From Erysipelotrichaceae bacterium (GTDB lineage Bacteria > Bacillota_I > Bacilli_A > Erysipelotrichales > Erysipelotrichaceae): a stretch of 64,000 bases of DNA. The position numbers and the translations under genes are program-made. The stretch lies in NCBI GenBank assembly GCA_017405785.1, contig JAFQZR010000001.1, positions 62,001 through 126,000 of the forward strand. The letters are read 5' to 3'. This document shows positions 1 through 64,000 of this stretch, in pieces (position 1 is the first letter of the stretch; each line of letters opens with the position of its first letter). Below the pieces are notes generated by a model that made no database searches, was not told the DNA's origin, and saw nothing but the letters and a program-made list of their open reading frames with translations.

Positions 1-478
1 GTAACAGTTCCTTCAGCTTGCCGGTCTTCTTCTCTATACAGATATCGTAGAAGTTATTGACTTCTTCCTTGATGGCCTTGTTTTCAACAGTATCGGAAAG
101 AGTATTGATCTGATCCTTGTAGTAGGCCGCTCTTTTCTTATCTTTTTCTGTTATGAAATAGTTGAAACCTCTGGTCGCAATTTCCTTCTTCTGGGCTTCA
201 TTAAGTCTTTTATCCTTAAATGAATCAAACATCTCAACGGTCTTCTTTTTGTCACCTGAAATCATAGCCCGGTTCAGTTTCAGATAGTCCAGGTTAAATG
301 GAGGCACCCGTCTCTGAACGTCTTTTCTTTCCGTCATGGCCTCAAATTCCTGGATCTGACCCTTCATCAGCAGATCAGCCAGCTTGTTGAGGATGTTCTT
401 TCTTCTCCAGGCCACAAAGAAATCATAGCCAAAAAGCCGGACGGCCAGAATGATACAGATAATTAAATACTTATTCAT
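1..478 (-). CDS. membrane-anchored TPR-like protein, 3' end cut by window edge
   Basis: About 159 codons are visible from the ATG at 478 and the frame is still open at base 1, so the C-terminus is missing. The protein opens with a single hydrophobic helix (MNKYLIICIILAVRLFGY) followed by charged, helical sequence without other membrane segments, so it is probably anchored by its N-terminus with a soluble helical domain. It resembles the protein at 33437-34090 in this window: the stretch YLKLNRAMISGDKKKTVEMF aligns with WNLLRFYISRNNTEKAKECV, and both continue with a KLSKEQ/RLNEAQ-type helix and an aromatic FNYF/FFYF motif. This suggests a paralogous TPR-like family. The start is set by an AAAGGAG site that overlaps the stop of the upstream gene at 493, so the two are probably co-transcribed. 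The function is unknown. Confidence 0.75.
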   Translation of the reverse strand, partial: MNKYLIICIILAVRLFGYDFFVAWRRKNILNKLADLLMKGQIQEFEAMTERKDVQRRVPPFNLDYLKLNRAMISGDKKKTVEMFDSFKDKRLNEAQKKEIATRGFNYFITEKDKKRAAYYKDQINTLSDTVENKAIKEEVNNFYDICIEKKTGKLKELL

Positions 479-492
479 TGTTGCGTTCTCCT

Positions 493-894
493 TTACAGTG
501 ATTTATCTCCGGTTATTCTTTCTCCCAGCCTGTTAGCCCATTTCTCCGGGAAAAACCGGTAATATGACAGATGTTCCCTGCTTCTTCTCTTCTGCAGGGC
601 CGGCAGATTGGCCCATATGGCAGAAGGTATGCCTATTACTGGCAAATAAAGTGGTCCCAGTATGGCAGACTGAATGGTGTGGCCATACTCATGGACGCAG
701 ACTCTGGTATCATCAGGCCACACAAAGATAAACAGGCCTAGTGACAGTCCGGTATCGCGTTTCCATTCGGTACAGATCGAGTTTTTATACATGTAATGAT
801 GATCCCTGATGTGCACCAGAAAAACTACAAACCCCAGAAAAGTCTGTATTATTCCCCATGTGCACTGTAAAAACCAGTAAATACATCTGAGCAT
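493..894 (-). CDS. small membrane protein with HEYGH (HExxH) motif
   Basis: The 133-residue protein has a hydrophobic N-terminal half (two short membrane segments around residues 1-28 and 48-58) and then the motif HEYGHTIQSAILGPLYLP at about residues 68-85. HEYGH fits the zinc-metalloprotease HExxH pattern. The following LGPLYLPVIGIPS stretch resembles a widespread family of small uncharacterised membrane proteins that I recall from many bacteria but cannot name. Whether it is an active protease is unclear, because no third zinc ligand can be pointed to with confidence. No good Shine-Dalgarno precedes the ATG at 894, so the start is uncertain. Its stop overlaps the ribosome site of the next gene (start 478), so those two are likely one transcript. 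Confidence 0.7.
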   Translation of the reverse strand: MLRCIYWFLQCTWGIIQTFLGFVVFLVHIRDHHYMYKNSICTEWKRDTGLSLGLFIFVWPDDTRVCVHEYGHTIQSAILGPLYLPVIGIPSAIWANLPALQKRRSREHLSYYRFFPEKWANRLGERITGDKSL

Positions 895-940
895 CTATAA
901 CAATTCTATTACATTTTATGGCTTTTGCCTACCGAAAGGA

Positions 941-2623
941 CTATTCATCAACACTGTACACCACTGCCTGATAAGGTTTCAGTTCAACGGTCTGTTCATT
1001 CTGTTTCAAGTTATCGTAGTTGTTGATGAGTACTTTGCTTCTGATCCATTCAGGAAGCTGATAACTGACAGTCTTCTTACTGAAATTACCGACCACAAAC
1101 AGCTTATGGCCGTTGTATTCACGGCTGTAGGCGATGATCTTTTTATTCTCATGATCATATTCCCGGGTCCTGCCGTAAATGGCTGTTTCATCATTACTCT
1201 TGATGGCCAGCAGTTTCTGATAATAGCGGTAGACGGATTTCTCAGCCTTCAGATCCTTTTCGATGTTGATCTCCTTATAGTTCGGGTTAATGCACTGCCA
1301 TGTCCGGTGACCTTCATTAAAACCGCCATTCACGGACCCATTCCAGGCAAGAGGAACACGGGCATGGTCTCTGGCACCGTACCTGATGAAACTGAAAGCC
1401 AGTTTTTCTGGTACTCCGTATTTTCTGAGCAGGTCATAGACAAAGTGAGAAACCGGGTCCTTCAGCTGATCAATGTTCCGGAAATCACAGTTGACCAGTC
1501 CGGCTTCCTGGCCCATGTATATGAAAGGAATGCCGAAACCCATGTAGGTAATTGTTGCCAGCATCGTTGCTGCTTCGTAACGGTAATGCTTTGTATCAAT
1601 GCTGAAACGGCTGACACTGCGTACATTGTCATGGTTTTCCAGAACCAGGGTATTCCAGCCGTCCTGATAATATGTTACCTGTGGGTCAAGAAGTCCTTTT
1701 TTGAACTGACGCAGATCAAACGGCTTCCAGAAGAATTTCTTGCCGGCAATGTTATCGGAGTCAAGATGAGCGAAATTAAAGATGGTATCAAGTTCATGGT
1801 TTGACCTTTTTACATATTCATGAGCAGCTTCTTGTGACGGGTGGTATGATTCACCTACCGTATAGCTGTCATAGTGCGAAAGTGAATTGGTATAGAGTTC
1901 CTGCAGGAATTCATGCATGCGCGGTCCGTCAACATAATACTGGGCACCTTTCTGATAGGTGTATTTATCATTGTCGTCCTGGATCGGATAAACTTTGGAG
2001 AACATGTTGAAGACATCAAAGCGGAAACCGTCAACACCCTTATCCAGCCAGAAGTTCAGAATATCTTCGATCTCCTTTCTGACCTGCGGGTTTTCCCAGT
2101 TAAGGTCAGCCTGTTCAACACAGAAAAGATGCAGGTAGAATTCATCACTGTCCCCTATCCTTTCCCAGGCACTGCCGGTAAAGGTTGAAGCCCAGTTGGA
2201 AGGCGGTAACAGCTTGCCGTTTTTACGGATTCCCTTTCTGATGATGTAATAGTCACGGTATGGTGAATCAGGCGATTCGATGGCCCGCTTGAACCACGGA
2301 TGTTCAATGGAAGTATGGTTGATGACCATGTCCATGATCACTCTCAGTCCTCTGTTGTGACATTCTTTAAGCAGGCGGTCAAAGTCCTCCATGGTACCGA
2401 ACTTTTCATCAATGGCTCTGTAGTCACTGATATCATAACCGTAATCATAATCCGGAGACTTATACAGCGGTGAAAACCAGATGGCATTCACTCCCAGATC
2501 CCTGATGTAATCAAGTTTGGATATGATTCCCTCGATGTCTCCCCAGCCGTTGTTTGTGGTATCAAGGAAACTGAAAGGATATATCTGATACACAATCGCT
2601 TTTTCAAACCAGTTTGTCTTCAT
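941..2623 (-). CDS. GH13 oligo-1,6-glucosidase-type alpha-glucosidase
   Basis: A 560-residue cytoplasmic alpha-glucosidase of glycoside hydrolase family 13 (MalL/DexB/TreC group), of full family length. Visible catalytic elements are the nucleophile Asp203 in DGFRFDVFNMF, the acid/base Glu258 in TVGESY, and His331-Asp332 in LENHDNVR, plus conserved region I (DMVINHTS). The residue after the nucleophile is Val204. In this subfamily Val at that place is associated with alpha-1,6 linkages (isomaltose, dextran fragments), while Ala or Thr favours alpha-1,4, so an oligo-1,6-glucosidase is the best guess. The start is set at the third codon (2623): AAGGTG lies seven bases before that ATG but directly abuts the ATG at 2629. 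There is no PTS or ABC sugar transporter next to it. Confidence 0.9.
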   Translation of the reverse strand: MKTNWFEKAIVYQIYPFSFLDTTNNGWGDIEGIISKLDYIRDLGVNAIWFSPLYKSPDYDYGYDISDYRAIDEKFGTMEDFDRLLKECHNRGLRVIMDMVINHTSIEHPWFKRAIESPDSPYRDYYIIRKGIRKNGKLLPPSNWASTFTGSAWERIGDSDEFYLHLFCVEQADLNWENPQVRKEIEDILNFWLDKGVDGFRFDVFNMFSKVYPIQDDNDKYTYQKGAQYYVDGPRMHEFLQELYTNSLSHYDSYTVGESYHPSQEAAHEYVKRSNHELDTIFNFAHLDSDNIAGKKFFWKPFDLRQFKKGLLDPQVTYYQDGWNTLVLENHDNVRSVSRFSIDTKHYRYEAATMLATITYMGFGIPFIYMGQEAGLVNCDFRNIDQLKDPVSHFVYDLLRKYGVPEKLAFSFIRYGARDHARVPLAWNGSVNGGFNEGHRTWQCINPNYKEINIEKDLKAEKSVYRYYQKLLAIKSNDETAIYGRTREYDHENKKIIAYSREYNGHKLFVVGNFSKKTVSYQLPEWIRSKVLINNYDNLKQNEQTVELKPYQAVVYSVDE

Positions 2624-2704
2624 TATCATTCACCTTCTTATACATACATTATACCTTCATAACAGTGTTAGGTGTTATAATTGAATAAAGGACGGTATAA
2701 TCAT

Positions 2705-4183
2705 ATGATCAGTAACGATGCTGAGATACTCAAGCTGAAAAATAAAATCAAAATGGAAGTCTGCAAGCTGGCCTGGGCTGACAATCTCAATCAGGATGCG
2801 GTAGAGCAGATGATTCTGGACCTGTTTCCGGGTCCTAAGGCTACCTGGCGCTGCTGTGTCTACAAAGAAAGAGAAATAGTCAGGCAGCGTGTCAGACTGG
2901 CCATGTGTGAAAACGTAACTACCAATCCAAACAGCCAGAACATCGTTCAGGTCATTGAACCTGCCTGTGATGAGTGTCCTATCGCTACCTACATGGTCAC
3001 TGACATGTGCCGTTTCTGTCTGGGCAAAGCCTGTCTTAATGCCTGCAAGTTTGATGCCCTGACACCGGGCGACAGCCATATGAAGATCGATCCGGCCAAA
3101 TGCCGTGAATGCGGAATGTGTGCCAATGTCTGTCCTTACGGAGCCATCATTCATATTGAAAGACCGTGCAAGAAAGCCTGCCCTGTTGATGCCATCACCT
3201 ACGATGAATACGGCATTGCTCAAATAGATGAAGAGAAATGTGTCAACTGCGGTCACTGCATCCATAACTGCCCGTTCGGGGCCATCGGTTCCAAAGTCTT
3301 CTTAGTAAAGATCATTGATGCTATCAAGTCCGGCAAACAGGTTATTGCCATGGTTGCCCCTAGCATTGAAGGTCAGTTTGGTGAAAAGATCGATCTGGCC
3401 AGCATCAAGCGGACTTTACAGAAGATCGGCTTCTCTGACATGGTTGAAGTAGGATTGGGTGCTGACATGACAGCGGTCTCTGAATCTCTTGAGTGGATCG
3501 AAGCACTGGAAGAAGGAAAGAAACTGACTACTTCCTGCTGCCCTGCTTTCACAGAGATGTTAAGAAAGAACTTCCCGGAGATTTACGAAAATAATAAATC
3601 AAAGACTGTATCACCGATGTGTGCCACGGCCCGTTATCTGAAAGTACTGTATCCGGATTGTGTAACGGTCTTTATCGGCCCATGTGTTGCCAAGAAAAAG
3701 GAAGCTCTGGATGAATCCATTGAGGATAATGCTGACTTTGTCATGACATATGGCGAGCTGCAGATCCTGATGGAATCACTTGATCTCGACTTCATTGAAG
3801 CTGATGAACATGACCAGCAGTCCAGTATCTTCGGTAAGGGTTTCGCCTCCAGCGGCGGTGTCGCCAATGCTGTTCTGGAAGTCATGAAGGAACGCGGTGA
3901 AAACGTTGATGATGTCAAACTGTTGAGATGTTCCGGCGGCAGTGAATGCCGTAAGGGTGTTCTGTTGCTGAAACATGGAAAACTGACTGAAGACTTCATT
4001 GAAGGCATGTTCTGTCCGGGCGGATGTGTCGGCGGTCCTTCCAAGAGAAAGACCGAGACCGAGATCACCAGAGCCAGAAAGAAACAGCTGAACAAGGCTG
4101 ATGACCGCGGCATTCTGGAAAATCTCGCAACCGTTCCAATGGATCAGTTCTCAATGTCGGTAGATTATCACAAGGAAAAATAA
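2705..4183 (+). CDS. monomeric [FeFe] hydrogenase, probably group B-like
   Basis: A 492-residue iron hydrogenase. Numbered from the ATG at 2705, the H-cluster loops are TSCCPAF (Cys278, Cys279), GPCVAKKKEA (Cys327) and EGMFCPGGCVGGP (Cys437, Cys441), which supply the four ligands of the active site. The N-terminal part has many cysteines: CDECP and CRFCLGKACLNAC near 88-114, then two CxxCxxCxxxCP ferredoxin motifs at 133-143 and 179-189 with a CxxxCP between them, enough for three to four [4Fe-4S] clusters. The usual Met-Pro-Cys and TSCCPxW are replaced by Gly-Pro-Cys and TSCCPxF, as I recall for group B enzymes rather than the standard H2-evolving group A. The upstream TTG at 2681 is in frame, but AAAGGA at 2688-2693 better serves the ATG. 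Maturases HydE/F/G are not in the window. Confidence 0.9.
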   Translation: MISNDAEILKLKNKIKMEVCKLAWADNLNQDAVEQMILDLFPGPKATWRCCVYKEREIVRQRVRLAMCENVTTNPNSQNIVQVIEPACDECPIATYMVTDMCRFCLGKACLNACKFDALTPGDSHMKIDPAKCRECGMCANVCPYGAIIHIERPCKKACPVDAITYDEYGIAQIDEEKCVNCGHCIHNCPFGAIGSKVFLVKIIDAIKSGKQVIAMVAPSIEGQFGEKIDLASIKRTLQKIGFSDMVEVGLGADMTAVSESLEWIEALEEGKKLTTSCCPAFTEMLRKNFPEIYENNKSKTVSPMCATARYLKVLYPDCVTVFIGPCVAKKKEALDESIEDNADFVMTYGELQILMESLDLDFIEADEHDQQSSIFGKGFASSGGVANAVLEVMKERGENVDDVKLLRCSGGSECRKGVLLLKHGKLTEDFIEGMFCPGGCVGGPSKRKTETEITRARKKQLNKADDRGILENLATVPMDQFSMSVDYHKEK

Positions 4184-4190
4184 ACATATA

Positions 4191-4228
4191 AAAACTCCCG
4201 GTTCTTACGAATCGGGAGTCTTTTTTTA
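4191..4228. terminator. bidirectional intrinsic terminator, hydrogenase / rpoC
   Basis: ACTCCCG at 4194-4200 pairs with CGGGAGT at 4213-4219 and is followed by seven T on the plus strand. On the minus strand the run is TTTTTAT. It sits between two convergent genes and can end both. Confidence 0.9.
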
Positions 4229-4247
4229 TCTTGCTCTTTCTGAAGTC

Positions 4248-7200
4248 TTATTCTTCGTCTTCACCTTCGACATCAGCTTTTTCGGCTTCAACGGCTACCA
4301 GTGACTGCAGGCGAGCTTCTTCTTCGCTCTCCTGAGCCAGTCTTTCAGCCTTCACCTTGCGGGCTTCTTCAGCTCTGCGCTTGATTTCGATAGTTGATTC
4401 ACGAACTGCATCGGTACCGGTTCCTGCAGGAATCTTCTTACCGATGATAACATTTTCCTTCAGACCTCTTAAGACGTCAGTCTTGCCGTTAACAGCTGCG
4501 TCAGTCAGAACCTTGGTGGTTTCCTGGAAGCTGGCAGCTGATAACCATGAGTCGGTCTCAACAGATGACTTGGAGACACCTAACAGAATAGGCTTGAACT
4601 TGGCCGGGATTCCGCCTTCCAGCAGAATATCACCGTTGAGTTCAGTGATCTTTCTCTTGCTGATCTGTGTTCCCTTGGCCAGAGCGGTATCATTACCGTC
4701 TTCGATAACGACCTTTCTGAGCATCTGTGTGATCATGATCTCCAGGTGCTTGTCAGAGATATCGATACTCTGGCTGTGGTAAACCTTCTTGACTTCCTTC
4801 AGAATGTAGTTCTGAACGGCTTCGACACCGGCGAAGTCTATGAGTTCCTTAGGGTTGACCTGGCCTTCAGTCAGCTTTTCGCCAGCCTTGACGAATGTAC
4901 CGACCTTGATCCAGGAACGGATAACCTGAGTAGGATCGACCTTGTGGTCAAATGTTTCCTCTTCACCTTCGACAACTCTCTTCAGAGTGATTGTCGTACC
5001 GCCCTTTTCGTTAGGTTCGATTGAAACGATCTCACCGTCGAACTTGGCGATAACGGCTGGATGCTTAGGGCAGCGTGCCTCGAACAGTTCTTCAACACGC
5101 GGTAAACCCTGAGTGATGTCACCTTCAGCGTTGGCAACACCGCCGGTATGGAAGTTTCTCATTGTAAGCTGAGTGCCCGGTTCACCGATTGACTGAGCAG
5201 CCATGATACCGACTGCTTCACCGTTTTCAACCAGCTTGCCTGTGGCCATGTTACGTCCGTAGCACTTGCGGCAGATGCCGTTTTCTGACTTGCAGACGAA
5301 AGCGTTTCTGATCAGAACTTCCTTGATGCCGGCAGCGACGATTGCCTTGGCAGTATTTTCATCAATGAACTGATCCTCACCGATAATGAGTTCACCGGTG
5401 TTAGGATCGATGACATCCTGCTTGGAGTATCTGCCTACCAGTCTTTCGTACAGGCTTTCAATGACCGTACCGGCCTTGCGGTCGACGATCTCCGTTACAA
5501 GGTAGCCGTCCTCAGTCTGGCAGTCGTCTTCAACAACGACAACATCCTGAGCAACGTCAACCAGTCTTCTGGTCAGATAACCTGATGATGCAGTCTTTAA
5601 GGCTGTATCGGTCAGACCTTTTCTGATACCGTGAGACGCGATGAAGAATTCGTTAACGGTCTGTCCTTCACGGAAGCATGAATAGATAGGAACCTCAATG
5701 ATTGATCTCTGATATCCCTTGGCACTCTTGGCCTGAGTAGGTTTACTCATCAGACCACGTAAGCCGGCTAACTGGGACAGGTTGTCCTTGTTACCACGGG
5801 CACCGGAAACCATCATCATGTTGATAGGGTTCTTCTTTGGCAGTGAAGCCATCAGTTCATTAACTGTTGTTGTCTTGATGCCGTCCCATAAGGTCATTAA
5901 GCTTCTTTCCCATTCAGGTTCAGTCAGTAAGCCTCTGTGATAGAGTCTTAACAGTCTTTCAGCCTGAACCTTGCCCTCTTCCACATACTGATGCTTGTTA
6001 GGGGAAACCTTAATGTCATTCAGGGAGATGGTCATACCTGCTACGGTTGAATACTTGAATCCGTTATCCTTGATCTTGTCAAAGTAAACGAATGTCTGGT
6101 CTTCGCCATGATATGGCTTGCCGTCTTCGTGAGCCTGATGAGATTCGGTATTGGCGTATCTCTTATAGACTTCAGCGATGATAGCACCCAGATCCTTCTT
6201 CTTTACGGCGCTTGCCAGAGGCAGAGCCTTGATGTATTCTCTGATATCTGTTCCGTAATCAACGAAATACTTGTCGGCCAACTTGACGTTCCAGCCGTCT
6301 GTTACTTCATTGACATATGGGAAATCACCAGGGAAGACATTGTTGAAGATGATCTTGCCAACGGTAGTGATCAGGTACTGTTCATTCTGCTCAGGTGTGA
6401 AGAAAGACTTCTTCAAAGACTTGGCACGGATGGCGATACGGGTGTGCAGATGTGTCTGCTTTTCATCATAGGCCATTAATACTTCGGAAACATCCTTGTA
6501 TACACGGCCTTCTGAATCACCGTAAGTCTTCCATAATTCAGCGGAAGCCTCATCACCTAAGCTTCTGTATCTTTCGGCTTCTTCATAGAACTCTTCCTTG
6601 GTTTCTTCCATGGTCAGATAGAAGTTACCAAGCACCATGTCCTGTGAAGGTGTAACGATTGGCTGGCCGTCCTTAGGTGAAAGGATGTTGTTGGAACCAA
6701 GCATTAAGATCTTGGCTTCAGCACAGGCTTCTTCACTTAATGGTACGTGTACAGCCATCTGGTCACCGTCAAAGTCTGCATTGAATGCCGGGCAAACCAG
6801 CGGATGCAGTCTGATGGCACGGCCTTCAACCAGCTTAGGCATGAAGGCCTGGATACCCAGACGGTGCAGAGTCGGAGCTCTGTTTAACAGAACCGGGTGA
6901 TCCTTGATGACTTCCTCAAGGATATCCCATACTCTGTCATCACCCTTGTCGATGAGTTTTTCAGCAGTCTTGGAGTTGGTGGCGATTTCCTGGTGAACCA
7001 TTTCGTTGATGACGAAAGGTCTGAACAGGACGATGGCCATTTCTCTCGGCAGACCACACTGATACATCTTAAGATCCGGTCCGACAGCGATAACTGAACG
7101 GCCGGAGAAGTCAACACGCTTACCTAACAGATTCTGACGGAATCTGCCCTGCTTACCCTTTAAGCTGTGAGACAGGGACTTAAGCGCTCTGTTGTTTGAT

Positions 7201-8129
7201 CCTGTTACAGGCTTGCTGCGGCGGCCGTTATCAATTAACGCGTCGACAGCTTCCTGCAGCATACGTTTTTCGTTCTGAACGATGATGCTCGGAGTACCGA
7301 TTTCCAGTAACTTGTTCAAACGGTTGTTACGGGTAATGATACGGCGGTATAAGTCGTTCAGGTCGCTGGATGCGAATCTGCCGCCATCCAGCTGCAGCAT
7401 AGGACGGAGATCAGGTGGAATAACCGGTAATACGGTCAGTACCATCCATTCAGGCTTCTGGCCTGAATTGCGGAAAGCAGCTACGGTTTCCAGACGCTTG
7501 ATCAGCTTTTTACGCTTTTCGTTCTGGGAATCAGTATCAGCCAGTTCACCGATCTCGGCTGTGATCTTCTGATATTCCTGTTCAATGTCAACCTGTTCCA
7601 GCAGGACCTTGATGGCTTCGGCACCGATCTTGGCGGTAAATACCTTACGCTGATCCAGCGCTTCGTTTACTTCCTTCGGTGTCATTACCTGCTTGTATTC
7701 CAGGCCGCTGTCCTTTGGATCAGTGACGATCCACTTTACGAAATATACGATTTCTTCCAGTTCCTTCGGTGGGATGTTCAGCAGAAGTGCCAGTCTGGAA
7801 GGAGTTCCCTTCAGATACCAGATATGGGTAACAGGAGAAGCGAGCTGAATATGGCCCATCCTCTCACGTCTGACAGCTCTTCTGGTGATCTCAACACCGC
7901 ATCTGTCACAGACGACACCCTTATATCTGACTTTCTTGTACTTGCCGCAGGCACATTCCCAGTCCTTGGTAGGTCCGAAAATCTTTTCGCAGAACAGACC
8001 GTCCCTTTCAGGTTTCTGTGAACGGTAGTTCAGAGTTTCAGGCTTCTTGACTTCGCCATGGGACCACTCAAGGATCCTCTCAGGTGAAGCTAAACCGATC
8101 TGTATAGAAGCAACATCATTAATATTCAT
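4248..8129 (-). CDS. rpoC: RNA polymerase subunit beta'
   Basis: This 1293-residue protein is the beta' subunit of DNA-dependent RNA polymerase and carries the catalytic magnesium site [12 protein letters not shown] (NADFDGD at 450-456). The N-terminal zinc ribbon uses Cys59, Cys61, Cys74 and Cys77. The later zinc site is seen in [15 protein letters not shown], and the trigger-loop region in [21 protein letters not shown]. Length is close to the usual 1200-1300 of Firmicutes. It ends in a short acidic tail. An AGGAGGT site eight to ten bases before the ATG fixes the start. It lies 23 bases downstream of rpoB and is surely in the same transcript, ending at the hairpin at 4191-4228. Confidence 0.99.
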
Positions 8130-8152
8130 ATTCTTTCAGTACCTCCTCTATA

Positions 8153-11100
8153 CTAGTTGTAATCATCATAATAGTCGTCATAACTGTCGGCACCGACAAC
8201 AGCAGCTTCCGGAATGTCATCCATTTCGTAACCGCTCTGGATGTCTTCAACATCGACAACTTCACTGCTCTCAACAGCAGGGCCTGCTGCCTTCTTGTCA
8301 TCTTCATTCTGTGATAAGTCAATGACGTTACCGTCCTTATCCATGATTCTGATATCAAGAGCCAGGGCCTGCAGTTCATGAGTAAGTACTCTGAATGATT
8401 CACCGACACTTGGTTCAGGTATCGGCTTGCCCTTGGTGATGGCTTCATAAGTCTTATCACGTCCGGCAATATCATCTGACTTGACAGTCAGAATTTCAGA
8501 CAGTGTATATGCTGCGCCGTAGGCTTCCAAAGCCCAAACCTCCATCTCACCAAATCTCTGGCCGCCCTTCTGAGCTTTACCGCCCAGAGGCTGCTGCGTA
8601 ACGAGTGAGTAAGGTCCTGTAGCTCTGGCATGCAGTTTATCGTCAACCATGTGAGCCAGCTTGATCATGTACATGACACCGACAGCGACTCTTTCATCGA
8701 AAGGTTCACCCGTCTGGCCGTCATATAACAGGGTCTTGCCGTCTTCAGAAGCATTGGTAGCTTCCAGGATCGACTTCAGTTCTTCATTATTGATACCATC
8801 GAATACCGGAGTTGCGAACTTGCATCCGAGCTTTTCAGCTGCCAGACCCAGGTGGATCTCCAGAACCTGTCCGATGTTCATACGGCTAGGAACGCCGAAC
8901 GGGTTAAGCATGATATCAATCTTTGTGCCGTCTGGCAGATATGGCATATCTTCCTCAGGCAGAATCTTGGCAATAACGCCCTTATTTCCGTGACGTCCTG
9001 CCATCTTGTCACCTTCAGAGATCTTACGCTTCTGAGCGATGTAGACCTTGACGATGGCACTTACACCCGGATTGAGCTGAGCGTTGCTCTTTCCGCGGTA
9101 GAAAGTCTTGACATCCATGACGATACCGTCACCGCCGTGAGGTACCTTCAATGAGCTGTCTTTGACTTCGCGTGACTTTTCACCGAAGATAGCCAGTAAC
9201 AGCTTTTCTTCAGGAGAAACTTCACTCTGGCCCTTAGGAGTTACCTTACCGACAAGAATGTCGCCTTCCTTGACTTCCGCACCGATCATGACGATACCTC
9301 TTGAATCGAGATAGCGGCAGCTTGATTCGGAAACGTTAGGAATGTCTCTGGTAATTTCCTCAGGTCCCAGTTTTGTATCACGGCATTCAATTGAATATTC
9401 TTCAATATGAATTGAGGTGAATATGTCATCTCTGACCATTCTCTCTGACATGATGACAGCGTCCTCATAGTTGAAGCCGTGCCATGTCATGAACGCGATC
9501 TTAACGTTCTGGCCTAAAGCCAGTTCGCCGTTTTCCATTGACGGTCCGTCAGCCAGGATATCACCCTTTTCAATCTTTTCACCTACTTCAACAATAGGCT
9601 TCTGGTTGACACAGGTACCGGCGTTGGAACGCATGAACTTTGACAGATGATAATCATGATCTCTGCCGTCTTCATTGACGGTGATCTTGAGTGCATCTAC
9701 ATAAGTGACAATGCCGTCATGATCCGCAATTAAGGCTCCGCCGGAGTCCTTGGCAACACGGTATTCCATACCGGTACCGACATTCGGTGAATGAGGCTTT
9801 AACAGCGGAACAGCCTGACGCTGCATGTTAGCACCCATCAGGGCACGTGTAGCGTCATCGTTTTCCAAAAATGGAATGCAGGCAGCAGCGACGGAAATGA
9901 TCTGCTTAGGAGAAACGTCGACAAGTTCAACTCTTTCCTTCGGCATCATGACCGTTTCAGTCTGATAACGGCAGACACACTGGTCGTTTACCAGATAGCC
10001 GTCACGGACTTCGTTAGCCTGGGCAATGATATAATCGAGTTCATCATCTGCTGACAGATAGATTACATCGTCCTTAACCTTGAAGGTTTCCCTGTCAACG
10101 ATACGGTATGGAGTCTGAATAAAGCCATATTCATTAACCTTACCATAGGAAGTCAGGTAGTTGATAAGACCGATGTTTGGTCCTTCAGGTGTCTCGATAG
10201 GACAGATTCTTCCGTAGTGAGTGGCATGAACGTCACGAACTTCGAAACCTGCTCTTTCTCTGGTCAGACCGCCAGGGCCCAACGCAGAGATACGGCGCTT
10301 GTTGGTGAGTTCAGCCAGCGGGTTCTGCTGGTCCATGAACTGAGACAGCTGTGAACTGGAGAAGAACTCCTTGATGGCTGATGACAGAGCACGGATATGA
10401 GTGATATTCTTCGGAGAAAGCTTGTCAACCTCAGTGATTGACATCTTTTCCTTGATGTTCTTTTCGACTCTGGACAGACCGATTCTGAACTGGTTCTGAA
10501 TCAGTTCGCCAACCGTTCTTAAACGACGGTTGCCCAGCTGGTCGATATCATCAACCGTACCCACTTCATCCATCATGTTCAGCATGTATGAATACTGTGA
10601 ATACATATCTGAAGTGATGATAGTCTTCTTTAAGGTAAACGGATCAATACCGATGACCTTGACAGAATACTCATCTTCAGGTTTTTTCTTAACATAGATT
10701 ACCTGGTTGGCAGAGCCAACGAGGTATAAGGATAACTGAGCACCGCCCTTGACCTGCTCAACGACATACTGACGTGCTTCGTTGGTCAGGATCGGTTCCT
10801 CAGTATCAGGAATGTAACGGCTGATTACGAGTTCATCGTTGAAATCAACGTCGATTCCCTTTTCATCGATCAGACGGCCTAAAGAATACAGTCTGGAACC
10901 GTAGTTCAGTACGGAAATGACGTTTTCAGGAGTTAACTTGACTTCCTGGGCAATAACGCCGCCCCATACCTTGATGTTTTCAATGCCGGCCTTGGCTAAG
11001 GCATTGACATCACTCTCGGTCAGAACCAGACCTTCTTCGAGGTCGATCTTCTTATCTTTTACTTTTTCAGCCAGAATACGGCCGATCAGTCCTTTTCTGT

Positions 11101-12307
11101 AGGAGACCGGTACCGTTACCGCATCCGGATGTGAAAAGGCATACTTCTGAGGTAAAGCCTGCATGTACAGACCCTTGGCCAGGGTTTCTCTGACAGCTGC
11201 CAGAGCTTCCTTGGTGTTGATGTGGGTTCCTGCCTTGAGAACAGTCTTTCCTCTTTCATCTTTAATATCCTGAGCCAGATAATTATTCTTGGTACGGGCA
11301 TATGCTCCCAGTTTCTTGGTGACCTTGTAACGTCCGGCCTTGTTGAGGTCGTAACGGCGGGCATCAAAGAACTTGGCGTTGATCAGGTTATAAGCACCTT
11401 CCAGAGTCGGAATTTCATCAGAACGCTGGTTTTCATAGATGGCCAGTAAGGCACGGTTCTGGAATGATTCCTTATCGGAGATGATCGTATTGACAACATC
11501 TTCGTAGTCTCCGAAAACACCCGTGTACATCAGCAGATAGAGATTCAGGAAATCTCTCTGGTCACTGTCCTGTTCAACGTCGTATACCGGCCAGTTGACA
11601 GCGCCCATGAATTTCTTGAATTCAGCCGTGTCGAAAGTATCCTCACCCTTTTCCGGATCGAGGGACATACCTACTGCCTTAAGCAGAATAGAAGATATGA
11701 TCTTACGTTTACGGTCTACACTGACATTGATCAGACGTCCGACATTGGTCTTCTTGCCATCAGTCTGGAATTCCAGCCATGTTCCACGGCTTGGGATCAG
11801 TTCAGTATAGAATATATCCTTACCTGTCTTATCTTCCAGGTCAATTGCGAAATATGCACCCGGAGATCTGACGATTTGAGATACGATAACTCTTTCGGCA
11901 CCGTTGATGATGAATGTTCCGGTAGGTGTCAGCATCGGGATGTCACCGAAAATGACTTCTTCATTCTTGGTATTGATTACGCCGGTGTTGACATCTTCAA
12001 CCACTAACTCTGTATTCACGCGAAGACGAGCTGCGTATGTCAGCTCCTTGATTTTGCATTCTTCAACAGTGTATTCAGGTTCGTCGAATGTGTATCCTTT
12101 AAAATTTAATCTGATTTCACCTAGTCTTGATTCAACTGGGTATATTTCTTCGAATACTTCTTTTAAACCTACATTTTTGAACCAGTCAAATGAACTGGTC
12201 TGAATTTCAACGAGATTTGGAAGTTCGAGGGTACCACTTACTTTTGAATAATCTCTACGTACCGCTTTTTTTCCATTATGGACGAGGCGATATGTGTCTT
12301 TGCTCAT
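8153..12307 (-). CDS. rpoB: RNA polymerase subunit beta
   Basis: The 1384-residue beta subunit contains the classic rifampicin-pocket block ([17 protein letters not shown], then [14 protein letters not shown]) and the C-terminal clamp [17 protein letters not shown]. The position of E. coli His526 is Asn here (codon AAC at 10301-10303, residue 669), a change linked to natural rifampicin resistance in Mollicutes. GTG at 12316 is an in-frame alternative, but AGGAAGGG sits eight bases before the ATG at 12307, so that start is preferred. The gene forms the core of the rpoB-rpoC operon. An upstream gene (rsmC) and the rplJ-rplL pair precede it in the same direction, as in Bacillus. Confidence 0.99.
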
Positions 12308-12384
12308 TAACAACACCCTTCCTCTCTCTATTAGGGCCAGAAAACGCGATTCTAACCCATTATATACTATATCTTACAATTTTA

Positions 12385-12999
12385 TCAGTCTTCTGTTTGT
12401 GTGTCAAACGTTGTTTTTACTAAAGATAAAATCCAATAACCCTTAACTCTGTCTTCGACAGTGGTTTTTCCCAGCCCAGAAAGATACTTCACGGCGCTTT
12501 CAGCACCCTGTTTCTTCCTGATTACGATGTACATCACACCATTGGGATTAAGATGACAAAAACCCTCTTTAAAAAGACGGTAGATATTATCTTTTCCTGT
12601 TCTTATCGGCGGATTGGTCACGATAATGTCGTACATCCTGTCTGTTTCAGATAATCCGTCCATGACCAGCACGGTGTTGTCCTGCCCGTACAGTTCGCTG
12701 TTTTCCTTAGCCAGCTGTACCGCAGTTTCATTGACATCGATCATGGTTACCTGTAATTCAGGATGATATTTCTTCAGCAGAATTCCGATGTATCCTATTC
12801 CGCAGCCCAAATCCAGCAGTTCACCCTTCAGAGATCTTTCAACCAGGTTTTCCAGCAGCACGCGGCTGCCATAGTCCAATGTTTCCTTGCTGAAAACACC
12901 GTCATCAGAGATAAAGGTTTCCATAGTAGCCAAAAACCGAAAGCTTATTTTCTTTCGGTTGGGCCGTTTACCATTGTTGGTGGTAAAGTAGTAGCTCAT
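12385..12999 (-). CDS. rsmC: RsmC/YbxB-like class I methyltransferase
   Basis: A 204-residue SAM-dependent methyltransferase. The glycine-rich SAM loop is LLDLGCGIGYIGILL and the target-base motif IV is NPPIRTGK, which marks exocyclic-amine N-methyltransferases acting on nucleic acid. The family methylates G1207 of 16S rRNA (RsmC); this short single-domain form matches Bacillus YbxB, which lies at the same place between rplL and rpoB. That conserved position strengthens the call. Specificity for G1207 is inferred from family and synteny only. It is probably transcribed with rplJ-rplL by read-through of the hairpin at 13012-13050. Confidence 0.85.
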   Translation of the reverse strand: MSYYFTTNNGKRPNRKKISFRFLATMETFISDDGVFSKETLDYGSRVLLENLVERSLKGELLDLGCGIGYIGILLKKYHPELQVTMIDVNETAVQLAKENSELYGQDNTVLVMDGLSETDRMYDIIVTNPPIRTGKDNIYRLFKEGFCHLNPNGVMYIVIRKKQGAESAVKYLSGLGKTTVEDRVKGYWILSLVKTTFDTQTED

Positions 13000-13011
13000 A
13001 GTTATGGCTTA

Positions 13012-13050
13012 ATGAAGGAAGCCGAAGCCCTTGACCCGGCTTCCCTTCAT
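13012..13050 (-). other. strong intergenic hairpin between rplL and rsmC
   Basis: A 13-bp stem with one bulged base (13012-13024 against 13037-13050) encloses a 12-base loop. On the minus strand no T run follows, so it is not a standard terminator. A partial attenuator or RNA-processing site that lowers rsmC-rpoBC expression relative to L7/L12 would fit the position, by analogy with the rplL-rpoB spacer of other bacteria. Confidence 0.6.
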
Positions 13051-13059
13051 CAGATTTTA

Positions 13060-13452
13060 TTACTTGTATTCTACAACGCCGCCTGCAGCTAAGATTGCCT
13101 GCTTGATAGCATCAGCATCTTCAATCTTAACCTTTTCCTTAATTACAGAAGGCTTATCAGGTGCGCATGCGTCAACGATCTTCTTAGCATCCATTAAGTT
13201 CAGGCCTGTAGCTTCCTTGACTGCCTTGATGACAGCGATCTTCTGCTGGCCAACTTCCTTTAACATAACATCAACTTCAGTTGGTCCTTCCTGTACTTCT
13301 TCTTCAACTGGTGCAGCAGCCATTGCAACTGGAGCAGCAGCGGTAACGCCGAATTCTTCTTCGATAGCCTTTACTAAAGCGTTAAGTTCTAAAATTGTCA
13401 TCTCTTTTAAAGAAGCGATGATTTCTTCATTTGTTAATTTTGCCATTTTCAT
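13060..13452 (-). CDS. rplL: 50S ribosomal protein L7/L12
   Basis: The 130-residue protein has the L12 layout: an N-terminal dimerisation helix pair (residues 1-34), an alanine-rich hinge (VTAAAPVAMAAAPVEEE, about 49-65) and the compact C-terminal factor-binding domain (EVDVMLKEVGQQKIAVIKAVKEATGLN and following). It forms the ribosomal stalk that recruits translation GTPases. It lies 14 bases behind rplJ and shares the L10-leader control. At 130 residues it is slightly longer than the common 120-125. A clear GGAGG-type site precedes the ATG at 13452. Confidence 0.98.
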   Translation of the reverse strand: MKMAKLTNEEIIASLKEMTILELNALVKAIEEEFGVTAAAPVAMAAAPVEEEVQEGPTEVDVMLKEVGQQKIAVIKAVKEATGLNLMDAKKIVDACAPDKPSVIKEKVKIEDADAIKQAILAAGGVVEYK

Positions 13453-13466
13453 TTCCTCCCTATAGA

Positions 13467-13961
13467 CTAATTGGCTTGCTTAGCATCTGCGATGGCCTGA
13501 GTGGCGCGGGCAAATGAGCTGATTGGTGATTGCAGACAGCTTAATAACATTGATAACATGCCTTCCTTGTTAGGTAAGCCGGCTAACTCCTTGACTTCAT
13601 TCTGAGAGATAACCTTGTTCTCAACGATACCAGCCTTGATGACTAATTTGTCATGCTTCTTAGCAAATTTGCTTAAGACACGTGAAGCGGCAATCTCGTC
13701 TCCACTTAAAGCAATGGCATTTGGTCCTTTCAATGACTGAAGCAGATCATGGTAACCCAGCTTCTCAGCAGCACGCTGTGTCATTGAATTCTTGTAGACT
13801 ATCATTTCGCAGCCTTCCTCACGTAACGCTCTACGGAGTTCGGTAACTTCAGCGACAGTCAGACCACGATATTCAACAACGACAGTTGAGCCGGCTTTAC
13901 TGATCTTGTCGACTATGGTTTCGACCAGTTCCTGCTTCTGTTGTAGAATCGTCTGATTCAT
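13467..13961 (-). CDS. rplJ: 50S ribosomal protein L10
   Basis: The 164-residue protein anchors L12 dimers to the ribosome. The N-terminal RNA-binding domain is recognised in VVVEYRGLTVAEVTELRRAL and the loop YKNSMTQRAAEKLG; the C-terminal helix (SMLLSCLQSPISSFARATQAI) holds the L12 sites. L10-L12 complexes typically bind the leader of their own mRNA, and a matching leader with attenuator lies upstream at 14004-14126. It is followed directly by rplL. Confidence 0.97.
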   Translation of the reverse strand: MNQTILQQKQELVETIVDKISKAGSTVVVEYRGLTVAEVTELRRALREEGCEMIVYKNSMTQRAAEKLGYHDLLQSLKGPNAIALSGDEIAASRVLSKFAKKHDKLVIKAGIVENKVISQNEVKELAGLPNKEGMLSMLLSCLQSPISSFARATQAIADAKQAN

Positions 13962-14003
13962 AATGTCCTTCCTTTCTTCAGTATCATTGTCAATATACCA
14001 GAA

Positions 14004-14126
14004 ATGAAAACCCGTTTTATCATAGACAAAACGGGCGAAAAGTCTCCATAACTTACTTTTTCTACCTCGGTAACATTTTTACACCTTGCGGTCGTTACTG
14101 TCTATGGTATATTGTTACAATCTTTT
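14004..14126 (-). promoter_or_regulatory. L10 leader with transcription attenuator
   Basis: Between rplA and rplJ the minus strand carries an untranslated leader with the characteristic GGTGTAAAAATGTTACCGAG-type segment (about 14060-14085). It ends in an attenuator hairpin: CCCGTTTT and AAAACGGG (14028-14035 and 14011-14018) followed by TTTTCATTT. This arrangement fits the ribosomal L10 leader family of Firmicutes, in which the L10-(L12) complex binds a kink-turn region and favours the terminator. Exact 5' bounds are estimated. Confidence 0.8.
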
Positions 14127-14136
14127 TTGATGTGAA

Positions 14137-14823
14137 TTATGCAGCGTGGTCAACCTTAATGCTTGGTGCCATGCTGGCGCTCAGTACGACGTTCTTAATG
14201 TACTGGCCTTTTACAGCTGCCGGTCTGGCCTTCAGGATTACTTCGTATAAAGCCTGCCAGTTTTCTGCCAGCTGTTCAGCAGTGAATGAAGTCTTGCCGA
14301 TCATGCAGGCGATGTTGCCTTCCTTATCGGTACGGTAAGTAACCTTACCTTTCTTGATTTCATCAACGGCTTTCTTAAGATCCATTGTGACGGTTCCTGT
14401 CTTAGGGTTAGGCATCAGACCCTTAGGTCCTAATAACTTACCTAATCTACCTAACTGACCCATCATGTCAGGAGTAGCTACGATTACATCGAAATCGAAC
14501 CAGCCGCCCTTGATCTTTTCAAGCATGTCTGCTCCACCGACGAAATCAGCACCGGCTTCCTTAGCTTCCTGCTCTTTAGCGCCCTGGGTGATAACGAGTA
14601 CTCTCTGTGTTCTGCCTGTACCATGAGGTAATACCATGGCACCGCGGATCTGTTCATCAGCGTGACGAGGGTCAACATTCAGCTTGAAGCTTGTCTCTAC
14701 TGATGCATCGAATTTTGCATAACTGACTTTCTTAACCAGTTCTGCAGCTTCCAGAATAGGATATAATCTTGTCTTGTCAATTAACTTGGCTGCTTCATTG
14801 TACTTCTTACCGTGCTTTGGCAT
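14137..14823 (-). CDS. rplA: 50S ribosomal protein L1
   Basis: The 228-residue protein matches L1 throughout: the N-terminal [15 protein letters not shown], the RNA-binding [24 protein letters not shown] region and the C-terminal [22 protein letters not shown]1 forms the mobile stalk near the E site and can repress its own operon. It follows rplK with three bases between the genes, so the pair is one transcriptional and probably translationally coupled unit. Length is typical. Confidence 0.98.
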
Positions 14824-14826
14824 ATC

Positions 14827-15246
14827 TTATTCCCATCCTTCTATTACGATACCCATGTTGCGGGCTGTGCCGGCAACGATCCTCATTGCAGCTTCAACAT
14901 CGTTTGCGTTGAGGTCAGGCATCTTGTAAGTTGCGATCTCTCTTAACTGATCGACAGTGATCTTTCCTGCCTTCTGAGCCTTAGGGCTTCCAGAAGCCTT
15001 CTCAATACCAGCAGCCTTCTTGAGTAAGTGTGCGGCAGGAGTTGTCTTGCAGACAAAATCGAATGACTTGTCTTCGTAGGCGGTGATGATTACAGGTACG
15101 ATATCGCCTTTTCTGTCCTTGGTAGCATCGTTGAATGCCTGGCAGAACTGTGGCATGTTAATGCCTGCAGAAGCGAGGGCCGGACCTGGACGGGCTCCAC
15201 CCGCCATGAACTGGAGCTTACATACTTTTGCAACTCTCTTTTTCAT
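14827..15246 (-). CDS. rplK: 50S ribosomal protein L11
   Basis: The 139-residue L11 shows the C-terminal rRNA-binding domain intact ([17 protein letters not shown] ... [24 protein letters not shown]). Its N-terminal hinge reads [20 protein letters not shown], four residues shorter than the usual [20 protein letters not shown], so the paired prolines that contact thiopeptides are missing. L11 binds the GTPase-centre rRNA and is needed for RelA-type responses. A GGAGGAA site precedes the ATG at 15246 and a strong promoter lies at 15336-15364, making rplK the first gene of rplK-rplA-(rplJ-rplL...). Confidence 0.97.
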
Positions 15247-15335
15247 AACGTTCCTCCTTTTTTTCTGTTATGTCGTGGTAATGAAGTTGTTGCTCCTTCT
15301 CCCACAATTAAAATGCTTACTTGCGTAGCTTTTAT

Positions 15336-15364
15336 ATAATACTATTTCTGTATAACCCAGTCAA
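15336..15364 (-). promoter_or_regulatory. sigma-A promoter of rplK-rplA
   Basis: On the minus strand TTGACT (15364-15359) and TATTAT (15341-15336) are separated by exactly 17 bases. Transcription would begin near 15329, giving a leader of about 80 bases before rplK. Confidence 0.85.
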
Positions 15365-15374
15365 GTATTTTTGA

Positions 15375-16862
15375 CTATTTGGAATGGAATAATTTCTTGG
15401 TCTGATATTTCGGTTCACACGTCAGCATGATGCCGAGTTTTCTGAAGGTATTCTCGTCATTCTGAGACAGAATTACCGTGGAATGAGCCTGCGCACCCTT
15501 TAATAAAGGCAGGTTCTTGATGGCCTTATCGGCGAACGGATTCATCTGCGCGGAGATGGTAATAGCTACCAGAACTTCGTCAATATGCAGGCGCGGATTG
15601 TTATTGCCGAGGTACTGAGTCTTTAATTCCTGTACCGGGGCAATGATGTTCGGTGACAGTAACATAATGTCATCATCCAGATTGCAGATGGCCTTCATGG
15701 CATTGATCAAAGCTGCAGAAGCAGCACCTAACAGTGAGGAATTCTTGCCGGTAACGATGCGGCCGTCTTCCAGTTCAATGGCTACAGCTGGACCGTTGGT
15801 CTCCTGAGCCTTCTTCAGAGCCGGCTCAACGCATTTGCGCATGTATGGCGATAACCCGGCCTTGTTCATGATGACTTCCATCTTCTGGATCAGATTCTCC
15901 GGGGCATATCCCCTTCTGACGTCAACCAGTGTGTGATAGTATCTTCTGATGATTTCCTGATTGCTGGCTTCTCTGGCCACTTCATCATCCACGATGCACA
16001 TGCCGTTCATGTTGACGCCCATGTCAGTCGGTGAATGATAGATCTCTTCATTTGTGATCTGCTTGAGGATACGTGACAGTACCGGGAAGATCTCCACGTC
16101 ACGGTTATAGTTGACGGCGGTGATGCCGTAAGCCGCCAGATGGAACGGGTCGATCATGTTGATGTCATCCAGGTCAACCGTAGCTGCTTCATAAGCCAGG
16201 TTTACCGGATGGCTTAAAGGCAGATTGAAGATCGGGAATGTCTCATACTTGGCATAACCCGCATAAATGCCTCTTTTGTAATCGTGATACAGCTGAGACA
16301 GGCAGGTAGCCATCTTGCCGCTGCCCGGACCAGGAGCGGTTACAACTACTAACGGTCTGGTAGTTTCAACATAATCGTTACGGCCATAGCCTTCATCGGA
16401 AACTATCTTATCGACATTGGTCGGATAACCGTCAATCGCATAATGCAAATATACTTTTATGCCCATGTTTTCCAGCTGATGACGGAACGCATCAACCTGG
16501 GCATTGGAAACATACTGGGTAATGACAACGCTGCTGACATATAAGCCGATGCCGGTAAAGGCATCGATGAGTCTTAAGGCATCCTGGTTATAAGTAATGT
16601 CCAGGTCGCTTCTTCTCTTGCTTTTCTCAATGTCATGGGCATTGATGGAAACGATGATCTCCACCTTGTCTGCCAGCCGTGAAAGCATCTTTATCTTGAT
16701 GTCAGGCTGGAAACCCGGCAGTACTCTGGAGGCGTGATTGTCATCAAAGAGCTTGCCGCCGAATTCCAGATACAGCTTATTGTTGAATCTGGCAACTCTC
16801 TCCATGATCTTGGCTGACTGCAGCTTGATATACTTCTCATTATCGAACGCTACTTTTTTCAT
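15375..16862 (-). CDS. DUF1846 family protein
   Basis: A 495-residue protein of the DUF1846 family, recognised by its N-terminal VAFDNEKYIKLQSAKI, FGGKLFDDNHASRVLPGF and the phosphate-binding-like APGPGSGKMATCLSQLYHD. The family is common in Firmicutes and its structure has been likened to nucleotide-binding folds, but no function is established. The in-frame GTG at 16880 overlaps the Shine-Dalgarno GGAGGTG, so the ATG at 16862 is taken as the start. It follows the HAD phosphatase by 40 bases and may be the last gene of rlmA-lipoprotein-HAD-DUF1846. It stands in the block that separates nusG from rplK. Confidence 0.9.
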   Translation of the reverse strand: MKKVAFDNEKYIKLQSAKIMERVARFNNKLYLEFGGKLFDDNHASRVLPGFQPDIKIKMLSRLADKVEIIVSINAHDIEKSKRRSDLDITYNQDALRLIDAFTGIGLYVSSVVITQYVSNAQVDAFRHQLENMGIKVYLHYAIDGYPTNVDKIVSDEGYGRNDYVETTRPLVVVTAPGPGSGKMATCLSQLYHDYKRGIYAGYAKYETFPIFNLPLSHPVNLAYEAATVDLDDINMIDPFHLAAYGITAVNYNRDVEIFPVLSRILKQITNEEIYHSPTDMGVNMNGMCIVDDEVAREASNQEIIRRYYHTLVDVRRGYAPENLIQKMEVIMNKAGLSPYMRKCVEPALKKAQETNGPAVAIELEDGRIVTGKNSSLLGAASAALINAMKAICNLDDDIMLLSPNIIAPVQELKTQYLGNNNPRLHIDEVLVAITISAQMNPFADKAIKNLPLLKGAQAHSTVILSQNDENTFRKLGIMLTCEPKYQTKKLFHSK

Positions 16863-16902
16863 GCAAACTCTCACCTCCACAAAAAAACACTTTTAAATTA
16901 TA

Positions 16903-17676
16903 TCACAGAACACCGAAGTATTCTAAGGCTTTTTTTATTCCGTCGTTATATGTTTCTGCCGTTATGTAATCAGCTTTTTCCAAAGCCTCTTTCTGACCGT
17001 CTGCCATGGCCACACCCATACCGGCATACTCCAGCATTTCCAGATCATTAAGGCTGTCTCCAAAGGCCATGCACTCTTCTCTGGAAGCGTTAAGGATCTT
17101 CAAAAGCTCTCTTATTCCGTCCTTCTTGCTGACACCTTTCAGCAGGATGTCATATATAAGCGCACCCCCATCGACACAGTCTGTATCCTCAGAGAATTCC
17201 TTTTCAAACTGTCTGGCCTTTTCAGCAGAAGTAACCAGAGCTCCTCCAAACGGCGAGAAGTCATCAGGCCTCTCGGTAACCGTTTTGCTTTTATAGAGTT
17301 CAAAGATCTTATCGATGTTTTCATTATTAACCGTTATATAGGAACAGTCTTCCAGTTTCCAGAAATATCCCATGTCATTTCTGATGCAGAATTCATCGAT
17401 GCGGTCACACAACTCCCTGTCAAAACGGACAGACCACAGGATATTGCCCTGACCGTCCGCTACCAGATGTCCGTTAGCTCCGACAAAATAATCGTATTCA
17501 ATACCGTTTTTCTCAAGCATGACTGCTGCCTTAGGCGTACGTCCGCTGGATATGACAACGGTATGCCCCTTTTTTCTTAACTGCTTAAGAGCTTCCATGG
17601 CACTGGGAACAAAGTTCCAGTCACGGGAACTGGTCAGAGTATTGTCTATATCAAAAATAAATACTCTGTAACTCAT
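16903..17676 (-). CDS. HAD-superfamily Cof-type phosphatase
   Basis: The 257-residue hydrolase shows HAD motif I FDIDNTLTSS (nucleophile Asp9, acid/base Asp11), motif II SSGRT, and motif IV GDSLNDLEML, with the large C2-type cap of the Cof/YidA subfamily in between. Such enzymes dephosphorylate sugar phosphates or small cofactors; the substrate here cannot be told. Its ATG overlaps the stop of the upstream lipoprotein gene by one base (TGATG), which implies translational coupling. Confidence 0.9.
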   Translation of the reverse strand: MSYRVFIFDIDNTLTSSRDWNFVPSAMEALKQLRKKGHTVVISSGRTPKAAVMLEKNGIEYDYFVGANGHLVADGQGNILWSVRFDRELCDRIDEFCIRNDMGYFWKLEDCSYITVNNENIDKIFELYKSKTVTERPDDFSPFGGALVTSAEKARQFEKEFSEDTDCVDGGALIYDILLKGVSKKDGIRELLKILNASREECMAFGDSLNDLEMLEYAGMGVAMADGQKEALEKADYITAETYNDGIKKALEYFGVL

Positions 17677-18515
17677 CAGATGTCCCCCAGGATCTCAAAG
17701 TAATCAACACAGTATCCCTTTTCATAGTATTCAGGGAACATTGCCTTAAATTCAGCATCTCCGTAACTCTTGGACTCAGGCATCTCTTCCATGACCATGC
17801 GATATGCATCAAAGCTGATACGGCAGTTTTTGATCTGCTGACCGCAATAAAAACTTAAGACATCTCCTCTTACCGCATTGATCTGATCGACTTGCTGAGT
17901 GTAAATGTACGTGGTCATCAGCTCTTCGTCATTATCGGGAATGCTGATATATCCTTTATCAGTTACCATGTATGTTTTGCCGTTTATTTCCGTACAGCTG
18001 AGATAGTTGGTACTGACAGATTCAATGGTATACAGATGCTGTGCTGCCTTATCACTGTAGACATCCACGCTTCTGTCTCCTCTGACCACATAGAAGCGAT
18101 CCCCGATGTGATTGACCATCAGGACATCACCGATCTGCCGGGGTGAACCGCCCAGAGTCGAGTAAACCATGACATTGATGCCGGAATATGTGTATGTATC
18201 AATGTTTTCAGCGTGGTAGATAATGGTTCCTGAGATATCACTGATCTCATCTCCCCGTTTACCGCTGGCATATTTATAAGATTTATAGTCCCTGTGATTG
18301 GTCGTATAATAAACAGCCTGTTCACCGAAATAAACTTCTGCCGGAAACTCAATATCCTTATGGAATATCTCATTGCCGTTTTCATCTGTAACAATTATTA
18401 CCGCACTGTCATCCTCACTTCTGGTAAGTACGGCCGCAAAAGCCGGAGAACCTGCCTTGTGACATCCCGACAGCATCATTAAGAATAATAAGAATATTAT
18501 TAAAAGCTTTTTCAT
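17676..18515 (-). CDS. predicted lipoprotein of unknown function
   Basis: The 279-residue protein begins with a lysine pair, a hydrophobic stretch and the lipobox LSGC (Cys18), so it should be a membrane-anchored surface lipoprotein. The rest has repeated beta-strand-like segments (for example KTYMVTDKGYISIPDNDEE, IGDVLMVNHIGDRFYVVRGD) that suggest a propeller or other all-beta fold. I do not recognise the family. It starts three bases after the rlmA stop and overlaps the HAD gene, so it is firmly inside that operon. Confidence 0.75.
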   Translation of the reverse strand: MKKLLIIFLLFLMMLSGCHKAGSPAFAAVLTRSEDDSAVIIVTDENGNEIFHKDIEFPAEVYFGEQAVYYTTNHRDYKSYKYASGKRGDEISDISGTIIYHAENIDTYTYSGINVMVYSTLGGSPRQIGDVLMVNHIGDRFYVVRGDRSVDVYSDKAAQHLYTIESVSTNYLSCTEINGKTYMVTDKGYISIPDNDEELMTTYIYTQQVDQINAVRGDVLSFYCGQQIKNCRISFDAYRMVMEEMPESKSYGDAEFKAMFPEYYEKGYCVDYFEILGDI

Positions 18516-18517
18516 TC

Positions 18518-19327
18518 TTATTGCTCCTTACGGTATACTGACACCAGAAAATCAATTACGGTATCAATGCTGTCATATTGTTTCAGGCGGTCATTATTGC
18601 CGCTGTAGGTTGTATGGTAATACGGCGTCATGCGCCATAATGTATCGATGTCCTCTCTGGTCTCCAGGGTTTTTTCATATCTGATGTTTTCCTGTCTTAT
18701 CAGCGTAAATCCAGGAAGATCATAACCCTTTTCCTCATTTACATAGGCACTGTCATAGACAATTGACTTCATCTGATACAGGTGATCCTTTCCCGGGTTT
18801 ACCGCGATGACATATCCTCCCGGTTTAATAAGGCGGGCAAACTCTTCGCCGCTGTAAGGAGTAAAAACGCTCATCAACCCGTCAAGGCTTTCATCCCCCA
18901 AAGGCAGATGAAAGACACTGCCTACAAAACAGGTTGCATTTTTATTACTCTTAGCTGTCATAGCCACACCCTTGCGGGCGATGTCCACGGCATAATATTC
19001 TATTTCCTTATCAACATGATTGATGATCCAGTTCAGATAGTATCCAGTGCCGCATCCCCGGTCCAGAAAACTGCCCTTTTCAGGAACCAGTTCATTTACC
19101 AGAGAAGCCAGATGCCGGGCTAACGGCTGATAATATCCCTTGCTCAGGAAAATTCTTCTGGCTGCCAGAGATTCATCGTTATCACCGGGATTACGGCTGT
19201 GTTTCTGGTTGGCCAGGATCAAATTGACATAGCCTTCCTTAGCTATGTCATAACTGTGACCGTCCTCACAGACATATCTTTTTTCCTCTTTAACCAATGG
19301 TCTGGCACATTTCGGACATCTTAGCAT
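18518..19327 (-). CDS. rlmA: RlmA-type 23S rRNA guanine-N1 methyltransferase
   Basis: The 269-residue protein starts with a zinc-binding domain (CPKCARPL ... YVCEDGHSYDIAKEGYVNL) and continues with a SAM-methyltransferase fold (FLDRGCGTGYYLNWI, MSVFTPYSGEEFARLIKPGG). This layout is that of RlmA (RrmA/TlrB), which methylates N1 of G745 or G748 in helix 35 of 23S rRNA. In Gram-positives the RlmA(II) type acts at G748 and can affect tylosin susceptibility; which base is used here is not decided by sequence. The ATG at 19363 lacks a ribosome site. GGAGAAAAAAAG precedes the ATG at 19327, which is therefore preferred. Confidence 0.88.
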   Translation of the reverse strand: MLRCPKCARPLVKEEKRYVCEDGHSYDIAKEGYVNLILANQKHSRNPGDNDESLAARRIFLSKGYYQPLARHLASLVNELVPEKGSFLDRGCGTGYYLNWIINHVDKEIEYYAVDIARKGVAMTAKSNKNATCFVGSVFHLPLGDESLDGLMSVFTPYSGEEFARLIKPGGYVIAVNPGKDHLYQMKSIVYDSAYVNEEKGYDLPGFTLIRQENIRYEKTLETREDIDTLWRMTPYYHTTYSGNNDRLKQYDSIDTVIDFLVSVYRKEQ

Positions 19328-19397
19328 CTTTTTTTCTCCAATTAGTATTATTTTACCATACATGCGTTATAATAATAACTGAAAGTGAGGTCAGCTT

Positions 19398-19817
19398 ATG
19401 GATTTTGAAGGTAAGGATTTAAAGAGTGCACTTGATAACTGTGAAAAGGCTCTGTTCTATCTGCATTCAGCTATGAATGAACTTAACCGGGCTTACGGCT
19501 GGGGTGTAGCTGATATTCTGGGCGGTGCCCTGTTCATTTCGCTGGCTAAGCGCAAGAAGATGGAAAATGCCGACAAGGATCTTTTACTGGCTAAAAACAA
19601 CATCAACAGAATGCTGAGGATCTTCAATTCCGACACCAGCATCACAGCCGTTGATTTCATGCCGGGCGGATTCTTAAGTACCACTGATTTCCTGTTTGAC
19701 AACATCGTTTCCGACATACTGGTTCAGGAAAAAATCCGCAACGCCCGTGCCAGCGTCAATGAAACCATTGCTAAGCTGGAAAGCATCAGAGAAAAACTGA
19801 TCGCAGCACTTTATTAA
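19398..19817 (+). CDS. conserved hypothetical, helical 139-residue protein
   Basis: This small protein is mostly helical, with a central glycine- and tryptophan-containing segment AYGWGVADILGGALFISLAK followed by more amphipathic helices. Similar short proteins with a GWGxxDxLGG motif occur in Firmicutes, but I know of no assigned function. No signal peptide or full membrane helix is convincing; the central segment could touch a membrane. It is the only plus-strand gene in the core block, stands alone with an AGTGAGG-type ribosome site, and is closed by its own terminator. Confidence 0.75.
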   Translation: MDFEGKDLKSALDNCEKALFYLHSAMNELNRAYGWGVADILGGALFISLAKRKKMENADKDLLLAKNNINRMLRIFNSDTSITAVDFMPGGFLSTTDFLFDNIVSDILVQEKIRNARASVNETIAKLESIREKLIAALY

Positions 19818-19821
19818 ACCA

Positions 19822-19846
19822 GAACCTCACAGTGTGAGGTTTTTTA
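19822..19846 (+). terminator. intrinsic terminator of the 139-residue gene
   Basis: The palindrome ACCTCACAGTGTGAGGT at 19824-19840 is followed by six T. Confidence 0.88.
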
Positions 19847-19858
19847 TTTACCTGCATA

Positions 19859-19884
19859 ACAAAAAAGGCAGCTGTCTGCCTTTT
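19859..19884 (-). terminator. intrinsic terminator after nusG
   Basis: On the minus strand GGCAG-ACAG-CTGCC is followed by six T. It closes the sigH-rpmG-secE-nusG unit before the inserted block. Confidence 0.85.
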
Positions 19885-19902
19885 CAGTGTTCATTAGAAT
19901 GC

Positions 19903-20472
19903 TTAGTCAAGTTTCTCCAGATCAATATAGGAAACATCGGTTGGAGTTTCCTGGCTGAACATGATGGTCAGTACGGTTGCGATCTCGGTTTCGTCATTCA
20001 TTGATTCAACGACACCTTCAACGTTCGCAAACGGGCCGGACAGAATTCTGACTCTGTCACCGACCTTGAAGTTGACAACCAGCTTCTCATCAGTAAGTTC
20101 AAGCTTATGGAGGATATTGATCATTTCTTCATCTGATACCGGTAACGGTTTGGCACCGCCGCCGCTTGATCCGATAAATCCGGTAACACCTGGGGTATTT
20201 CTGATCTGATACCAGGCATCATCTGACATTATCATATCTACGAAGATATATCCCGGGAACATGTTTCTGGTCTTGGTGACCTTAACAGGCTTGCCGTTCT
20301 TTTCTTTATAGTCGATTTCGGTTTCTTCAGCGACAACTACCTGGAAAAGGTTCTCTTCCATACCCATTGTATGGATACGTTTCTCCAGATTATCCTTTAC
20401 TCTGTTTTCGTGGCCGGCATAGGTATTGACAACGTACCACTGTCTCTTTTCTTCAGTTTTCTTTTCGTCCAT
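19903..20472 (-). CDS. nusG: transcription termination/antitermination factor NusG
   Basis: The 189-residue NusG shows the N-terminal NGN domain (WYVVNTYAGHENRVKDNLEKR, NMFPGYIFVDM) and a C-terminal KOW domain (VGDRVRILSGPFANVEGVVES, about 137-157). It binds the RNA polymerase clamp and modulates pausing. The ATG overlaps the secE stop (TAATG). In most Firmicutes rplK follows directly; here the operon ends with a terminator and rplK lies 4.6 kb away. Confidence 0.97.
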   Translation of the reverse strand: MDEKKTEEKRQWYVVNTYAGHENRVKDNLEKRIHTMGMEENLFQVVVAEETEIDYKEKNGKPVKVTKTRNMFPGYIFVDMIMSDDAWYQIRNTPGVTGFIGSSGGGAKPLPVSDEEMINILHKLELTDEKLVVNFKVGDRVRILSGPFANVEGVVESMNDETEIATVLTIMFSQETPTDVSYIDLEKLD

Positions 20473-20723
20473 TATGCACCTACTCCTATTAACAGTAATG
20501 CCTTGGAAATAATGAGATCACATAACATAAAGAAGATACCAAACAGTACGCAGAAAAGCAGAACCTTTCCTGTGCTTTCCATCAGCTCAGGGAACTTTAT
20601 CCATCTGATACGTTTGATTTCGGTCTTGATTCCCTCAGGTGTAAACCACTTTAACTGAATTGGAACGTCCTTTAACGGTTTTTCTTTAACTTCTGTTTTA
20701 TTCTTATTCTTTTCCTGTGCCAT
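20472..20723 (-). CDS. secE: preprotein translocase subunit SecE
   Basis: The 83-residue protein has a charged N-terminus, the conserved amphipathic EIKRIRWIKFPELMESTGKV and one membrane helix (LLFCVLFGIFFMLCDLII), as in the short Gram-positive SecE. It clamps the two halves of SecY. The position between rpmG and nusG is conserved. Confidence 0.95.
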   Translation of the reverse strand: MAQEKNKNKTEVKEKPLKDVPIQLKWFTPEGIKTEIKRIRWIKFPELMESTGKVLLFCVLFGIFFMLCDLIISKALLLIGVGA

Positions 20724-20732
20724 AATAGCCTC

Positions 20733-20882
20733 CTACTTCGTCTCTTTGTGCACGGTGTATTTTCCGCACTTCTTGCAGAATTTCTTCAGTTCGAGACGAT
20801 CATTATGAGTTTTCTTGTTTTTAGTGGTCGTATAATTGCGAGATAAACATTCTGAACAAGTTAGAATTACCTTTTCACTCAC
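20733..20882 (-). CDS. rpmG: 50S ribosomal protein L33
   Basis: A 49-residue protein starting at GTG (20882), eight bases after AAAGGAG. It carries two CxxC pairs (TCSEC near the start and FCKKC near residue 38) and ends in KYTVHKETK, the zinc-ribbon form of L33. Its place between sigH and secE equals rpmGB in Bacillus. The four cysteines mark it as the zinc-containing type, which in other species is replaced by a cysteine-free paralogue under zinc limitation. Confidence 0.95.
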
Positions 20883-20929
20883 TACGAAAACTCCTTTCTG
20901 CTTTCTAAATGTAGCACAAATGACCCCTG

Positions 20930-21535
20930 CTAGTCAAACAGAGAAATGATTTTCTTGCGGCTTTTTCGTAAAGAATTGTCTATATACTTGGGATTTACGG
21001 TCATGAAGTCCGCAATTTCCTTATATGTATACCCTTCAATGCGGTATTTCAGAATCTGGCCGTCAAGACTTTGAGCCGGTACTTTTCGAAAGATGTCGCT
21101 TTCCAGTTCCCTGTAATTGTTCTTGGCTTCGGAATCAGGTTCATTGGAATCCACCGTATCCATGTAACAGATGTCATCCGCATCTTTTACCATGTGATCG
21201 AGTGAAACCACCCGTCTTTCACAGGCGTAACAGTAATTCATTTCCTTTCTCTGCCAGGCTGCCATTTCGCGGCGGATACACAGTTTGGCAAAGTTATTGA
21301 AGCTCATGTTGCGGTCATCTCTGTAACCGCACACCGCATTATACAGTCCGATCTTGCCGGCCTGCATGGCCTCATCACGGCTGATGAAACTGCGGCCCTG
21401 TGTCAGCTCCTGATACAAGGCCACCATCACCGGATAATAATAATCAGACAGAGTCTCAAAGGCTCTATCTGATTTTGCTCTGGTCATATCTACCAGTAAA
21501 TTCAAATTAATGTTTTCTCTTTCCTCTCTGGTCAT
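20930..21535 (-). CDS. sigH: SigH-type sigma-70 family factor
   Basis: The 201-residue sigma factor has region 2 ([37 protein letters not shown]) and a region 4 helix-turn-helix ([29 protein letters not shown]) closely resembling the SigH pattern KSIDNALQRVKRK. Between rlmB and rpmG it sits where sigH sits in Bacillus. SigH drives early stationary phase, competence or sporulation genes; which of these applies cannot be said. GAGGGAGA precedes the ATG at 21535, so the longer reading into rlmB is rejected. The yacP gene that usually lies between rlmB and sigH is absent. Confidence 0.88.
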
Positions 21536-21548
21536 GTGTTCTCCCTCT

Positions 21549-22271
21549 TTACAGAGGAAAACGTTGTGAATAGATCTGGTAGAGAAGAATGCCACACGCC
21601 ACCGAAGCGTTAAGAGAACCGATATCCCCTTCCATAGGAAGTCTGACCTTGAGGTCACAGGTTTCCGCAATCAGACGGCGCATGCCGCTGCCTTCCGATC
21701 CGATGACCAGCACGACCGGCATGTCATATCTTACCCGACGGTAATCCTGAGCCTGGTTAACATCAGTACCGATGATCCAGAAGCCCATTTCCTTGAGTTT
21801 TCTCAGAGTCTGAGCCAGGTTGGTAACCTGGGCGACCTTAACTGTCTCAATGGCTCCCACTGATACCTTGGCAACCGTTCCGTTCAGTGACACGCTGCGG
21901 TTTTTCTCAATGATGACACCGTCACCGCCCACACATGACATGGTGCGCAGGATGGCTCCCAGATTATGAGGATCCTGCAGAGAGTCAAGTGCGACGATCA
22001 GCGGCTGTTTTCCTTCCGGAATCGCTGATACGATCTCCCGGATCGAATATGTCGGATATTCTCTTACTTCAGCTATATAACCCTGGTGGTTTCCCTTTAC
22101 CAGTCTGTCAAGTTCTGCTTTTGAAACATACCTGATCTTTATATTCTGTGCTTTGGCCAAATTAACTGTTTCGCTGTCCTTGCGCCCCTCCAGCAGAAAC
22201 AGGGTCAGAATTTCACGTTTATCTTTCAGCATTGAACTGACAACGTTTTTCCCGTATACATATTGTGACAT
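21549..22271 (-). CDS. rlmB: RlmB/TrmH-family 2'-O-methyltransferase
   Basis: The 240-residue SpoU-class enzyme has an N-terminal RNA substrate-binding domain and the three SPOUT motifs: DSLQDPHNLGAILRT, VLVIGSEGSGMRRL and LPMEGDIGSLNASVACGILLYQ, which form the SAM-binding trefoil knot. RlmB methylates G2251 of 23S rRNA; the Bacillus orthologue YacO occupies the same place in the cluster. Other TrmH targets cannot be excluded. It begins one base after the mrnC stop. Confidence 0.9.
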   Translation of the reverse strand: MSQYVYGKNVVSSMLKDKREILTLFLLEGRKDSETVNLAKAQNIKIRYVSKAELDRLVKGNHQGYIAEVREYPTYSIREIVSAIPEGKQPLIVALDSLQDPHNLGAILRTMSCVGGDGVIIEKNRSVSLNGTVAKVSVGAIETVKVAQVTNLAQTLRKLKEMGFWIIGTDVNQAQDYRRVRYDMPVVLVIGSEGSGMRRLIAETCDLKVRLPMEGDIGSLNASVACGILLYQIYSQRFPL

Positions 22272-22272
22272 A

Positions 22273-22653
22273 CTATTTCTCCTTCAGGGTCCTGATAATG
22301 TCCCATAACTGTCCCAGTCTGTCCATCTGTCCCGAAACATAGAGATAACCCCATAATGCTTCAAAGCCGGTGGACATGTGGTAAGTAACAACATCCGTAT
22401 TCTTCGGGGCCTTATGAGCCTTACTGTTACGGCCTCTTTTATAAATGTCTTCTTCCTCTTCGCTTAACAGCTTTTCTGCCAGCAGGTATTCCATGATATC
22501 AGCCTGCGCTTTAGCACTGACAAACTTATTGGTGTGTCTCTGCATCCGGTCCATCTTCACTTCCAGATCAATGACATGTCTTTTGACCGTCAGGGCATAA
22601 TGCGCATCACCAATATAGGCTAAGGCTAGTGGACTGTATTCTTCCGTTTTCAT
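22273..22653 (-). CDS. mrnC: Mini-ribonuclease III
   Basis: The 126-residue protein is an RNase III catalytic domain without a dsRNA-binding domain. LALAYIGDAHYALTVKRHV at 8-26 carries the metal-binding acidic residue, and GFEALWGYLYVSGQMDRL near 95-112 matches the second conserved helix (E-A-x-x-G). In Bacillus the enzyme trims 23S rRNA ends. It sits between cysS and rlmB as usual. Confidence 0.93.
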   Translation of the reverse strand: MKTEEYSPLALAYIGDAHYALTVKRHVIDLEVKMDRMQRHTNKFVSAKAQADIMEYLLAEKLLSEEEEDIYKRGRNSKAHKAPKNTDVVTYHMSTGFEALWGYLYVSGQMDRLGQLWDIIRTLKEK

Positions 22654-22667
22654 TTTCCGTTCCTAAA

Positions 22668-22686
22668 AAAGGGAAATAATCCCTTT
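22668..22686 (-). terminator. terminator overlapping the cysS stop
   Basis: On the minus strand AAAGGG (22686-22681) and CCCTTT (22673-22668) close a short loop and are followed by further T. Read-through would be needed for cysS transcription to reach mrnC. Confidence 0.7.
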
Positions 22687-24016
22687 ATATGATGTGTCTT
22701 TCCTGCAGCTGGGCACGGTACTTGTCAGCTGTCTCGAAATCCTTGGCGGCCTTGGCTGCGTTCCATTTCTCATAAAGTTCTCTGTCTTCATCCGTCAGTT
22801 TTACTTCATCAATGAAGATGCCCAGAACTGATAACATTCTCTTGACGGAACTGTAATAAGCTCCGACAGTGCCGAAATCGATCTGTCTCTGTCTTAAGGA
22901 CTGGTTGAGCTGCTTTACGGTATCAAAGATAACCTTGTAGGCATTAGGCGTATTGAGGTCATCTCTCATGGCATCCATGAAAGCGTTCCAGTTCTCTTCA
23001 GCTGCACCTTCCAGATTGACATTAGCCAGCTGTGCCTTGACTTCTGCCTGATGCAGTGCCTGTTCGATTCTGGCCATCTCGCTTCTGGCTGCCTCCAGTG
23101 TCTCTTCCGAGAAGTTAAGAACATCGCGGTAGTTGACTGACAATAACAGCCATCTGGTGATGTTGGAGCCTAATTCCCCGATGACATCCTTAGCCAGCTG
23201 AATGTTGCCCAAAGACTTGCTCATCTTGCCGCCGTTGAAGTTCAGCATGCCGTTGTGAACCCAGTAATTTGCCAGGTGATGTCCGTTGACGGCATTGGAC
23301 TGAGCCATTTCGTTTTCATGGTGCGGGAACTTGAGGTCCTTTCCACCGCCGTGAATGTCAATGCATTCATGGTTGAAGTTATCACCGATCATGACGACGC
23401 ATTCGGTATGCCATCCCGGTCTGCCCTTGCCCCATGGTGAATCCCACTGGATACCGACATTGGTCTTCTTCCATAATAAGAAGTCCAGAGGGTTATGCTT
23501 CTTGTCATTCTCTTCAACTCTGGCGCCGACCATCAGGTCTTCAGTGTTCTGATGTGACAGCTCACCGTATGACGGGATACTGTCAACGGCGAAATAGACT
23601 TCTCCGTCTTCAACATAAGCGTTGCCGTTTTCAACCAGCTTTTCAATGAACCTGATCATTTCATCCATGGTCTCAGTGACACGCGGTGTGGCATCAAGCT
23701 TTTCCGTGTTCAGTGATTCTCTGACCTTATTATAGGCTTCGATGTATCTGTCAGCTATTTCAGTTTCCTTAACGCCTTCCTGCTGAGCCTTATTGATGAT
23801 CTTGTCATCAACGTCAGTAAAGTTGGATACATATTTGACATTATAGCCGTCTGCTTCGAAAACTCTTCTCAGTGTATCAAAAACAACAATGGGTCTGGCA
23901 TTGCCGATATGTGCATGGTTGTAAACCGTAGGTCCACAGACATACATATTCACCTGCTTTTCATGAACGGGCTTAAACTCTTCAACCTGAAGTGTCAGCG
24001 AATTGTACAGTTTCAT
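22685..24016 (-). CDS. cysS: cysteinyl-tRNA synthetase
   Basis: A 443-residue class I aminoacyl-tRNA synthetase. The HIGH motif is HAHIGNARP with the preceding zinc ligand in VCGPTVYN; the remaining zinc site is seen in WHTECVVM and HHENEMAQS; KMSKS is GGKMSKSLGN. It charges tRNA-Cys. The length is slightly below the usual 460-470, with a compact C-terminal domain. No T-box leader fits in the 108-base divergent spacer to the plus-strand kinase gene, so tRNA-controlled attenuation is not evident. Confidence 0.97.
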   Translation of the reverse strand: MKLYNSLTLQVEEFKPVHEKQVNMYVCGPTVYNHAHIGNARPIVVFDTLRRVFEADGYNVKYVSNFTDVDDKIINKAQQEGVKETEIADRYIEAYNKVRESLNTEKLDATPRVTETMDEMIRFIEKLVENGNAYVEDGEVYFAVDSIPSYGELSHQNTEDLMVGARVEENDKKHNPLDFLLWKKTNVGIQWDSPWGKGRPGWHTECVVMIGDNFNHECIDIHGGGKDLKFPHHENEMAQSNAVNGHHLANYWVHNGMLNFNGGKMSKSLGNIQLAKDVIGELGSNITRWLLLSVNYRDVLNFSEETLEAARSEMARIEQALHQAEVKAQLANVNLEGAAEENWNAFMDAMRDDLNTPNAYKVIFDTVKQLNQSLRQRQIDFGTVGAYYSSVKRMLSVLGIFIDEVKLTDEDRELYEKWNAAKAAKDFETADKYRAQLQERHII

Positions 24017-24091
24017 AATCTATCTTCCTCCTTCTGTGTACCATTTAGCATTATAGCATGAAATAAATGTTTTGTGTTGTGATAGATAAGA

Positions 24092-24097
24092 TATAAT
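24092..24097 (+). promoter_or_regulatory. probable -10 box for the PfkB-family kinase
   Basis: A perfect TATAAT lies 27 bases before the ATG at 24125, followed by an ACGGAG ribosome site. No good -35 element is visible. Confidence 0.5.
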
Positions 24098-24124
24098 AAA
24101 AGTATAGAAAACGGAGTTTACAAT

Positions 24125-25012
24125 ATGAAAATACTAGTCTTCGGATCAACAAACATTGACCACAATTATAAGATGCAGCATATTGCCAGACCAAAGGAAA
24201 CAGTTACTTCCTTAGGTTATGAAGTACACGCCGGCGGCAAAGGTCTTAACCAGGCCATTGCCTTCGCCAAAACCGGCCAGCACGTATATCTGGCTGCCGT
24301 TGTCGGCCATGATGCCAGAATGTTATTGAATGTCATGGAAAAATACGATGTTGATACCAGATATCTCAAGAAGATAGATGCTCCTAACGGACATGCCATC
24401 ATCCAGATCGATGAAAACGGTGAAAACAGCATATTCCTGTATCCGGGAACCAACAGTGCCATCACGGCTGAATATGTTAACAAGGTTCTCAATGACTTCG
24501 GTGAAGGTGATTTCATCATTCTGCAGAACGAGATCAACCTTCAGGATTACATCATCAACAAAGCCAGCGAAAAAGGCATGGTCATTCTGATGAACCCATC
24601 CCCTTGCGATGACTCTCTTAAAGGTCTGCCTCTGGAAAAAGTAGGTTATTTCTTCATCAATGAGGTTGAAGGAAACATTCTGACCGGTGAAACCGAACCG
24701 GAAAAGATCCTCGAAAAGATGGGAGAGATCTATCCGGATTCCCGGGTCATTCTGACTCTGGGCGGTGACGGTGCCTGCTATAAGGACAAGCAGCAGTTCT
24801 GCGTACAGCCGGCCTACAAAGTCAAGGCTGTTGATACCGTTGGTGCCGGAGATACCTTCATGGGGTACTTCAGCTACGCTCTGTCCCAGGGCATGACACC
24901 GCAGCAGTGCCTGTTACTGGCAACCAAGGCTGCAAGCATAACTGTCACCCGATATGGAGCCGCTGAATCAATTCCTACCCTGGAAGAGATCAGAGAGATA
25001 TATCCTGAATAA
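24125..25012 (+). CDS. ribokinase-like PfkB-family sugar kinase
   Basis: The 295-residue kinase has both PfkB signatures: GGKGLNQAIAFAKTG near residue 38 and DTVGAGDTFMGYF near 238, the latter with the catalytic Asp. Ribokinase is the closest family by the N-terminal GSTNIDH and the GGKGxNQA box. The substrate could be ribose, deoxyribose or another pentose or nucleoside. Nearby deoxyribose-phosphate aldolase, nucleoside hydrolase and an adenosine-deaminase-like gene make a role in nucleoside-sugar salvage plausible, but this is inference. It is monocistronic, with a shared terminator downstream. Confidence 0.88.
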   Translation: MKILVFGSTNIDHNYKMQHIARPKETVTSLGYEVHAGGKGLNQAIAFAKTGQHVYLAAVVGHDARMLLNVMEKYDVDTRYLKKIDAPNGHAIIQIDENGENSIFLYPGTNSAITAEYVNKVLNDFGEGDFIILQNEINLQDYIINKASEKGMVILMNPSPCDDSLKGLPLEKVGYFFINEVEGNILTGETEPEKILEKMGEIYPDSRVILTLGGDGACYKDKQQFCVQPAYKVKAVDTVGAGDTFMGYFSYALSQGMTPQQCLLLATKAASITVTRYGAAESIPTLEEIREIYPE

Positions 25013-25020
25013 AAAAAAAG

Positions 25021-25047
25021 AAGAACTTCAGTCATGAAGTTCTTTTC
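25021..25047. terminator. bidirectional terminator, kinase / YdcF-like gene
   Basis: AAGAACTTC at 25021-25029 pairs with GAAGTTCTT at 25036-25044. An A run precedes it and T follows it, so both convergent genes can end here. Confidence 0.88.
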
Positions 25048-25053
25048 TTATGC

Positions 25054-26010
25054 CTAGTTTGACATCAGCAGTCTGATGAGCTTTATCTTTTCCCACATCA
25101 GCTTGTCAGGAAGCTGAAGATAAGGGGTATTTGCCGGTACTCCCTTCACCGCCAGTCCAGCCTTGCGGCATACCTGTCTGATGCGGTGGATATGATAATC
25201 CGAACTCACCACAACGATCTTACTGCCGCTGGTAATAAGCTTTTTGGCATATGATATGTTGGTTTCCGTATTGGTTGAGGAATCCTCAACAATCAGTCTT
25301 CTTTCCGCAATACCCGCCTTCTGCATGTACCGCTTCATCGCTGCTGCCTCGGAGATGTTCGAACCTTTGGTTATACCCCCGCACAGAACAGCTGTACTCT
25401 GAGGGTTCTTCTGCATGTATTCTATCGCCTTGTCACATCTTAAAGTCAGTATTTCCGTCATCTGATTATCCTCAAGACCAAATCCCATGACCAGAAGATA
25501 ATCAGCTCCATCGGTATTACGATCTTCACAGGTAAACAACATAAATGCTGAGAAAGCTGTGTTAAACAGCAGAACCAGAATAAATATCAGGGACAGGAAA
25601 CGGCCCAGAAGATATACCTTCTTCTGAGTTTTCATAATCACTGAGAAAACTGCCAGTTCAACTATTGTAACAAAAAGCCACAGTAAAGCGTGTACCCAGT
25701 TATCAGTGAACATCCACGCCGTATAAGCTATGTGGGCCAGCAGATACAGTATGATCAGAACATTGGAAAAGCCGAATTTTCTCTTTTTCTTTTTCTTTGG
25801 TTTTTCCTCTTCAGGCTGTTCTTCTTCCGGTTCAGTTTCTTCCTGTTCCGGTTCATCCTGTTCATCATCCTTTGAAAAACCAAACAATCTCTTCTTTTTC
25901 TTAGGCTTTTCTTCTTCCGGCTGAGCTTCTTCTGGCACAGTTTCCTTCTGTTCCGGTTCTTCCAGTTCAGCTTCTTTCTTGATATAATCTTTCAGATATT
26001 CGTCATCCAT
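25054..26010 (-). CDS. YdcF/ElyC-like (DUF218) membrane protein with duplicated charged N-terminus
   Basis: Residues from the ATG at 26010: a highly charged cytoplasmic region (1-83), three membrane helices (about 84-170) and a DUF218 domain (DYLLVMGFGLEDNQ, VLCGGITKGSNISEAAAM, VEDSSTNTETNISYA, VVVSSDYHIHRI). DUF218 proteins such as ElyC and SanA act in envelope biogenesis. The charged region holds two near-copies of a 29-30-residue unit, acidic then basic, ending in FGFS (about 18-46 and 53-82). The start is uncertain: only a weak AAGG precedes the ATG at 26010, a TATAAT lies seven bases upstream, and an in-frame ATG exists at 26028. Confidence 0.8.
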   Translation of the reverse strand: MDDEYLKDYIKKEAELEEPEQKETVPEEAQPEEEKPKKKKRLFGFSKDDEQDEPEQEETEPEEEQPEEEKPKKKKKRKFGFSNVLIILYLLAHIAYTAWMFTDNWVHALLWLFVTIVELAVFSVIMKTQKKVYLLGRFLSLIFILVLLFNTAFSAFMLFTCEDRNTDGADYLLVMGFGLEDNQMTEILTLRCDKAIEYMQKNPQSTAVLCGGITKGSNISEAAAMKRYMQKAGIAERRLIVEDSSTNTETNISYAKKLITSGSKIVVVSSDYHIHRIRQVCRKAGLAVKGVPANTPYLQLPDKLMWEKIKLIRLLMSN

Positions 26011-26084
26011 AGCCTTATTATAGCACATTTACTTTGATGCGTTTCAATGATAAGATTGAGGTGTATTTAGAAAGGAAAAAGCTT

Positions 26085-27095
26085 ATGAAATATCCATTTC
26101 CGAAAGTAGATTTACATTTCCATCTCGATGGTTCCATCGTTCCGGAAGTAGGCTGGCGGATCGCCCAGGAAGAAGGTGTCGACCTGGACATTCACACTTA
26201 CGAGGAATACATTCAGCTGACAACGGTACCGCCTTTATGCACTGATGTTTTTGAATATCTGGCCAAGTTCGGACCAATTGTCAAACTGATGCAGACAAAG
26301 GAACACTTAACGAGAATAACCTATACAACTATCGAAAGAGCCTGCAATGAAGGTCTGTTCTATGTAGAGATCCGCTTTGCACCTCAGCTGCACTGTCAGA
26401 AAGGACTGACTCAGAGAGACGCTGTTGAAGCCGTTCTGGAAGGTGTCAGAAAAGCCCGGGAAGACTTCCCTGCCATCAAGGTAGGCATCATCTTATGCAC
26501 AATGATCGAATTATACGATAACCATGATGAAAACATGGAAACCGTCAGACTGACTGAAGAATACCTGGGCAAAGGTGTTGTGGGAATTGACCTGGCCGGC
26601 GGTGAAGACAGCGTTCCGATGCGGCATTATGCCGATCTGTTCGTTGATTACCACAAGAAAGGCTTACCAATGACCATTCACGCCGGTGACAACGGCATCC
26701 CTCAGAATGTCTCAACCGTAATCGATTGGGGCGCCACCAGAATCGGACACGGCAAACACTGCTGGTATGACAAGGATGTCATGCAGAAAGTAATCGATAC
26801 CGGTGCTACTCTGGAAGTATGCATCACCTCCAATATTCAGTGCCGTACCGAGAATTCCTATAAGGAACACCCGATCAAGAAGCTCTACGATGCCGGTGTA
26901 AAGGTAACCATCAATACCGATAACCAGAGTATTTCCAACATCAATCTGGAATACGAATACGATAAGGCCATGGAAGAACTGGGCTTCACCTATAATGATC
27001 TGATCCAGTGCAACATCAACTCCATTGAATGTTCATTCATGCCTGAGGAAGAAAAGCCGGCCTATATCGAAAAACTTAGAAGCTATCTGCAATAA
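26085..27095 (+). CDS. add: adenosine deaminase family protein with HAGD instead of HAGE
   Basis: A 337-residue metal-dependent deaminase of the adenosine/adenine deaminase family. Zinc ligands are visible in DLHFHLDGS (His11, His13), the IHAG motif (His199), and NTDN (Asp), with the base-binding IGHGKH. The motif HAGE, whose Glu is the catalytic proton donor in adenosine deaminases, reads HAGD (Asp202, codon GAC), which may alter rate or substrate. The final motif NTDN rather than NTDD is common in bacterial members. The start follows AAAGGAAAAAGCTT. The expected reaction is adenosine or deoxyadenosine to inosine; a different aminopurine or aminosugar-nucleoside substrate is possible. It has its own terminator. 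Confidence 0.82.
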   Translation: MKYPFPKVDLHFHLDGSIVPEVGWRIAQEEGVDLDIHTYEEYIQLTTVPPLCTDVFEYLAKFGPIVKLMQTKEHLTRITYTTIERACNEGLFYVEIRFAPQLHCQKGLTQRDAVEAVLEGVRKAREDFPAIKVGIILCTMIELYDNHDENMETVRLTEEYLGKGVVGIDLAGGEDSVPMRHYADLFVDYHKKGLPMTIHAGDNGIPQNVSTVIDWGATRIGHGKHCWYDKDVMQKVIDTGATLEVCITSNIQCRTENSYKEHPIKKLYDAGVKVTINTDNQSISNINLEYEYDKAMEELGFTYNDLIQCNINSIECSFMPEEEKPAYIEKLRSYLQ

Positions 27096-27097
27096 AA

Positions 27098-27120
27098 GCC
27101 ACAGATCTGTGGCTTTTTTT
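27098..27120 (+). terminator. intrinsic terminator after add-like gene
   Basis: The perfect palindrome GCCACAGATCTGTGGC is followed by seven T. Confidence 0.92.
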
Positions 27121-27143
27121 GTTCTGAACAACAGGTCATACAC

Positions 27144-27173
27144 TTGGTGCGTGTTAAGGCACCATGGTATAAT
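27144..27173 (+). promoter_or_regulatory. promoter of the NagA-like / FAH operon
   Basis: TTGGTG at 27144-27149 and TATAAT at 27168-27173 are spaced by 18 bases. GGTGC and GCACC (27146-27150 and 27159-27163) form a short inverted repeat across the -35 and spacer that could be a regulator site. Confidence 0.7.
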
Positions 27174-27199
27174 TATGGTAACAAACAAGGAGAACCACT

Positions 27200-28369
27200 A
27201 TGATAATCAAAAACGCCAAAGTCTTTATTGATGGACATTTTGTCTGCACTGATGTCAGATATGACAACCAGAAGATTACTGAAATAGGTCCTGATCTCTG
27301 TGGTGATGAAGTCATTGATGCTCAGGGTAATTATCTGTATGCCGGCATGGTCGATTCACACTGCCATGGCGGGTTCCTGCGCAGTTTCAACTATACTACT
27401 TCATTCAAGAACAAAGGCACCCACGAGGAACAGGTCCGTTATCTGCTTGATAAACTGCCTTCAACAGGTGTAACAACGGTATATCCGACATTGGCTGTGG
27501 TATATCCGCCAGTTGTTGAATGTTATGAAGACATGAGAGACTCTGTACGCACCATTCGTAAAGTTCATAAGGATTACAAAGGTGCCGAACCTCTGAAATT
27601 CCATTTTGAGCATCCATTCCCTACTTTGGACCGTTATCTGCATCCGGGCTTACGTCCGGCAACTCCTGAACTGGCTGACCTGGTAGTTGAAGGCGACTAT
27701 TCCGATGTCGGTATCTTCGGCATTGCTCCGGATTATGAAAACGCCATTGAATTTATTGATTATCTCGTCAGCAAGGGTGTTGACCCGGAAGACGGTTATA
27801 CAAAAGCCACGGCAGCCCAGACCAGAGAAGCTGCCGAACATGGCATGAACCAGGCTTCCCATCTGTTTAACGGCTATCAGCCGATGCATCACCGCATCAG
27901 CGGACCGGCTGAAGGCGTGCTTATGGAAGACCGCATCATGGCTCAGCTCACACTGGACGGCTATCATGTCAATCCTGAATGGATCAAGCTTACCATACGC
28001 ATCAAAGGACTGGACAGATGCTATGGAATCACTGACCTGAGCGGATACAGCGGACTGCCTGAGGGAGAAAATGTCATGGATGACGGCGGTATTATCGTCA
28101 CTCATGACGGATTCAACTGGCGTCCTGACGGTCACCTGCTGTCAGGCAACATGGTAGCCAATGAAATCATGAGATGTGCCAGAGATGTTGTGGGACTGTC
28201 AATGGAAGATGTCGGTTCCCTCTTCTTCGAGAACCCGGCCAAATGTTTGAGACTGAGCGACCGCGGTAAGATTGAAATCGGACGCAAGAGTGATTTCGTC
28301 ATCATGGATTACGATTACAAGGTTCTCAAGACCATAATCAACGGTGAAGTATATTATGAAGCTGACTAA
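27200..28369 (+). CDS. NagA-like amidohydrolase with altered metal site
   Basis: A 389-residue amidohydrolase of the N-acetylglucosamine-6-phosphate deacetylase family. Counterparts of E. coli NagA residues are visible: Glu137 (for Glu131), His221 in SHLFN (for His216), His256 in LDGYHVNP (for His251) and catalytic Asp279 in GITD (for Asp273). The third metal ligand, His195 in the GHS/GHT motif, is Tyr200 here (DGYTKAT), and HxEGPF reads HFEHPF. It may thus be a paralogue with a changed substrate rather than true NagA; no nagB lies beside it. AAGGAG precedes the ATG. The FAH-like gene overlaps its 3' end by 14 bases. Confidence 0.75.
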   Translation: MIIKNAKVFIDGHFVCTDVRYDNQKITEIGPDLCGDEVIDAQGNYLYAGMVDSHCHGGFLRSFNYTTSFKNKGTHEEQVRYLLDKLPSTGVTTVYPTLAVVYPPVVECYEDMRDSVRTIRKVHKDYKGAEPLKFHFEHPFPTLDRYLHPGLRPATPELADLVVEGDYSDVGIFGIAPDYENAIEFIDYLVSKGVDPEDGYTKATAAQTREAAEHGMNQASHLFNGYQPMHHRISGPAEGVLMEDRIMAQLTLDGYHVNPEWIKLTIRIKGLDRCYGITDLSGYSGLPEGENVMDDGGIIVTHDGFNWRPDGHLLSGNMVANEIMRCARDVVGLSMEDVGSLFFENPAKCLRLSDRGKIEIGRKSDFVIMDYDYKVLKTIINGEVYYEAD

Positions 28370-29165
28370 CATACAGATAAACGGCAGAATACAGCTGGCT
28401 GAGATCATCGATAATGAAGTGTTTGCACTGGATACCTCCCTGACTACAGAGGATATCATCAGACAAGGAAGTTTCCGGTCGCTGGAAGGTCTTAAAAAGG
28501 AAAAAGTTGATAATCCGGTATATGCCAATCTGGTCAGCAGTGAAAAGGTCATCTGCGTTGGCCTGAACTATCCTAAGCATACAGCCGGAATAAAGATGAA
28601 GGATCCCGACTATCCTGTTCTGTTTAATAAGTTCCGTGATTCATTGATTCCGCACAACGATCAGATAATCATCCACGAAGGTGAAGACACCTATGACTAT
28701 GAAGGCGAACTTGTCGTGGTTATGGGTAAAAGAGCCTTCCGCATCAGCAAGGAAGAAGCAGAAGACTATGTCTTCGGTTATTCCATCGGTAATGACGTTA
28801 CCTGCCGTGATGTCCAGATGCGTACAGGTCAGTGGCTGGCCGGTAAGGCCATGCCTACTTTTGCCCCGTTAGGCCCATGCATTGTCACAGCTGATGAATA
28901 CAACTGGAGAGACAAGGTGATAAAGTCATATGTAAACGGTGTGTTAAGACAGGAAGGCAACACCAATGAGATGATCTTCAGTGTCGCTGACATCATTGCC
29001 TATACCGCCAGATACATTCCGCTGGAACCGGGAGATCTTATTTACACCGGTACTCCTTCAGGAGTAGCCATGGAGCTTGGCGGATACCTCAAAGACGGGG
29101 ATGTCGTTGACATCGACATTGAAGGCATAGGACTTCTCAGAAACACCGTACGTAAAGATAAATAA
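28356..29165 (+). CDS. fumarylacetoacetate hydrolase family protein
   Basis: The 269-residue protein has the FAH fold signatures: ICVGLNYPKHTAG, the metal-binding acidic set in DYEGELVVVMGK, YSIGNDVTCRDVQ and the C-terminal LEPGDLIYTGTPSGV. Family members hydrolyse, decarboxylate or hydrate 2,4-diketo or oxo acids (for example 5-oxopent-3-ene-1,2,5-tricarboxylate, acylpyruvates, oxaloacetate). The start is the ATG at 28356 inside the end of the NagA-like gene, with a weak GGTGAAG before it, so translation is probably coupled. An in-frame GTG at 28344 is less likely. The pairing with a NagA-like enzyme suggests a shared pathway that I cannot name. Confidence 0.85.
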   Translation: MKLTNIQINGRIQLAEIIDNEVFALDTSLTTEDIIRQGSFRSLEGLKKEKVDNPVYANLVSSEKVICVGLNYPKHTAGIKMKDPDYPVLFNKFRDSLIPHNDQIIIHEGEDTYDYEGELVVVMGKRAFRISKEEAEDYVFGYSIGNDVTCRDVQMRTGQWLAGKAMPTFAPLGPCIVTADEYNWRDKVIKSYVNGVLRQEGNTNEMIFSVADIIAYTARYIPLEPGDLIYTGTPSGVAMELGGYLKDGDVVDIDIEGIGLLRNTVRKDK

Positions 29166-29174
29166 CAAAAAAAA

Positions 29175-29194
29175 GAAGGCTCGAGCCTTCTTTT
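29175..29194. terminator. bidirectional terminator, FAH / glycerate kinase
   Basis: GAAGGCTCGAGCCTTC is a perfect palindrome flanked by A8 upstream and T4 downstream, between convergent genes. It overlaps the stop of the glycerate kinase gene. Confidence 0.85.
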
Positions 29195-30269
29195 AAAATA
29201 TAATTTCTGAAGCAGCTGCCCTCAGGTTTTCAACAGCTTCTTCATGACTGTTCGGGAAATGTCTTCCGTTATCCAGAGTTGAATAGACCTCATAGTCTTT
29301 CCTTATCTCTTCATCCCGGCTGCCTACCACCATTATTACACGTTTGTCCGGTGATCTTTTCATTACTCCGTCGATGACCTTACCCTGAAAACTCTGCCAG
29401 TCCAGTCTGCCCTCTCCGGTAATTATCACGTCAGCATCCTTGATAATATCATCATACTGAACGATATCCAGTATTCTGTTAATGCCTCTGTCCAGTCTGG
29501 CATTGGTAAAGGCTATCATGCCATAACCAAGGCCCCCTGCAGCTCCGGCACCTGGTATTCTATCTGCATCAATATCAAGATCATTCCTGACAACCTGTGA
29601 CAGATGCCTGAGTCCTTCATCCAGGAACCTGATGTCTTCATCATTCCGCCCTTTCTGACGGGCAAAGACATAACTGGCTCCAAACGGTCCGTACAGAGGA
29701 TTGGTAACATCACACATGGCAGAGATATCTGCCTTTATTTCTGCCGGAACAATATGACATATGTTCTTCAGAGTCTCTCCGACCGGTACAAAGGAGTTAC
29801 CCTGGTCATCATAGAATCTGATACCCAAGGCTGACGCAAAACCGCAGCCGCCATCCGTCGTGCAGCTTCCTCCCAGACCAACACAGATTTTATCAATGCC
29901 TCTGTTAATGGCATCTCTTACCATCTCTCCGACACCATATGTTGTGGTCAGACGCGGATTCATTCTGTCCAATACTAACGGTAATCCGGCACAGCAGGCC
30001 ATTTCGACAACCGCTGAGTTATCATCAGGGAAATAGGCATATTCAGCCTTCATTCTTTCAAAATAAGGACCACTGACTTCGGTTACGATCTTTTCCCCTT
30101 TCCTGCCCTGCAGAACAGCTTCAACGGTTCCTTCACCGCCATCCGCTACAGGTATGACTAAAACATCATGCTCCGGATGATTCTGTTTTATGGTATTCAT
30201 GATGATCGTTCCCGCCTCCAGAGAACTCAGAGTTCCCTTGAAGGAATCAGTAATCACTATGATCTTCAT
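29193..30269 (-). CDS. glxK: glycerate 2-kinase
   Basis: The 358-residue protein matches the GlxK/GarK glycerate kinase family: DSFKGTLSSLEAG at the N-terminus, VADGGEGTVEAV, GLGGSCTTDGGCGFASALG and TGEGRLDWQSFQGK. It phosphorylates D-glycerate, normally to 2-phosphoglycerate in this family, feeding lower glycolysis. GGAGAGAG precedes the ATG. No tartronate-semialdehyde reductase or glucarate genes lie nearby, so the source of glycerate is not evident. Confidence 0.93.
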   Translation of the reverse strand: MKIIVITDSFKGTLSSLEAGTIIMNTIKQNHPEHDVLVIPVADGGEGTVEAVLQGRKGEKIVTEVSGPYFERMKAEYAYFPDDNSAVVEMACCAGLPLVLDRMNPRLTTTYGVGEMVRDAINRGIDKICVGLGGSCTTDGGCGFASALGIRFYDDQGNSFVPVGETLKNICHIVPAEIKADISAMCDVTNPLYGPFGASYVFARQKGRNDEDIRFLDEGLRHLSQVVRNDLDIDADRIPGAGAAGGLGYGMIAFTNARLDRGINRILDIVQYDDIIKDADVIITGEGRLDWQSFQGKVIDGVMKRSPDKRVIMVVGSRDEEIRKDYEVYSTLDNGRHFPNSHEEAVENLRAAASEIIF

Positions 30270-30284
30270 ACTCTCTCCAAAAAG

Positions 30285-30306
30285 AAAAGCGCATGACAGC
30301 GCTTTT
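30285..30306 (-). terminator. terminator after the 160-residue hypothetical gene
   Basis: AAAAGCGC and GCGCTTTT (30285-30292 and 30299-30306) enclose a six-base loop. On the minus strand further T follows, so it ends the gene at 30315 and separates it from glxK. Confidence 0.75.
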
Positions 30307-30314
30307 AAAAAGCC

Positions 30315-30797
30315 TTACAGTTCAGTTGGCACACTGACATTTCTGCCGGTGAACAGATCCCAGAAACGGAATGAAGTATAAGGTAATTCCGTATCATTGC
30401 TGGCAACCGTAATACCGTATTCCTTCAGAACATCGAAATAATCACGGTTTGGATATGCGTAATGCAGACATACATGTCCCTTTACGACGATCTCTGAGCA
30501 TTCCAGATCAGGTATATCACCCTGATTGATGTAAGCCTGTTTAACGATCAGGGAAGCTGTAGTGCCTGAAGGTCTCTGTTCTCTGGTAATGTTACCTTCT
30601 TTTGACACATAGAACCAGTCATTCCATTCACCGTCAATAAAAGTAGCAACATAGTACTCATCGTAAACACCCTTATCCATGAAATACCAGCACTTGTTAC
30701 CGACACCGCCTAAATAAACAGTCTGATCATTGAAAGCTATGGCATATTCAAAACCATTAAGTTCTTCTATGAGCCTAAAAAAAGATTTTCTTTCCAT
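30315..30797 (-). CDS. hypothetical protein, 160 residues
   Basis: A soluble protein without signal peptide or membrane helix. It is rich in aromatic residues (NKCWYFMDKGVYDEYYV, GEWNDWFYVSKEG) and opens with an N-terminal helix, MERKSFFRLIEELNGFEY. I do not recognise the family. A clear AAGGAGG site places the ATG at 30797. It is a single gene between glxK and the PTS operon, with its own terminator. Confidence 0.7.
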   Translation of the reverse strand: MERKSFFRLIEELNGFEYAIAFNDQTVYLGGVGNKCWYFMDKGVYDEYYVATFIDGEWNDWFYVSKEGNITREQRPSGTTASLIVKQAYINQGDIPDLECSEIVVKGHVCLHYAYPNRDYFDVLKEYGITVASNDTELPYTSFRFWDLFTGRNVSVPTEL

Positions 30798-30878
30798 CAG
30801 AATACCTCCTTAAAAACACTAACTGTATTCCTGTATCTATTGTAACATTTATTGTCTTTTTGGCAAAGTAACGAAAAT

Positions 30879-30907
30879 AAAAAGGACATGGACCATGGTC
30901 CATGCCC
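30879..30907 (-). terminator. terminator of the PTS operon
   Basis: On the minus strand GGCATGGACCATGGTCCATGTCC folds into a long hairpin (a perfect GGACCATGGTCC centre) followed by TTTTTATTTT, just after the EIIB gene. Confidence 0.88.
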
Positions 30908-30926
30908 TTATTGTTCGTAATTTCAA

Positions 30927-31235
30927 CTACCGAGCAATGTGGATTTCGTCGCCTTCAATAGCAAATGCCTGTTCAAGTTTTTCCGTGAGTTCTTTCATTG
31001 ACATGATCTTGTTTAAAACAACTACACGTGGATAATCTTTAATCCGAGGAGCAATGTCCTTTCCGACGACGAATAAGTCTGCTGATCTGACGTTGATCTC
31101 TGAGAGAGAAGTGTGATCAGCTTCCACGCCTTCGATTCCAAGGTTCTTTAAAGCCTTCTCGATGTTCATCTGAACCATCAGAGAGCTTCCTAAACCAGAA
31201 CCGCAGCAGCACATGATTTTACGAATTTTTGCCAT
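30927..31235 (-). CDS. PTS EIIB, ascorbate/galactitol-type
   Basis: The 102-residue phosphocarrier opens with KIMCCCGSGLGSSLMVQMNIE. The cysteine directly before GSGLGSS (Cys11) is the phosphorylated residue, as in UlaB (CGNGQGSS). It passes phosphate from EIIA to the incoming sugar at EIIC. It is the last gene of the EIIA-EIIC-EIIB operon. The family is called ascorbate-type, but its members also handle other pentitols or ketoses. Confidence 0.9.
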   Translation of the reverse strand: MAKIRKIMCCCGSGLGSSLMVQMNIEKALKNLGIEGVEADHTSLSEINVRSADLFVVGKDIAPRIKDYPRVVVLNKIMSMKELTEKLEQAFAIEGDEIHIAR

Positions 31236-31273
31236 AACAAATGCACCTCCTTGTAAAGCAAATTCTTTTTAAA

Positions 31274-32674
31274 TTACTTTTCTTCCTGTCCGTTCTTGAA
31301 GCCGCTTAATACCATAGGTAATACGAAGACGACAACACAGATGCACAGTAATGGGATACCCTTAACTACCTTAGCCAGGTTACCGAATAATAATGCCATC
31401 CATGAGAAGTCAGCATCTGAGAATGTCGAACCCTTGTCTAATGCATCGAATACTGGCATACATAATGCTGGTAAGAATGTGATGATTAAGCCGTGTACGA
31501 ATGAACCTAAGACACAACCCTTAATGCCACCTTCAGCATTGCCGAATACGCCTGCTGAAGCGCCGCAGAAGAAGTGAGGAACAACACCTGGCAGAATCAG
31601 AGCCAGACCTAAACCTGCATTGTTTAACATGATCAGGACGATCAGACCAACAACGCCGCCTAAGAATGATACTAAGAATCCAATCAGAACTGCGTTTGGA
31701 GCATATGGGAATACAACTGGGCAGTCGATAGCAGGTACAGCACCTGGAACGAGCTTTTCAGCAATACCCTTGAATGCAGGAACGAGTTCGCCAACGATCA
31801 GACGTACACCTGACAGAATGATGTATACAGCACCAGCGAAGTTTAAGCCACGCTTGATTGCCCATACTGCCCAGTGAGTCTTAGTGTCACCAGCACCCAT
31901 CAGTTCTGCTAAGTTAGAGAACTGACCTGGATCCTGCTGGAGGATTCCCTTAGCAACAGCAACTGCTGTGACTACGAGGAAGAATACTACCATTGTGATA
32001 CCGATTGAAACAGTGGTGTCACGTAAGAATGTTAAACGCTGAGGGAAATCGAGGTCTTCTGTAGACTTGCCGCCCTTGAATAACTTACCGCACTGAGCTG
32101 CTACCCAATAGCCGAAGCCACCGAAGTGACCGAAACCTAATTCATCAGTTTCAACAATCTTTTCCATGGATGAATGCAGGAACCAAGGTGAGAATGCAGA
32201 GATGAATGCTAATAAGCAACCACCAGCAAGCCACAGAGTGAATCCGCTTAAGCCGCCTAAAGGACCTAATAAGACTGCCAGCATGCATGCCATGTATAAG
32301 CTGTGGTGACCTGTTAAGAAGATGAAATGCATCTTTGAGAAACGAGCAAGAACGATGTTCAGGATCAAACCGATAACCATGATATATGAAGTGTCCAGAC
32401 CGAACTTAGTTAAAGCCATAGCAACGATAGCTTCGTTGTTCGGAACAGTACCAGTCATATTGAATGTCCAGTTAAACAGTTCGCCGAATGCGTTTAATGA
32501 TTCTGTCTGAATGACGCCAGCGCCAGCGCTTAATACTAAGAAACCAACGATTGTCTTAATAGTGCCCTTGATGACATCTTCAACAGGCTTCTTCTGGAGG
32601 ATTAAACCTACCATAGCCAGCAAACCTACTAACATAGCAGGTGTTGCTAAAATGTTAAGAATAAAATCTAGCAT
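31274..32674 (-). CDS. PTS EIIC, ascorbate-type (UlaA/SgaT-like)
   Basis: A 466-residue integral membrane permease with around ten hydrophobic segments, starting MLDFILNILATPAMLVGLLA and containing FIFLTGHHSLYMACML-type and LILPGVVPHFFCGASAGVFGNAEGG stretches typical of the SgaT/UlaA family. It imports and phosphorylates its sugar together with EIIB. AAAGGAG eight bases before the ATG at 32674 decides the start against 32689. No UlaD, UlaG or UlaE is beside it, so ascorbate as the real substrate is doubtful. The divergent aldolase, epimerase and transketolase genes suggest a ketose or pentose derivative, which is inference. Confidence 0.9.
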   Translation of the reverse strand: MLDFILNILATPAMLVGLLAMVGLILQKKPVEDVIKGTIKTIVGFLVLSAGAGVIQTESLNAFGELFNWTFNMTGTVPNNEAIVAMALTKFGLDTSYIMVIGLILNIVLARFSKMHFIFLTGHHSLYMACMLAVLLGPLGGLSGFTLWLAGGCLLAFISAFSPWFLHSSMEKIVETDELGFGHFGGFGYWVAAQCGKLFKGGKSTEDLDFPQRLTFLRDTTVSIGITMVVFFLVVTAVAVAKGILQQDPGQFSNLAELMGAGDTKTHWAVWAIKRGLNFAGAVYIILSGVRLIVGELVPAFKGIAEKLVPGAVPAIDCPVVFPYAPNAVLIGFLVSFLGGVVGLIVLIMLNNAGLGLALILPGVVPHFFCGASAGVFGNAEGGIKGCVLGSFVHGLIITFLPALCMPVFDALDKGSTFSDADFSWMALLFGNLAKVVKGIPLLCICVVVFVLPMVLSGFKNGQEEK

Positions 32675-32720
32675 ATAATCTCCTTTCAATTTTCATATTT
32701 GCTATTTTTTATGTGTGATA

Positions 32721-33170
32721 CTACATCTCCGCATTTTCGATAAACAGGTCATATATCTCCTGCGGTGATGTTGAACCCAAGATCTTCTGCTCTTTCTCTT
32801 CATCTCCGAAGATACTTGAAACAGCTACAATACCATCCATGTGTGAAGAATGGTCAACTGCACATAAGGCAACCAGGCATAATACCTTATCCTTCTCTTC
32901 CGTGAACCGGACAGGGTTTCTCAGAATTGTGCAGGCCATCTGTGTCTTGGAGACACCGGCTTCACTGGATGCATGGATCAGAGCCATGTGGTCGGTCAGA
33001 ACATAGTACGGACCGTAGTCTTCAGTCATCTTAAGAACAGCCTGTTCATATTCATCAGTGCAGCATCCGTCCTTAACAAGTGGTTCGAGTGCGAGGTGAA
33101 TAGCCTGTTTCCAGTCTTCAACACCGTCGACGATAACGCAGTTTTCAACCTTAATTAAATCCTGTATCAT
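32721..33170 (-). CDS. PTS EIIA, mannitol/fructose-fold (UlaC/SgaA-like)
   Basis: The 149-residue phosphocarrier has the active-site segment LTDHMALIHASSEAGV; His66 (in LIHA) matches the phosphorylated histidine of UlaC. It receives phosphate from HPr. First gene of the operon, behind a well-formed promoter at 33212-33240. AAGGAGG places the start at 33170. The order EIIA-EIIC-EIIB differs from the E. coli ulaABC order but is seen in Firmicutes. Confidence 0.9.
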   Translation of the reverse strand: MIQDLIKVENCVIVDGVEDWKQAIHLALEPLVKDGCCTDEYEQAVLKMTEDYGPYYVLTDHMALIHASSEAGVSKTQMACTILRNPVRFTEEKDKVLCLVALCAVDHSSHMDGIVAVSSIFGDEEKEQKILGSTSPQEIYDLFIENAEM

Positions 33171-33211
33171 GTTTACCTCCTTCATTATGCTTTTTCCTTT
33201 TGTAAAAAATA

Positions 33212-33240
33212 ATTATATCAGCGATATTAATCTAAATCAA
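33212..33240 (-). promoter_or_regulatory. promoter of the PTS operon
   Basis: On the minus strand TTGATT (33240-33235) and TATAAT (33217-33212) are exactly 17 bases apart, about 40 bases before the EIIA start. Confidence 0.85.
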
Positions 33241-33327
33241 CAGGCGAAAAAGCATAGTACTCATATCATAAGATAATTATATTACGCTTTTTGGGAAATA
33301 ACATACATAATTGTGAAAAATTCACCA

Positions 33328-33350
33328 CTTTTCGTTCGTTCGTGCGTTTT
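33328..33350. promoter_or_regulatory. possible DeoR-family operator (TTCG repeats)
   Basis: The divergent spacer holds CTTTTCGTTCGTTCGTGCG (33328 onward), with TTCG-type units at four-base spacing. Operators of DeoR-family sugar-phosphate repressors are often built from repeated TTTCGTT-like units. It lies between the PTS promoter and the plus-strand promoter. No DeoR gene is in the window. Confidence 0.4.
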
Positions 33351-33388
33351 TATGACATATTTTGTCAAAAAATAGCTTGTATCACATA

Positions 33389-33416
33389 TTCAACAGTGCT
33401 TTAAAAGGATTATAAT
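33389..33416 (+). promoter_or_regulatory. promoter of the TPR-like / aldolase genes
   Basis: TTCAAC at 33389-33394 and TATAAT at 33411-33416 are 16 bases apart. The ribosome site GGAGG begins eight bases after the -10. Confidence 0.65.
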
Positions 33417-33436
33417 ATATGATGGAGGTATATGAA

Positions 33437-34090
33437 ATGACCAAACAGATGATAGGAGCGATCCTTCTGATGATAGTTCTGGCAATATCAGTTCCAATGT
33501 TTGTCAGAACGTTTATCTGGAAGAGATTTCTGAAACACATGAATGCCAACGAGGATGAAAAAGCACTCGGAATCCTTGAAAGCTGGTATTACCGAATCTG
33601 TTTCGGCGGCTACAATCAGAAATGGAATCTTCTGCGTTTCTACATCTCCCGCAACAATACTGAAAAAGCCAAGGAATGTGTTTACGGTCTGTTAAGAGAT
33701 AAACTCAGCAAGGAACAGAGCTATCAGGTCTTCACCAATGCCTTCTTCTACTTCACCACGATCCATGATCAGGAAATGTCAGCCAAACTGTTAAGCCGTC
33801 TGGATGACATCACTGAAGATGACAACCGAGAGTATTTCCACATGTTCTATCGCATCATGATTGAGAACAAGAGTGAAGACATCAAAACCGTCAAAAAGAT
33901 GATTGAAGACAAGGAAAAGGAGAAGGACTCCCCTTCCAGGGAGAAACAGCTTGGCATGCTGCAGTATCTGCTTGGTATTCAGTACTATAACGCAAAAGAC
34001 GAAAAAGAAGCTGAAAAGTGGTTAAGAAAAGCGCTGAATCATGTTAAGGATTCACCTTTGGAAAAAGAAATAAAGAAAATAATTCATTAA
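33437..34090 (+). CDS. membrane-anchored TPR-like protein
   Basis: The 217-residue protein has one N-terminal membrane helix (IGAILLMIVLAISVPMFV) and a helical cytoplasmic or surface domain with repeat-like pairs such as EKALGILESWYYRI and EKEAEKWLRKALNHVKD, the last resembling a TPR helix pair. It resembles the partial protein at 1-478, so the genome has at least two copies of this family. The start is the ATG at 33437, eight bases after GGAGG; the ATGs at 33419 and 33422 overlap that site. It lies 17 bases before the transaldolase gene and may share its transcript. The function is unknown. Confidence 0.75.
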   Translation: MTKQMIGAILLMIVLAISVPMFVRTFIWKRFLKHMNANEDEKALGILESWYYRICFGGYNQKWNLLRFYISRNNTEKAKECVYGLLRDKLSKEQSYQVFTNAFFYFTTIHDQEMSAKLLSRLDDITEDDNREYFHMFYRIMIENKSEDIKTVKKMIEDKEKEKDSPSREKQLGMLQYLLGIQYYNAKDEKEAEKWLRKALNHVKDSPLEKEIKKIIH

Positions 34091-34107
34091 TTAACAGGAG
34101 GGATATT

Positions 34108-34797
34108 ATGGAATTATTAGTCGATACTGCAAAACTTGAAGACATCGCTACCGCGTGTGAGTATTTCCCCATTTCAGGTGTAACCTGCAATCCTTCTATC
34201 GTAAAGAAGAGTGCCAATCCGGATGATTTCTTTGATCACGTCAGAAAGATCAGAGCCATCATCGGCAAGGAACGTACTCTGCATGTTCAGGTAGTAGGTA
34301 CTGACAGTGATACCATGATGGCCGAAGCCAAAGCCCTGGTAGAAAACATTGATGAAGATGTTTACATCAAGGTCCCGGTCACCAAAGAAGGACTGAAGAC
34401 CATTATCAGACTGAAAAAAGAAGGCTACAATGTAACCGCAACAGGCGTCTATGATACCATGCAGGCCTATTATGCACTGGCTGCCGGCGCTGACTACATC
34501 GCCATCTATGCCAACCGCATGACTACTTACGGTGTTGATCCTAACCTGTTATATCAGGAAGTTCAGAACAAGATCGAACGTGAAGGACTGCCTACCAAGC
34601 TTGTTGCCGCCAGCTTCCACACTGCCGGCCAGTTAAGAGAGGCTTACACTTACGGCTGTGAAGCCATCACTGCTCCGCTTGACCTGATGATGATCACTTT
34701 CAGCAATGAGAACGTCAACAAGGCCATCGCCAACTTCACCAAGGACTGGGAGTCAATGTACGGTGAAGGCTCTACTCTTTTAAACGCCAAGAGATAA
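34108..34797 (+). CDS. transaldolase / fructose-6-phosphate aldolase-like
   Basis: The 229-residue protein belongs to the small transaldolase family (FsaA, TalC). The Schiff-base lysine is Lys88 in VYIKVPVT. Other signatures are SGVTCNPSIVKKS and GADYIAIYANRMT. Such enzymes either transfer dihydroxyacetone units (transaldolase) or reversibly cleave fructose 6-phosphate to dihydroxyacetone and glyceraldehyde 3-phosphate. The neighbouring epimerase, deoC and transketolase support a role in pentose/hexulose phosphate interconversion. A terminator follows at 34811-34839. Confidence 0.88.
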   Translation: MELLVDTAKLEDIATACEYFPISGVTCNPSIVKKSANPDDFFDHVRKIRAIIGKERTLHVQVVGTDSDTMMAEAKALVENIDEDVYIKVPVTKEGLKTIIRLKKEGYNVTATGVYDTMQAYYALAAGADYIAIYANRMTTYGVDPNLLYQEVQNKIEREGLPTKLVAASFHTAGQLREAYTYGCEAITAPLDLMMITFSNENVNKAIANFTKDWESMYGEGSTLLNAKR

Positions 34798-34810
34798 GAA
34801 ACAGTAAGAA

Positions 34811-34839
34811 AGTTGTCATTTCATCATGGCAGCTTTTTT
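34811..34839 (+). terminator. intrinsic terminator after the transaldolase-like gene
   Basis: AGTTGTCA pairs with TGGCAGCT (with G-U pairs) around an eight-base loop, followed by six T. Confidence 0.75.
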
Positions 34840-34860
34840 AGTTAAGTAAGGAGAATAAAC

Positions 34861-35535
34861 ATGCCAATTCAGATCTCACCATCCATCATGTGCGCTAAGG
34901 TTGAGGAATTCTATGATTACTGCAAGCTGGCTGAAAAGGTCGGCTGCCCTTTCATCCACTTTGACATCATGGACGGACATTACGTACCTAACAGTGCCCT
35001 GGGCACTCAGCAGTACAGTGATATCAAGCGAATAACAAACCTGCCAATTGACATTCACCTGATGGTAACCAACCCGGAGGAATATGTCGACATGTTCAAT
35101 GTTCAGGCTGGTGACCGAGTTGCTTTCCATCCGGAAACCTCAAAACATCCGTTCAAGCTGTTGCAGACTCTTCACAAAAGAGGAATAACAGCCGGTCTGG
35201 CTGTAAACCCTGGTACATCACTGCCGTACATTGAAGAACTGCTGGTAGAAACCGATTATATTCTGGACATGACTATCAATCCGGGATTTGGAGGTCAGAA
35301 GATCGTACCGGGCGGAATGGAAAAGATCAAAAGAATCAGACAATTCCTGGATGAACACGGAAAACAGGATGCTCAGATCCTGATTGACGGTAATACGGTT
35401 ATTGAGAATGCCAAGCAGATGTATCTGAACGGAGCAGATGTCCTGATCGTCGGACCATCTACCCTGATGAAAGGACCTGACAGATTCGAAGAACTGTATC
35501 ATGCATATAAGAGCACAATAGACGCAGTCAAGTAA
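34861..35535 (+). CDS. ketose-phosphate 3-epimerase (Rpe/AlsE family)
   Basis: The 224-residue TIM-barrel protein has the Rpe-family signatures ISPSIMCA, HFDIMDGHYVPN, HLMVTNPEEYV, and INPGFGGQKI. Several positions read more like AlsE (D-allulose-6-phosphate 3-epimerase) than ribulose-5-phosphate 3-epimerase: FHPETSK instead of the usual HxE form, and LIDGNT where Rpe has VDGG. Substrate choice between ribulose-5-P, allulose-6-P or a similar ketose phosphate cannot be fixed. It has its own AAGGAG site and lies between two terminator/promoter signals. Confidence 0.85.
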   Translation: MPIQISPSIMCAKVEEFYDYCKLAEKVGCPFIHFDIMDGHYVPNSALGTQQYSDIKRITNLPIDIHLMVTNPEEYVDMFNVQAGDRVAFHPETSKHPFKLLQTLHKRGITAGLAVNPGTSLPYIEELLVETDYILDMTINPGFGGQKIVPGGMEKIKRIRQFLDEHGKQDAQILIDGNTVIENAKQMYLNGADVLIVGPSTLMKGPDRFEELYHAYKSTIDAVK

Positions 35536-35545
35536 AGCAACGCAA

Positions 35546-35574
35546 TTGACTTTAATACCCCCTGGGGGTATACT
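35546..35574 (+). promoter_or_regulatory. deoC promoter with C5/G5 palindromic operator in the spacer
   Basis: TTGACT (35546-35551) and TATACT (35569-35574) are 17 bases apart. The spacer and -10 contain ATACCCCCTGGGGGTAT (35555-35571), a perfect inverted repeat around one T. Operators of the CsoR/RcnR/FrmR repressor family are C/G-tract inverted repeats of this kind, so metal- or aldehyde-responsive repression of deoC is a reasonable hypothesis. Confidence 0.75.
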
Positions 35575-35601
35575 GATAAATGAGATAAGGGAGGAACATT
35601 T

Positions 35602-36261
35602 ATGAAGTTAAATAAGTATATTGACCACACATTACTGAAAGCCAATGCTACCAAGGAACAGATCGTAAAGCTGTGCCGGGAAGCCAGAGAATATGATTTT
35701 GCCAGCGTATGCGTCAACAGCTGCTGGGTTGCAACCTGTAAGAAGGAACTGGAAGGAACAGACGTTAAGGTCTGCACCGTTATCGGCTTCCCTCTTGGTG
35801 CCATGAACTCAGTTGCCAAGGCTTATGAAACCAAAGAGGCTCTGGCTGACGGCGCTGATGAATTCGATACAGTCATCAATGTCGGCCAGTTAAAAGCCGG
35901 TAATCTGGACTACGTAACTGATGACATTGCCGCAGTTGTCAAGGCTGCCAATGGTAAAACCGTTAAGGTCATCATTGAAACATGCCTGTTAACTGATGAA
36001 GAAAAAGTCGAAGCCTGCAGATGTTCAATTCAAGCTGGTGCAACATTCGTCAAGACCTCAACCGGTTTCTCAACAGGCGGTGCTACACCTGAAGATGTCA
36101 AGCTGATGTACGATACCGTTCATGAAGCAGGACTCAAGGTTAAAGCTGCCGGCGGCATCAGAAGCCTGAAGGATGCCGAAAAGATGATCGCAGCAGGTGC
36201 TGACAGATTAGGCTGCAGTGCCGGAATGCAGATCATGAAGGATTACGAAGAAAGCAAGTAG
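35602..36261 (+). CDS. deoC: deoxyribose-phosphate aldolase
   Basis: The 219-residue class I aldolase reversibly cleaves 2-deoxyribose 5-phosphate into acetaldehyde and glyceraldehyde 3-phosphate. The Schiff-base lysine is Lys151 in [14 protein letters not shown], the second catalytic lysine lies in KVKAAGGIR, and the start [12 protein letters not shown] is typical. It is transcribed alone, under the palindrome-bearing promoter at 35546-35574, and ends at a terminator. No deoB, nucleoside phosphorylase or deoR is adjacent, unlike typical deo operons. Confidence 0.96.
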
Positions 36262-36284
36262 AATCCCGAAATCTAAAACAAAAA

Positions 36285-36313
36285 AACCATCTGTATTGAA
36301 CAGATGGTTTTTT
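36285..36313 (+). terminator. intrinsic terminator of deoC
   Basis: AACCATCTGT and ACAGATGGTT enclose a five-base loop and are followed by a T run. Confidence 0.9.
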
Positions 36314-36393
36314 GCCCTTTTTCATCAGTAATTGTATACAAGGAAAAATCATTTTATAATAATATTAACAATTACATAAGGAGGTATAACAAT

Positions 36394-36954
36394 ATGGAAA
36401 AGGCTCTTTTACAGGAGAACAGTATCCAGGAAACCTGTTCTGTCTGTGGAAACAAGCTGACGCGATATGGCAGTAAGCAGCTAAAAGACGGCATGTTGTG
36501 CAGAAACTGTGCAAAGCTGTGTTCCAGATGGCTTGAGAAAGCTGATTATGCTGAGAGAACAGTAGAACAGATCAAAGAGCATCTGGACTACCGTCGGAAG
36601 AATCAGGAACTTGTGGGCGAGTTTAAGGGAAACAAGGTCATCGAAGGCAAATATAATCTGTTCATTGATGACGACAACAAAACCTTCCTGATTACAAAGC
36701 GTTCTGATTTCGTGAAAGACAATGCTGATGTTTTCAACATTGCTGAAATCGGTAAAATCGATATTGTCGAAAGAAAGTATGTAAGAAGAGATGGCTCAGA
36801 TGTTTATGTACAGCTGTATGTAAACCATCCTCAGTTTACAACTCTGAAGTTCCAGGTCAATGAATTCGGCTGTCTGAATAAAGACAGTGAAGAGTACCAA
36901 CAGGCATTGAAACTGGCATATGAGTATGTTAATGCTCTCAAGGATAGAAAATAA
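36394..36954 (+). CDS. DUF4428-type zinc-ribbon protein
   Basis: The 186-residue protein begins with a zinc ribbon, TCSVCGNKLTRYGSKQLKDG then LCRNCAKLC (about 14-41), as in DUF4428 domains. A C-terminal beta-rich part follows (KYNLFIDDDNKTFLI, DVYVQLYVNHPQ). The function is unknown. AAGGAGG lies ten bases before the ATG at 36394, so the longer reading from 36304, which would begin within the deoC terminator, is rejected. It is followed closely by a 57-residue gene and the clostripain-like gene. Confidence 0.8.
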   Translation: MEKALLQENSIQETCSVCGNKLTRYGSKQLKDGMLCRNCAKLCSRWLEKADYAERTVEQIKEHLDYRRKNQELVGEFKGNKVIEGKYNLFIDDDNKTFLITKRSDFVKDNADVFNIAEIGKIDIVERKYVRRDGSDVYVQLYVNHPQFTTLKFQVNEFGCLNKDSEEYQQALKLAYEYVNALKDRK

Positions 36955-36969
36955 GTGGAGGTAACAGTT

Positions 36970-37143
36970 ATGGAATCAAATTCACAGGGAAGAAAAAAAC
37001 ACATGGTTGACGGAAACGTCAGAAAAATCGCCAGAAGCGGTGAAAAGGTTGATGAAGCAGCCAAGGAAGCCAAGGCAGAACTGAAGGCTAAGAAAGACAG
37101 CAAATGCATTTTTTCCAAGATTGCTGATCTGTTTAAGAAGTAG
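36970..37143 (+). CDS. small basic helical protein, 57 residues
   Basis: The protein is highly charged and helical (VRKIARSGEKVDEAAKEAK, KDSKCIFSKIADLFKK), ending in an amphipathic tail that could touch the membrane. GGAGGTAACAGTT before the ATG at 36970 is a good ribosome site, which supports a real gene; the in-frame GTG at 36955 overlaps that site. It lies 15 bases after the DUF4428 gene and 12 before the clostripain gene. The family is unknown. Confidence 0.6.
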   Translation: MESNSQGRKKHMVDGNVRKIARSGEKVDEAAKEAKAELKAKKDSKCIFSKIADLFKK

Positions 37144-37155
37144 GAATGTAAGGAA

Positions 37156-39327
37156 ATGTTAAAAAACAGATTTACTAAAGGATTAATTCTCCTGTTAGTC
37201 TGCTGCCTGTTACTGCCGGTTTCAGGATGCAAACAACAGGAACGTGGATTATATGACTATTACTATCCAAGTGGAACAACTTATACAACTCAGTGGAAGC
37301 TTGGCAGCAATGTCGGCAAGCTTGATTCTACTGTAGCAAACGGAGTCAGAGCCAAGTATACCAATATCATCGGTAACAACCAGGACGTCGTAACTATCAT
37401 GGTTTACATGTGCGGTTCTGACCTTGAGTCAAACGGTGCCATGGGTTCCTATGATATTCAGGAAATGGCTAGCGCCGCCATCAGTGACAAAGTAAATGTC
37501 ATCCTGTTTACAGGCGGAACAACCAAATGGCATATCAACCAGATAAGCACTAAGAACAACGCCATATATCAGGTATTTGAAGGAAAACTGGGGTTACTGG
37601 TTGAAAACGCCGGTAATGCTGCCATGGTAAGCCCTTCAAACCTGACAAACTTCATTGAATTCTGCGAAACCAATTTCCCAGCCAACCGTTACGGTCTGAT
37701 CTTATGGGACCACGGTTCAGGATCAGTCGGCGGATACGGACGTGACGAAAAGTATCCTAATAACGGTTCCATGAGCCTGGCCGGCATTGATAAGGCCCTT
37801 ACAGATGCAGATGTCAAATTTGACTTCATCGGCTTTGACGCCTGCTTGATGGGCAATACCGAAACAGCCCTGATGCTCACTGAACACGCAGACTATCTGG
37901 TCGCTTCCGAAGAATCTGAACCAGGTATCGGCTGGTACTATACAGACTGGCTCAATGCCTTAAGCAAGAATACTTCAATACCAACCGTTGAACTTGGAAA
38001 GGCGATTGCTGACAGCTTCGTCTCAACATGCAAGACAAAGACACCTAGACAGCCTGCTACCCTTTCAGTCATTGACCTGGCAGAAATGGAAATTGTTGAC
38101 GCCAAACTCTCTGACTTCTCGAAGTCAGCAACTCAGCTGATTCAGAATCAGCAATATAAGACAGTTGCCGCAGCCAGAAGCGGAGCCAGAGAATTCGCTA
38201 CATCTGCCAATGTAGACCTTGTTGACCTGGTCGATATGGCCAGCAGTATTGACACCCCGGAAGCCAAAGAACTGGTTTCCTCACTGTTAAACTGCATCAA
38301 GTATAACAATACTACAAGTACAATGACTAACTCCTACGGTCTGTCAATCTACTTCCCGTACAGATCAAGCAAGTATCTCAAGACGGTAACATCTACATAT
38401 GATGAGATTGACATGAATGCTGACTATTCACGGTGCATACGTAACTTCGCTGCATATTCAACCGGCGGACAGGTATCATCGGGCGGCAGTTACAATGCAA
38501 CTCAGTCATTCCAGTCATACAATACCAACAACTATCAAACTCAGACCAGCAGCGACAGCATTTACCAGCTGCTCAACCTGTTCACATCAGGTTCTCAGCA
38601 GACTCAGCAGCAGTCCAACTACTCTCCATTACTGGAATTAGGACTCAACCTGTTATTAGGAACCCTGATGAACAGTAGAAGTCTGACAGATTATATCGCT
38701 GAAAACCACTTTGATGCCGACCTCACATGGAAGAACGGAAAGATCAAGCTTACCGAAAAACAGTGGAGCATGGTTGACGACCTCAAGGTCAACGTATTCA
38801 TAGATGACGGCAAGGGCTATATCGATATGGGCTGTGACAACATCTATGATATTGACGCCAAGGGTAACCTGCTGAAGATCAAGGACAAGACCTGGTTAGC
38901 CGCTTCCTCAGACGGAGAGAACTGGATGGTAATCCCTTACTATTATCTCTACTGCACAAAGGATGGCGAAAAAGTTGTCAGCAGTGTCGGCAGAGTTCCA
39001 GTCAGAATCAACGGTGTAAGAGCCAATATGTTACTGCAGTTGGATGATGAGGGAATCGAAGTAGCCGGAATCAATTACCGGTACGATGATGCCGATGTCG
39101 TAGCCAAGTATACTTCCGAGCTGAATGATGGAGATAAGATCGAATTCATCGCCGGATACTATGATTACAAAGGTAATTACATGGCATCATATGTTCTGGA
39201 TGGTTCAATCACCTACCATGGCAATCTGTATTTCGGTGATGTCAGCATCGCTGATTACAAGACAAAATCAACTTATCAGTTCAGAGATATTTATCAGCAG
39301 AACTATTGGACAACTCCAATGGAATAA
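37156..39327 (+). CDS. clostripain-family (C11) cysteine peptidase, lipoprotein
   Basis: The 723-residue protein is exported: a basic N-terminus, a hydrophobic core and the lipobox VSGC (Cys25). The peptidase C11 domain follows, with VTIMVYMCGSDLES, catalytic His186 in LWDHGSG and catalytic Cys230 in FDACLMGN, the caspase-like dyad. Clostripains cut after Arg or Lys and often self-process. A low-complexity Ser/Gln/Thr linker (about 440-490) separates it from a C-terminal beta-rich domain. Surface-anchored proteolysis of host or dietary protein is the likely role. It shares a transcript with the two small genes before it. Confidence 0.9.
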   Translation: MLKNRFTKGLILLLVCCLLLPVSGCKQQERGLYDYYYPSGTTYTTQWKLGSNVGKLDSTVANGVRAKYTNIIGNNQDVVTIMVYMCGSDLESNGAMGSYDIQEMASAAISDKVNVILFTGGTTKWHINQISTKNNAIYQVFEGKLGLLVENAGNAAMVSPSNLTNFIEFCETNFPANRYGLILWDHGSGSVGGYGRDEKYPNNGSMSLAGIDKALTDADVKFDFIGFDACLMGNTETALMLTEHADYLVASEESEPGIGWYYTDWLNALSKNTSIPTVELGKAIADSFVSTCKTKTPRQPATLSVIDLAEMEIVDAKLSDFSKSATQLIQNQQYKTVAAARSGAREFATSANVDLVDLVDMASSIDTPEAKELVSSLLNCIKYNNTTSTMTNSYGLSIYFPYRSSKYLKTVTSTYDEIDMNADYSRCIRNFAAYSTGGQVSSGGSYNATQSFQSYNTNNYQTQTSSDSIYQLLNLFTSGSQQTQQQSNYSPLLELGLNLLLGTLMNSRSLTDYIAENHFDADLTWKNGKIKLTEKQWSMVDDLKVNVFIDDGKGYIDMGCDNIYDIDAKGNLLKIKDKTWLAASSDGENWMVIPYYYLYCTKDGEKVVSSVGRVPVRINGVRANMLLQLDDEGIEVAGINYRYDDADVVAKYTSELNDGDKIEFIAGYYDYKGNYMASYVLDGSITYHGNLYFGDVSIADYKTKSTYQFRDIYQQNYWTTPME

Positions 39328-39344
39328 GTATCCAAAAGCATAAC

Positions 39345-39378
39345 AAAAGGAAGGATTGTTGAGATCCTTCCTTTTTTC
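39345..39378. terminator. bidirectional terminator, clostripain / transketolase
   Basis: GGAAGGAT and ATCCTTCC (39349-39356, 39364-39371) with A- and T-rich flanks lie between convergent genes. Confidence 0.88.
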
Positions 39379-39394
39379 TTTATCAACAGAATGA

Positions 39395-40351
39395 TTACAG
39401 TAAGCCTTTTACTGTTTCAATCAGGTCAGCAGCAGTGAGTTTGAATTCCTTCTGCAGCCACTCAGGAGTTCCTACCTGACCGAACTGATCATTGCAGCCA
39501 TGGCGCTTGAATGGTACAGCTACGGCATTCTCAGCCAGTACTTCAGCAACAGCAGAACCCAATCCACCGATGATTGAATGGTTTTCAAAAGTAACAACGG
39601 CTTTCTTGCCCTTCACTTCTGACAATACCAGTTCAGCATCTAAAGGCTTGATGGTAAACATATCAATGACTTCAACTGATACGCCCTCAGCTTCCAGCTG
39701 TTCAGCGGCATCCAGAGCATCTGAAACCAGCTGACCGGCAGTGATGATCAGAACATCCTTGCCTTCCTTTAACACATTGCCCTTGCCGATTTCAAATGTT
39801 GAACCCGGTTCATAAACATTGCGTACATCCTTACGGTTGGCACGTACATAATGAATGCCTTCCATCTTGGCGAATTCTCTGATGATCCATTCCAGCTGAA
39901 CGGCATCAGCAGCATCGGTAACTACGGCTGTAGGCATAACTCTCATCAGGGCAACGTCTTCCCATGTAGTATGAGTACCACCGTTAGGGCCTACCGTGAA
40001 GCCAGGGTCTGAACCGTACACATTGATTGTATTGTGAGCATAAGCACCTGACAGATATAACTGGTCATATACACGTCTGGTTGCGAATGGTCCGAATGTA
40101 TGAATGAATGGCTTAAATCCCTGAACAGACAGACCGGCAGCAATACCAACCATGTCAGCCTCAGCGATACCGCACTGAACGAATCTTTCAGGATGAGCTT
40201 TTTCAACAATTGTTGAGCTGCTGGCACCTGCCAGGTCAGCTTCCAGCATGACAACCTTTTCATCTGTATTCATTACATCGGCGATTGTCTGCATGACAAC
40301 CTTAGCTAAAGGTGTTCCCTTTGACTTGCGATCTTCAGTTAACTTGAACAT
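39395..40351 (-). CDS. transketolase, C-terminal subunit
   Basis: The 318-residue chain holds the pyrimidine-binding and C-terminal domains of transketolase (VVMLEADLAGASS, CGIAEADMVGIAAGLSVQG, HTTWEDVALMR). The glutamate in the GIAEADM motif activates thiamine diphosphate. It works as a heteromeric enzyme with the adjacent N-terminal chain, transferring two-carbon units in the pentose phosphate pathway. Its ATG overlaps the stop of the partner gene (TAATG), which should keep the two chains in equal amounts. Confidence 0.93.
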   Translation of the reverse strand: MFKLTEDRKSKGTPLAKVVMQTIADVMNTDEKVVMLEADLAGASSSTIVEKAHPERFVQCGIAEADMVGIAAGLSVQGFKPFIHTFGPFATRRVYDQLYLSGAYAHNTINVYGSDPGFTVGPNGGTHTTWEDVALMRVMPTAVVTDAADAVQLEWIIREFAKMEGIHYVRANRKDVRNVYEPGSTFEIGKGNVLKEGKDVLIITAGQLVSDALDAAEQLEAEGVSVEVIDMFTIKPLDAELVLSEVKGKKAVVTFENHSIIGGLGSAVAEVLAENAVAVPFKRHGCNDQFGQVGTPEWLQKEFKLTAADLIETVKGLL

Positions 40352-41205
40352 TATGCTTCCTCCTTTTCAATGAAGGCTTTCAGAGAGGCAATTGCATCAT
40401 CTGCAGCCCGGTTGATCCGGTCATTGTTAAACTTGACGGAGTGGTTGCTCTTGAGTTCCTCAAAATACTTGACGCCCTGACCCTTGATTGAGTCTAAGAC
40501 GATGCAGTTAGCTCCATCCTTGTGATTATGAGCATTTTCAATGGCTTCAGCGATGGCTTCGATATCATCACCCTTTACCTTCTGAGTATAGAATCCGAAA
40601 GCTTCCATTTTCCGTACATAGTCAAACGGATAGAGAACATCCTTGGTATAGCCGTCCAGCTGACGTTTGTTGTCGTCAATAATTACGATGCAGTTATTCA
40701 GTTTTCTGGCTGCAACGAACTGGAATGCTTCCCAGCACTGTCCTTCATTAAGTTCGCCGTCACCGACGATCATGTAAGTGTAGCGGTCCTGGCCTTTCAG
40801 TTTCTGTCCGAGTGCAATACCGGCAGCTGAACTTGTGCCCTGACCTAATGATCCTGTTGTCATGTCAACACCAGGTGTTTTGGTTCTGTCAGGATGTGAC
40901 GGAAGCATTGTTCCGCCATCGTTAAGAGTCATCAGCTTTTCCTTAGGGAAGAAGCCCTTCTCAGCCAGAGCTGAATACCATGCCGGTCCTGAATGTCCTT
41001 TTGACAGAACCACCATGTCGCGGTCTTCCATCTTAGGATTTGCAGGATCAACATGCAGATACTTTCCATACAGCACTGCCATGAGTTCAACAATTGACAT
41101 TGAACCGCCTAAATGACCGTAACCACGGTGCTTCAGAAGCTCAATAACATCCAGACGGATCTTCGCTGCCAGAAGCTGCAGTTCCTTTAATTCTGTTTTC
41201 TCCAT
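40351..41205 (-). CDS. transketolase, N-terminal subunit
   Basis: The 284-residue chain has the thiamine-diphosphate-binding domain: RGYGHLGGSMSIVELMAVLY, the ThDP motif GDGELNEGQCWEA ... NNCIVIIDDN. Split transketolases occur in many Firmicutes and archaea. GGGAGG seven bases upstream sets the start at 41205, not at 41313. It faces away from the plus-strand gene at 41424. With the aldolase and epimerase genes it completes a non-oxidative pentose phosphate set. Confidence 0.94.
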   Translation of the reverse strand: MEKTELKELQLLAAKIRLDVIELLKHRGYGHLGGSMSIVELMAVLYGKYLHVDPANPKMEDRDMVVLSKGHSGPAWYSALAEKGFFPKEKLMTLNDGGTMLPSHPDRTKTPGVDMTTGSLGQGTSSAAGIALGQKLKGQDRYTYMIVGDGELNEGQCWEAFQFVAARKLNNCIVIIDDNKRQLDGYTKDVLYPFDYVRKMEAFGFYTQKVKGDDIEAIAEAIENAHNHKDGANCIVLDSIKGQGVKYFEELKSNHSVKFNNDRINRAADDAIASLKAFIEKEEA

Positions 41206-41423
41206 TATTACCTCCCAATATTCGATAATATCTGTCATATACATTATACAAGATACTGTCAATAAAAACACACAATAAAATAAAAACATACCGGAAAGAA
41301 CTTGTGATAACAATTAATGTATACACAAAGCAACGCTGTGCTATAATTGTATTACACCATTAAGACAAATAATCATTACTACCGCAAAAACAATGGGGTC
41401 AGTGTACCCAGAAGGAGGCAACA

Positions 41424-41954
41424 ATGGGAATATTTGATAAATTACTGAAAGAAGGACTGGACGCCGTAAAAGAAGCTGTCAGCGACGAAAACAAGGAAAA
41501 AGCCAAGGAACTCTTCAGCAATCTTAAGGAACAGTTTTCTGATGAAATAAAGGAAATCAAGGAGAAGGTTGAAGAGTATAAGGCTGAACAGGCCAACAAG
41601 GAAGAATCAATTCCGCAGGATAACTATGAAGAGCCTGAGGATGGAAAGACCTGCCGTGAAAGAATTCTGGAATGCATCGAGAATGAATTCCCGCAGTATC
41701 ATGTTGCAGAAAATGTTTCACCTAGAGAATTAGGCGGACAGGGACGCTTCATGGATTATTCAATGCTGATACTTGATGAAGACAACAAAATCCAGCTGAT
41801 AATCATGCTGATCGGCAAAACCACTACTGCTCACAGAGAATACCGCTGGAGCCGTGAATTCGCTGAAGAAAAAGGTGTTAAGTTCATCAACTTCATCAAC
41901 CACTATCCAAACAGACCTGAATACATTTCAGCAAGACTGCATAAATACCTGTAG
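41424..41954 (+). CDS. conserved hypothetical protein, 176 residues, upstream of the RT element
   Basis: The N-terminal third is a charged amphipathic helix (KLLKEGLDAVKEAVSDENKE, EIKEIKEKVEEYKAEQ). The C-terminal two thirds form a compact domain with FMDYSMLILDEDNKI, LIIMLIGKTTTAHREYRWSR and FINFINHYPNRPEYISARL. Small proteins ending in this N-[HY]-x-P-N-x-x-x-Y-I-x-x-R-L pattern recur in Firmicutes, but no function is known to me. The fold order (strand-strand-helix-strand) could be a degenerate nuclease-like core, without the usual D-ExK residues. A TATAAT at 41342-41347 and GGAGG before the ATG support expression. The structured RNA and RT gene follow in the same direction. Confidence 0.7.
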   Translation: MGIFDKLLKEGLDAVKEAVSDENKEKAKELFSNLKEQFSDEIKEIKEKVEEYKAEQANKEESIPQDNYEEPEDGKTCRERILECIENEFPQYHVAENVSPRELGGQGRFMDYSMLILDEDNKIQLIIMLIGKTTTAHREYRWSREFAEEKGVKFINFINHYPNRPEYISARLHKYL

Positions 41955-41967
41955 TCTTAACATAAGC

Positions 41968-42095
41968 AGAAAGAGAAAAGCAGCAATGCGCCTGTGGCGG
42001 GTGCAGCATGATCTTTATCGTGGCTTTACAGGCAGTCCGATCATGTACCACCTGGTAACGTAAGCACAGCTTACTTCAAAGCATTTTCTCTTTCT
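41968..42095 (+). ncRNA. compact structured RNA candidate preceding the reverse transcriptase
   Basis: The 151-base gap before the RT gene is bounded by a long-range stem: AGAAAGAGAAAA (41968-41979) pairs perfectly with TTTTCTCTTTCT (42084-42095), extended by GC/GC with one bulged A. Inside lie CATGATC/GATCATG (42007-42013 with 42039-42045, 25-base loop), GTAAG/CTTAC (42060-42064 with 42070-42074) and CGCC/GGCG (41989-41992 with 41996-41999). GCCTGT (41990-41995) can instead pair with ACAGGC (42028-42033) in the loop of the second stem, a possible pseudoknot. The outer 3' arm ends ten bases before the RT start codon. I infer a functional RNA partner of the RT; it is not proven. Confidence 0.6.
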
Positions 42096-42105
42096 CTTTT
42101 TATCT

Positions 42106-43320
42106 ATGAGTTTACTTGAGCAATTAAGTCAGAAGGAAACCTGGAAGGATTTCCGCATTTATAAGGCTGAAAGAAATCAGCTTTCAAAAAGAGAGCTTAA
42201 AGAGCTGGATGTTTTTATTGAGGAGCAAAAGTATCTGAGTGTTACCGATACTTTTTCTTTTGGTTATCCAACAAAAAAAACCATCTCAAAGATGGGTTCG
42301 GAAAAGAAAAGAACCGTATACAGCTATTCTGACGATGAAACATGGGTTCTTAAAGTGCTCTCATGGCTGCTTTACAGGTATGACTGTAAGATACCTGAAA
42401 GCTGTTATTCCTTCCGCCCGCACAAAACCTCCAAAACAGCTTTTGACAGCATCAGAAAAATACCTGAACTGGACAGCTGTTTCGTGCTGAAAGCTGACAT
42501 TCATGACTATTTCAATTCCATCAATGTAGATAAGCTTTTGATAATACTTCATCAGGTCATTAATGATGATGAACCTCTTTATCAGTTCATCGAAGGATTG
42601 CTCACTCAGGACAGATGCTATTACAATTATGAACTGATTACGGAAAAAAGAGGCGCCATGGCCGGTGTCCCTTTAGCCAGTTTTCTGGCTAACATCTATC
42701 TGATGGACATGGATCTGCTTTTCGAGCAGGAAAACATCCCCTATTACCGTTACTCAGATGACATCATTATCTTCTGTAAGGATGAAGAGCAGTTAAAACA
42801 CGCCGATACTCTTCTGAAGGAAACCTTGAAAGAAAAGTGTCTGAAACTGAACATGAAGAAATACCATGTCAGTGAACCTCATCAGTCCTGGGAGTTTCTG
42901 GGTTTCAGCTATCACGAAGGTCAGATAGACCTGTCTGACGGTACCATTGAAAAGATGAAAGGCAAGATCCGCCGTAAGGCTCACAGCATTTACCGCTGGG
43001 AAAAAAGGAATAATGCCGATTATTCCCGCGCTGCCCGTTCCATGATACGCAGCTTTGACTACAAGTTCTATGATCTTTCCGGCAATAACGGCTTCACCTG
43101 GACTAGATTCTATTTTCCAGTAATAACCGTTTCTGACGGTCTGCACAAAATCGATCAGACAATGGTTCAGTATCTGCGTTATCTGAAAACCGGACGTCAT
43201 TATAAGGGTAATTATGAAATATCCTATGATTATCTGAAAAAGCTGGGCTATACTTCACTGGTAAACGAATACTATACATGGAAAAAGGAAAACGAAGAGC
43301 TGAAAAAAAGTGGTTTGTAA
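42106..43320 (+). CDS. free-standing reverse transcriptase of unassigned class
   Basis: A 404-residue RNA-directed DNA polymerase. Visible RT motifs in order: CYSFRPHKTSKTAF at 100-113, the first catalytic Asp131 in LKADIHDYFNSIN, motif 4 GAMAGVPLASFLANIYL at 183-199, the catalytic YSDD at 216-219, and FLGFSYHEG at 264-272 followed by a basic thumb. There is no maturase (X) or HNH domain, so it is not a normal group II intron protein. Retron hallmarks (NAxxH, VTG) are absent, and the DGR motif 4 (xxxSQ) is replaced by PLASF. It may belong to the unknown-group/defence-associated RTs. No Shine-Dalgarno precedes the ATG; the upstream bases are the pyrimidine arm of the RNA stem. Confidence 0.88.
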   Translation: MSLLEQLSQKETWKDFRIYKAERNQLSKRELKELDVFIEEQKYLSVTDTFSFGYPTKKTISKMGSEKKRTVYSYSDDETWVLKVLSWLLYRYDCKIPESCYSFRPHKTSKTAFDSIRKIPELDSCFVLKADIHDYFNSINVDKLLIILHQVINDDEPLYQFIEGLLTQDRCYYNYELITEKRGAMAGVPLASFLANIYLMDMDLLFEQENIPYYRYSDDIIIFCKDEEQLKHADTLLKETLKEKCLKLNMKKYHVSEPHQSWEFLGFSYHEGQIDLSDGTIEKMKGKIRRKAHSIYRWEKRNNADYSRAARSMIRSFDYKFYDLSGNNGFTWTRFYFPVITVSDGLHKIDQTMVQYLRYLKTGRHYKGNYEISYDYLKKLGYTSLVNEYYTWKKENEELKKSGL

Positions 43321-43328
43321 CCACTTTT
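43304..43328. terminator. terminator shared by RT and DUF4349 genes
   Basis: AAGTGGTT and AACCACTT close a three-base loop. On the minus strand TTTTTTT follows. It overlaps both stop codons, so the two convergent genes end inside it. Confidence 0.8.
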
Positions 43329-44238
43329 ATTCTGTTGTCAGTTCAGGTGTTTCCTTCTTGACAGTCTTGGCTGTTTTCTTACTGAAGATTCTGTCCTTGA
43401 GGGATAAGACCGGCTTCTTCAGTAACAGGATTACAGCGATCCAGACCAGCAGATGCGGCCGCATGTAAATAACATCAATGATGAAATCTTCGATGCTGCG
43501 GATAAAATTGCTCCGGGATCCGTTAAAGGCATTTGCCAGCTTCTGCAGGAAACCTGTTTCTGAATATGTCTGAACTTCACGGATAGTCAGTTCAATTGTT
43601 GAATATGTTACATCGGCATCCATTCTGTTCTTATATGTCTGCAACTGAGTGAGTTCTATTTCAACCTCACTGAGTCTTTCTTCAATCTGAATGATGTCGC
43701 TGAGATCCTTGGCATTTTCCAGTAACTGTAATAATCTGGTATGCTGGGTTTCCAGAGCCTGGATCCTGATATCGTTGTTGTTATACTGCTCGGTAATGTT
43801 ATCAACATTGGTAGAGATGTTGATGACACTGCCGGATGAGTCTCTTAAACCCTGAACGAATTCATCAAAATGCTGAGCCGGCACTCTGACTGTCAGATGG
43901 AAGGTCCTGCCTGTTCCACCTGATTCACTCATGCTCTGAGTAATGGCACCGTATTTCTTCATCAGCTCTTCCAGTTCATTAGTTAACGCTGCATAATCCT
44001 TGGTTTCCAGGGATACGGAGCTTCTGTAGATCAGTTTTTCATCAGAGAGCTGTGGAGACCGCGAATTGGCTTTCATACTCTGAGACTCTTCAAGAATGGA
44101 ATAATCACCGCCATCGCTGACATAATAGTTTCCGTTATAGCTATCATCACGAGGTTCATACCTGTCCCGGCTCTTTACAGAGCATCCTGCCAATAATACG
44201 ATACATAGAAAAATGGTAAACAATCTTTTCATCTTCAT
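43327..44238 (-). CDS. DUF4349 lipoprotein with C-terminal membrane anchor
   Basis: About 303 residues. It begins with a lipoprotein signal peptide (RLFTIFLCIVLLAGC), followed by the DUF4349 domain: LIYRSSVSLETKDYAALTNEL, an ACT-like region with HLTVRVPAQHFDEFVQGL, a coiled coil (NNDIRIQALETQHTRLLQLL, IIQIEERLSEVEIELTQLQ) and a C-terminal membrane helix (LLVWIAVILLLKK). The family is widespread in Firmicutes and of unknown function, probably on the cell surface. Either of two ATGs (44238 or 44232) can use the GGGAAGG site; the longer reading from 44283 lacks support. Confidence 0.88.
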   Translation of the reverse strand: MKMKRLFTIFLCIVLLAGCSVKSRDRYEPRDDSYNGNYYVSDGGDYSILEESQSMKANSRSPQLSDEKLIYRSSVSLETKDYAALTNELEELMKKYGAITQSMSESGGTGRTFHLTVRVPAQHFDEFVQGLRDSSGSVINISTNVDNITEQYNNNDIRIQALETQHTRLLQLLENAKDLSDIIQIEERLSEVEIELTQLQTYKNRMDADVTYSTIELTIREVQTYSETGFLQKLANAFNGSRSNFIRSIEDFIIDVIYMRPHLLVWIAVILLLKKPVLSLKDRIFSKKTAKTVKKETPELTTE

Positions 44239-44371
44239 TTCCTTCCCTTCTTGTCCTTCTACCCTTAATGACAGAGAACGCATGTCTCAGGTAACGGAAA
44301 GAATTTCGTTTTTATGGCGGGAAATGTTAAAATGTAAATAATCATCTACTAATGGAGGACAATATCTCTTT

Positions 44372-45274
44372 ATGACCAAGAAAATCTATGAAAATGTTGA
44401 TCAGTTACCTGACGGTACTGCTTCTGACATTATTACTGAAGGCTGTATTGTACTGGAAGGCGGTGCTTTCCGTGGTCTGTATACCCGGGGAGTACTGGAT
44501 GCCCTGATGCTGAATGACATCAATTTCAGAAGTACGATTGGAACGTCAGCCGGTGCTCTGGCAGGTTATAACTATGTTGCCGGAAACATTGGAAGAATGG
44601 CACGTTTTAATCTTACATATCGTCATGACTCCAGTTATGTCGGTATCAGACCTTTCATGAAATCCCACACAATCATCGATCTCAATCTCTGTCTGAAGGA
44701 TTACAACACTGTTGAACCGTTTAATACCGCCCGTTTCTTTAATCCGGAGAAAAGGTTTGTTGCAGTATGTACTGAATGCCGGACCGGAAAAACCATTTAT
44801 TTTGAAAAAGACAAATGCAGCAACATCGTTGATGCTGTTAAGGCTTCCGCATCAATGCCTTTTGTCTCAAAAATGATAGATGTTGACGGAAAATACTGCC
44901 TGGATGGCGGAGCCAGCTGCAAGATTGCCTATCAGTGGGCCATTGACCAGCAGTATTCAAAGATAGTCGTTGTCAGAACCCGTGACAATACCTACCGTAA
45001 AAAGACCGAAGAACGCAATATAGCCAGAAAGGTCTACCGTAAGTATCCGGAATTCGCCGAAAGCCTCGATAAGAGCAACGGTTCTTATAACAGACAGTGC
45101 GACGAAATAGAAAAACTGGAAAAGGAAGGCCGCATTTTCGTCATTTCGCCTTCCCAGAAGGTTACCGTCAGCCGTCTTGAAGGAAACATGGATAAACTGG
45201 CTGATCTGTACTGGCTGGGCTTCAATGATGCCCTGGCAAATATAGAGAAACTGAAAGAATATCTCTCAGAATAA
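44372..45274 (+). CDS. patatin-like phospholipase
   Basis: The 300-residue serine hydrolase carries the patatin signatures: oxyanion-hole GGAFRGLYTRGVLDAL, the nucleophile motif GTSAGAL, and LDGGASCKIAY with the catalytic Asp of the Ser-Asp dyad. Bacterial members of the RssA/YjjU group act on lipids or unknown acyl esters. No signal peptide is visible, so it should be cytosolic. GGAGG lies some twelve bases before the ATG. It ends at a terminator shared with the nucleoside hydrolase gene. Confidence 0.9.
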   Translation: MTKKIYENVDQLPDGTASDIITEGCIVLEGGAFRGLYTRGVLDALMLNDINFRSTIGTSAGALAGYNYVAGNIGRMARFNLTYRHDSSYVGIRPFMKSHTIIDLNLCLKDYNTVEPFNTARFFNPEKRFVAVCTECRTGKTIYFEKDKCSNIVDAVKASASMPFVSKMIDVDGKYCLDGGASCKIAYQWAIDQQYSKIVVVRTRDNTYRKKTEERNIARKVYRKYPEFAESLDKSNGSYNRQCDEIEKLEKEGRIFVISPSQKVTVSRLEGNMDKLADLYWLGFNDALANIEKLKEYLSE

Positions 45275-45278
45275 AAAA

Positions 45279-45303
45279 AGACCGGATCATTCCGGTCTGT
45301 TTA
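45279..45303. terminator. bidirectional terminator, patatin / nucleoside hydrolase
   Basis: GACCGGA and TCCGGTC (45280-45286, 45291-45297), with an A7 run before and TGTTT after, overlap the end of the minus-strand gene. Confidence 0.82.
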
Positions 45304-46234
45304 CTGCTTTCCGCAGAGCTTCTTTAAATCTCTTCTTGAAGGATTCACTGTTGACATCCAGTGCATAACGCACATTTTTGTTTGGCTTTACCAGCATATC
45401 CCCTGTTGTGACTATGCGTCCGACACCCGGTCCGTTCTGCCATACTTCCAGTGATATGTCATGCCATTTTGTTATAAGAGACGGGTCGATGGCTGCTGCA
45501 ACTGCCAGAGGATCATGCATTGCTCCGCCTAATACACCCTCTTCATTCACATAGTAATAATATGCCATGTCATAAATGTGCTTAGATGCCACAGTAGTGA
45601 TTTCTTTCAGGAAACTGATGTCGTCTTCCATGATAACTGTCTTCAGTGTAACGTCAAGACCTATCATAGTCAGATCCAGTCCGCTTTCCATGACGTATTT
45701 GGCTGCTGCCGGATCATTGAAAATGTTAGCTTCAGCATATGGGGTAATGTTACCCTTCACTGTTAAAGCCCCGCCCATTATGGCTATCGTACCGCACAGG
45801 GACATTGCTTCCCTGTTTTTATTTATGGCGTTGGCCAAGTTGGTCAGAGGACCAAGATTGACAATTATCAGCTCTTCCTTATACTTTTTGGCTGCTTCGA
45901 TCATGAAATCACAGGCACTTTGATTCTTTGGCTTTCTCTGATTGTATTTGAAACTGACATTACCCACGCCGTTATTGCCATGAATGACCTTAAGATGGTC
46001 ACTTACCAGCCAATCATTCTGACCCCATGGGTATTCCGCGCCTGGGTATACACCGATTTCAGGATGGCCAAGTTCGCAAAGAACATCAAGGGTGTTGCGT
46101 ACAGCATAACTTAAATAAGTGTTTCCGAAAACAACCGTTACTCCTGCTAAGGATACATCCTCCATTCCCAGAACCATCGCAATCGCTAAAGCGTCATCTA
46201 TACCTGTATCAACGTCAAGAATCAATTTTTTCAT
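45287..46234 (-). CDS. inosine-uridine-type nucleoside hydrolase
   Basis: The 315-residue enzyme has the calcium-binding DVDTGIDDALAI at residues 7-18, the NLGPLTNLANAI loop and the active-site His in GGAMHDPLAVAAAIDP. It hydrolyses the N-glycosidic bond of ribonucleosides to give ribose and base. The pyrimidine-specific, purine-specific or broad subtype is not decidable. An AGGAGG site precedes the ATG. With the ribokinase-like kinase and deoC it fits nucleoside-sugar salvage. Confidence 0.92.
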   Translation of the reverse strand: MKKLILDVDTGIDDALAIAMVLGMEDVSLAGVTVVFGNTYLSYAVRNTLDVLCELGHPEIGVYPGAEYPWGQNDWLVSDHLKVIHGNNGVGNVSFKYNQRKPKNQSACDFMIEAAKKYKEELIIVNLGPLTNLANAINKNREAMSLCGTIAIMGGALTVKGNITPYAEANIFNDPAAAKYVMESGLDLTMIGLDVTLKTVIMEDDISFLKEITTVASKHIYDMAYYYYVNEEGVLGGAMHDPLAVAAAIDPSLITKWHDISLEVWQNGPGVGRIVTTGDMLVKPNKNVRYALDVNSESFKKRFKEALRKAVNRPE

Positions 46235-46262
46235 GATATTATCCTCCTATTCCATTATACAG

Positions 46263-46284
46263 AAAAACAGCCGTTATGGCTGTA
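46263..46284 (-). terminator. terminator of the CotH-like gene
   Basis: On the minus strand ACAGCC-ATAAC-GGCTGT is followed by TTTTC, directly after the CotH stop. Confidence 0.75.
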
Positions 46285-46291
46285 TTCTGTT

Positions 46292-48292
46292 TTACAGTTC
46301 TTCAACTTCTTCTGATTCACCAACCGGCTGCTGTGAACCGCCATTCCGACCTGATCCGTTTCCTTCATCCGAAGGAACTTCTGAGCCAAAGCCGTTACCG
46401 CCACCGGGATTGAACCCGTTATCTGATGGCCCGTTTCCTCCGCCAAAAGGATTAAACCCGTTACCGGAAGAGTCTCCCGGATTAAAGCCGCTGTTTCCTC
46501 CGGAGAAACCGCCAGGGCCAAAGCTGTTACCTGATGAATCACCTGGATTGAAGCCATTACCTCCTCCAAAGAAGTCACCAGGGTTAAATCCATTGCCATT
46601 TTCGTTTCCCGGGAAGTCGCCTGGATTAAAACCGTCGCCTCCGCCAAAGAAGTTTCCAGGATTGAATCCGTTACCGCCACCGCCAAATGAGCCCATAGAA
46701 CTGATATTCAGATCGGAAGCATCAACTTTATCGGCATTATTCTGCTGGCTGGTTACTGTTGCCAGTTTACCATTAAGCTGTTTTTTGATGCTTTCTGCTC
46801 TTAACAGGCAGAACTGCTTCAACCGTGCTGTTGCGGTATCAAACTGACTGACACTGTAGAAAGCAGATGGATCCTTTTCCACATATTCTCTGATCATGTT
46901 TACTACGCGGTCATATTCTTTTTCAAACTTTCCGGAATCAAAGTATTCGGTTATGAACTGTTGATATACAGTGTGATACTGTTCTGTATATTCCTCGCTG
47001 CTGACGATCCATGACCACATTGGTCTGTCAGACTCACTGGCACCGGATAAAGGTGAATCAATACCCTGATTTATCAGTGATGTAGCATCATTCCCAGCTC
47101 CCATCGCAAATGCCCCGAAAGCCAGATTGTAATCCCATGGAATCATTGTCAGTAAACCGTCGTTTTCGTACAGATAATAGTTATGAAGCATATTGCCCGT
47201 ATAACTGTCATAATTCATGACAAAGTTATGAACCACAAAGTACCTTATTGTGTTGTCAATATCAACGCTTTCTTCAACATTGCCTTCTGACAGATTCTTA
47301 AGTGCTTCAATGACACGGTATTCATCTTCTTCCGTTACATCCGTTTCGGCATTATCGAAGATTTCACTGTAGCTTTCAAGATTATCATCAGTATAAACCA
47401 GTGAAGCACTGTTACTGCTGCCGAATCCACCCATTGAGCCAGGCATGTTGCCGGGATTGAATCCACCCTGACCATTGCTGCCATCTCCGGAGAACGGATT
47501 GTTTCCATCAGGCGGTGTCATATTTCCAGGATTAAAACCTCCCTGTCCGTTACCATCACCCTGATTGAATGGATCAAATCCTTCCGGCATATCCATTCCA
47601 TCCGGCATGCTGAAGTTTCCATCACCAGGCTGCCAGTCATTTTCTTCTTCCGGCTGTTTATTGTCATTCTGTTTTTTACCGCCTCCGATATTGCCCAGCA
47701 TTTCCGATTCAGGTTTATAAAGATCACCCTCGGAATCAGTATTTACATCCAGAAAAACCTGATCTACCTCTTCAATGGCCAGATACAGTCCAAAATCTTC
47801 ACCATTGATGGTCAGCCATACATAGCTGCAGCGGGAACTCAGAGCACCTGCTTCATTGAACATCTGATAACTGAGATAGTCTTTCATGTATGTCGCATCG
47901 GAATAGATATTGCTCAGATTCAGTTTCTTAATGCCCTGATAAGTCTGGCTCTTGTCATACTTACTGAAATTGATCTTGAAACTGTAGCGGTCAGAATTAC
48001 TGTCAGCCGCTACACTTGACAGACTTGTATTGCCTTTAGTCGCAAATGACACTCCATTGACCTGATTACCGTCTATTGTGACATTAACTTTATATTTAGT
48101 CTTATCCAGAGGGTTGGCTTTAAGATCTTCCCAATCCTCGTTGCTAATTTCTATATTTATCTGATGTACATAAGACGTATCAAAAATATCATCAGTTTTC
48201 TCAATAACTGTATTCTCTATATTTGTACTGGCAGAGGTACATCCCTGCAGCACGAATAACAAGCATAATATAACAACATAAAACTTCTTCAT
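46292..48292 (-). CDS. CotH-kinase-family lipoprotein with GFNPG repeats
   Basis: A 666-residue exported lipoprotein (lipobox LQGC). The CotH domain spans about 35-480: YVHQINIEISNEDWEDLKA, SFATKGNTSLSS, YSFKINFSKY, GLYLAIEEVDQVFL and NYDSYTGNMLHNYYL with MIPWDYNLAFGAF, which carries the kinase-like Asp/Asn residues. CotH proteins are atypical protein kinases of spore coats; surface relatives occur in non-spore settings. A Gly/Asn/Pro-rich insertion lies inside the domain, and a C-terminal tail of about 110 residues repeats GFNPG. GGTGATGAAA before the ATG at 48292 decides the start over 48379. Confidence 0.88.
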   Translation of the reverse strand: MKKFYVVILCLLFVLQGCTSASTNIENTVIEKTDDIFDTSYVHQINIEISNEDWEDLKANPLDKTKYKVNVTIDGNQVNGVSFATKGNTSLSSVAADSNSDRYSFKINFSKYDKSQTYQGIKKLNLSNIYSDATYMKDYLSYQMFNEAGALSSRCSYVWLTINGEDFGLYLAIEEVDQVFLDVNTDSEGDLYKPESEMLGNIGGGKKQNDNKQPEEENDWQPGDGNFSMPDGMDMPEGFDPFNQGDGNGQGGFNPGNMTPPDGNNPFSGDGSNGQGGFNPGNMPGSMGGFGSSNSASLVYTDDNLESYSEIFDNAETDVTEEDEYRVIEALKNLSEGNVEESVDIDNTIRYFVVHNFVMNYDSYTGNMLHNYYLYENDGLLTMIPWDYNLAFGAFAMGAGNDATSLINQGIDSPLSGASESDRPMWSWIVSSEEYTEQYHTVYQQFITEYFDSGKFEKEYDRVVNMIREYVEKDPSAFYSVSQFDTATARLKQFCLLRAESIKKQLNGKLATVTSQQNNADKVDASDLNISSMGSFGGGGNGFNPGNFFGGGDGFNPGDFPGNENGNGFNPGDFFGGGNGFNPGDSSGNSFGPGGFSGGNSGFNPGDSSGNGFNPFGGGNGPSDNGFNPGGGNGFGSEVPSDEGNGSGRNGGSQQPVGESEEVEEL
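46340..46700 (-). repeat. coding GFNPG repeats in the CotH tail
   Basis: Seven GFNP units (mostly GFNPGDF, GFNPGDS, GFNPGNF) alternate with GGG and GN spacers over about 110 residues. At least two further copies (QGGFNPGNM) lie in the internal insertion at 47440-47540. The DNA copies differ at silent sites, so the array is not recently expanded. Such tails probably form flexible surface extensions. Confidence 0.85.
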
Positions 48293-48360
48293 TTTCATCA
48301 CCAACAACATAATAGAAGTTTCTTCTGAACATCGTGTGAACACATTGTTATTTTTTGCTG

Positions 48361-48390
48361 AAAAAAAAGACAGTGTCATGCACTATCTGA
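48361..48390 (-). terminator. terminator of the 60-residue gene
   Basis: On the minus strand AGATAGTG-CATGA-CACTGTCT is followed by eight T, overlapping the stop of the small gene. It also separates it from the CotH gene. Confidence 0.8.
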
Positions 48391-48565
48391 TTCTTTCCAG
48401 ATCTCTCTTGAATCTGTCCACAGCCTTCTTTATCTGATCCAGCTGTTTCCTTTCACGGCGGTCAATAACTCCATCATCCTCAGTCGCAGCCACTTCACAG
48501 GCCTGCTGAAAGCTTTCAACATAACGTATCATAGTATTCAGTTGCATTTTTATATATGTATTCAT
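48383..48565 (-). CDS. small helical protein, 60 residues
   Basis: The protein is predicted helical: RYVESFQQACEVAATEDDGV then DRRERKQLDQIKKAVDRFKR. The DGVIDRRERKQLDQI segment resembles an EF-hand-like or TerB-like loop-helix, but too short to assign. AAAGGACTGAAG precedes the ATG at 48565, and a good terminator follows, which support a real gene. It is divergent from zur. Confidence 0.6.
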   Translation of the reverse strand: MNTYIKMQLNTMIRYVESFQQACEVAATEDDGVIDRRERKQLDQIKKAVDRFKRDLERIR

Positions 48566-48592
48566 TCTTCAGTCCTTTCCACATGAGTTTCA

Positions 48593-48688
48593 TTGCCCTG
48601 TTTATTCTCATTATACTATATAGGTTATGAACACAATCGTATTTAAATTTAATAATTATTCTCATATTTATTGAAGAAATATTCTCAT
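48593..48688 (+). promoter_or_regulatory. zur promoter with three TATTCTCAT half-sites
   Basis: TTGCCC (48593-48598) and TATATA (48617-48622) form a likely promoter with an 18-base spacer. The nine-base word TATTCTCAT occurs three times in the same direction: 48603-48611 inside that spacer, 48657-48665 and 48680-48688. ATTCTCAT/ATGAGAAT is a Fur-family-like half-site, so autoregulation by the Zur-like protein is likely. Confidence 0.6.
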
Positions 48689-48730
48689 GATGGTAAAATT
48701 GATAATAGTTCCCAATTTAGGAGGTTTTCT

Positions 48731-49147
48731 ATGACAGTCAGAACCAAATACCGGACAAAACAGCGCAAGATCCTCATGGAATATTTTGAAGCTAATCCTC
48801 AGACACACATGACAGTCAAGGAGATCTGCGATTATTTCCGCAGTCATGACATTTCCTGCGGTCAGGCAACAGTCTACCGTCAGCTGGAAAGTCTGGTTAA
48901 TGACGGAATCATCAGAAAGTATGTCATAGATGAGAACTCCCCTGCCTGCTATGAATACCTGGGCGAAAAGGAAGAAGATCACGATCTCACCTTCCACTGC
49001 AAGTGTGAAAAATGCGGCAAGCTAATTCACATTCAGTGCCACCGGCTTCAGGATCTGCAGCAGCACCTGAAAAAGGGACACGGCTTTACGGTCAATCCGT
49101 TAAGAACCGTTTTATACGGACTGTGTGAACAGTGCCGGAAACAGTGA
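48731..49147 (+). CDS. zur: Fur-family regulator, Zur-like
   Basis: The 138-residue regulator has the winged helix (MTVKEICDYFRSH, QATVYRQLESLVNDGII) and dimerisation domain with HDLTFHCKCEKCGKLIHIQCH and the C-terminal CEQC. The two CxxC pairs form the structural zinc site of the family. Fur, PerR and Zur are hard to separate by sequence, but the genes directly downstream encode a ZnuABC-type importer, so Zur is the best call. AGGAGG before the ATG at 48731 fixes the start. Repeated half-sites upstream suggest self-regulation. Confidence 0.85.
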   Translation: MTVRTKYRTKQRKILMEYFEANPQTHMTVKEICDYFRSHDISCGQATVYRQLESLVNDGIIRKYVIDENSPACYEYLGEKEEDHDLTFHCKCEKCGKLIHIQCHRLQDLQQHLKKGHGFTVNPLRTVLYGLCEQCRKQ

Positions 49148-49157
49148 GGAAACCTGA

Positions 49158-49469
49158 ATGACAGTAAGAAACACTTACGTTTCAAGAAGATTACTGACTG
49201 CCTTGATGACAGCGGTTTTAATCATGTCGGTATTTGTTTCACTGGCTTATGTAATTGAAGAAGCTGACCATGAATGCAGCGGTAATGACTGCCCTGTATG
49301 CCGGACATTGTCAATATGCCGCAGAAGTATTCACGGTACCATCACCGTCATTTCTGCAGCTGCTGTATTAATAATTACTGTTCATATTGTTTTATGTTCC
49401 TGCAGTATCTGCATTGCGGAAAACAGCGGTTTTTCTCTGATCACACAGAAAACACGAATGAACAACTGA
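49158..49469 (+). CDS. small two-helix membrane protein with Cys/His metal-like loop
   Basis: The 103-residue protein has a membrane helix (about 12-33), a loop with EADHECSGNDCPVC at 36-49 and a second helix (about 60-83). The loop HxC-x4-DCxxC is a plausible external metal-binding site. Proteins with an H-[DE]-C-[ST]-G-x-[DN]-C-P-x-C loop recur next to zinc importers in Clostridia as I recall, but remain unnamed. Its place between zur and the binding protein gene, ten bases after the zur stop, points to zinc homeostasis. GAGGAAA precedes the ATG. Confidence 0.75.
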   Translation: MTVRNTYVSRRLLTALMTAVLIMSVFVSLAYVIEEADHECSGNDCPVCRTLSICRRSIHGTITVISAAAVLIITVHIVLCSCSICIAENSGFSLITQKTRMNN

Positions 49470-49551
49470 AACTCCAGTTAAGGGATACATATTACCTGTT
49501 CTGTATCTTTTTTACGTTTACAGGCTATTCACATGACTGGAGGTTGAAATA

Positions 49552-50517
49552 ATGAAGAAAATATTGCTTGTACTGATTACTGCCTTCTTAATGGCAGGTA
49601 TTCTTTCCGGCTGCAGCCGTCAACAGGATCATGATCCTGAAGATAAAAAACTGCAGATCGTAACTACGATCTTCCCCGTTTATGACTGGGTGATGAATGT
49701 TCTGGGTGACAATCCGGGAAATGCCGAAGTCACAATGCTTCTGGATACCGGAGCTGACCTGCACAGTTATCAGCCTACCGCTGCTGACATGATGAAGATT
49801 ACTTCTGCTGATATATTCGTTTATGTCGGTGGTGAATCCGATGAATGGGTCGAAGATGTTCTGAAGAACTCTTCCAATGACAAATGCATTGTCATGAATC
49901 TGATGGATATTCTTGGTGACAGGATCAGAGAAGAAGAACATGTCGAAGGAATGGAACACGATCATGAGGAAGAAGAAACCGAATATGATGAGCACATCTG
50001 GCTGTCACTGCGCAATGCGGCAGTACGGGTTAAACGGATCGAAGAAGCCCTGAGCAAAGCCGACAGCGGCAATGCTTCCGTTTACCAGAATAATCGGTCA
50101 TCATATATACAGAAACTGGATGATCTGGACAGACAGTACCGGGCAGCTGTCTCCCGGGCTTCGGTAAAGACTCTTCTGTTTGCGGACCGTTTCCCGTTCC
50201 GCTATCTGACCGAAGACTATGGGCTGAACTACTATGCGGCTTTTGCCGGATGTTCAGCTGAATCGGAAGCCAGTTTTGAAACTGTCACCTTCCTGGCCCG
50301 GAAAATTGACGAACTGAATCTTAAAGCGGTTCTGACTATCGAAGGAACCGATCACCGCATTGCCGACACGGTTATCAGAACAACTGTGTCAGGCAATCAG
50401 AAAATCCTGACCCTGAATTCGCTGCAGTCAATAACTGCCCGTGATGTTGCTCAGGGAATCAGCTACTTAACCGTAATGGAAGAGAATCTGAAAGTATTGA
50501 AAGAAGCTTTACAATAG
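49552..50517 (+). CDS. znuA: zinc ABC transporter substrate-binding lipoprotein
   Basis: The 321-residue lipoprotein (lipobox LSGC near residue 21) belongs to cluster 9 metal-binding proteins. Ligand candidates are His in DTGADLHSYQPTAADM, His in DEHIWLS, and the acidic end of the cleft. The position that usually holds a third His reads FADRFPFRYLTEDYG, a variant I recall from Firmicutes members. An acidic, His-containing loop (HVEGMEHDHEEEETEYDEH, about 132-150) is typical of zinc rather than manganese receptors. GGAGG precedes the ATG. It is part of the zur operon. Confidence 0.88.
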   Translation: MKKILLVLITAFLMAGILSGCSRQQDHDPEDKKLQIVTTIFPVYDWVMNVLGDNPGNAEVTMLLDTGADLHSYQPTAADMMKITSADIFVYVGGESDEWVEDVLKNSSNDKCIVMNLMDILGDRIREEEHVEGMEHDHEEEETEYDEHIWLSLRNAAVRVKRIEEALSKADSGNASVYQNNRSSYIQKLDDLDRQYRAAVSRASVKTLLFADRFPFRYLTEDYGLNYYAAFAGCSAESEASFETVTFLARKIDELNLKAVLTIEGTDHRIADTVIRTTVSGNQKILTLNSLQSITARDVAQGISYLTVMEENLKVLKEALQ

Positions 50518-50529
50518 GAGGATACAGGC

Positions 50530-51240
50530 ATGGCCCTGATAACAGCCAGGAATCTGTCCCTGGGATATGATTCCCACATAATCGTAAAAGATCTGAATTT
50601 CTCTCTGAACGGGGGAGACTACCTCTGCATTGTCGGAGAAAACGGTTCAGGCAAAACAACCCTGATGAAGACCCTTCTGCATCTGATCAAACCGGCAGCC
50701 GGTGAGATCATTACAGGAGACGGTCTCAAAAAGAATGAAATAGGCTATCTGCCGCAGCAGAGCCTTATTCAGCGCGACTTCCCTGCTTCAGTCTGGGAAA
50801 TCGTTCTTTCCGGCTGCCAGGGCCGCCTTGGAAAAAAGCCTTTCTACAGCGATGAACATAAAAAGCTGGCTGAAGAAAACATCAAGAAAATGGGCATCAC
50901 GGATCTGCGCAATAAGTGTTACCGGGATCTTTCCGGCGGACAGCAGCAGCGTGTTCTGCTGGCCAGAGCTCTGTGTGCCACTCAGAAACTTCTGTTACTT
51001 GATGAACCGGTATCCGGCCTTGATCCTAAAGTAACAGCGGAAATGTACAGTTTGATTGAAAGACTCAATAAAGACGGAACTGCCGTCATAATGATATCTC
51101 ATGACATCATGCGGGCAATCCGTTATGCCAGTCACATTCTCCACATCGGCTCTGATGTCTTTTTCGGAACACGTGAAGAATACATTACCACTAAAATGGG
51201 ACAGAATTTCCTGAACCGGGAAGGCGGTGAACAGGCATGA
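50530..51240 (+). CDS. znuC: zinc ABC transporter ATP-binding protein
   Basis: The 236-residue ATPase has Walker A GENGSGKTT, the Q-loop in IGYLPQQS, signature LSGGQQQRVLLARAL, Walker B LLLDEPVSGLD and the switch His in MISHD. It powers the importer with the permease encoded next; the two genes overlap by four bases (ATGA), so they are translationally coupled. AGGAGG lies before the ATG. Confidence 0.92.
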   Translation: MALITARNLSLGYDSHIIVKDLNFSLNGGDYLCIVGENGSGKTTLMKTLLHLIKPAAGEIITGDGLKKNEIGYLPQQSLIQRDFPASVWEIVLSGCQGRLGKKPFYSDEHKKLAEENIKKMGITDLRNKCYRDLSGGQQQRVLLARALCATQKLLLLDEPVSGLDPKVTAEMYSLIERLNKDGTAVIMISHDIMRAIRYASHILHIGSDVFFGTREEYITTKMGQNFLNREGGEQA

Positions 51241-52067
51241 TCAGCAAGCTTATCTTCTATCTGGGATTCCCGTTTGTCAGATACGCCCTCATTGTCGGTG
51301 TTCTTATTTCCCTTTGTTCCTCCCTGCTGGGAGTCACACTGGTACTTAAACGCTTCTCCTTCATCGGTGACGGTCTGTCACATGTAGCTTTCGGTGCCAT
51401 GACCATTACTGCGGTTACCAGACTGACCAATGACATGCTGCTGGTGCTGCCGGTAACTGTCATCTGTGCCGTCCTGTTACTGAAAAACGGTCATAATACA
51501 GTAATAAAAGGCGATGCTGCCATTGCCATGATATCCGTATCAGCTCTGGCCTTCGGATATCTGTTAATGAATATCTTCCCTACCAGCGGTAACATCAGCG
51601 GTGATGTCTGCACTACTCTGTTCGGTTCAACTTCCATTCTGACTCTCAGTAAAGGTGAAGTCATACTGTGCGGAGTTTTGTCACTGACAGTAACGATACT
51701 ATTTATCGTTTTCTACAACCGCATCTTCTCGGTCACATTCGATGAAGACTTCTCACATGCCAGCGGTACCGATACAGGCTTCTATAACCTGATGCTGGCT
51801 GTTATAATAGCAGTAGTGATAGTCCTGGCCATGAATCTGGTCGGATCATTACTGATATCTGCTCTTATCATATTCCCGGCTCTGTCAGCCATGAGAGTAT
51901 TCAGAAGCTTCCTGTCTGTGACAGTATGCTCTGCCGTTACTTCCGTCTGCTGTGCTTTTGCGGGAATAGTCATTTCAATTCTGGCCGGTACACCGGTAGG
52001 TTCAACCATTGTTGCGGTTGATGTTCTGGTATTCGCAGTATTCACGCTCATAGGAAAAAGGAGGTAA
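51237..52067 (+). CDS. znuB: zinc ABC transporter permease
   Basis: A 276-residue membrane protein of the ABC-3 family with about eight helices. It has the cytoplasmic coupling region and the family motif FIGDGLSHVAFGAM near residue 41, followed by LVGSLLISALIIFPALSAM. It forms the membrane pore of the importer. Zinc specificity is inferred from the neighbours. Confidence 0.92.
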   Translation: MISKLIFYLGFPFVRYALIVGVLISLCSSLLGVTLVLKRFSFIGDGLSHVAFGAMTITAVTRLTNDMLLVLPVTVICAVLLLKNGHNTVIKGDAAIAMISVSALAFGYLLMNIFPTSGNISGDVCTTLFGSTSILTLSKGEVILCGVLSLTVTILFIVFYNRIFSVTFDEDFSHASGTDTGFYNLMLAVIIAVVIVLAMNLVGSLLISALIIFPALSAMRVFRSFLSVTVCSAVTSVCCAFAGIVISILAGTPVGSTIVAVDVLVFAVFTLIGKRR

Positions 52068-52071
52068 AACG

Positions 52072-52656
52072 ATGAGAAAAGCATTTATCATAGTTCTTAT
52101 ACTTCTTACATGTCTGACAGGCTGCGGCAGTTCCAATTCCGGCCGCACTTCTTCCAACATCAAGAATGTTGAAGACGTGCTGAAGGAAAAGACTGAGCAG
52201 AACAATGAGCAGAAAGAACCGGCAAAGCCATCTTCAGATGAGAAAAAACCGGTAAATACCGGCTTACAGTACGGTAATGTTGACATTGACCTGACTCAGC
52301 TGTCCAGTACAGTTGTATATTCCGAAGTCTATAACATGGTTACAAATCCTGATGACATCACCGGAAAGACCATCAGAATGCAAGGCTATTTTGCCTCTTA
52401 TCATGACCCGGAAACAGACAAGTATTACTTTGCCTGCATCATCCCTGATGCTACAGCCTGCTGTGCTCAGGGCATAGAATTCATTCTGGAAGGCGATTAC
52501 AAATACCCTGATGATTATCCTGTCGAAGGTCAGATCATCACTGTAGCAGGCATATTTGATACCTATGCCGAGTATTACCAGTCAGGTGATACTACATACA
52601 GACAGGTCTACAGTACCTTACGAAAAGCCGTACTGGAGAGTGTTGAATCAAGCTAA
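52072..52656 (+). CDS. OB-fold-like lipoprotein of the zinc operon
   Basis: The 194-residue lipoprotein (lipobox LTGC) has a charged linker (about 25-65) and a C-terminal beta-rich domain: ITGKTIRMQGYFASYHD, CIIPDATACCAQGIEFIL and GQIITVAGIFDTYAEY. The ATACCAQGIEF segment with a Cys pair recurs in small exported proteins of Firmicutes related to the YcgQ/DUF1980 group, and in metal-uptake contexts as I recall. It could accept or sense metal outside the cell. It is the last gene of the operon before a terminator, five bases after the permease. Confidence 0.75.
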   Translation: MRKAFIIVLILLTCLTGCGSSNSGRTSSNIKNVEDVLKEKTEQNNEQKEPAKPSSDEKKPVNTGLQYGNVDIDLTQLSSTVVYSEVYNMVTNPDDITGKTIRMQGYFASYHDPETDKYYFACIIPDATACCAQGIEFILEGDYKYPDDYPVEGQIITVAGIFDTYAEYYQSGDTTYRQVYSTLRKAVLESVESS

Positions 52657-52658
52657 AG

Positions 52659-52685
52659 AAAACTGAGAAATCTCTCAGTTTTTTC
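52659..52685. terminator. bidirectional terminator, zinc operon / lipoprotein
   Basis: AAAACTGAGA and TCTCAGTTTT enclose a short loop, with T on both outgoing strands, between convergent genes. Confidence 0.88.
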
Positions 52686-52694
52686 TTTGGTTAA

Positions 52695-53687
52695 TTAAAT
52701 GTCGCGTGATCTGAAGGCCGGGTATTTGGCTTCAGCATCCTTGATGATCTTCACTATCAGTTCCAGAAGTTCTTTTCTGAACCGGTCATAGTTTTCCGGA
52801 TGCAGAGTACCCATGGCATTTATGGTGCCGTCTTCAAAGCCGAATGAGATCTGGAACCATTCCTCATTACTGTAATCTTCAGCTGACTTGTCCCAGTTAT
52901 ACCATTTTATGATTTCGTATTTCTCAATCAGAGCCTGTATCTCATCAAAATAAATGTCTTCGTCAAACAGTTCAGAATAATAGTTGTATTTACCCGGTTC
53001 AATGAACTCGCCGCTGACAGAATTGATTCTGATATCAAAGTTCTTGCGTCCTTCCCGGTAATGGCGGATGACTCCTTCAAAACTGTCTGAGCCTGAACTT
53101 CCCTGCTGTTTGAAAGTGATCAGAAGAGACTGCAGCTTACCTGATACACCCTTCTCGATCTGCTGCCGGTTGCCCATTTCAATCAGCCGGTCGATGTACG
53201 GATTAACAATCCTCTCAACTTCCGTCTCAAAATCTCTGAACCCGTCCGGTGCACAGTTACTGCCGTGAATGCTTTCACTGTTACCATCCGCAAATGACAT
53301 GTAGACAGAGAACCCGCTGCCGTCCATCACATACTTGGCATACTTGCTGTAACCGTCCCAGCGGTAAGCCTTATGCTTGACATACAGTTCATAGATATTT
53401 GCCAATAGATCACCGCCCGTTTCCATGGATATTTCACCCATATCCGGATACATCATGCTCTCATAGCTGATGGTTTCACTGCCGTCATCTTTGGCCTCTA
53501 TCTTATAACTGTAACTGTTGCCGCCGATGGTACCATCATAATGATAACTGAAGGATTTCATCGGTCCTTCATTTTTCTTGGCAAAGATACCCTTCCCTGA
53601 CTTTCCGGCCAGCTGACATCCGGCCAGCAGTAAAACCGCAGAAATCACCATCATAAGTATCAGACCTTTCTTCATTAATCTATTCAT
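52695..53687 (-). CDS. predicted lipoprotein, 330 residues
   Basis: The signal peptide ends in the lipobox LAGC (Cys24). The mature protein alternates beta-rich segments (SFSYHYDGTIGGNSYSYKIE, RKNFDIRINSVSGEF) with helices that end in PENYDRFRKELLELIVKII. Two halves look alike (each has a Y-x-G-x-x-x-S-Y-x-I-like strand, then a long helix with NP-YxxRL or FRKELLEL), so an internal duplication is possible. The family is not recognised. AAAGGTG ten bases upstream supports the ATG at 53687. It is monocistronic. Confidence 0.75.
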   Translation of the reverse strand: MNRLMKKGLILMMVISAVLLLAGCQLAGKSGKGIFAKKNEGPMKSFSYHYDGTIGGNSYSYKIEAKDDGSETISYESMMYPDMGEISMETGGDLLANIYELYVKHKAYRWDGYSKYAKYVMDGSGFSVYMSFADGNSESIHGSNCAPDGFRDFETEVERIVNPYIDRLIEMGNRQQIEKGVSGKLQSLLITFKQQGSSGSDSFEGVIRHYREGRKNFDIRINSVSGEFIEPGKYNYYSELFDEDIYFDEIQALIEKYEIIKWYNWDKSAEDYSNEEWFQISFGFEDGTINAMGTLHPENYDRFRKELLELIVKIIKDAEAKYPAFRSRDI

Positions 53688-53814
53688 CTTGCTTATTCAC
53701 CTTTTAACATAATCTATTCTAGCACGTATAACCTGTTATTGGCCAATATTCACATTCAAAGCCTAGTATCATCATATTTGTAAAATTTTGCACTTTTATA
53801 TAAAATAATGGAGT

Positions 53815-55038
53815 ATGTTTAAAAGGTTAAGCGGATCTATGGAGCCAAACAGAAGGATCAGAACAGCAGAATCGGTAATTCTGTTTATTTTGGCTGCCGT
53901 CATCATCATCTGTTACGGCTGGGGATTTTCCCGCATCAATAAGAATGTCGGAGAGATTCATCATCTTGATCCTGTTGAAATGCTCCGAGATGATTCAGAA
54001 GAAGACTACGACGATTCATATACCGTCTGTGATGTCATTTACCGTAACGGTGAGGATTTCCTGACGGTAAGATACACATATGAAGATTACATTGAACTGG
54101 AAACTGATACGATCACAGCTTACGGTGTACAGACTTCCGATGGTACCAGACTGTTCTTCAACAGTTCAAACATTACTCTGAAAGATGTTGAAAAAGCCTA
54201 TAAGGAAAATGCCACTGATCAGATGATGACCGTCTTCAACCTGGCTAATTCACTGGTTATAGTATTCTTATCCGTATGGATCGTTATGTTCTTCTCCACT
54301 GTCTTCAGCACTTATGAGAAGATCTGGTTTGTCTCTATCATGGTTCTGGCAACCATCTTTGCGGTACTGTTCCCGGAAGAAAGTGCCAACGGCGTCAATG
54401 GCATCATAATAATGCTGCTGTATCTGTTGGATACCTTCCTCAACATTCTGTGTGAGTTACTGATCTCCAAGCAGTCACGCTATAACTTCCTGGTTTCCGT
54501 ACGGGTTGAGATCACTGAGATAGCCATCTGCATTGTTTTAATGTACAGATTTGCGACAATGGTTACTACCCTGTTCTTCTGGCTGCCTATCGATATCCTG
54601 AGCTTCATCAACTGGAGCAAGCACAAGGATGATCAGCAGGACGAACTTACCATGGTAAGAAGGCTTAAAGGCTATCAGGAAGTACTGATCCTTATCGGTA
54701 TTGCGGTATGGACAGTTGTGGTAGGTTATTTCCTGAGCGGGCTGGACATCAAGACTGATTTCTTTACAAACCGTACCATGGCAACAACCATCGCCTATCT
54801 TGATGCCTGTGCTTCCGCAGTGGGGGTCGCTAACGGCTTGTTCATCTTCTTCCGCTTAAGAGAACAGTGGATCGCCTGGTATGCCTGTGCTCTGCTGGAG
54901 AGTATCATTAACGTACTGTCAAGTCAGTATGTCCTGTTAATTCTCAAGCTGGGGTACTTTACAAACACAACTTACGGGTATATAAAATGGACCAGATATA
55001 TCCGCTCTCACAGTGAAGAACAGCCTTCACTGTTCTGA
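53815..55038 (+). CDS. PnuC-like nicotinamide riboside transporter with N-terminal extension
   Basis: A 407-residue membrane protein. The C-terminal 250 residues match the PnuC family: several helices, and the late motif TIAYLDACASAVGVANGLF followed by RLREQWIAWYACALLE and TYGYIKWTRY, the W/N-rich binding region. PnuC imports nicotinamide riboside or related vitamins by facilitated diffusion. An extra N-terminal part (one helix, then an extracellular domain of about 90 residues, 40-130) is not usual for PnuC. The start is uncertain: GGAG lies only one base before the ATG at 53815, and an in-frame ATG at 53839 is the alternative. No NAD riboswitch was recognised. Confidence 0.75.
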   Translation: MFKRLSGSMEPNRRIRTAESVILFILAAVIIICYGWGFSRINKNVGEIHHLDPVEMLRDDSEEDYDDSYTVCDVIYRNGEDFLTVRYTYEDYIELETDTITAYGVQTSDGTRLFFNSSNITLKDVEKAYKENATDQMMTVFNLANSLVIVFLSVWIVMFFSTVFSTYEKIWFVSIMVLATIFAVLFPEESANGVNGIIIMLLYLLDTFLNILCELLISKQSRYNFLVSVRVEITEIAICIVLMYRFATMVTTLFFWLPIDILSFINWSKHKDDQQDELTMVRRLKGYQEVLILIGIAVWTVVVGYFLSGLDIKTDFFTNRTMATTIAYLDACASAVGVANGLFIFFRLREQWIAWYACALLESIINVLSSQYVLLILKLGYFTNTTYGYIKWTRYIRSHSEEQPSLF

Positions 55039-55108
55039 ATTGATAAACGTTTTATTATTTGATAGAATATCTATGTTATTAATTATTTTATAGAAGGTGG
55101 TATGATTT

Positions 55109-55666
55109 ATGGCAATTGAAGCAGGCGATTTCAGAACAGGATTAACTATTATTGTTGACGGTGATCCATGGGTAGTACTGGACTTCCAGCATGTAAAACC
55201 TGGTAAGGGTGCAGCTATTCTCAAGACCAAGATGAAAAACCTGAAAACCGGTTCTACACAGGAAAGAAACTTTAACGCAAGCATAAAGTTTGAACCAGCA
55301 ACTATCGAAAGAAAAACCGCACAGTATTCTTACATGTCAGATGACACTTATTATTTCATGGACATGGAAACATATGAAACCTATGAACTGAGTGAAGATC
55401 ATATCGGTTTCAACAAGTATTTCCTCATTGAATCCATGGAAGTAACCCTTATGTTCTTTGAAGGTGACTTACTCGACATTTCCGTACCGGACAAGGTTGA
55501 ACTTACAATTACGGAAACAAGCCCTGGTATTAAGGGAGCACCTACAACTCAGACTAAGGAAGCTGTCACCGAAACAGGTCTGACATTAAGAGTTCCTCAG
55601 TTTATTGAAGAAGGCGAAAAGGTACTGGTTACCTCCGCTGATGGAAAGTATTCCTCAAGAGCTTAA
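55109..55666 (+). CDS. efp: translation elongation factor P
   Basis: The 185-residue EF-P has all three beta-barrel domains: the N-terminal KOW-like domain with the tip loop HVKPGKGAA (modifiable Lys33), the OB domain (MSDDTYYFMDMETYETYEL) and the C-terminal GLTLRVPQFIEEGEKVLV. It relieves ribosomes stalled at proline runs. The loop PGKGAA has the lysine used for beta-lysine or aminopentanol modification; modifying enzymes are not in the window. AAGGTGG precedes the ATG. Confidence 0.98.
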   Translation: MAIEAGDFRTGLTIIVDGDPWVVLDFQHVKPGKGAAILKTKMKNLKTGSTQERNFNASIKFEPATIERKTAQYSYMSDDTYYFMDMETYETYELSEDHIGFNKYFLIESMEVTLMFFEGDLLDISVPDKVELTITETSPGIKGAPTTQTKEAVTETGLTLRVPQFIEEGEKVLVTSADGKYSSRA

Positions 55667-55681
55667 TAAAAGCTCTTTTTC
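55656..55681 (+). terminator. terminator overlapping the efp stop
   Basis: AGAGCTT and AAGCTCT close around the stop codon and are followed by TTTTT. The next start codon is only five bases downstream. Confidence 0.75.
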
Positions 55682-55685
55682 GATT

Positions 55686-56432
55686 ATGAACAAAGTTGTT
55701 CTCATTACCGGAGGTGCCAAGGGCATCGGTGCCGCTATTGCCAGAGAACTGGCCCGGCAGCAGTATGACATCGTTATCAACTATCTGACTTCTGAAAAAA
55801 AGGCCCTCCAGCTGCAGGAAGATATTCTTAAGACTTACAGTGTTAACTGTCTGGTCATTAAGGCAGATGTATCAAAAGAAGACGAAGTTGAACGGATGGT
55901 CAGACAGATAGAAGACAGTCTGGGCGGAGTTGACATACTCATCAACAATGCCGCCGTTGATCTGTCTAATCTTTTCCATCTGAAAACAGCGGATCAGTTC
56001 CGCCGTACTCTTGATGTCAATGTTGTAGGAGCTTACAACTGCAGCACGGCAGTAAGCAAGCACATGCTGGAGAATAATTACGGCCGCATTATCAACATTT
56101 CTTCCACTAACGGCATCAATACCTATTACCCGATGTGTTTTGATTACGACGCCTCCAAAGCAGCGCTGATCAGCCTGACTCATAACCTGGCCATACAGTA
56201 TGCTCCTTGCATTAACGTCAATGCCATCGCACCGGGATTCATAGGAACCGAAAGCGAACTTGACGGATATGACGAAGAATTCCTGAAGGAAGAAACCGAA
56301 AAGATCCTGAAACAGAGATATGGGGAACCTGAAGAAGTTGCCCATCTGGTTAAGTTCCTTATCAGTGATGAAGCAGATTACATAAACAATACCATCATAA
56401 GAATAGACGGAGGACAAAAAGGGAGCTGTTAA
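55686..56432 (+). CDS. short-chain dehydrogenase/reductase, FabG-like
   Basis: The 248-residue SDR has the cofactor motif TGGAKGIGAAIA, the NNAAVD structural motif, and the catalytic set Ser (INISSTNG) and YxxxK (YDASKAAL). The C-terminal INNTIIRIDGGQ closes the fold. The substrate is unknown; 3-oxoacyl-ACP reductase activity is possible but there are no fab genes nearby. An upstream in-frame ATG at 55605 lies inside efp and is rejected. No ribosome site precedes the ATG at 55686, and the efp terminator ends right before it, so expression is probably low or depends on read-through. Confidence 0.85.
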   Translation: MNKVVLITGGAKGIGAAIARELARQQYDIVINYLTSEKKALQLQEDILKTYSVNCLVIKADVSKEDEVERMVRQIEDSLGGVDILINNAAVDLSNLFHLKTADQFRRTLDVNVVGAYNCSTAVSKHMLENNYGRIINISSTNGINTYYPMCFDYDASKAALISLTHNLAIQYAPCINVNAIAPGFIGTESELDGYDEEFLKEETEKILKQRYGEPEEVAHLVKFLISDEADYINNTIIRIDGGQKGSC

Positions 56433-56442
56433 GCTCCCTTTA
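56419..56442 (+). terminator. hairpin at the end of the SDR gene
   Basis: AAAGGGAGCT and AGCTCCCTTT enclose GTTA and overlap the stop. Only TTTAAT follows, so it is a weak terminator. Confidence 0.6.
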
Positions 56443-56513
56443 ATACACATATATAGAAGAATGAAACAAATACTTTTTTATGTGCAATGATGATTTAACC
56501 AGCCATGTGACAG

Positions 56514-57299
56514 TTATTCATCCAATAGTTTTAATATGTTTTCGATGAAGTCCTGAGAATTTGGAAAATAATATGTCTTGTTATTGATAGCAATTCTGCC
56601 TGATGTAATGTTAATAATTTCATAACCAATCTCATTGCTATACACAGTGAATGTTATCAGATCCTCATTAATATGATCTATTGTTCCGTCTGAAAACAAA
56701 GTGCCGGGCATTCTGTAGTATCTGTATTTATCAAGCATACTAATGATTTTTTCTTTGAAAGGATTATTCACCTTGCCATAGTCTGTTGTATCGATTACAG
56801 GTTCCCCATAAACCATTTTAAATTCAGTAACAGCAATTGACATCTCACTGTCTTGAACAATGTGCTTATTTAAAGACAAAGGGAAGAAATAAACTAATGC
56901 AATCATTATTATAGAAATCAGCAAGATATAACAGGAGATATTACGGATTCTGTGTTTTAATTCCCTCATATTGTTTTCGGCATATTGTACTGTCATCTCC
57001 AGTTCTTTATCTCGTTTATCTGATTCTGAAGGAGCATTCTGCTCGTAATTATCAGCCTGACTAACCGTGATATTTGTCATGTCTCTGTTTTCAAGCTCAC
57101 CGGACAGAAGCTCATATACCGAGATTCCAAGAGTATTACTGAGAGGAATCAGCATCGAAATATCAGGTAAAGTATATCCATTTTCCCAGTGAGAAATAGT
57201 CTTAGCTGTAACACTCAGTTTTTGGGCTAAAACCTCCTGTGTCATATGTTTTTCCTTTCTCTTCTGAGCAATTATCTTACCTATTGTTTTAGTATCCAT
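56514..57299 (-). CDS. Xre-family regulator with membrane anchor
   Basis: The 261-residue protein has an N-terminal HTH_3 domain (MTQEVLAQKLSVTAKTISHWENG at 19-41, a helix-turn-helix with the usual ISxWExG end). A charged linker and one membrane helix follow (ISCYILLISIIMIALVYFF, about 121-139). The C-terminal domain (VYSNEIGYEIINITSGRIAI) should then lie outside the cell. This topology suggests an envelope-signal sensor that controls a nearby gene. AAAGGAG precedes the ATG. The base composition here looks more AT-rich than in neighbouring genes, which hints at acquisition. Confidence 0.82.
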   Translation of the reverse strand: MDTKTIGKIIAQKRKEKHMTQEVLAQKLSVTAKTISHWENGYTLPDISMLIPLSNTLGISVYELLSGELENRDMTNITVSQADNYEQNAPSESDKRDKELEMTVQYAENNMRELKHRIRNISCYILLISIIMIALVYFFPLSLNKHIVQDSEMSIAVTEFKMVYGEPVIDTTDYGKVNNPFKEKIISMLDKYRYYRMPGTLFSDGTIDHINEDLITFTVYSNEIGYEIINITSGRIAINNKTYYFPNSQDFIENILKLLDE

Positions 57300-57433
57300 A
57301 ATCGACTCCTTTCATAGTAATAGTAATGTTTTTTCCGTTTAATTAACATCTCAGAAATTGAGACTCTTCCTGTTTTCTGCCATTTTTACTGTCTTTGTAC
57401 ATAACCTTCTCTCTTCCTGGCTCTTATTAGAAT

Positions 57434-57460
57434 GGCACAGCAAATTTGCTGTGCCTTTTA
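57434..57460. terminator. perfect 22-bp palindrome in the 57.3-57.6 kb spacer
   Basis: GGCACAGCAAATTTGCTGTGCC is followed by TTTTA on the plus strand, and an A-rich segment precedes it on the minus strand. It may terminate transcription from the PLP-enzyme gene or the orphan fragment. The rest of the 307-base spacer, other than the fragment at 57475-57606, shows no gene. Confidence 0.6.
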
Positions 57461-57474
57461 TCTATTTAACGGCT

Positions 57475-57606
57475 CTATTTCCATAGATATTCATAAACCT
57501 CATCTGCTTTAGTAAAACCAGGCTTTCCATTTAATTCTTTTACATTGTGTGCATTCAGAAAGACTCTTTCTTTTTTTGTGATTGGACAATTTACATCATG
57601 ATTATC
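57475..57606 (-). pseudogene. orphan coding remnant, 43 codons, in frame after a TAG
   Basis: Directly after the TAG of the PLP-enzyme gene (57609-57607) the same minus-strand frame stays open for 43 codons and ends in a second TAG at 57477-57475. The translation includes CPITKKERVFLNAHNVKEL and ends GFTKADEVYEYLWK, which reads like a genuine protein C-terminus. There is no ATG, GTG or TTG start in the stretch. It may be the tail of a decayed gene left by a deletion. Read-through of the TAG as a C-terminal extension is less likely because that enzyme family normally ends before this point. Confidence 0.5.
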
Positions 57607-58866
57607 CTAACTGTCTTTCTTCAGTATATTTGTTAAAGCTAAAAGAACAGACAGTTTCCCGTATTCCAGGGATAACCCGCCCTGCATGTAAAGTGTGTAA
57701 GGAGGAACTACCGGAGCATCGGCACTCAGCTCGATTGTGCTGCCCTGAGTGAAAGCCCCGCAGGCCATCACTTCATCGAAAGGATACCCAGGCATCGGTG
57801 CCGGTAATACCTTGACATAGGAATCAACCGGTGAAGCCTCCTGTATGCCCTGAGTAAAGCTTACCAGGTTTTCAACACTGCCCAGTTCAACAGTCTGAAT
57901 GATATCTGTTCTTTCTTCGTCATAACGCGGTGAAACGTTGTTATAGCCCAGCTTTTCCAGCATATAAGCAGAGAATACGGCTGTTTTCATGGCGCTTCTC
58001 ACGGCTGAAGGTGCTACAAATATACCCTTGAAGAAAGAATTGTTCTGATTGAAATTAGCCCCCTGCTCTTTTCCGATACCGGGAGCCGTCAGTCTGTCTG
58101 CTACCATGGCGATCAGATCTGCTCTGCCGGCTATATAACCGCCGGTAGACGCAATACCGCCACCCAGATTCTTCATTAAGGAACCGACAACTATGTGTGC
58201 TCCGACATGTCCAGGTTCTCTGTCTTCAACCAGTTCACCGTAACAGTTATCAACCATGATGATGACATCCTGGTTGACCTTTCTGATCTGTTCAATCAGA
58301 TGACCTATTCTGGAAATATTCAGTGAGGCACGAGAAGAATAACCGCGGGAACGCTGAATCTCAGCCAGCTTGACATCCTTTCGACTTAATCTTTCAATAA
58401 TGGCTTCTTCATCGAACTCATTATCCTTAAGATCGATCTGTTCATATCTGACACCGTTGGCCTTCAGTGACTGGCTGGAATCACCGCATAAACCTATCAT
58501 TTCCTGCAGGGAATCATATGGCGTACCGGTCAGGGAGATCATCGTATCACCGTGTTTCAGCAATGCGGAAAAAGCCAGATACAGGGCATTGGTCCCGCTC
58601 ATTATCTGCGGACGGACCAGAGCATCTTCACAGCCCAAAACCGTCGCAAAGATCTTTTCCAGCTTGTCTCTGCCGCTGTCGTAATTGCCATAGCCGTTAA
58701 TGTCAGCGAAGTCAGTATATGATACCCTGTTCTCAATAAAAGCCGAAAGAATGCGGTCTGAATTGATCAGACATACTTTATCAATACGGTCATATATTTC
58801 TTTCAGAACATCATCTGACTGCTCGGCCATTTTCAGCAGTTTTTCATCTATTTTTTCCAGAATCAT
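57607..58866 (-). CDS. PLP enzyme of the methionine gamma-lyase / aluminium-resistance family
   Basis: A 419-residue fold-type I PLP enzyme (YnbB-like). The cofactor lysine is in GSLMKNLGGGIASTGG. Other marks are RPQIMSGTNALYLAFSALL, MVDNCYGELVEDREPG and the C-terminal PYTLYMQGGLSLEYGKLSVLLAL. The family is annotated as aluminium resistance protein or methionine gamma-lyase family, with carbon-sulfur lyase chemistry suspected but not settled. Length is typical. A GGGGGAAA site precedes the ATG. The gene is monocistronic, with a remnant and a palindrome downstream. Confidence 0.9.
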   Translation of the reverse strand: MILEKIDEKLLKMAEQSDDVLKEIYDRIDKVCLINSDRILSAFIENRVSYTDFADINGYGNYDSGRDKLEKIFATVLGCEDALVRPQIMSGTNALYLAFSALLKHGDTMISLTGTPYDSLQEMIGLCGDSSQSLKANGVRYEQIDLKDNEFDEEAIIERLSRKDVKLAEIQRSRGYSSRASLNISRIGHLIEQIRKVNQDVIIMVDNCYGELVEDREPGHVGAHIVVGSLMKNLGGGIASTGGYIAGRADLIAMVADRLTAPGIGKEQGANFNQNNSFFKGIFVAPSAVRSAMKTAVFSAYMLEKLGYNNVSPRYDEERTDIIQTVELGSVENLVSFTQGIQEASPVDSYVKVLPAPMPGYPFDEVMACGAFTQGSTIELSADAPVVPPYTLYMQGGLSLEYGKLSVLLALTNILKKDS

Positions 58867-58930
58867 GCGATTTCCCCCGCTTTCTGTGTCAGTTTACGAT
58901 TTATTTTAACATATTATCATTAAAACAGGC

Positions 58931-58961
58931 GAACACCCGGCGATATTTCAACCGGGTGTTC
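58931..58961. terminator. long hairpin between the SIS gene and the PLP enzyme
   Basis: GAACACCCGG and CCGGGTGTTC form a 10-bp stem with an 11-base loop, downstream of the SIS-domain gene on the minus strand. No strong T run follows, so termination may be inefficient. Confidence 0.55.
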
Positions 58962-58988
58962 TTAGTTTCTTAGGCTTAGGTTTTCCTA

Positions 58989-60098
58989 TTAAGGTCTGTA
59001 ATGTGATGAGAAATATCTCTTTTTTACCGGAGATACGGTAGTATCAATGCCGACATCCTCGCAGATCAGTGCTGATAATACCTGGAAAGGTATGACATAC
59101 TGCAGAGGTGAAAGAATATCAGTTGTATGATATGAGAATCTCAGATCCTGCTGTTCTGTCGGGAAGTCATCTTCTGCAGTGACAACATAGACATGTTCAC
59201 TGAAAGCATCCTTATAATACGGAATGGCTTCTCTGGCTCTGTCTTTCTCCTTATCACCTTCTGATACGATGACAAAGAAGTAGACATCCTTGTCAGGATA
59301 AGCGCGGAACGGTCCGTGCATCTGTTCCTCAAACTCATAGCCGAAACACGGACGGGCATAGGTTTCAAAGAATTTCAGTCTGGCTTCCAGAGCTGTTGCC
59401 CAGTTATATCCGTAACCGGCAATGCTGCTTCTTTCCATCTTCAGGAATTCTTCTCTGTTGCGGTTATACCAGTCAATGGATTCGCTGACGACGGAATCAA
59501 AGTTATCGGCCAAATCCAGTGCATCCTTATCCAACTTAAAGAATTCTTCTTCAGAGATGATGCCCTTCTTTCTGGCAATCTCAATTGCCATGATATAGAA
59601 CTGATACAGTGTCTGAGTAAAGCCTCTGGTTTCCGGTCCGATCTGTTCCTCTTCACAGACCAGATGACAGTAGCAGTCAGTCAGAGTTTCCAGAATGCTG
59701 TTGAGCTGTTCGGTTACACCAATGGTGAAATAACCGTCTTCCCTGGCCTTTCTGGCTGAATCGCAGGTGGAAATAGAATCACCGTGCTGAGAGAAGCAGA
59801 TCACACAGATCTGATCCTTGCTGAAAAGTCCGGCAGGATCCGGGTTAACGTGATTGGTAAAATATGTCGGCGGAATCGCTACACCTTCAATGTGCAGCAG
59901 GTTCACAAACATGTTCTTTATTATAATAGCAGCATGGTTGGAAGTGCCTGACCCTAAGAAGAAAACCTTCTTGAAGTCGTGAGATGTAAAGGCCTCTACG
60001 AAATCCTTCATGTATTCTTCTCTGATTTCATATGTCTTCTTCAGTACACGCGGAGTGTCCTTGACATGGCCTATCATTGATAAAACTTGTCTCTCCAT
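58989..60098 (-). CDS. SIS-domain protein (deglycase/isomerase-like) A
   Basis: The 369-residue protein has two SIS domains without the glutaminase domain of GlmS. Marks are FFLGSGTSNHAAI (sugar-phosphate P-loop), CFSQHGDSISTCDS and the catalytic-type EFEEQMHGPFR. Relatives include FrlB (fructoselysine-6-P deglycase), GfrF/GfrE and AgaS-like isomerases; the substrate is not decidable. AAAGGAG precedes the ATG. It is divergent from SIS protein B across an inverted repeat at 60124-60154. Four SIS paralogues stand in 5 kb next to a mannose-type EIIA. Confidence 0.87.
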   Translation of the reverse strand: MERQVLSMIGHVKDTPRVLKKTYEIREEYMKDFVEAFTSHDFKKVFFLGSGTSNHAAIIIKNMFVNLLHIEGVAIPPTYFTNHVNPDPAGLFSKDQICVICFSQHGDSISTCDSARKAREDGYFTIGVTEQLNSILETLTDCYCHLVCEEEQIGPETRGFTQTLYQFYIMAIEIARKKGIISEEEFFKLDKDALDLADNFDSVVSESIDWYNRNREEFLKMERSSIAGYGYNWATALEARLKFFETYARPCFGYEFEEQMHGPFRAYPDKDVYFFVIVSEGDKEKDRAREAIPYYKDAFSEHVYVVTAEDDFPTEQQDLRFSYHTTDILSPLQYVIPFQVLSALICEDVGIDTTVSPVKKRYFSSHYRP

Positions 60099-60123
60099 CT
60101 TTATATCTCCTTTACAATTACAA

Positions 60124-60154
60124 TGTATAGACTTTTATATAAAATGTCTATACA
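60124..60154. promoter_or_regulatory. inverted repeat resembling GntR/HutC operators
   Basis: TGTATAGAC (60124-60132) and GTCTATACA (60146-60154) form a perfect nine-base inverted repeat with a 13-base spacer. Each arm is itself close to the palindromic TGTMTAKACA type bound by GntR/HutC regulators of sugar and amino-sugar operons. It lies in the divergent promoter region of two SIS genes and could control both. No regulator gene is in the window. Confidence 0.65.
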
Positions 60155-60155
60155 A

Positions 60156-60185
60156 TTGATAAAAAAAACAGTCATTTGTTATAAT
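60156..60185 (+). promoter_or_regulatory. promoter of SIS gene B
   Basis: TTGATA (60156-60161) and TATAAT (60180-60185) are 18 bases apart. The operator-like arm ends two bases before the -35. Confidence 0.7.
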
Positions 60186-60219
60186 ATAATATATATTGTT
60201 TTGCAAAGGAGAAACGACT

Positions 60220-61287
60220 ATGGAATTATACGAAAGCATCATGTGGAAATACATCAGTGAAGAAAAAGACATACTGCAAGCTAATCTGGAAAGAAACGAT
60301 ATTGCTGTGCTGGCTTCCCGGCTGACCGGATATCAGACAGTATATTTCGTGTCTCACGGCAGCTCCTACAACGCTTCAATGACGGTGGCTCCATTTTTCA
60401 TGAAGTACGCCGGCATAAATGCCATCTGTGTTACAGCCGGTAACTTCATTTCCTGTGAAGACCGTGTTTCCCTTCTGGATAAGCAGAAAACCCTGATCGT
60501 TCTGATCTCTCAGACCGGCAACAGCCGCGGCACTCTGGAGGGTGCACTTATGGCACGCCGTCATGGCATTGATACATTAGGTTTATCCGCCAATGACAGT
60601 GCCACTCTTAAGGGATACACTGATTTCTTCCTGACTCTTAACTGCGGTGAAGAAGACAGCAATGCCAAGACCAAGGGCATGAGTTCCACGATTCTTGTAT
60701 TACTGTTACTGGCCATGGAAATCAGTGTTCTGAAAAACAGAATCACTCAGGAAACAAAAAAAGCGATGATGAAAGAGCTGTACCAGCAGTGTGAGGAACT
60801 TGAAGCCGTACACAAACTGACTACTGATTTCTGTGACAAGACCAGTTTCGGCAAGGATATGGAAAACTTCTACATCATCGGAACTGACATGAACTACGGT
60901 CTGGCTCTGGAAGCTCAGATCAAAGTCATGGAAACGATGTGCATTCCAACCTGTGCCGTTGACAGTGAGGAATTCTCTCACGGTACTCATCGTTCAATCA
61001 ATGAAAAGACCAGTCTGCTGATAATCCGTACACCTCAAAACGCTGACATGGCTCAGAAAACATATGATTATTTCAACATGATTGCCAGGGTATCAATGAT
61101 TGAAACCTTTGATGACAACCGCCGGGATAATGTAGTCAATATCCCTTGTCATCCGCTGACCCAATCCGTTCTGACCATCGTTGAATTCATTCAGATCATC
61201 TCGGCTTATGCTCCGGAATACAATCATCTGGACCCAAACCGCGATGCCAACAACGAGTTTACCGAACTGGCAGAAACAAGAATCTGA
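60220..61287 (+). CDS. SIS-domain protein B
   Basis: The 355-residue protein has two SIS domains: VYFVSHGSSYNASM, the second P-loop-like LISQTGNSRGT, and the acid/base motif EEFSHGTHR. It is divergent in sequence from the other three copies. An isomerase or deglycase of phosphorylated amino sugars is the likely type. AAAGGAG decides the start at 60220 rather than 60196. It is transcribed alone and ends at a bidirectional terminator. Confidence 0.85.
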   Translation: MELYESIMWKYISEEKDILQANLERNDIAVLASRLTGYQTVYFVSHGSSYNASMTVAPFFMKYAGINAICVTAGNFISCEDRVSLLDKQKTLIVLISQTGNSRGTLEGALMARRHGIDTLGLSANDSATLKGYTDFFLTLNCGEEDSNAKTKGMSSTILVLLLLAMEISVLKNRITQETKKAMMKELYQQCEELEAVHKLTTDFCDKTSFGKDMENFYIIGTDMNYGLALEAQIKVMETMCIPTCAVDSEEFSHGTHRSINEKTSLLIIRTPQNADMAQKTYDYFNMIARVSMIETFDDNRRDNVVNIPCHPLTQSVLTIVEFIQIISAYAPEYNHLDPNRDANNEFTELAETRI

Positions 61288-61295
61288 CAAATAAA

Positions 61296-61317
61296 AAAAC
61301 AGACCTCGGTCTGTTTT
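61296..61317. terminator. bidirectional terminator, SIS B / SIS C
   Basis: AAAACAGACC and GGTCTGTTTT around a two-base loop, with A and T flanks, lie between convergent genes. Confidence 0.88.
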
Positions 61318-61331
61318 CTTTTCGGTTTATT

Positions 61332-62438
61332 CTACCACTGTCCGAATTCTGCAGGATGCTTCCGGCTCTTAGTTGCCAGTTTCTTGCCGAATTCTTCCAG
61401 AAGCGGATGTTCAGGTGTGGTAAGTCTGCCACAGGCGAAGTCTGCCAGTAACGGTGCTACCGCCAGATAAGCAAGAGGCATGACTTCATCAATCAACTCA
61501 ACCTTTGTTGAAATGACATTCGGATCATCGCTTTCACCGCATTTTACCAGTATAGGCTGGAATGAAAGTTCCTTGGCTGCCTCATAGATGGCTTCAATTC
61601 TTCTGTTAGCCTCAGGGTTAGCTGTATCATAGGCAATAATTGAATACTTCGGAGTCATCGGGTAAAGAGGTCCGTGCAGGAATTCTTCACATTCATATGC
61701 CGTAGCGTGAATCTTGACGGTCTCGGAGATCTTGAGTGCTGCTTCAGTAACAGTACCGAGGTTGGCACCGGCAGAAATAACATAGAGTTCCTGCAAGTTA
61801 TAGAGTTCCTTAACATGAGAATCAATGTATTTATGAGCTGATGCCTGCAGTTCTTCATGAGCATCCATAGCTTTCAGGATCTCTTTCTTATACTTTTCGG
61901 CACATGCTTCACAGATCTCACCCTTAGCCAGCTGAGCTTCAATACCGAATAACATGAAGTATTCTGCCAGGGTGGCAACACCCTTGGTTACATAGCCAAC
62001 TGTCTCAACACCGACACCCCAGTCAACAGTTAAATCGCATATGTCACCAAAGTCACTGTGAACATCGGAAGTAATGCCTATGGTTCTGTGTCCCTTGGAC
62101 TTTATCAGTTCCAGAGCTTCAATGGCGTTTGTGCTTCTGCCGCTCTGTGATACGACTACGATGAAGTCATCATCGTCAAAACCTTCATTGAAATAGGTGA
62201 AAGTGAATGGCGGAATCAGCTTTACTTCCTTGCCCATGATCTTCTTCAGGAAAGGAAGACCGCACATTGATCCGTTGTGTGATGATCCGCAGGCTACGAT
62301 AAGGATCCTCTTATAATCTCTCTTGAGATATTCATCTACCAGAGACTGTGTTAATTCCTTGCTTCTTTCAACATTGTATCTGACCTGTGCCGGTGTTTCC
62401 TGCACAAAATCAATCATACTGACCTTCTTTTCAGTCAT
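61332..62438 (-). CDS. SIS-domain protein C
   Basis: The 368-residue double-SIS protein shows IVACGSSHNGSMCG, VVVSQSGRSTNAIEAL and EFLHGPLYPMT. FrlB/GfrF-type deglycases and GlmS-like isomerases share this layout. AGGAGG before the ATG at 62438 sets the start. It lies downstream of the EIIA gene in the same direction, but a terminator-like hairpin separates them, so its level may be reduced compared with EIIA. Confidence 0.87.
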   Translation of the reverse strand: MTEKKVSMIDFVQETPAQVRYNVERSKELTQSLVDEYLKRDYKRILIVACGSSHNGSMCGLPFLKKIMGKEVKLIPPFTFTYFNEGFDDDDFIVVVSQSGRSTNAIEALELIKSKGHRTIGITSDVHSDFGDICDLTVDWGVGVETVGYVTKGVATLAEYFMLFGIEAQLAKGEICEACAEKYKKEILKAMDAHEELQASAHKYIDSHVKELYNLQELYVISAGANLGTVTEAALKISETVKIHATAYECEEFLHGPLYPMTPKYSIIAYDTANPEANRRIEAIYEAAKELSFQPILVKCGESDDPNVISTKVELIDEVMPLAYLAVAPLLADFACGRLTTPEHPLLEEFGKKLATKSRKHPAEFGQW

Positions 62439-62504
62439 ATTTATGCCTCCTGTTATTGCGTTTTTCTTGTTTTTCTTATCAATATATGAACTTTTAGGTC
62501 TCAT

Positions 62505-62526
62505 AAAAAGGGATATCTCCCTTTTT
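62505..62526 (-). terminator. hairpin between EIIA and SIS C
   Basis: On the minus strand AAAGGGAGATATCCCTTT is followed by further T. It would attenuate read-through from the PTS operon into SIS gene C. Confidence 0.7.
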
Positions 62527-62532
62527 TAGTTT

Positions 62533-62961
62533 TTAAAAGTCGTCTTCGTCCTCATTTGCAGCCTGGTTGGCGACTATGCCCATGCTGTACTGCTTAGCCA
62601 GGTCAACCTTGCCAAGAATATCTTCAAGGGTACCCTCGTTGCTTGCTGCCAGTGCTGCTTCAATCAGTAATGGAAGATTAGCTCCATAAACGATATTGAT
62701 CTTTTCATTTCCGGTACTTACCTTCATATCCAGTGCCTGGTTAAACGGTGTGCCGCTGAATAAGTCACAGAAGATTACGACTGCATCATAATCCTTTAAT
62801 GCTTCAACAGCGTTTTCCAGTTTAACTCTGATGGAGTTGAAAGCAGATGCATCATCAAAATCACATGCGATAATGCCATCCTGAATACCTGTTACCAGGG
62901 TAACTGCTGATGTCAGACCTGTAGCGAAATGCCCATGTCCGGTTACGATTAAACCTATCAT
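62533..62961 (-). CDS. PTS EIIA, mannose family
   Basis: The 142-residue phosphocarrier starts GLIVTGHGHFATGLTSAV; His9 matches the phosphorylated histidine of mannose-family EIIA. Further marks are VIFCDLFSGTPFNQAL and IVYGANLPLLIEAALA. It passes phosphate from HPr to an EIIB that should lie outside the window. Mannose-family PTSs import amino sugars and, in some gut bacteria, glucoselysine or fructoselysine. Its start overlaps the stop of SIS gene D by four bases (ATGA), which ties the transporter to that enzyme. Confidence 0.92.
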   Translation of the reverse strand: MIGLIVTGHGHFATGLTSAVTLVTGIQDGIIACDFDDASAFNSIRVKLENAVEALKDYDAVVIFCDLFSGTPFNQALDMKVSTGNEKINIVYGANLPLLIEAALAASNEGTLEDILGKVDLAKQYSMGIVANQAANEDEDDF

Positions 62962-64000
62962 TCTTCCTCCTGTAAATGGCCACTGACTTCTTTAAATGGC
63001 CAGATATTAGTGTCAATACCGATTTCTTTCGCTCCTTTTGCCGCTACAAACTGCATCGGTACGGTATATGCTAATGGAGCGATGTATTTGTTGTAATGTC
63101 CTTTAAAGATTATGTCTTTATCGGTAACATCCTTAATTAAGTCTCCGCAGGAGATTACATGGACTCTCTGAGTATAGTTCAGGAATGCCTTTCTTATCTG
63201 ATGCATTCTGTCCAGTTCTCTCTCATCAGAACCAATCATTATGATCGTGACATTGCTCTTGAGTGTTGTGGTTGCGCCATGCATGAATTCTTCAAGTTCA
63301 TATCCTACCGTCGGATAGCGTAACATCTCGGAGATCTTCAGCCAGCCTTCCAGCATCGAGCCGTAGTCAATGCCGTAGCCTAACACATAAATGCGGTCAC
63401 TGTTAAGAATGGTAGTCTTTACTCTGTCGTACCATGCTTCACTTTCCTTAACCACATCATCAAAGTCACTGATCAGTGTTTCCAGTTCACTGCAGTACCT
63501 ATTGTACTCTTCTTCTGAAATTGTCTTCAGTACTCTGGATAATTCAAGTGCCCAGAGGTAAACACTTATTAGCGATGTTGTATAGCCTTTTGTTTCCGGT
63601 GGTGTAAGTTCTGGTCCAACCAGAAGTTCGCATACAGCATCAACATGTTTTGTCAGTTCACTGGAAAGATTTGATGTCAGAGCCAGAGTTGAAAAACCCT
63701 CGTTTCTGGCATATTCCAGCATATTAACGGTTGAAATTGATGTCCCTGACTGCGATATGCCTACGCACAGGATCTGACTGTTCTTTACAAGATTATATCT
63801 GTTAGCACATTCATAATACTGATAAACCGTAGGATAATGAGCCTCGGCATCAATTCCAACCATATGCTTGAAATAATATGCAGCGATGTTGGAGACGTTA
63901 TAAGATGTGCCTGAGCCAAAGAAGATGATCTTCTTGATGTCATTTTTCAGGAAATACTCAATAAACGGTTTAACAAAGACTTCTTTTTTACGATATGTTC
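62958..64000 (-). CDS. SIS-domain protein D, 5' end cut by window edge
   Basis: At least 346 codons are visible; the frame remains open at the right edge, with IIFFGSGTSYNVSNIAAYYF near it, so the true start is beyond 64000. A second SIS motif CVGISQSGTSISTVNML and the catalytic-type ELEEFMHGATTT are present. By layout it is a deglycase or isomerase like GfrF/FrlB. Overlap with the EIIA gene implies it acts on the product of that PTS. Upstream genes, probably further PTS subunits, cannot be seen. Confidence 0.88.
   Translation of the reverse strand, partial: TYRKKEVFVKPFIEYFLKNDIKKIIFFGSGTSYNVSNIAAYYFKHMVGIDAEAHYPTVYQYYECANRYNLVKNSQILCVGISQSGTSISTVNMLEYARNEGFSTLALTSNLSSELTKHVDAVCELLVGPELTPPETKGYTTSLISVYLWALELSRVLKTISEEEYNRYCSELETLISDFDDVVKESEAWYDRVKTTILNSDRIYVLGYGIDYGSMLEGWLKISEMLRYPTVGYELEEFMHGATTTLKSNVTIIMIGSDERELDRMHQIRKAFLNYTQRVHVISCGDLIKDVTDKDIIFKGHYNKYIAPLAYTVPMQFVAAKGAKEIGIDTNIWPFKEVSGHLQEEE

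What the first reader, a model, noticed from the sequence alone, without database searches (positions are those of the whole stretch)
41955..42105. Structured RNA with closing stem and possible pseudoknot directly upstream of the RT
A 12-bp perfect long-range stem (41968-41979 with 42084-42095) encloses about 100 bases that contain three local stems and a six-base loop-to-upstream complement (41990-41995 with 42028-42033). The stem's 3' arm replaces the ribosome site of the RT gene. RT systems such as retrons and DRT2/DRT9 use an adjacent ncRNA as template or primer, so this may be the RT's own RNA.
Basis: partly seen in the sequence, partly recalled or inferred. Interest (0 to 1): 0.75.

Follow-up and report, generated by a model that had tools for sequence, protein, structure and literature searches.

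The report
RT-5 RNA beside a UG26 reverse transcriptase
The structure is real: it is the known but unstudied RT-5 RNA, a knotted ~130-base RNA that travels with one family of probably anti-viral bacterial reverse transcriptases (UG26) and is most likely the RNA that enzyme binds and copies.

Summary
The spacer matches Rfam RT-5 (RF03026) at 83.4 bits (cut-off 45.7). The RT is PADLOC RT_UG26 (507.7 bits). In 195 genomes of the family, the same 20 carry both; nearly always the RNA lies directly 5' of the RT gene. On 39 non-redundant homologues (Erysipelotrichaceae, Lachnospiraceae, Bacteroidales) the fold is upheld by compensatory change: 129 double-change events on the RT tree against 13-18 for slid controls. 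The RT gene lacks a Shine-Dalgarno in 37 of 39 loci, whereas the partner gene upstream has one in 39 of 39. That partner (PADLOC RTasCOG2852) has a PD-(D/E)XK-like fold without the usual catalytic residues. So this is a three-part module (partner, RT-5 RNA, UG26 RT) in the DRT style. RNA binding, templating and phage defence are inferred, not shown. The DRT10-type template-repeat pattern is absent from the variable loop and only weakly supported in the conserved UUCAAAG segment. It is a new member of a known RNA family; tying RT-5 to UG26 plus partner is the useful addition.

The parts
41320..41347 (+). promoter-like site (TATACA-16-TATAAT, extended -10) upstream of the partner gene
   Evidence: 10 of 12 matches, but such sites are expected by chance in the region (mean 4.9), so weak
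41424..41954 (+). partner gene, 176 aa: N-terminal helices (3-60) and C-terminal PD-(D/E)XK-like domain; Shine-Dalgarno AGAAGGAGG at 41410-41418
   Evidence: PADLOC RTasCOG2852 full length, 28 of 35 homologues match; fold: 3r3p Z 9.0, VRR_NUC 8.1; conserved upstream of the RNA in most loci
41968..42095 (+). RT-5 ncRNA with its closing stem P1 (Rfam RF03026 model covers 41986-42088)
41968..41979 (+). P1 closing stem, 5' arm (pairs with 42084-42095)
41980..41989 (+). P2 small hairpin GCA-GCAA-UGC
41990..41995 (+). pseudoknot strand 1 (pairs with 42028-42033)
   Evidence: 99.1% of cells paired; 18 double-change events, 2 broken
41998..42054 (+). P3 (41998-42003/42049-42054)
42006..42046 (+). P4 (42006-42013/42039-42046)
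   Evidence: 49 double-change events
42014..42021 (+). hypervariable internal loop (6-13 nt in homologues)
42022..42037 (+). P5 (42022-25/42034-37); its loop holds pseudoknot strand 2 (42028-42033)
42060..42074 (+). P6 hairpin
42075..42083 (+). J6/1, conserved single strand UUCAAAGCA directly 3' of P6; preferred template candidate (inference)
42084..42095 (+). P1 closing stem, 3' arm, followed by a U-rich tail (42096-42105) and the RT start
42106..43320 (+). UG26 reverse transcriptase, 404 aa, YSDD active site
   Evidence: RT_UG26 507.7 bits; RVT_1; AlphaFold pLDDT 94
43306..43328 (+). intrinsic-terminator-like hairpin at the end of the RT gene

Best explanation
41968-42095 is the cognate non-coding RNA (RT-5, extended by a closing stem) of the UG26 reverse transcriptase encoded right after it. 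Shown: a conserved, covarying, pseudoknotted RNA that co-occurs with this RT family and a PD-(D/E)XK-like partner gene. Inferred: the three form one operon-like module. The RT binds the RNA as a scaffold; the pseudoknot holds P4/P5 and presents a single-stranded segment to the active site. The enzyme makes cDNA, probably repetitive and protein-primed as in DRT9 and DRT10, in response to phage, with the partner protein needed for the outcome. The preferred template is the conserved segment 42075-42083 between hairpin P6 and the 3' arm of the closing stem. The stem plus U-rich tract probably marks the RNA's 3' end and keeps RT translation low.
For: RF03026 at 83.4 bits. RT_UG26 at 507.7 bits. 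The same 20 of 195 genomes carry both. The RNA model finds the RNA upstream of the RT across families and phyla. Of 44 pairs, 36 show double changes, against 20.6 in shuffles; 92% of cells are paired, against 38-47% in slid controls. There are 129 double-change events on the tree against 13-18 for slid versions. The partner is conserved at the same place. The RT fold is close to DRT9 (9vma, Z 23.0) and DRT2 (9c0i, Z 21.0) as well as group II RTs. DRT9, DRT10 and DRT3a RTs are published to copy a cis-encoded ncRNA (PMC12483538, PMC12632851, PMC13174585); DRT10 has a 137-nt ncRNA, a partner gene and an RT. Related species hold a different gene at this site, so the module is accessory.
Against: No expression, binding or cDNA data. 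The A-B-A' repeat that marks DRT10 templates is not enriched in the variable loop and only weakly supported at 42075-42088 (41 of 41 loci with a repeat of 3 nt or more; permutation p = 0.01 on one of several statistics, repeats of 4 nt or more not enriched). One UG26 RT (G172) has no adjacent RNA, and one divergent RT (G179) has it two genes upstream. The window's own neighbours are mostly housekeeping genes, not a defence island.
Confidence: 0.68

Rival explanations
1. The RNA is only a cis-acting leader: it controls translation or transcription of the RT gene, for example by RT feedback, and is not copied.
For: It sits in the 5' leader with the closing stem about 10 nt before the start codon. 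The following gene lacks a Shine-Dalgarno in 37 of 39 loci, and in G179 the SpoU-like gene that follows the RNA shows none in the sequence either. A U-rich tract follows the stem.
Against: Distance to the RT start varies (about 5 to 90 nt), and in G179 two genes lie between RNA and RT. Single-stranded parts far from the start codon are as conserved as the stems. Relatives among the RTs (DRT2, DRT9, DRT10) use such RNAs as templates.
Confidence: 0.15
2. The RNA is a structural cofactor only; the RT makes untemplated DNA, as Class 1 DRTs do.
For: No template repeat is clearly recognisable.
Against: Best profile matches after UG26 include UG17 (DRT10), DRT9, Drt3a and Drt2, which are ncRNA-templated, and the fold matches DRT9 and DRT2.
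Confidence: 0.11
3. It is a retron: the closing stem is a1/a2 and the RT makes msDNA from the enclosed RNA.
For: A long closing stem encloses the RNA directly 5' of an RT gene, as in retrons.
Against: No NAxxH motif in any of 39 RTs, VTG in only 3. Retron NCBIfam models score far below cut-off (59.8 against 235). The RT is full-length UG26.
Confidence: 0.04
4. It is a remnant or variant of a group II intron with its maturase.
For: The RT resembles group II RTs by sequence and fold (TIGR04416 117.5 bits; 7k9y Z 29.3).
Against: TIGR04416 is below its cut-off of 300. The Rfam scan finds RT-5 and no group II intron RNA in the window. The RNA is 128 nt with an unrelated fold.
Confidence: 0.02

Closest known systems
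RT-5 RNA motif (Rfam RF03026)
   Same: Scores far over the gathering cut-off along the full 104-position model
   Different: The Rfam model lacks most of the 12-bp closing stem and cannot hold the pseudoknot; no function is given in the Rfam description seen here
UG26 reverse transcriptases with RTasCOG2852 (PADLOC DRT models)
   Same: Full-length profile match of RT and partner
   Different: The PADLOC models are of proteins only, not the RNA; no experimental study of UG26 was found in the papers searched
DRT10 (UG17 + SLATT + ncRNA)
   Same: Three-part layout, ~130-nt structured RNA, single strand directly 3' of a stable hairpin
   Different: Partner is PD-(D/E)XK-like, not SLATT; RNA normally sits between partner and RT; no clear A-B-A' template
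DRT9 (UG28 + ncRNA)
   Same: RT fold (Z 23.0), a structured ncRNA expected next to the RT, 3'-proximal single strand
   Different: No conserved poly-U template inside the RNA; the RT scores far lower on the Drt9 profile than on UG26
DRT2 (UG2 + ncRNA)
   Same: Pseudoknotted RNA next to the RT; RT fold Z 21.0
   Different: Below the Drt2 cut-off (68.2 against 390)

Membership tests
RT-5 RNA (RF03026) | score at or above the gathering cut-off | tested here: met
   83.4 against 45.7 bits, full model
RT-5 RNA (RF03026) | adjacent to a reverse transcriptase gene | tested here: met
   the match ends 17 nt before the RT start; the same 20 of 195 genomes carry both
UG26 RT | full-length match to the RT_UG26 profile, best of all | tested here: met
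   507.7 bits, residues 1-394 on 1-397 of 398; next best 119
UG26 RT | intact YxDD active site | tested here: met
   YSDD at 216-219; D131, D218 and D219 invariant in 38 sequences
DRT (defence-associated RT) with demonstrated anti-phage activity | RT-dependent protection against phage | not testable with these tools
   needs plaque assays
DRT10 | UG17 RT | tested here: not met
   UG17 profile 103.3 bits against 507.7 for UG26
DRT10 | SLATT partner | tested here: not met
   Pfam matches of the window's partner up to E 0.1 include no SLATT; predicted C-terminal fold is PD-(D/E)XK-like
DRT10 | A-B-A' template repeat 3' of a stable hairpin | tested here: inconclusive
   variable loop: not enriched; 42075-42088: 41 of 41 loci have a repeat of 3 nt or more, permutation p = 0.01, repeats of 4 nt not enriched
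DRT9 | universally conserved poly-U template in the RNA | tested here: not met
   no conserved unpaired U run of 4 inside the closing stem (alignment); a U-rich tract exists only 3' of the stem
DRT2 | NCBIfam Drt2 cut-off | tested here: not met
   68.2 against 390
Retron | retron RT motifs and family cut-off | tested here: not met
   no NAxxH, VTG in 3 of 39; 59.8 against 235 bits
Group II intron | group II intron RNA beside the RT | tested here: not met
   Rfam scan of the window finds only RT-5 and an L10 leader
PD-(D/E)XK nuclease (partner protein) | conserved catalytic D...(D/E)xK | tested here: not met
   the D before strand 2 is D or N, and the (D/E)xK position reads M-L-I in the alignment (strands); position assigned by eye

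The most novel reading that the evidence does not exclude
RT-5 is a telomerase- or DRT10-like template RNA: hairpin P6 bounds the template, the conserved UUCAAAGC segment is copied over and over with realignment on the UUC at the start of the closing stem's 3' arm (predicted unit in this window AATGCTTTGAA), and an inactive nuclease-fold partner acts as sensor or effector.
Probability: 0.2. Interest if true: 0.78.

Novelty: new member of a known kind. Interest (0 to 1): 0.5.

Why it matters
RT-5 has been an Rfam motif for which I found no function in the papers held. Pairing it almost one-to-one with UG26 RTs and a conserved partner protein turns it into a defined three-part system whose parts, RNA boundaries and base pairs are ready for test, and it adds a further branch to compare with DRT9, DRT10 and telomerase on how a bound RNA directs DNA synthesis.

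Tried and rejected
A-B-A' repeats in the variable loop 42014-42021: not enriched over shuffles. Plasmid and phage records: no RT relative at E 1e-20. Viral contigs: none with the single protein, three distant RTs (28-31% identity) with the alignment, not followed. Retron and group II intron readings: see rivals. Literature: no hit for RF03026, RT-5 RNA or an experimental UG26 study; UG26 is only named in a survey of cold-seep viruses. The papers that define the RT-5 motif and the UG classes are not in the library held, so whether RT-5 and UG26 were linked there is unknown. A sequence search of solved structures with the partner gave nothing convincing. No RT tree against other UG classes was made.

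Full report
What is there. The spacer 41955-42105 lies between a 176-aa gene (41424-41954) and a 404-aa reverse transcriptase (42106-43320). The fold is more stable than shuffles (z = -4.3), and no shuffle of the region has a perfect stem of 12 bp.

Identity of the RNA. Rfam names it RT-5, RF03026: 83.4 bits against a cut-off of 45.7, over the full model. The Rfam model covers 41986-42088 and so leaves out most of the closing stem.

Identity of the proteins. The RT is PADLOC RT_UG26 (507.7 bits; the next profile has 119) with an intact YSDD site. Its predicted structure (pLDDT 94) resembles group II intron RTs most, then DGR RT, DRT9 and DRT2. The upstream protein matches PADLOC RTasCOG2852 over its full length, weakly for the window copy (E 6.7e-4) and up to 4e-9 for homologues; 28 of 35 homologues match. 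Its C-terminal domain has a PD-(D/E)XK-like fold (I-Bth0305I Z 9.0, VRR_NUC Z 8.1), but the usual catalytic residues are not kept, so it is probably not an active nuclease (inference). Its N-terminus is predicted to be helical, at lower confidence.

Association. In 195 genomes of the family, RT-5 occurs in 20 and RT_UG26 in 20, and they are the same 20. A fuller set has UG26 in 40 of 272 genomes. A new model (R1) built from 39 homologues finds the RNA upstream of the RT in nearly every locus that has the flank, including Bacteroidales and Lachnospiraceae loci. The sequences used to build R1 match it by construction; Rfam finds several of the divergent ones independently. Exceptions: G172 has no RNA next to its RT, and G179 has a divergent third RT whose RNA lies two genes upstream.

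Covariation. On a MAFFT alignment not fitted to the structure, 92% of cells pair, against 38-47% when partners are slid. Double changes occur at 36 of 44 pairs, against 20.6 in shuffles. Counted as parsimony events on the RT tree, there are 129 double changes against 13-18 for slid controls; the pseudoknot has 18 with only 2 broken. The closing stem is misaligned in some outliers; a per-locus search shows a 9-18 bp stem (mean 12.8 against 8.1 in shuffles), and with the fitted model all its 12 pairs show double changes (biased towards the structure).

Layout and expression. The partner gene has a Shine-Dalgarno in 39 of 39 loci; the RT has none in 37 of 39. The segment between closing stem and RT start is U-rich (mean 70%, median length 9). 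This fits an RNA 3' end at the stem and weak or unusual translation of the RT (inference). A promoter-like site precedes the partner gene and a terminator-like hairpin follows the RT, so one operon is likely but unproven.

Accessory nature. In two related species the same neighbours (transketolase subunit and DUF4349-type gene) flank a different small gene in place of the module.

Mechanism. Published relatives in the UG group use a cis-encoded ncRNA as template: DRT9 (PMC12483538), DRT10 (PMC12632851), DRT3a (PMC13174585). DRT10 is closest in layout: 137-nt RNA, partner, RT. In DRT10 the template sits directly 3' of a stable hairpin and carries an A-B-A' repeat. In RT-5 the equivalent place is 42075-42083, UUCAAAGCA, single-stranded and nearly invariant. 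A repeat of 3 nt or more that ends in the closing stem's 3' arm region is found in 41 of 41 loci (shuffle mean 30.6; permutation p 0.01), but repeats of 4 nt are not enriched and several statistics were tried. The variable loop 42014-42021 shows no such pattern. I therefore commit to templating by the RNA as most likely and rate the exact template as a guess.

Novelty. The RNA family, the RT class and the partner profile are each catalogued. I found no paper that joins them or tests UG26, but the two founding papers were not readable here. The window is a new member of a known kind with useful added anatomy.

Noticed in passing
L104 (G179:C29), 2467-5551, - strand: A divergent UG26-type RT (29% identity, 274.7 bits) follows two SpoU-methylase-family genes, and an RT-5-like RNA with an 11-bp closing stem and an intact pseudoknot lies upstream of all three: a possible variant system. 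No second copy was found in 266 genomes of the family.
   Followed up: partly
L095 (G172:C12), 16331-16463, - strand: A sub-threshold RT-5-like RNA (42 bits) lies beside IS605-type tnpA/tnpB genes, 12 kb from the genome's UG26 RT, which has no RNA next to it.
   Followed up: partly
L094 and L098 (genus g20): UG26 RT with RT-5-like RNA but no partner gene of the usual kind; in L094 a Schlafen-type helicase gene lies upstream instead.
   Followed up: no
window 13996-14125, - strand: Ribosomal protein L10 leader (RF00557, 71.4 bits), an ordinary cis-regulator.
   Followed up: no
L129 and L130 (G098, G170): At the module's site, related species carry a different short gene (predicted product begins MQYRFIGHD) between the same two neighbours.
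   Followed up: partly
L101, 3697-3876: Between RT-5 and the RT start this locus has an 11-bp GC-rich hairpin followed by TTTT, which looks like a terminator for the RNA (seen by eye; the scan does not list it).
   Followed up: partly
G179:C8:2237-3418: A UG26 RT copy whose open frame is reported with one TAA, possibly decayed; the same genome holds two other UG26 RTs.
   Followed up: no
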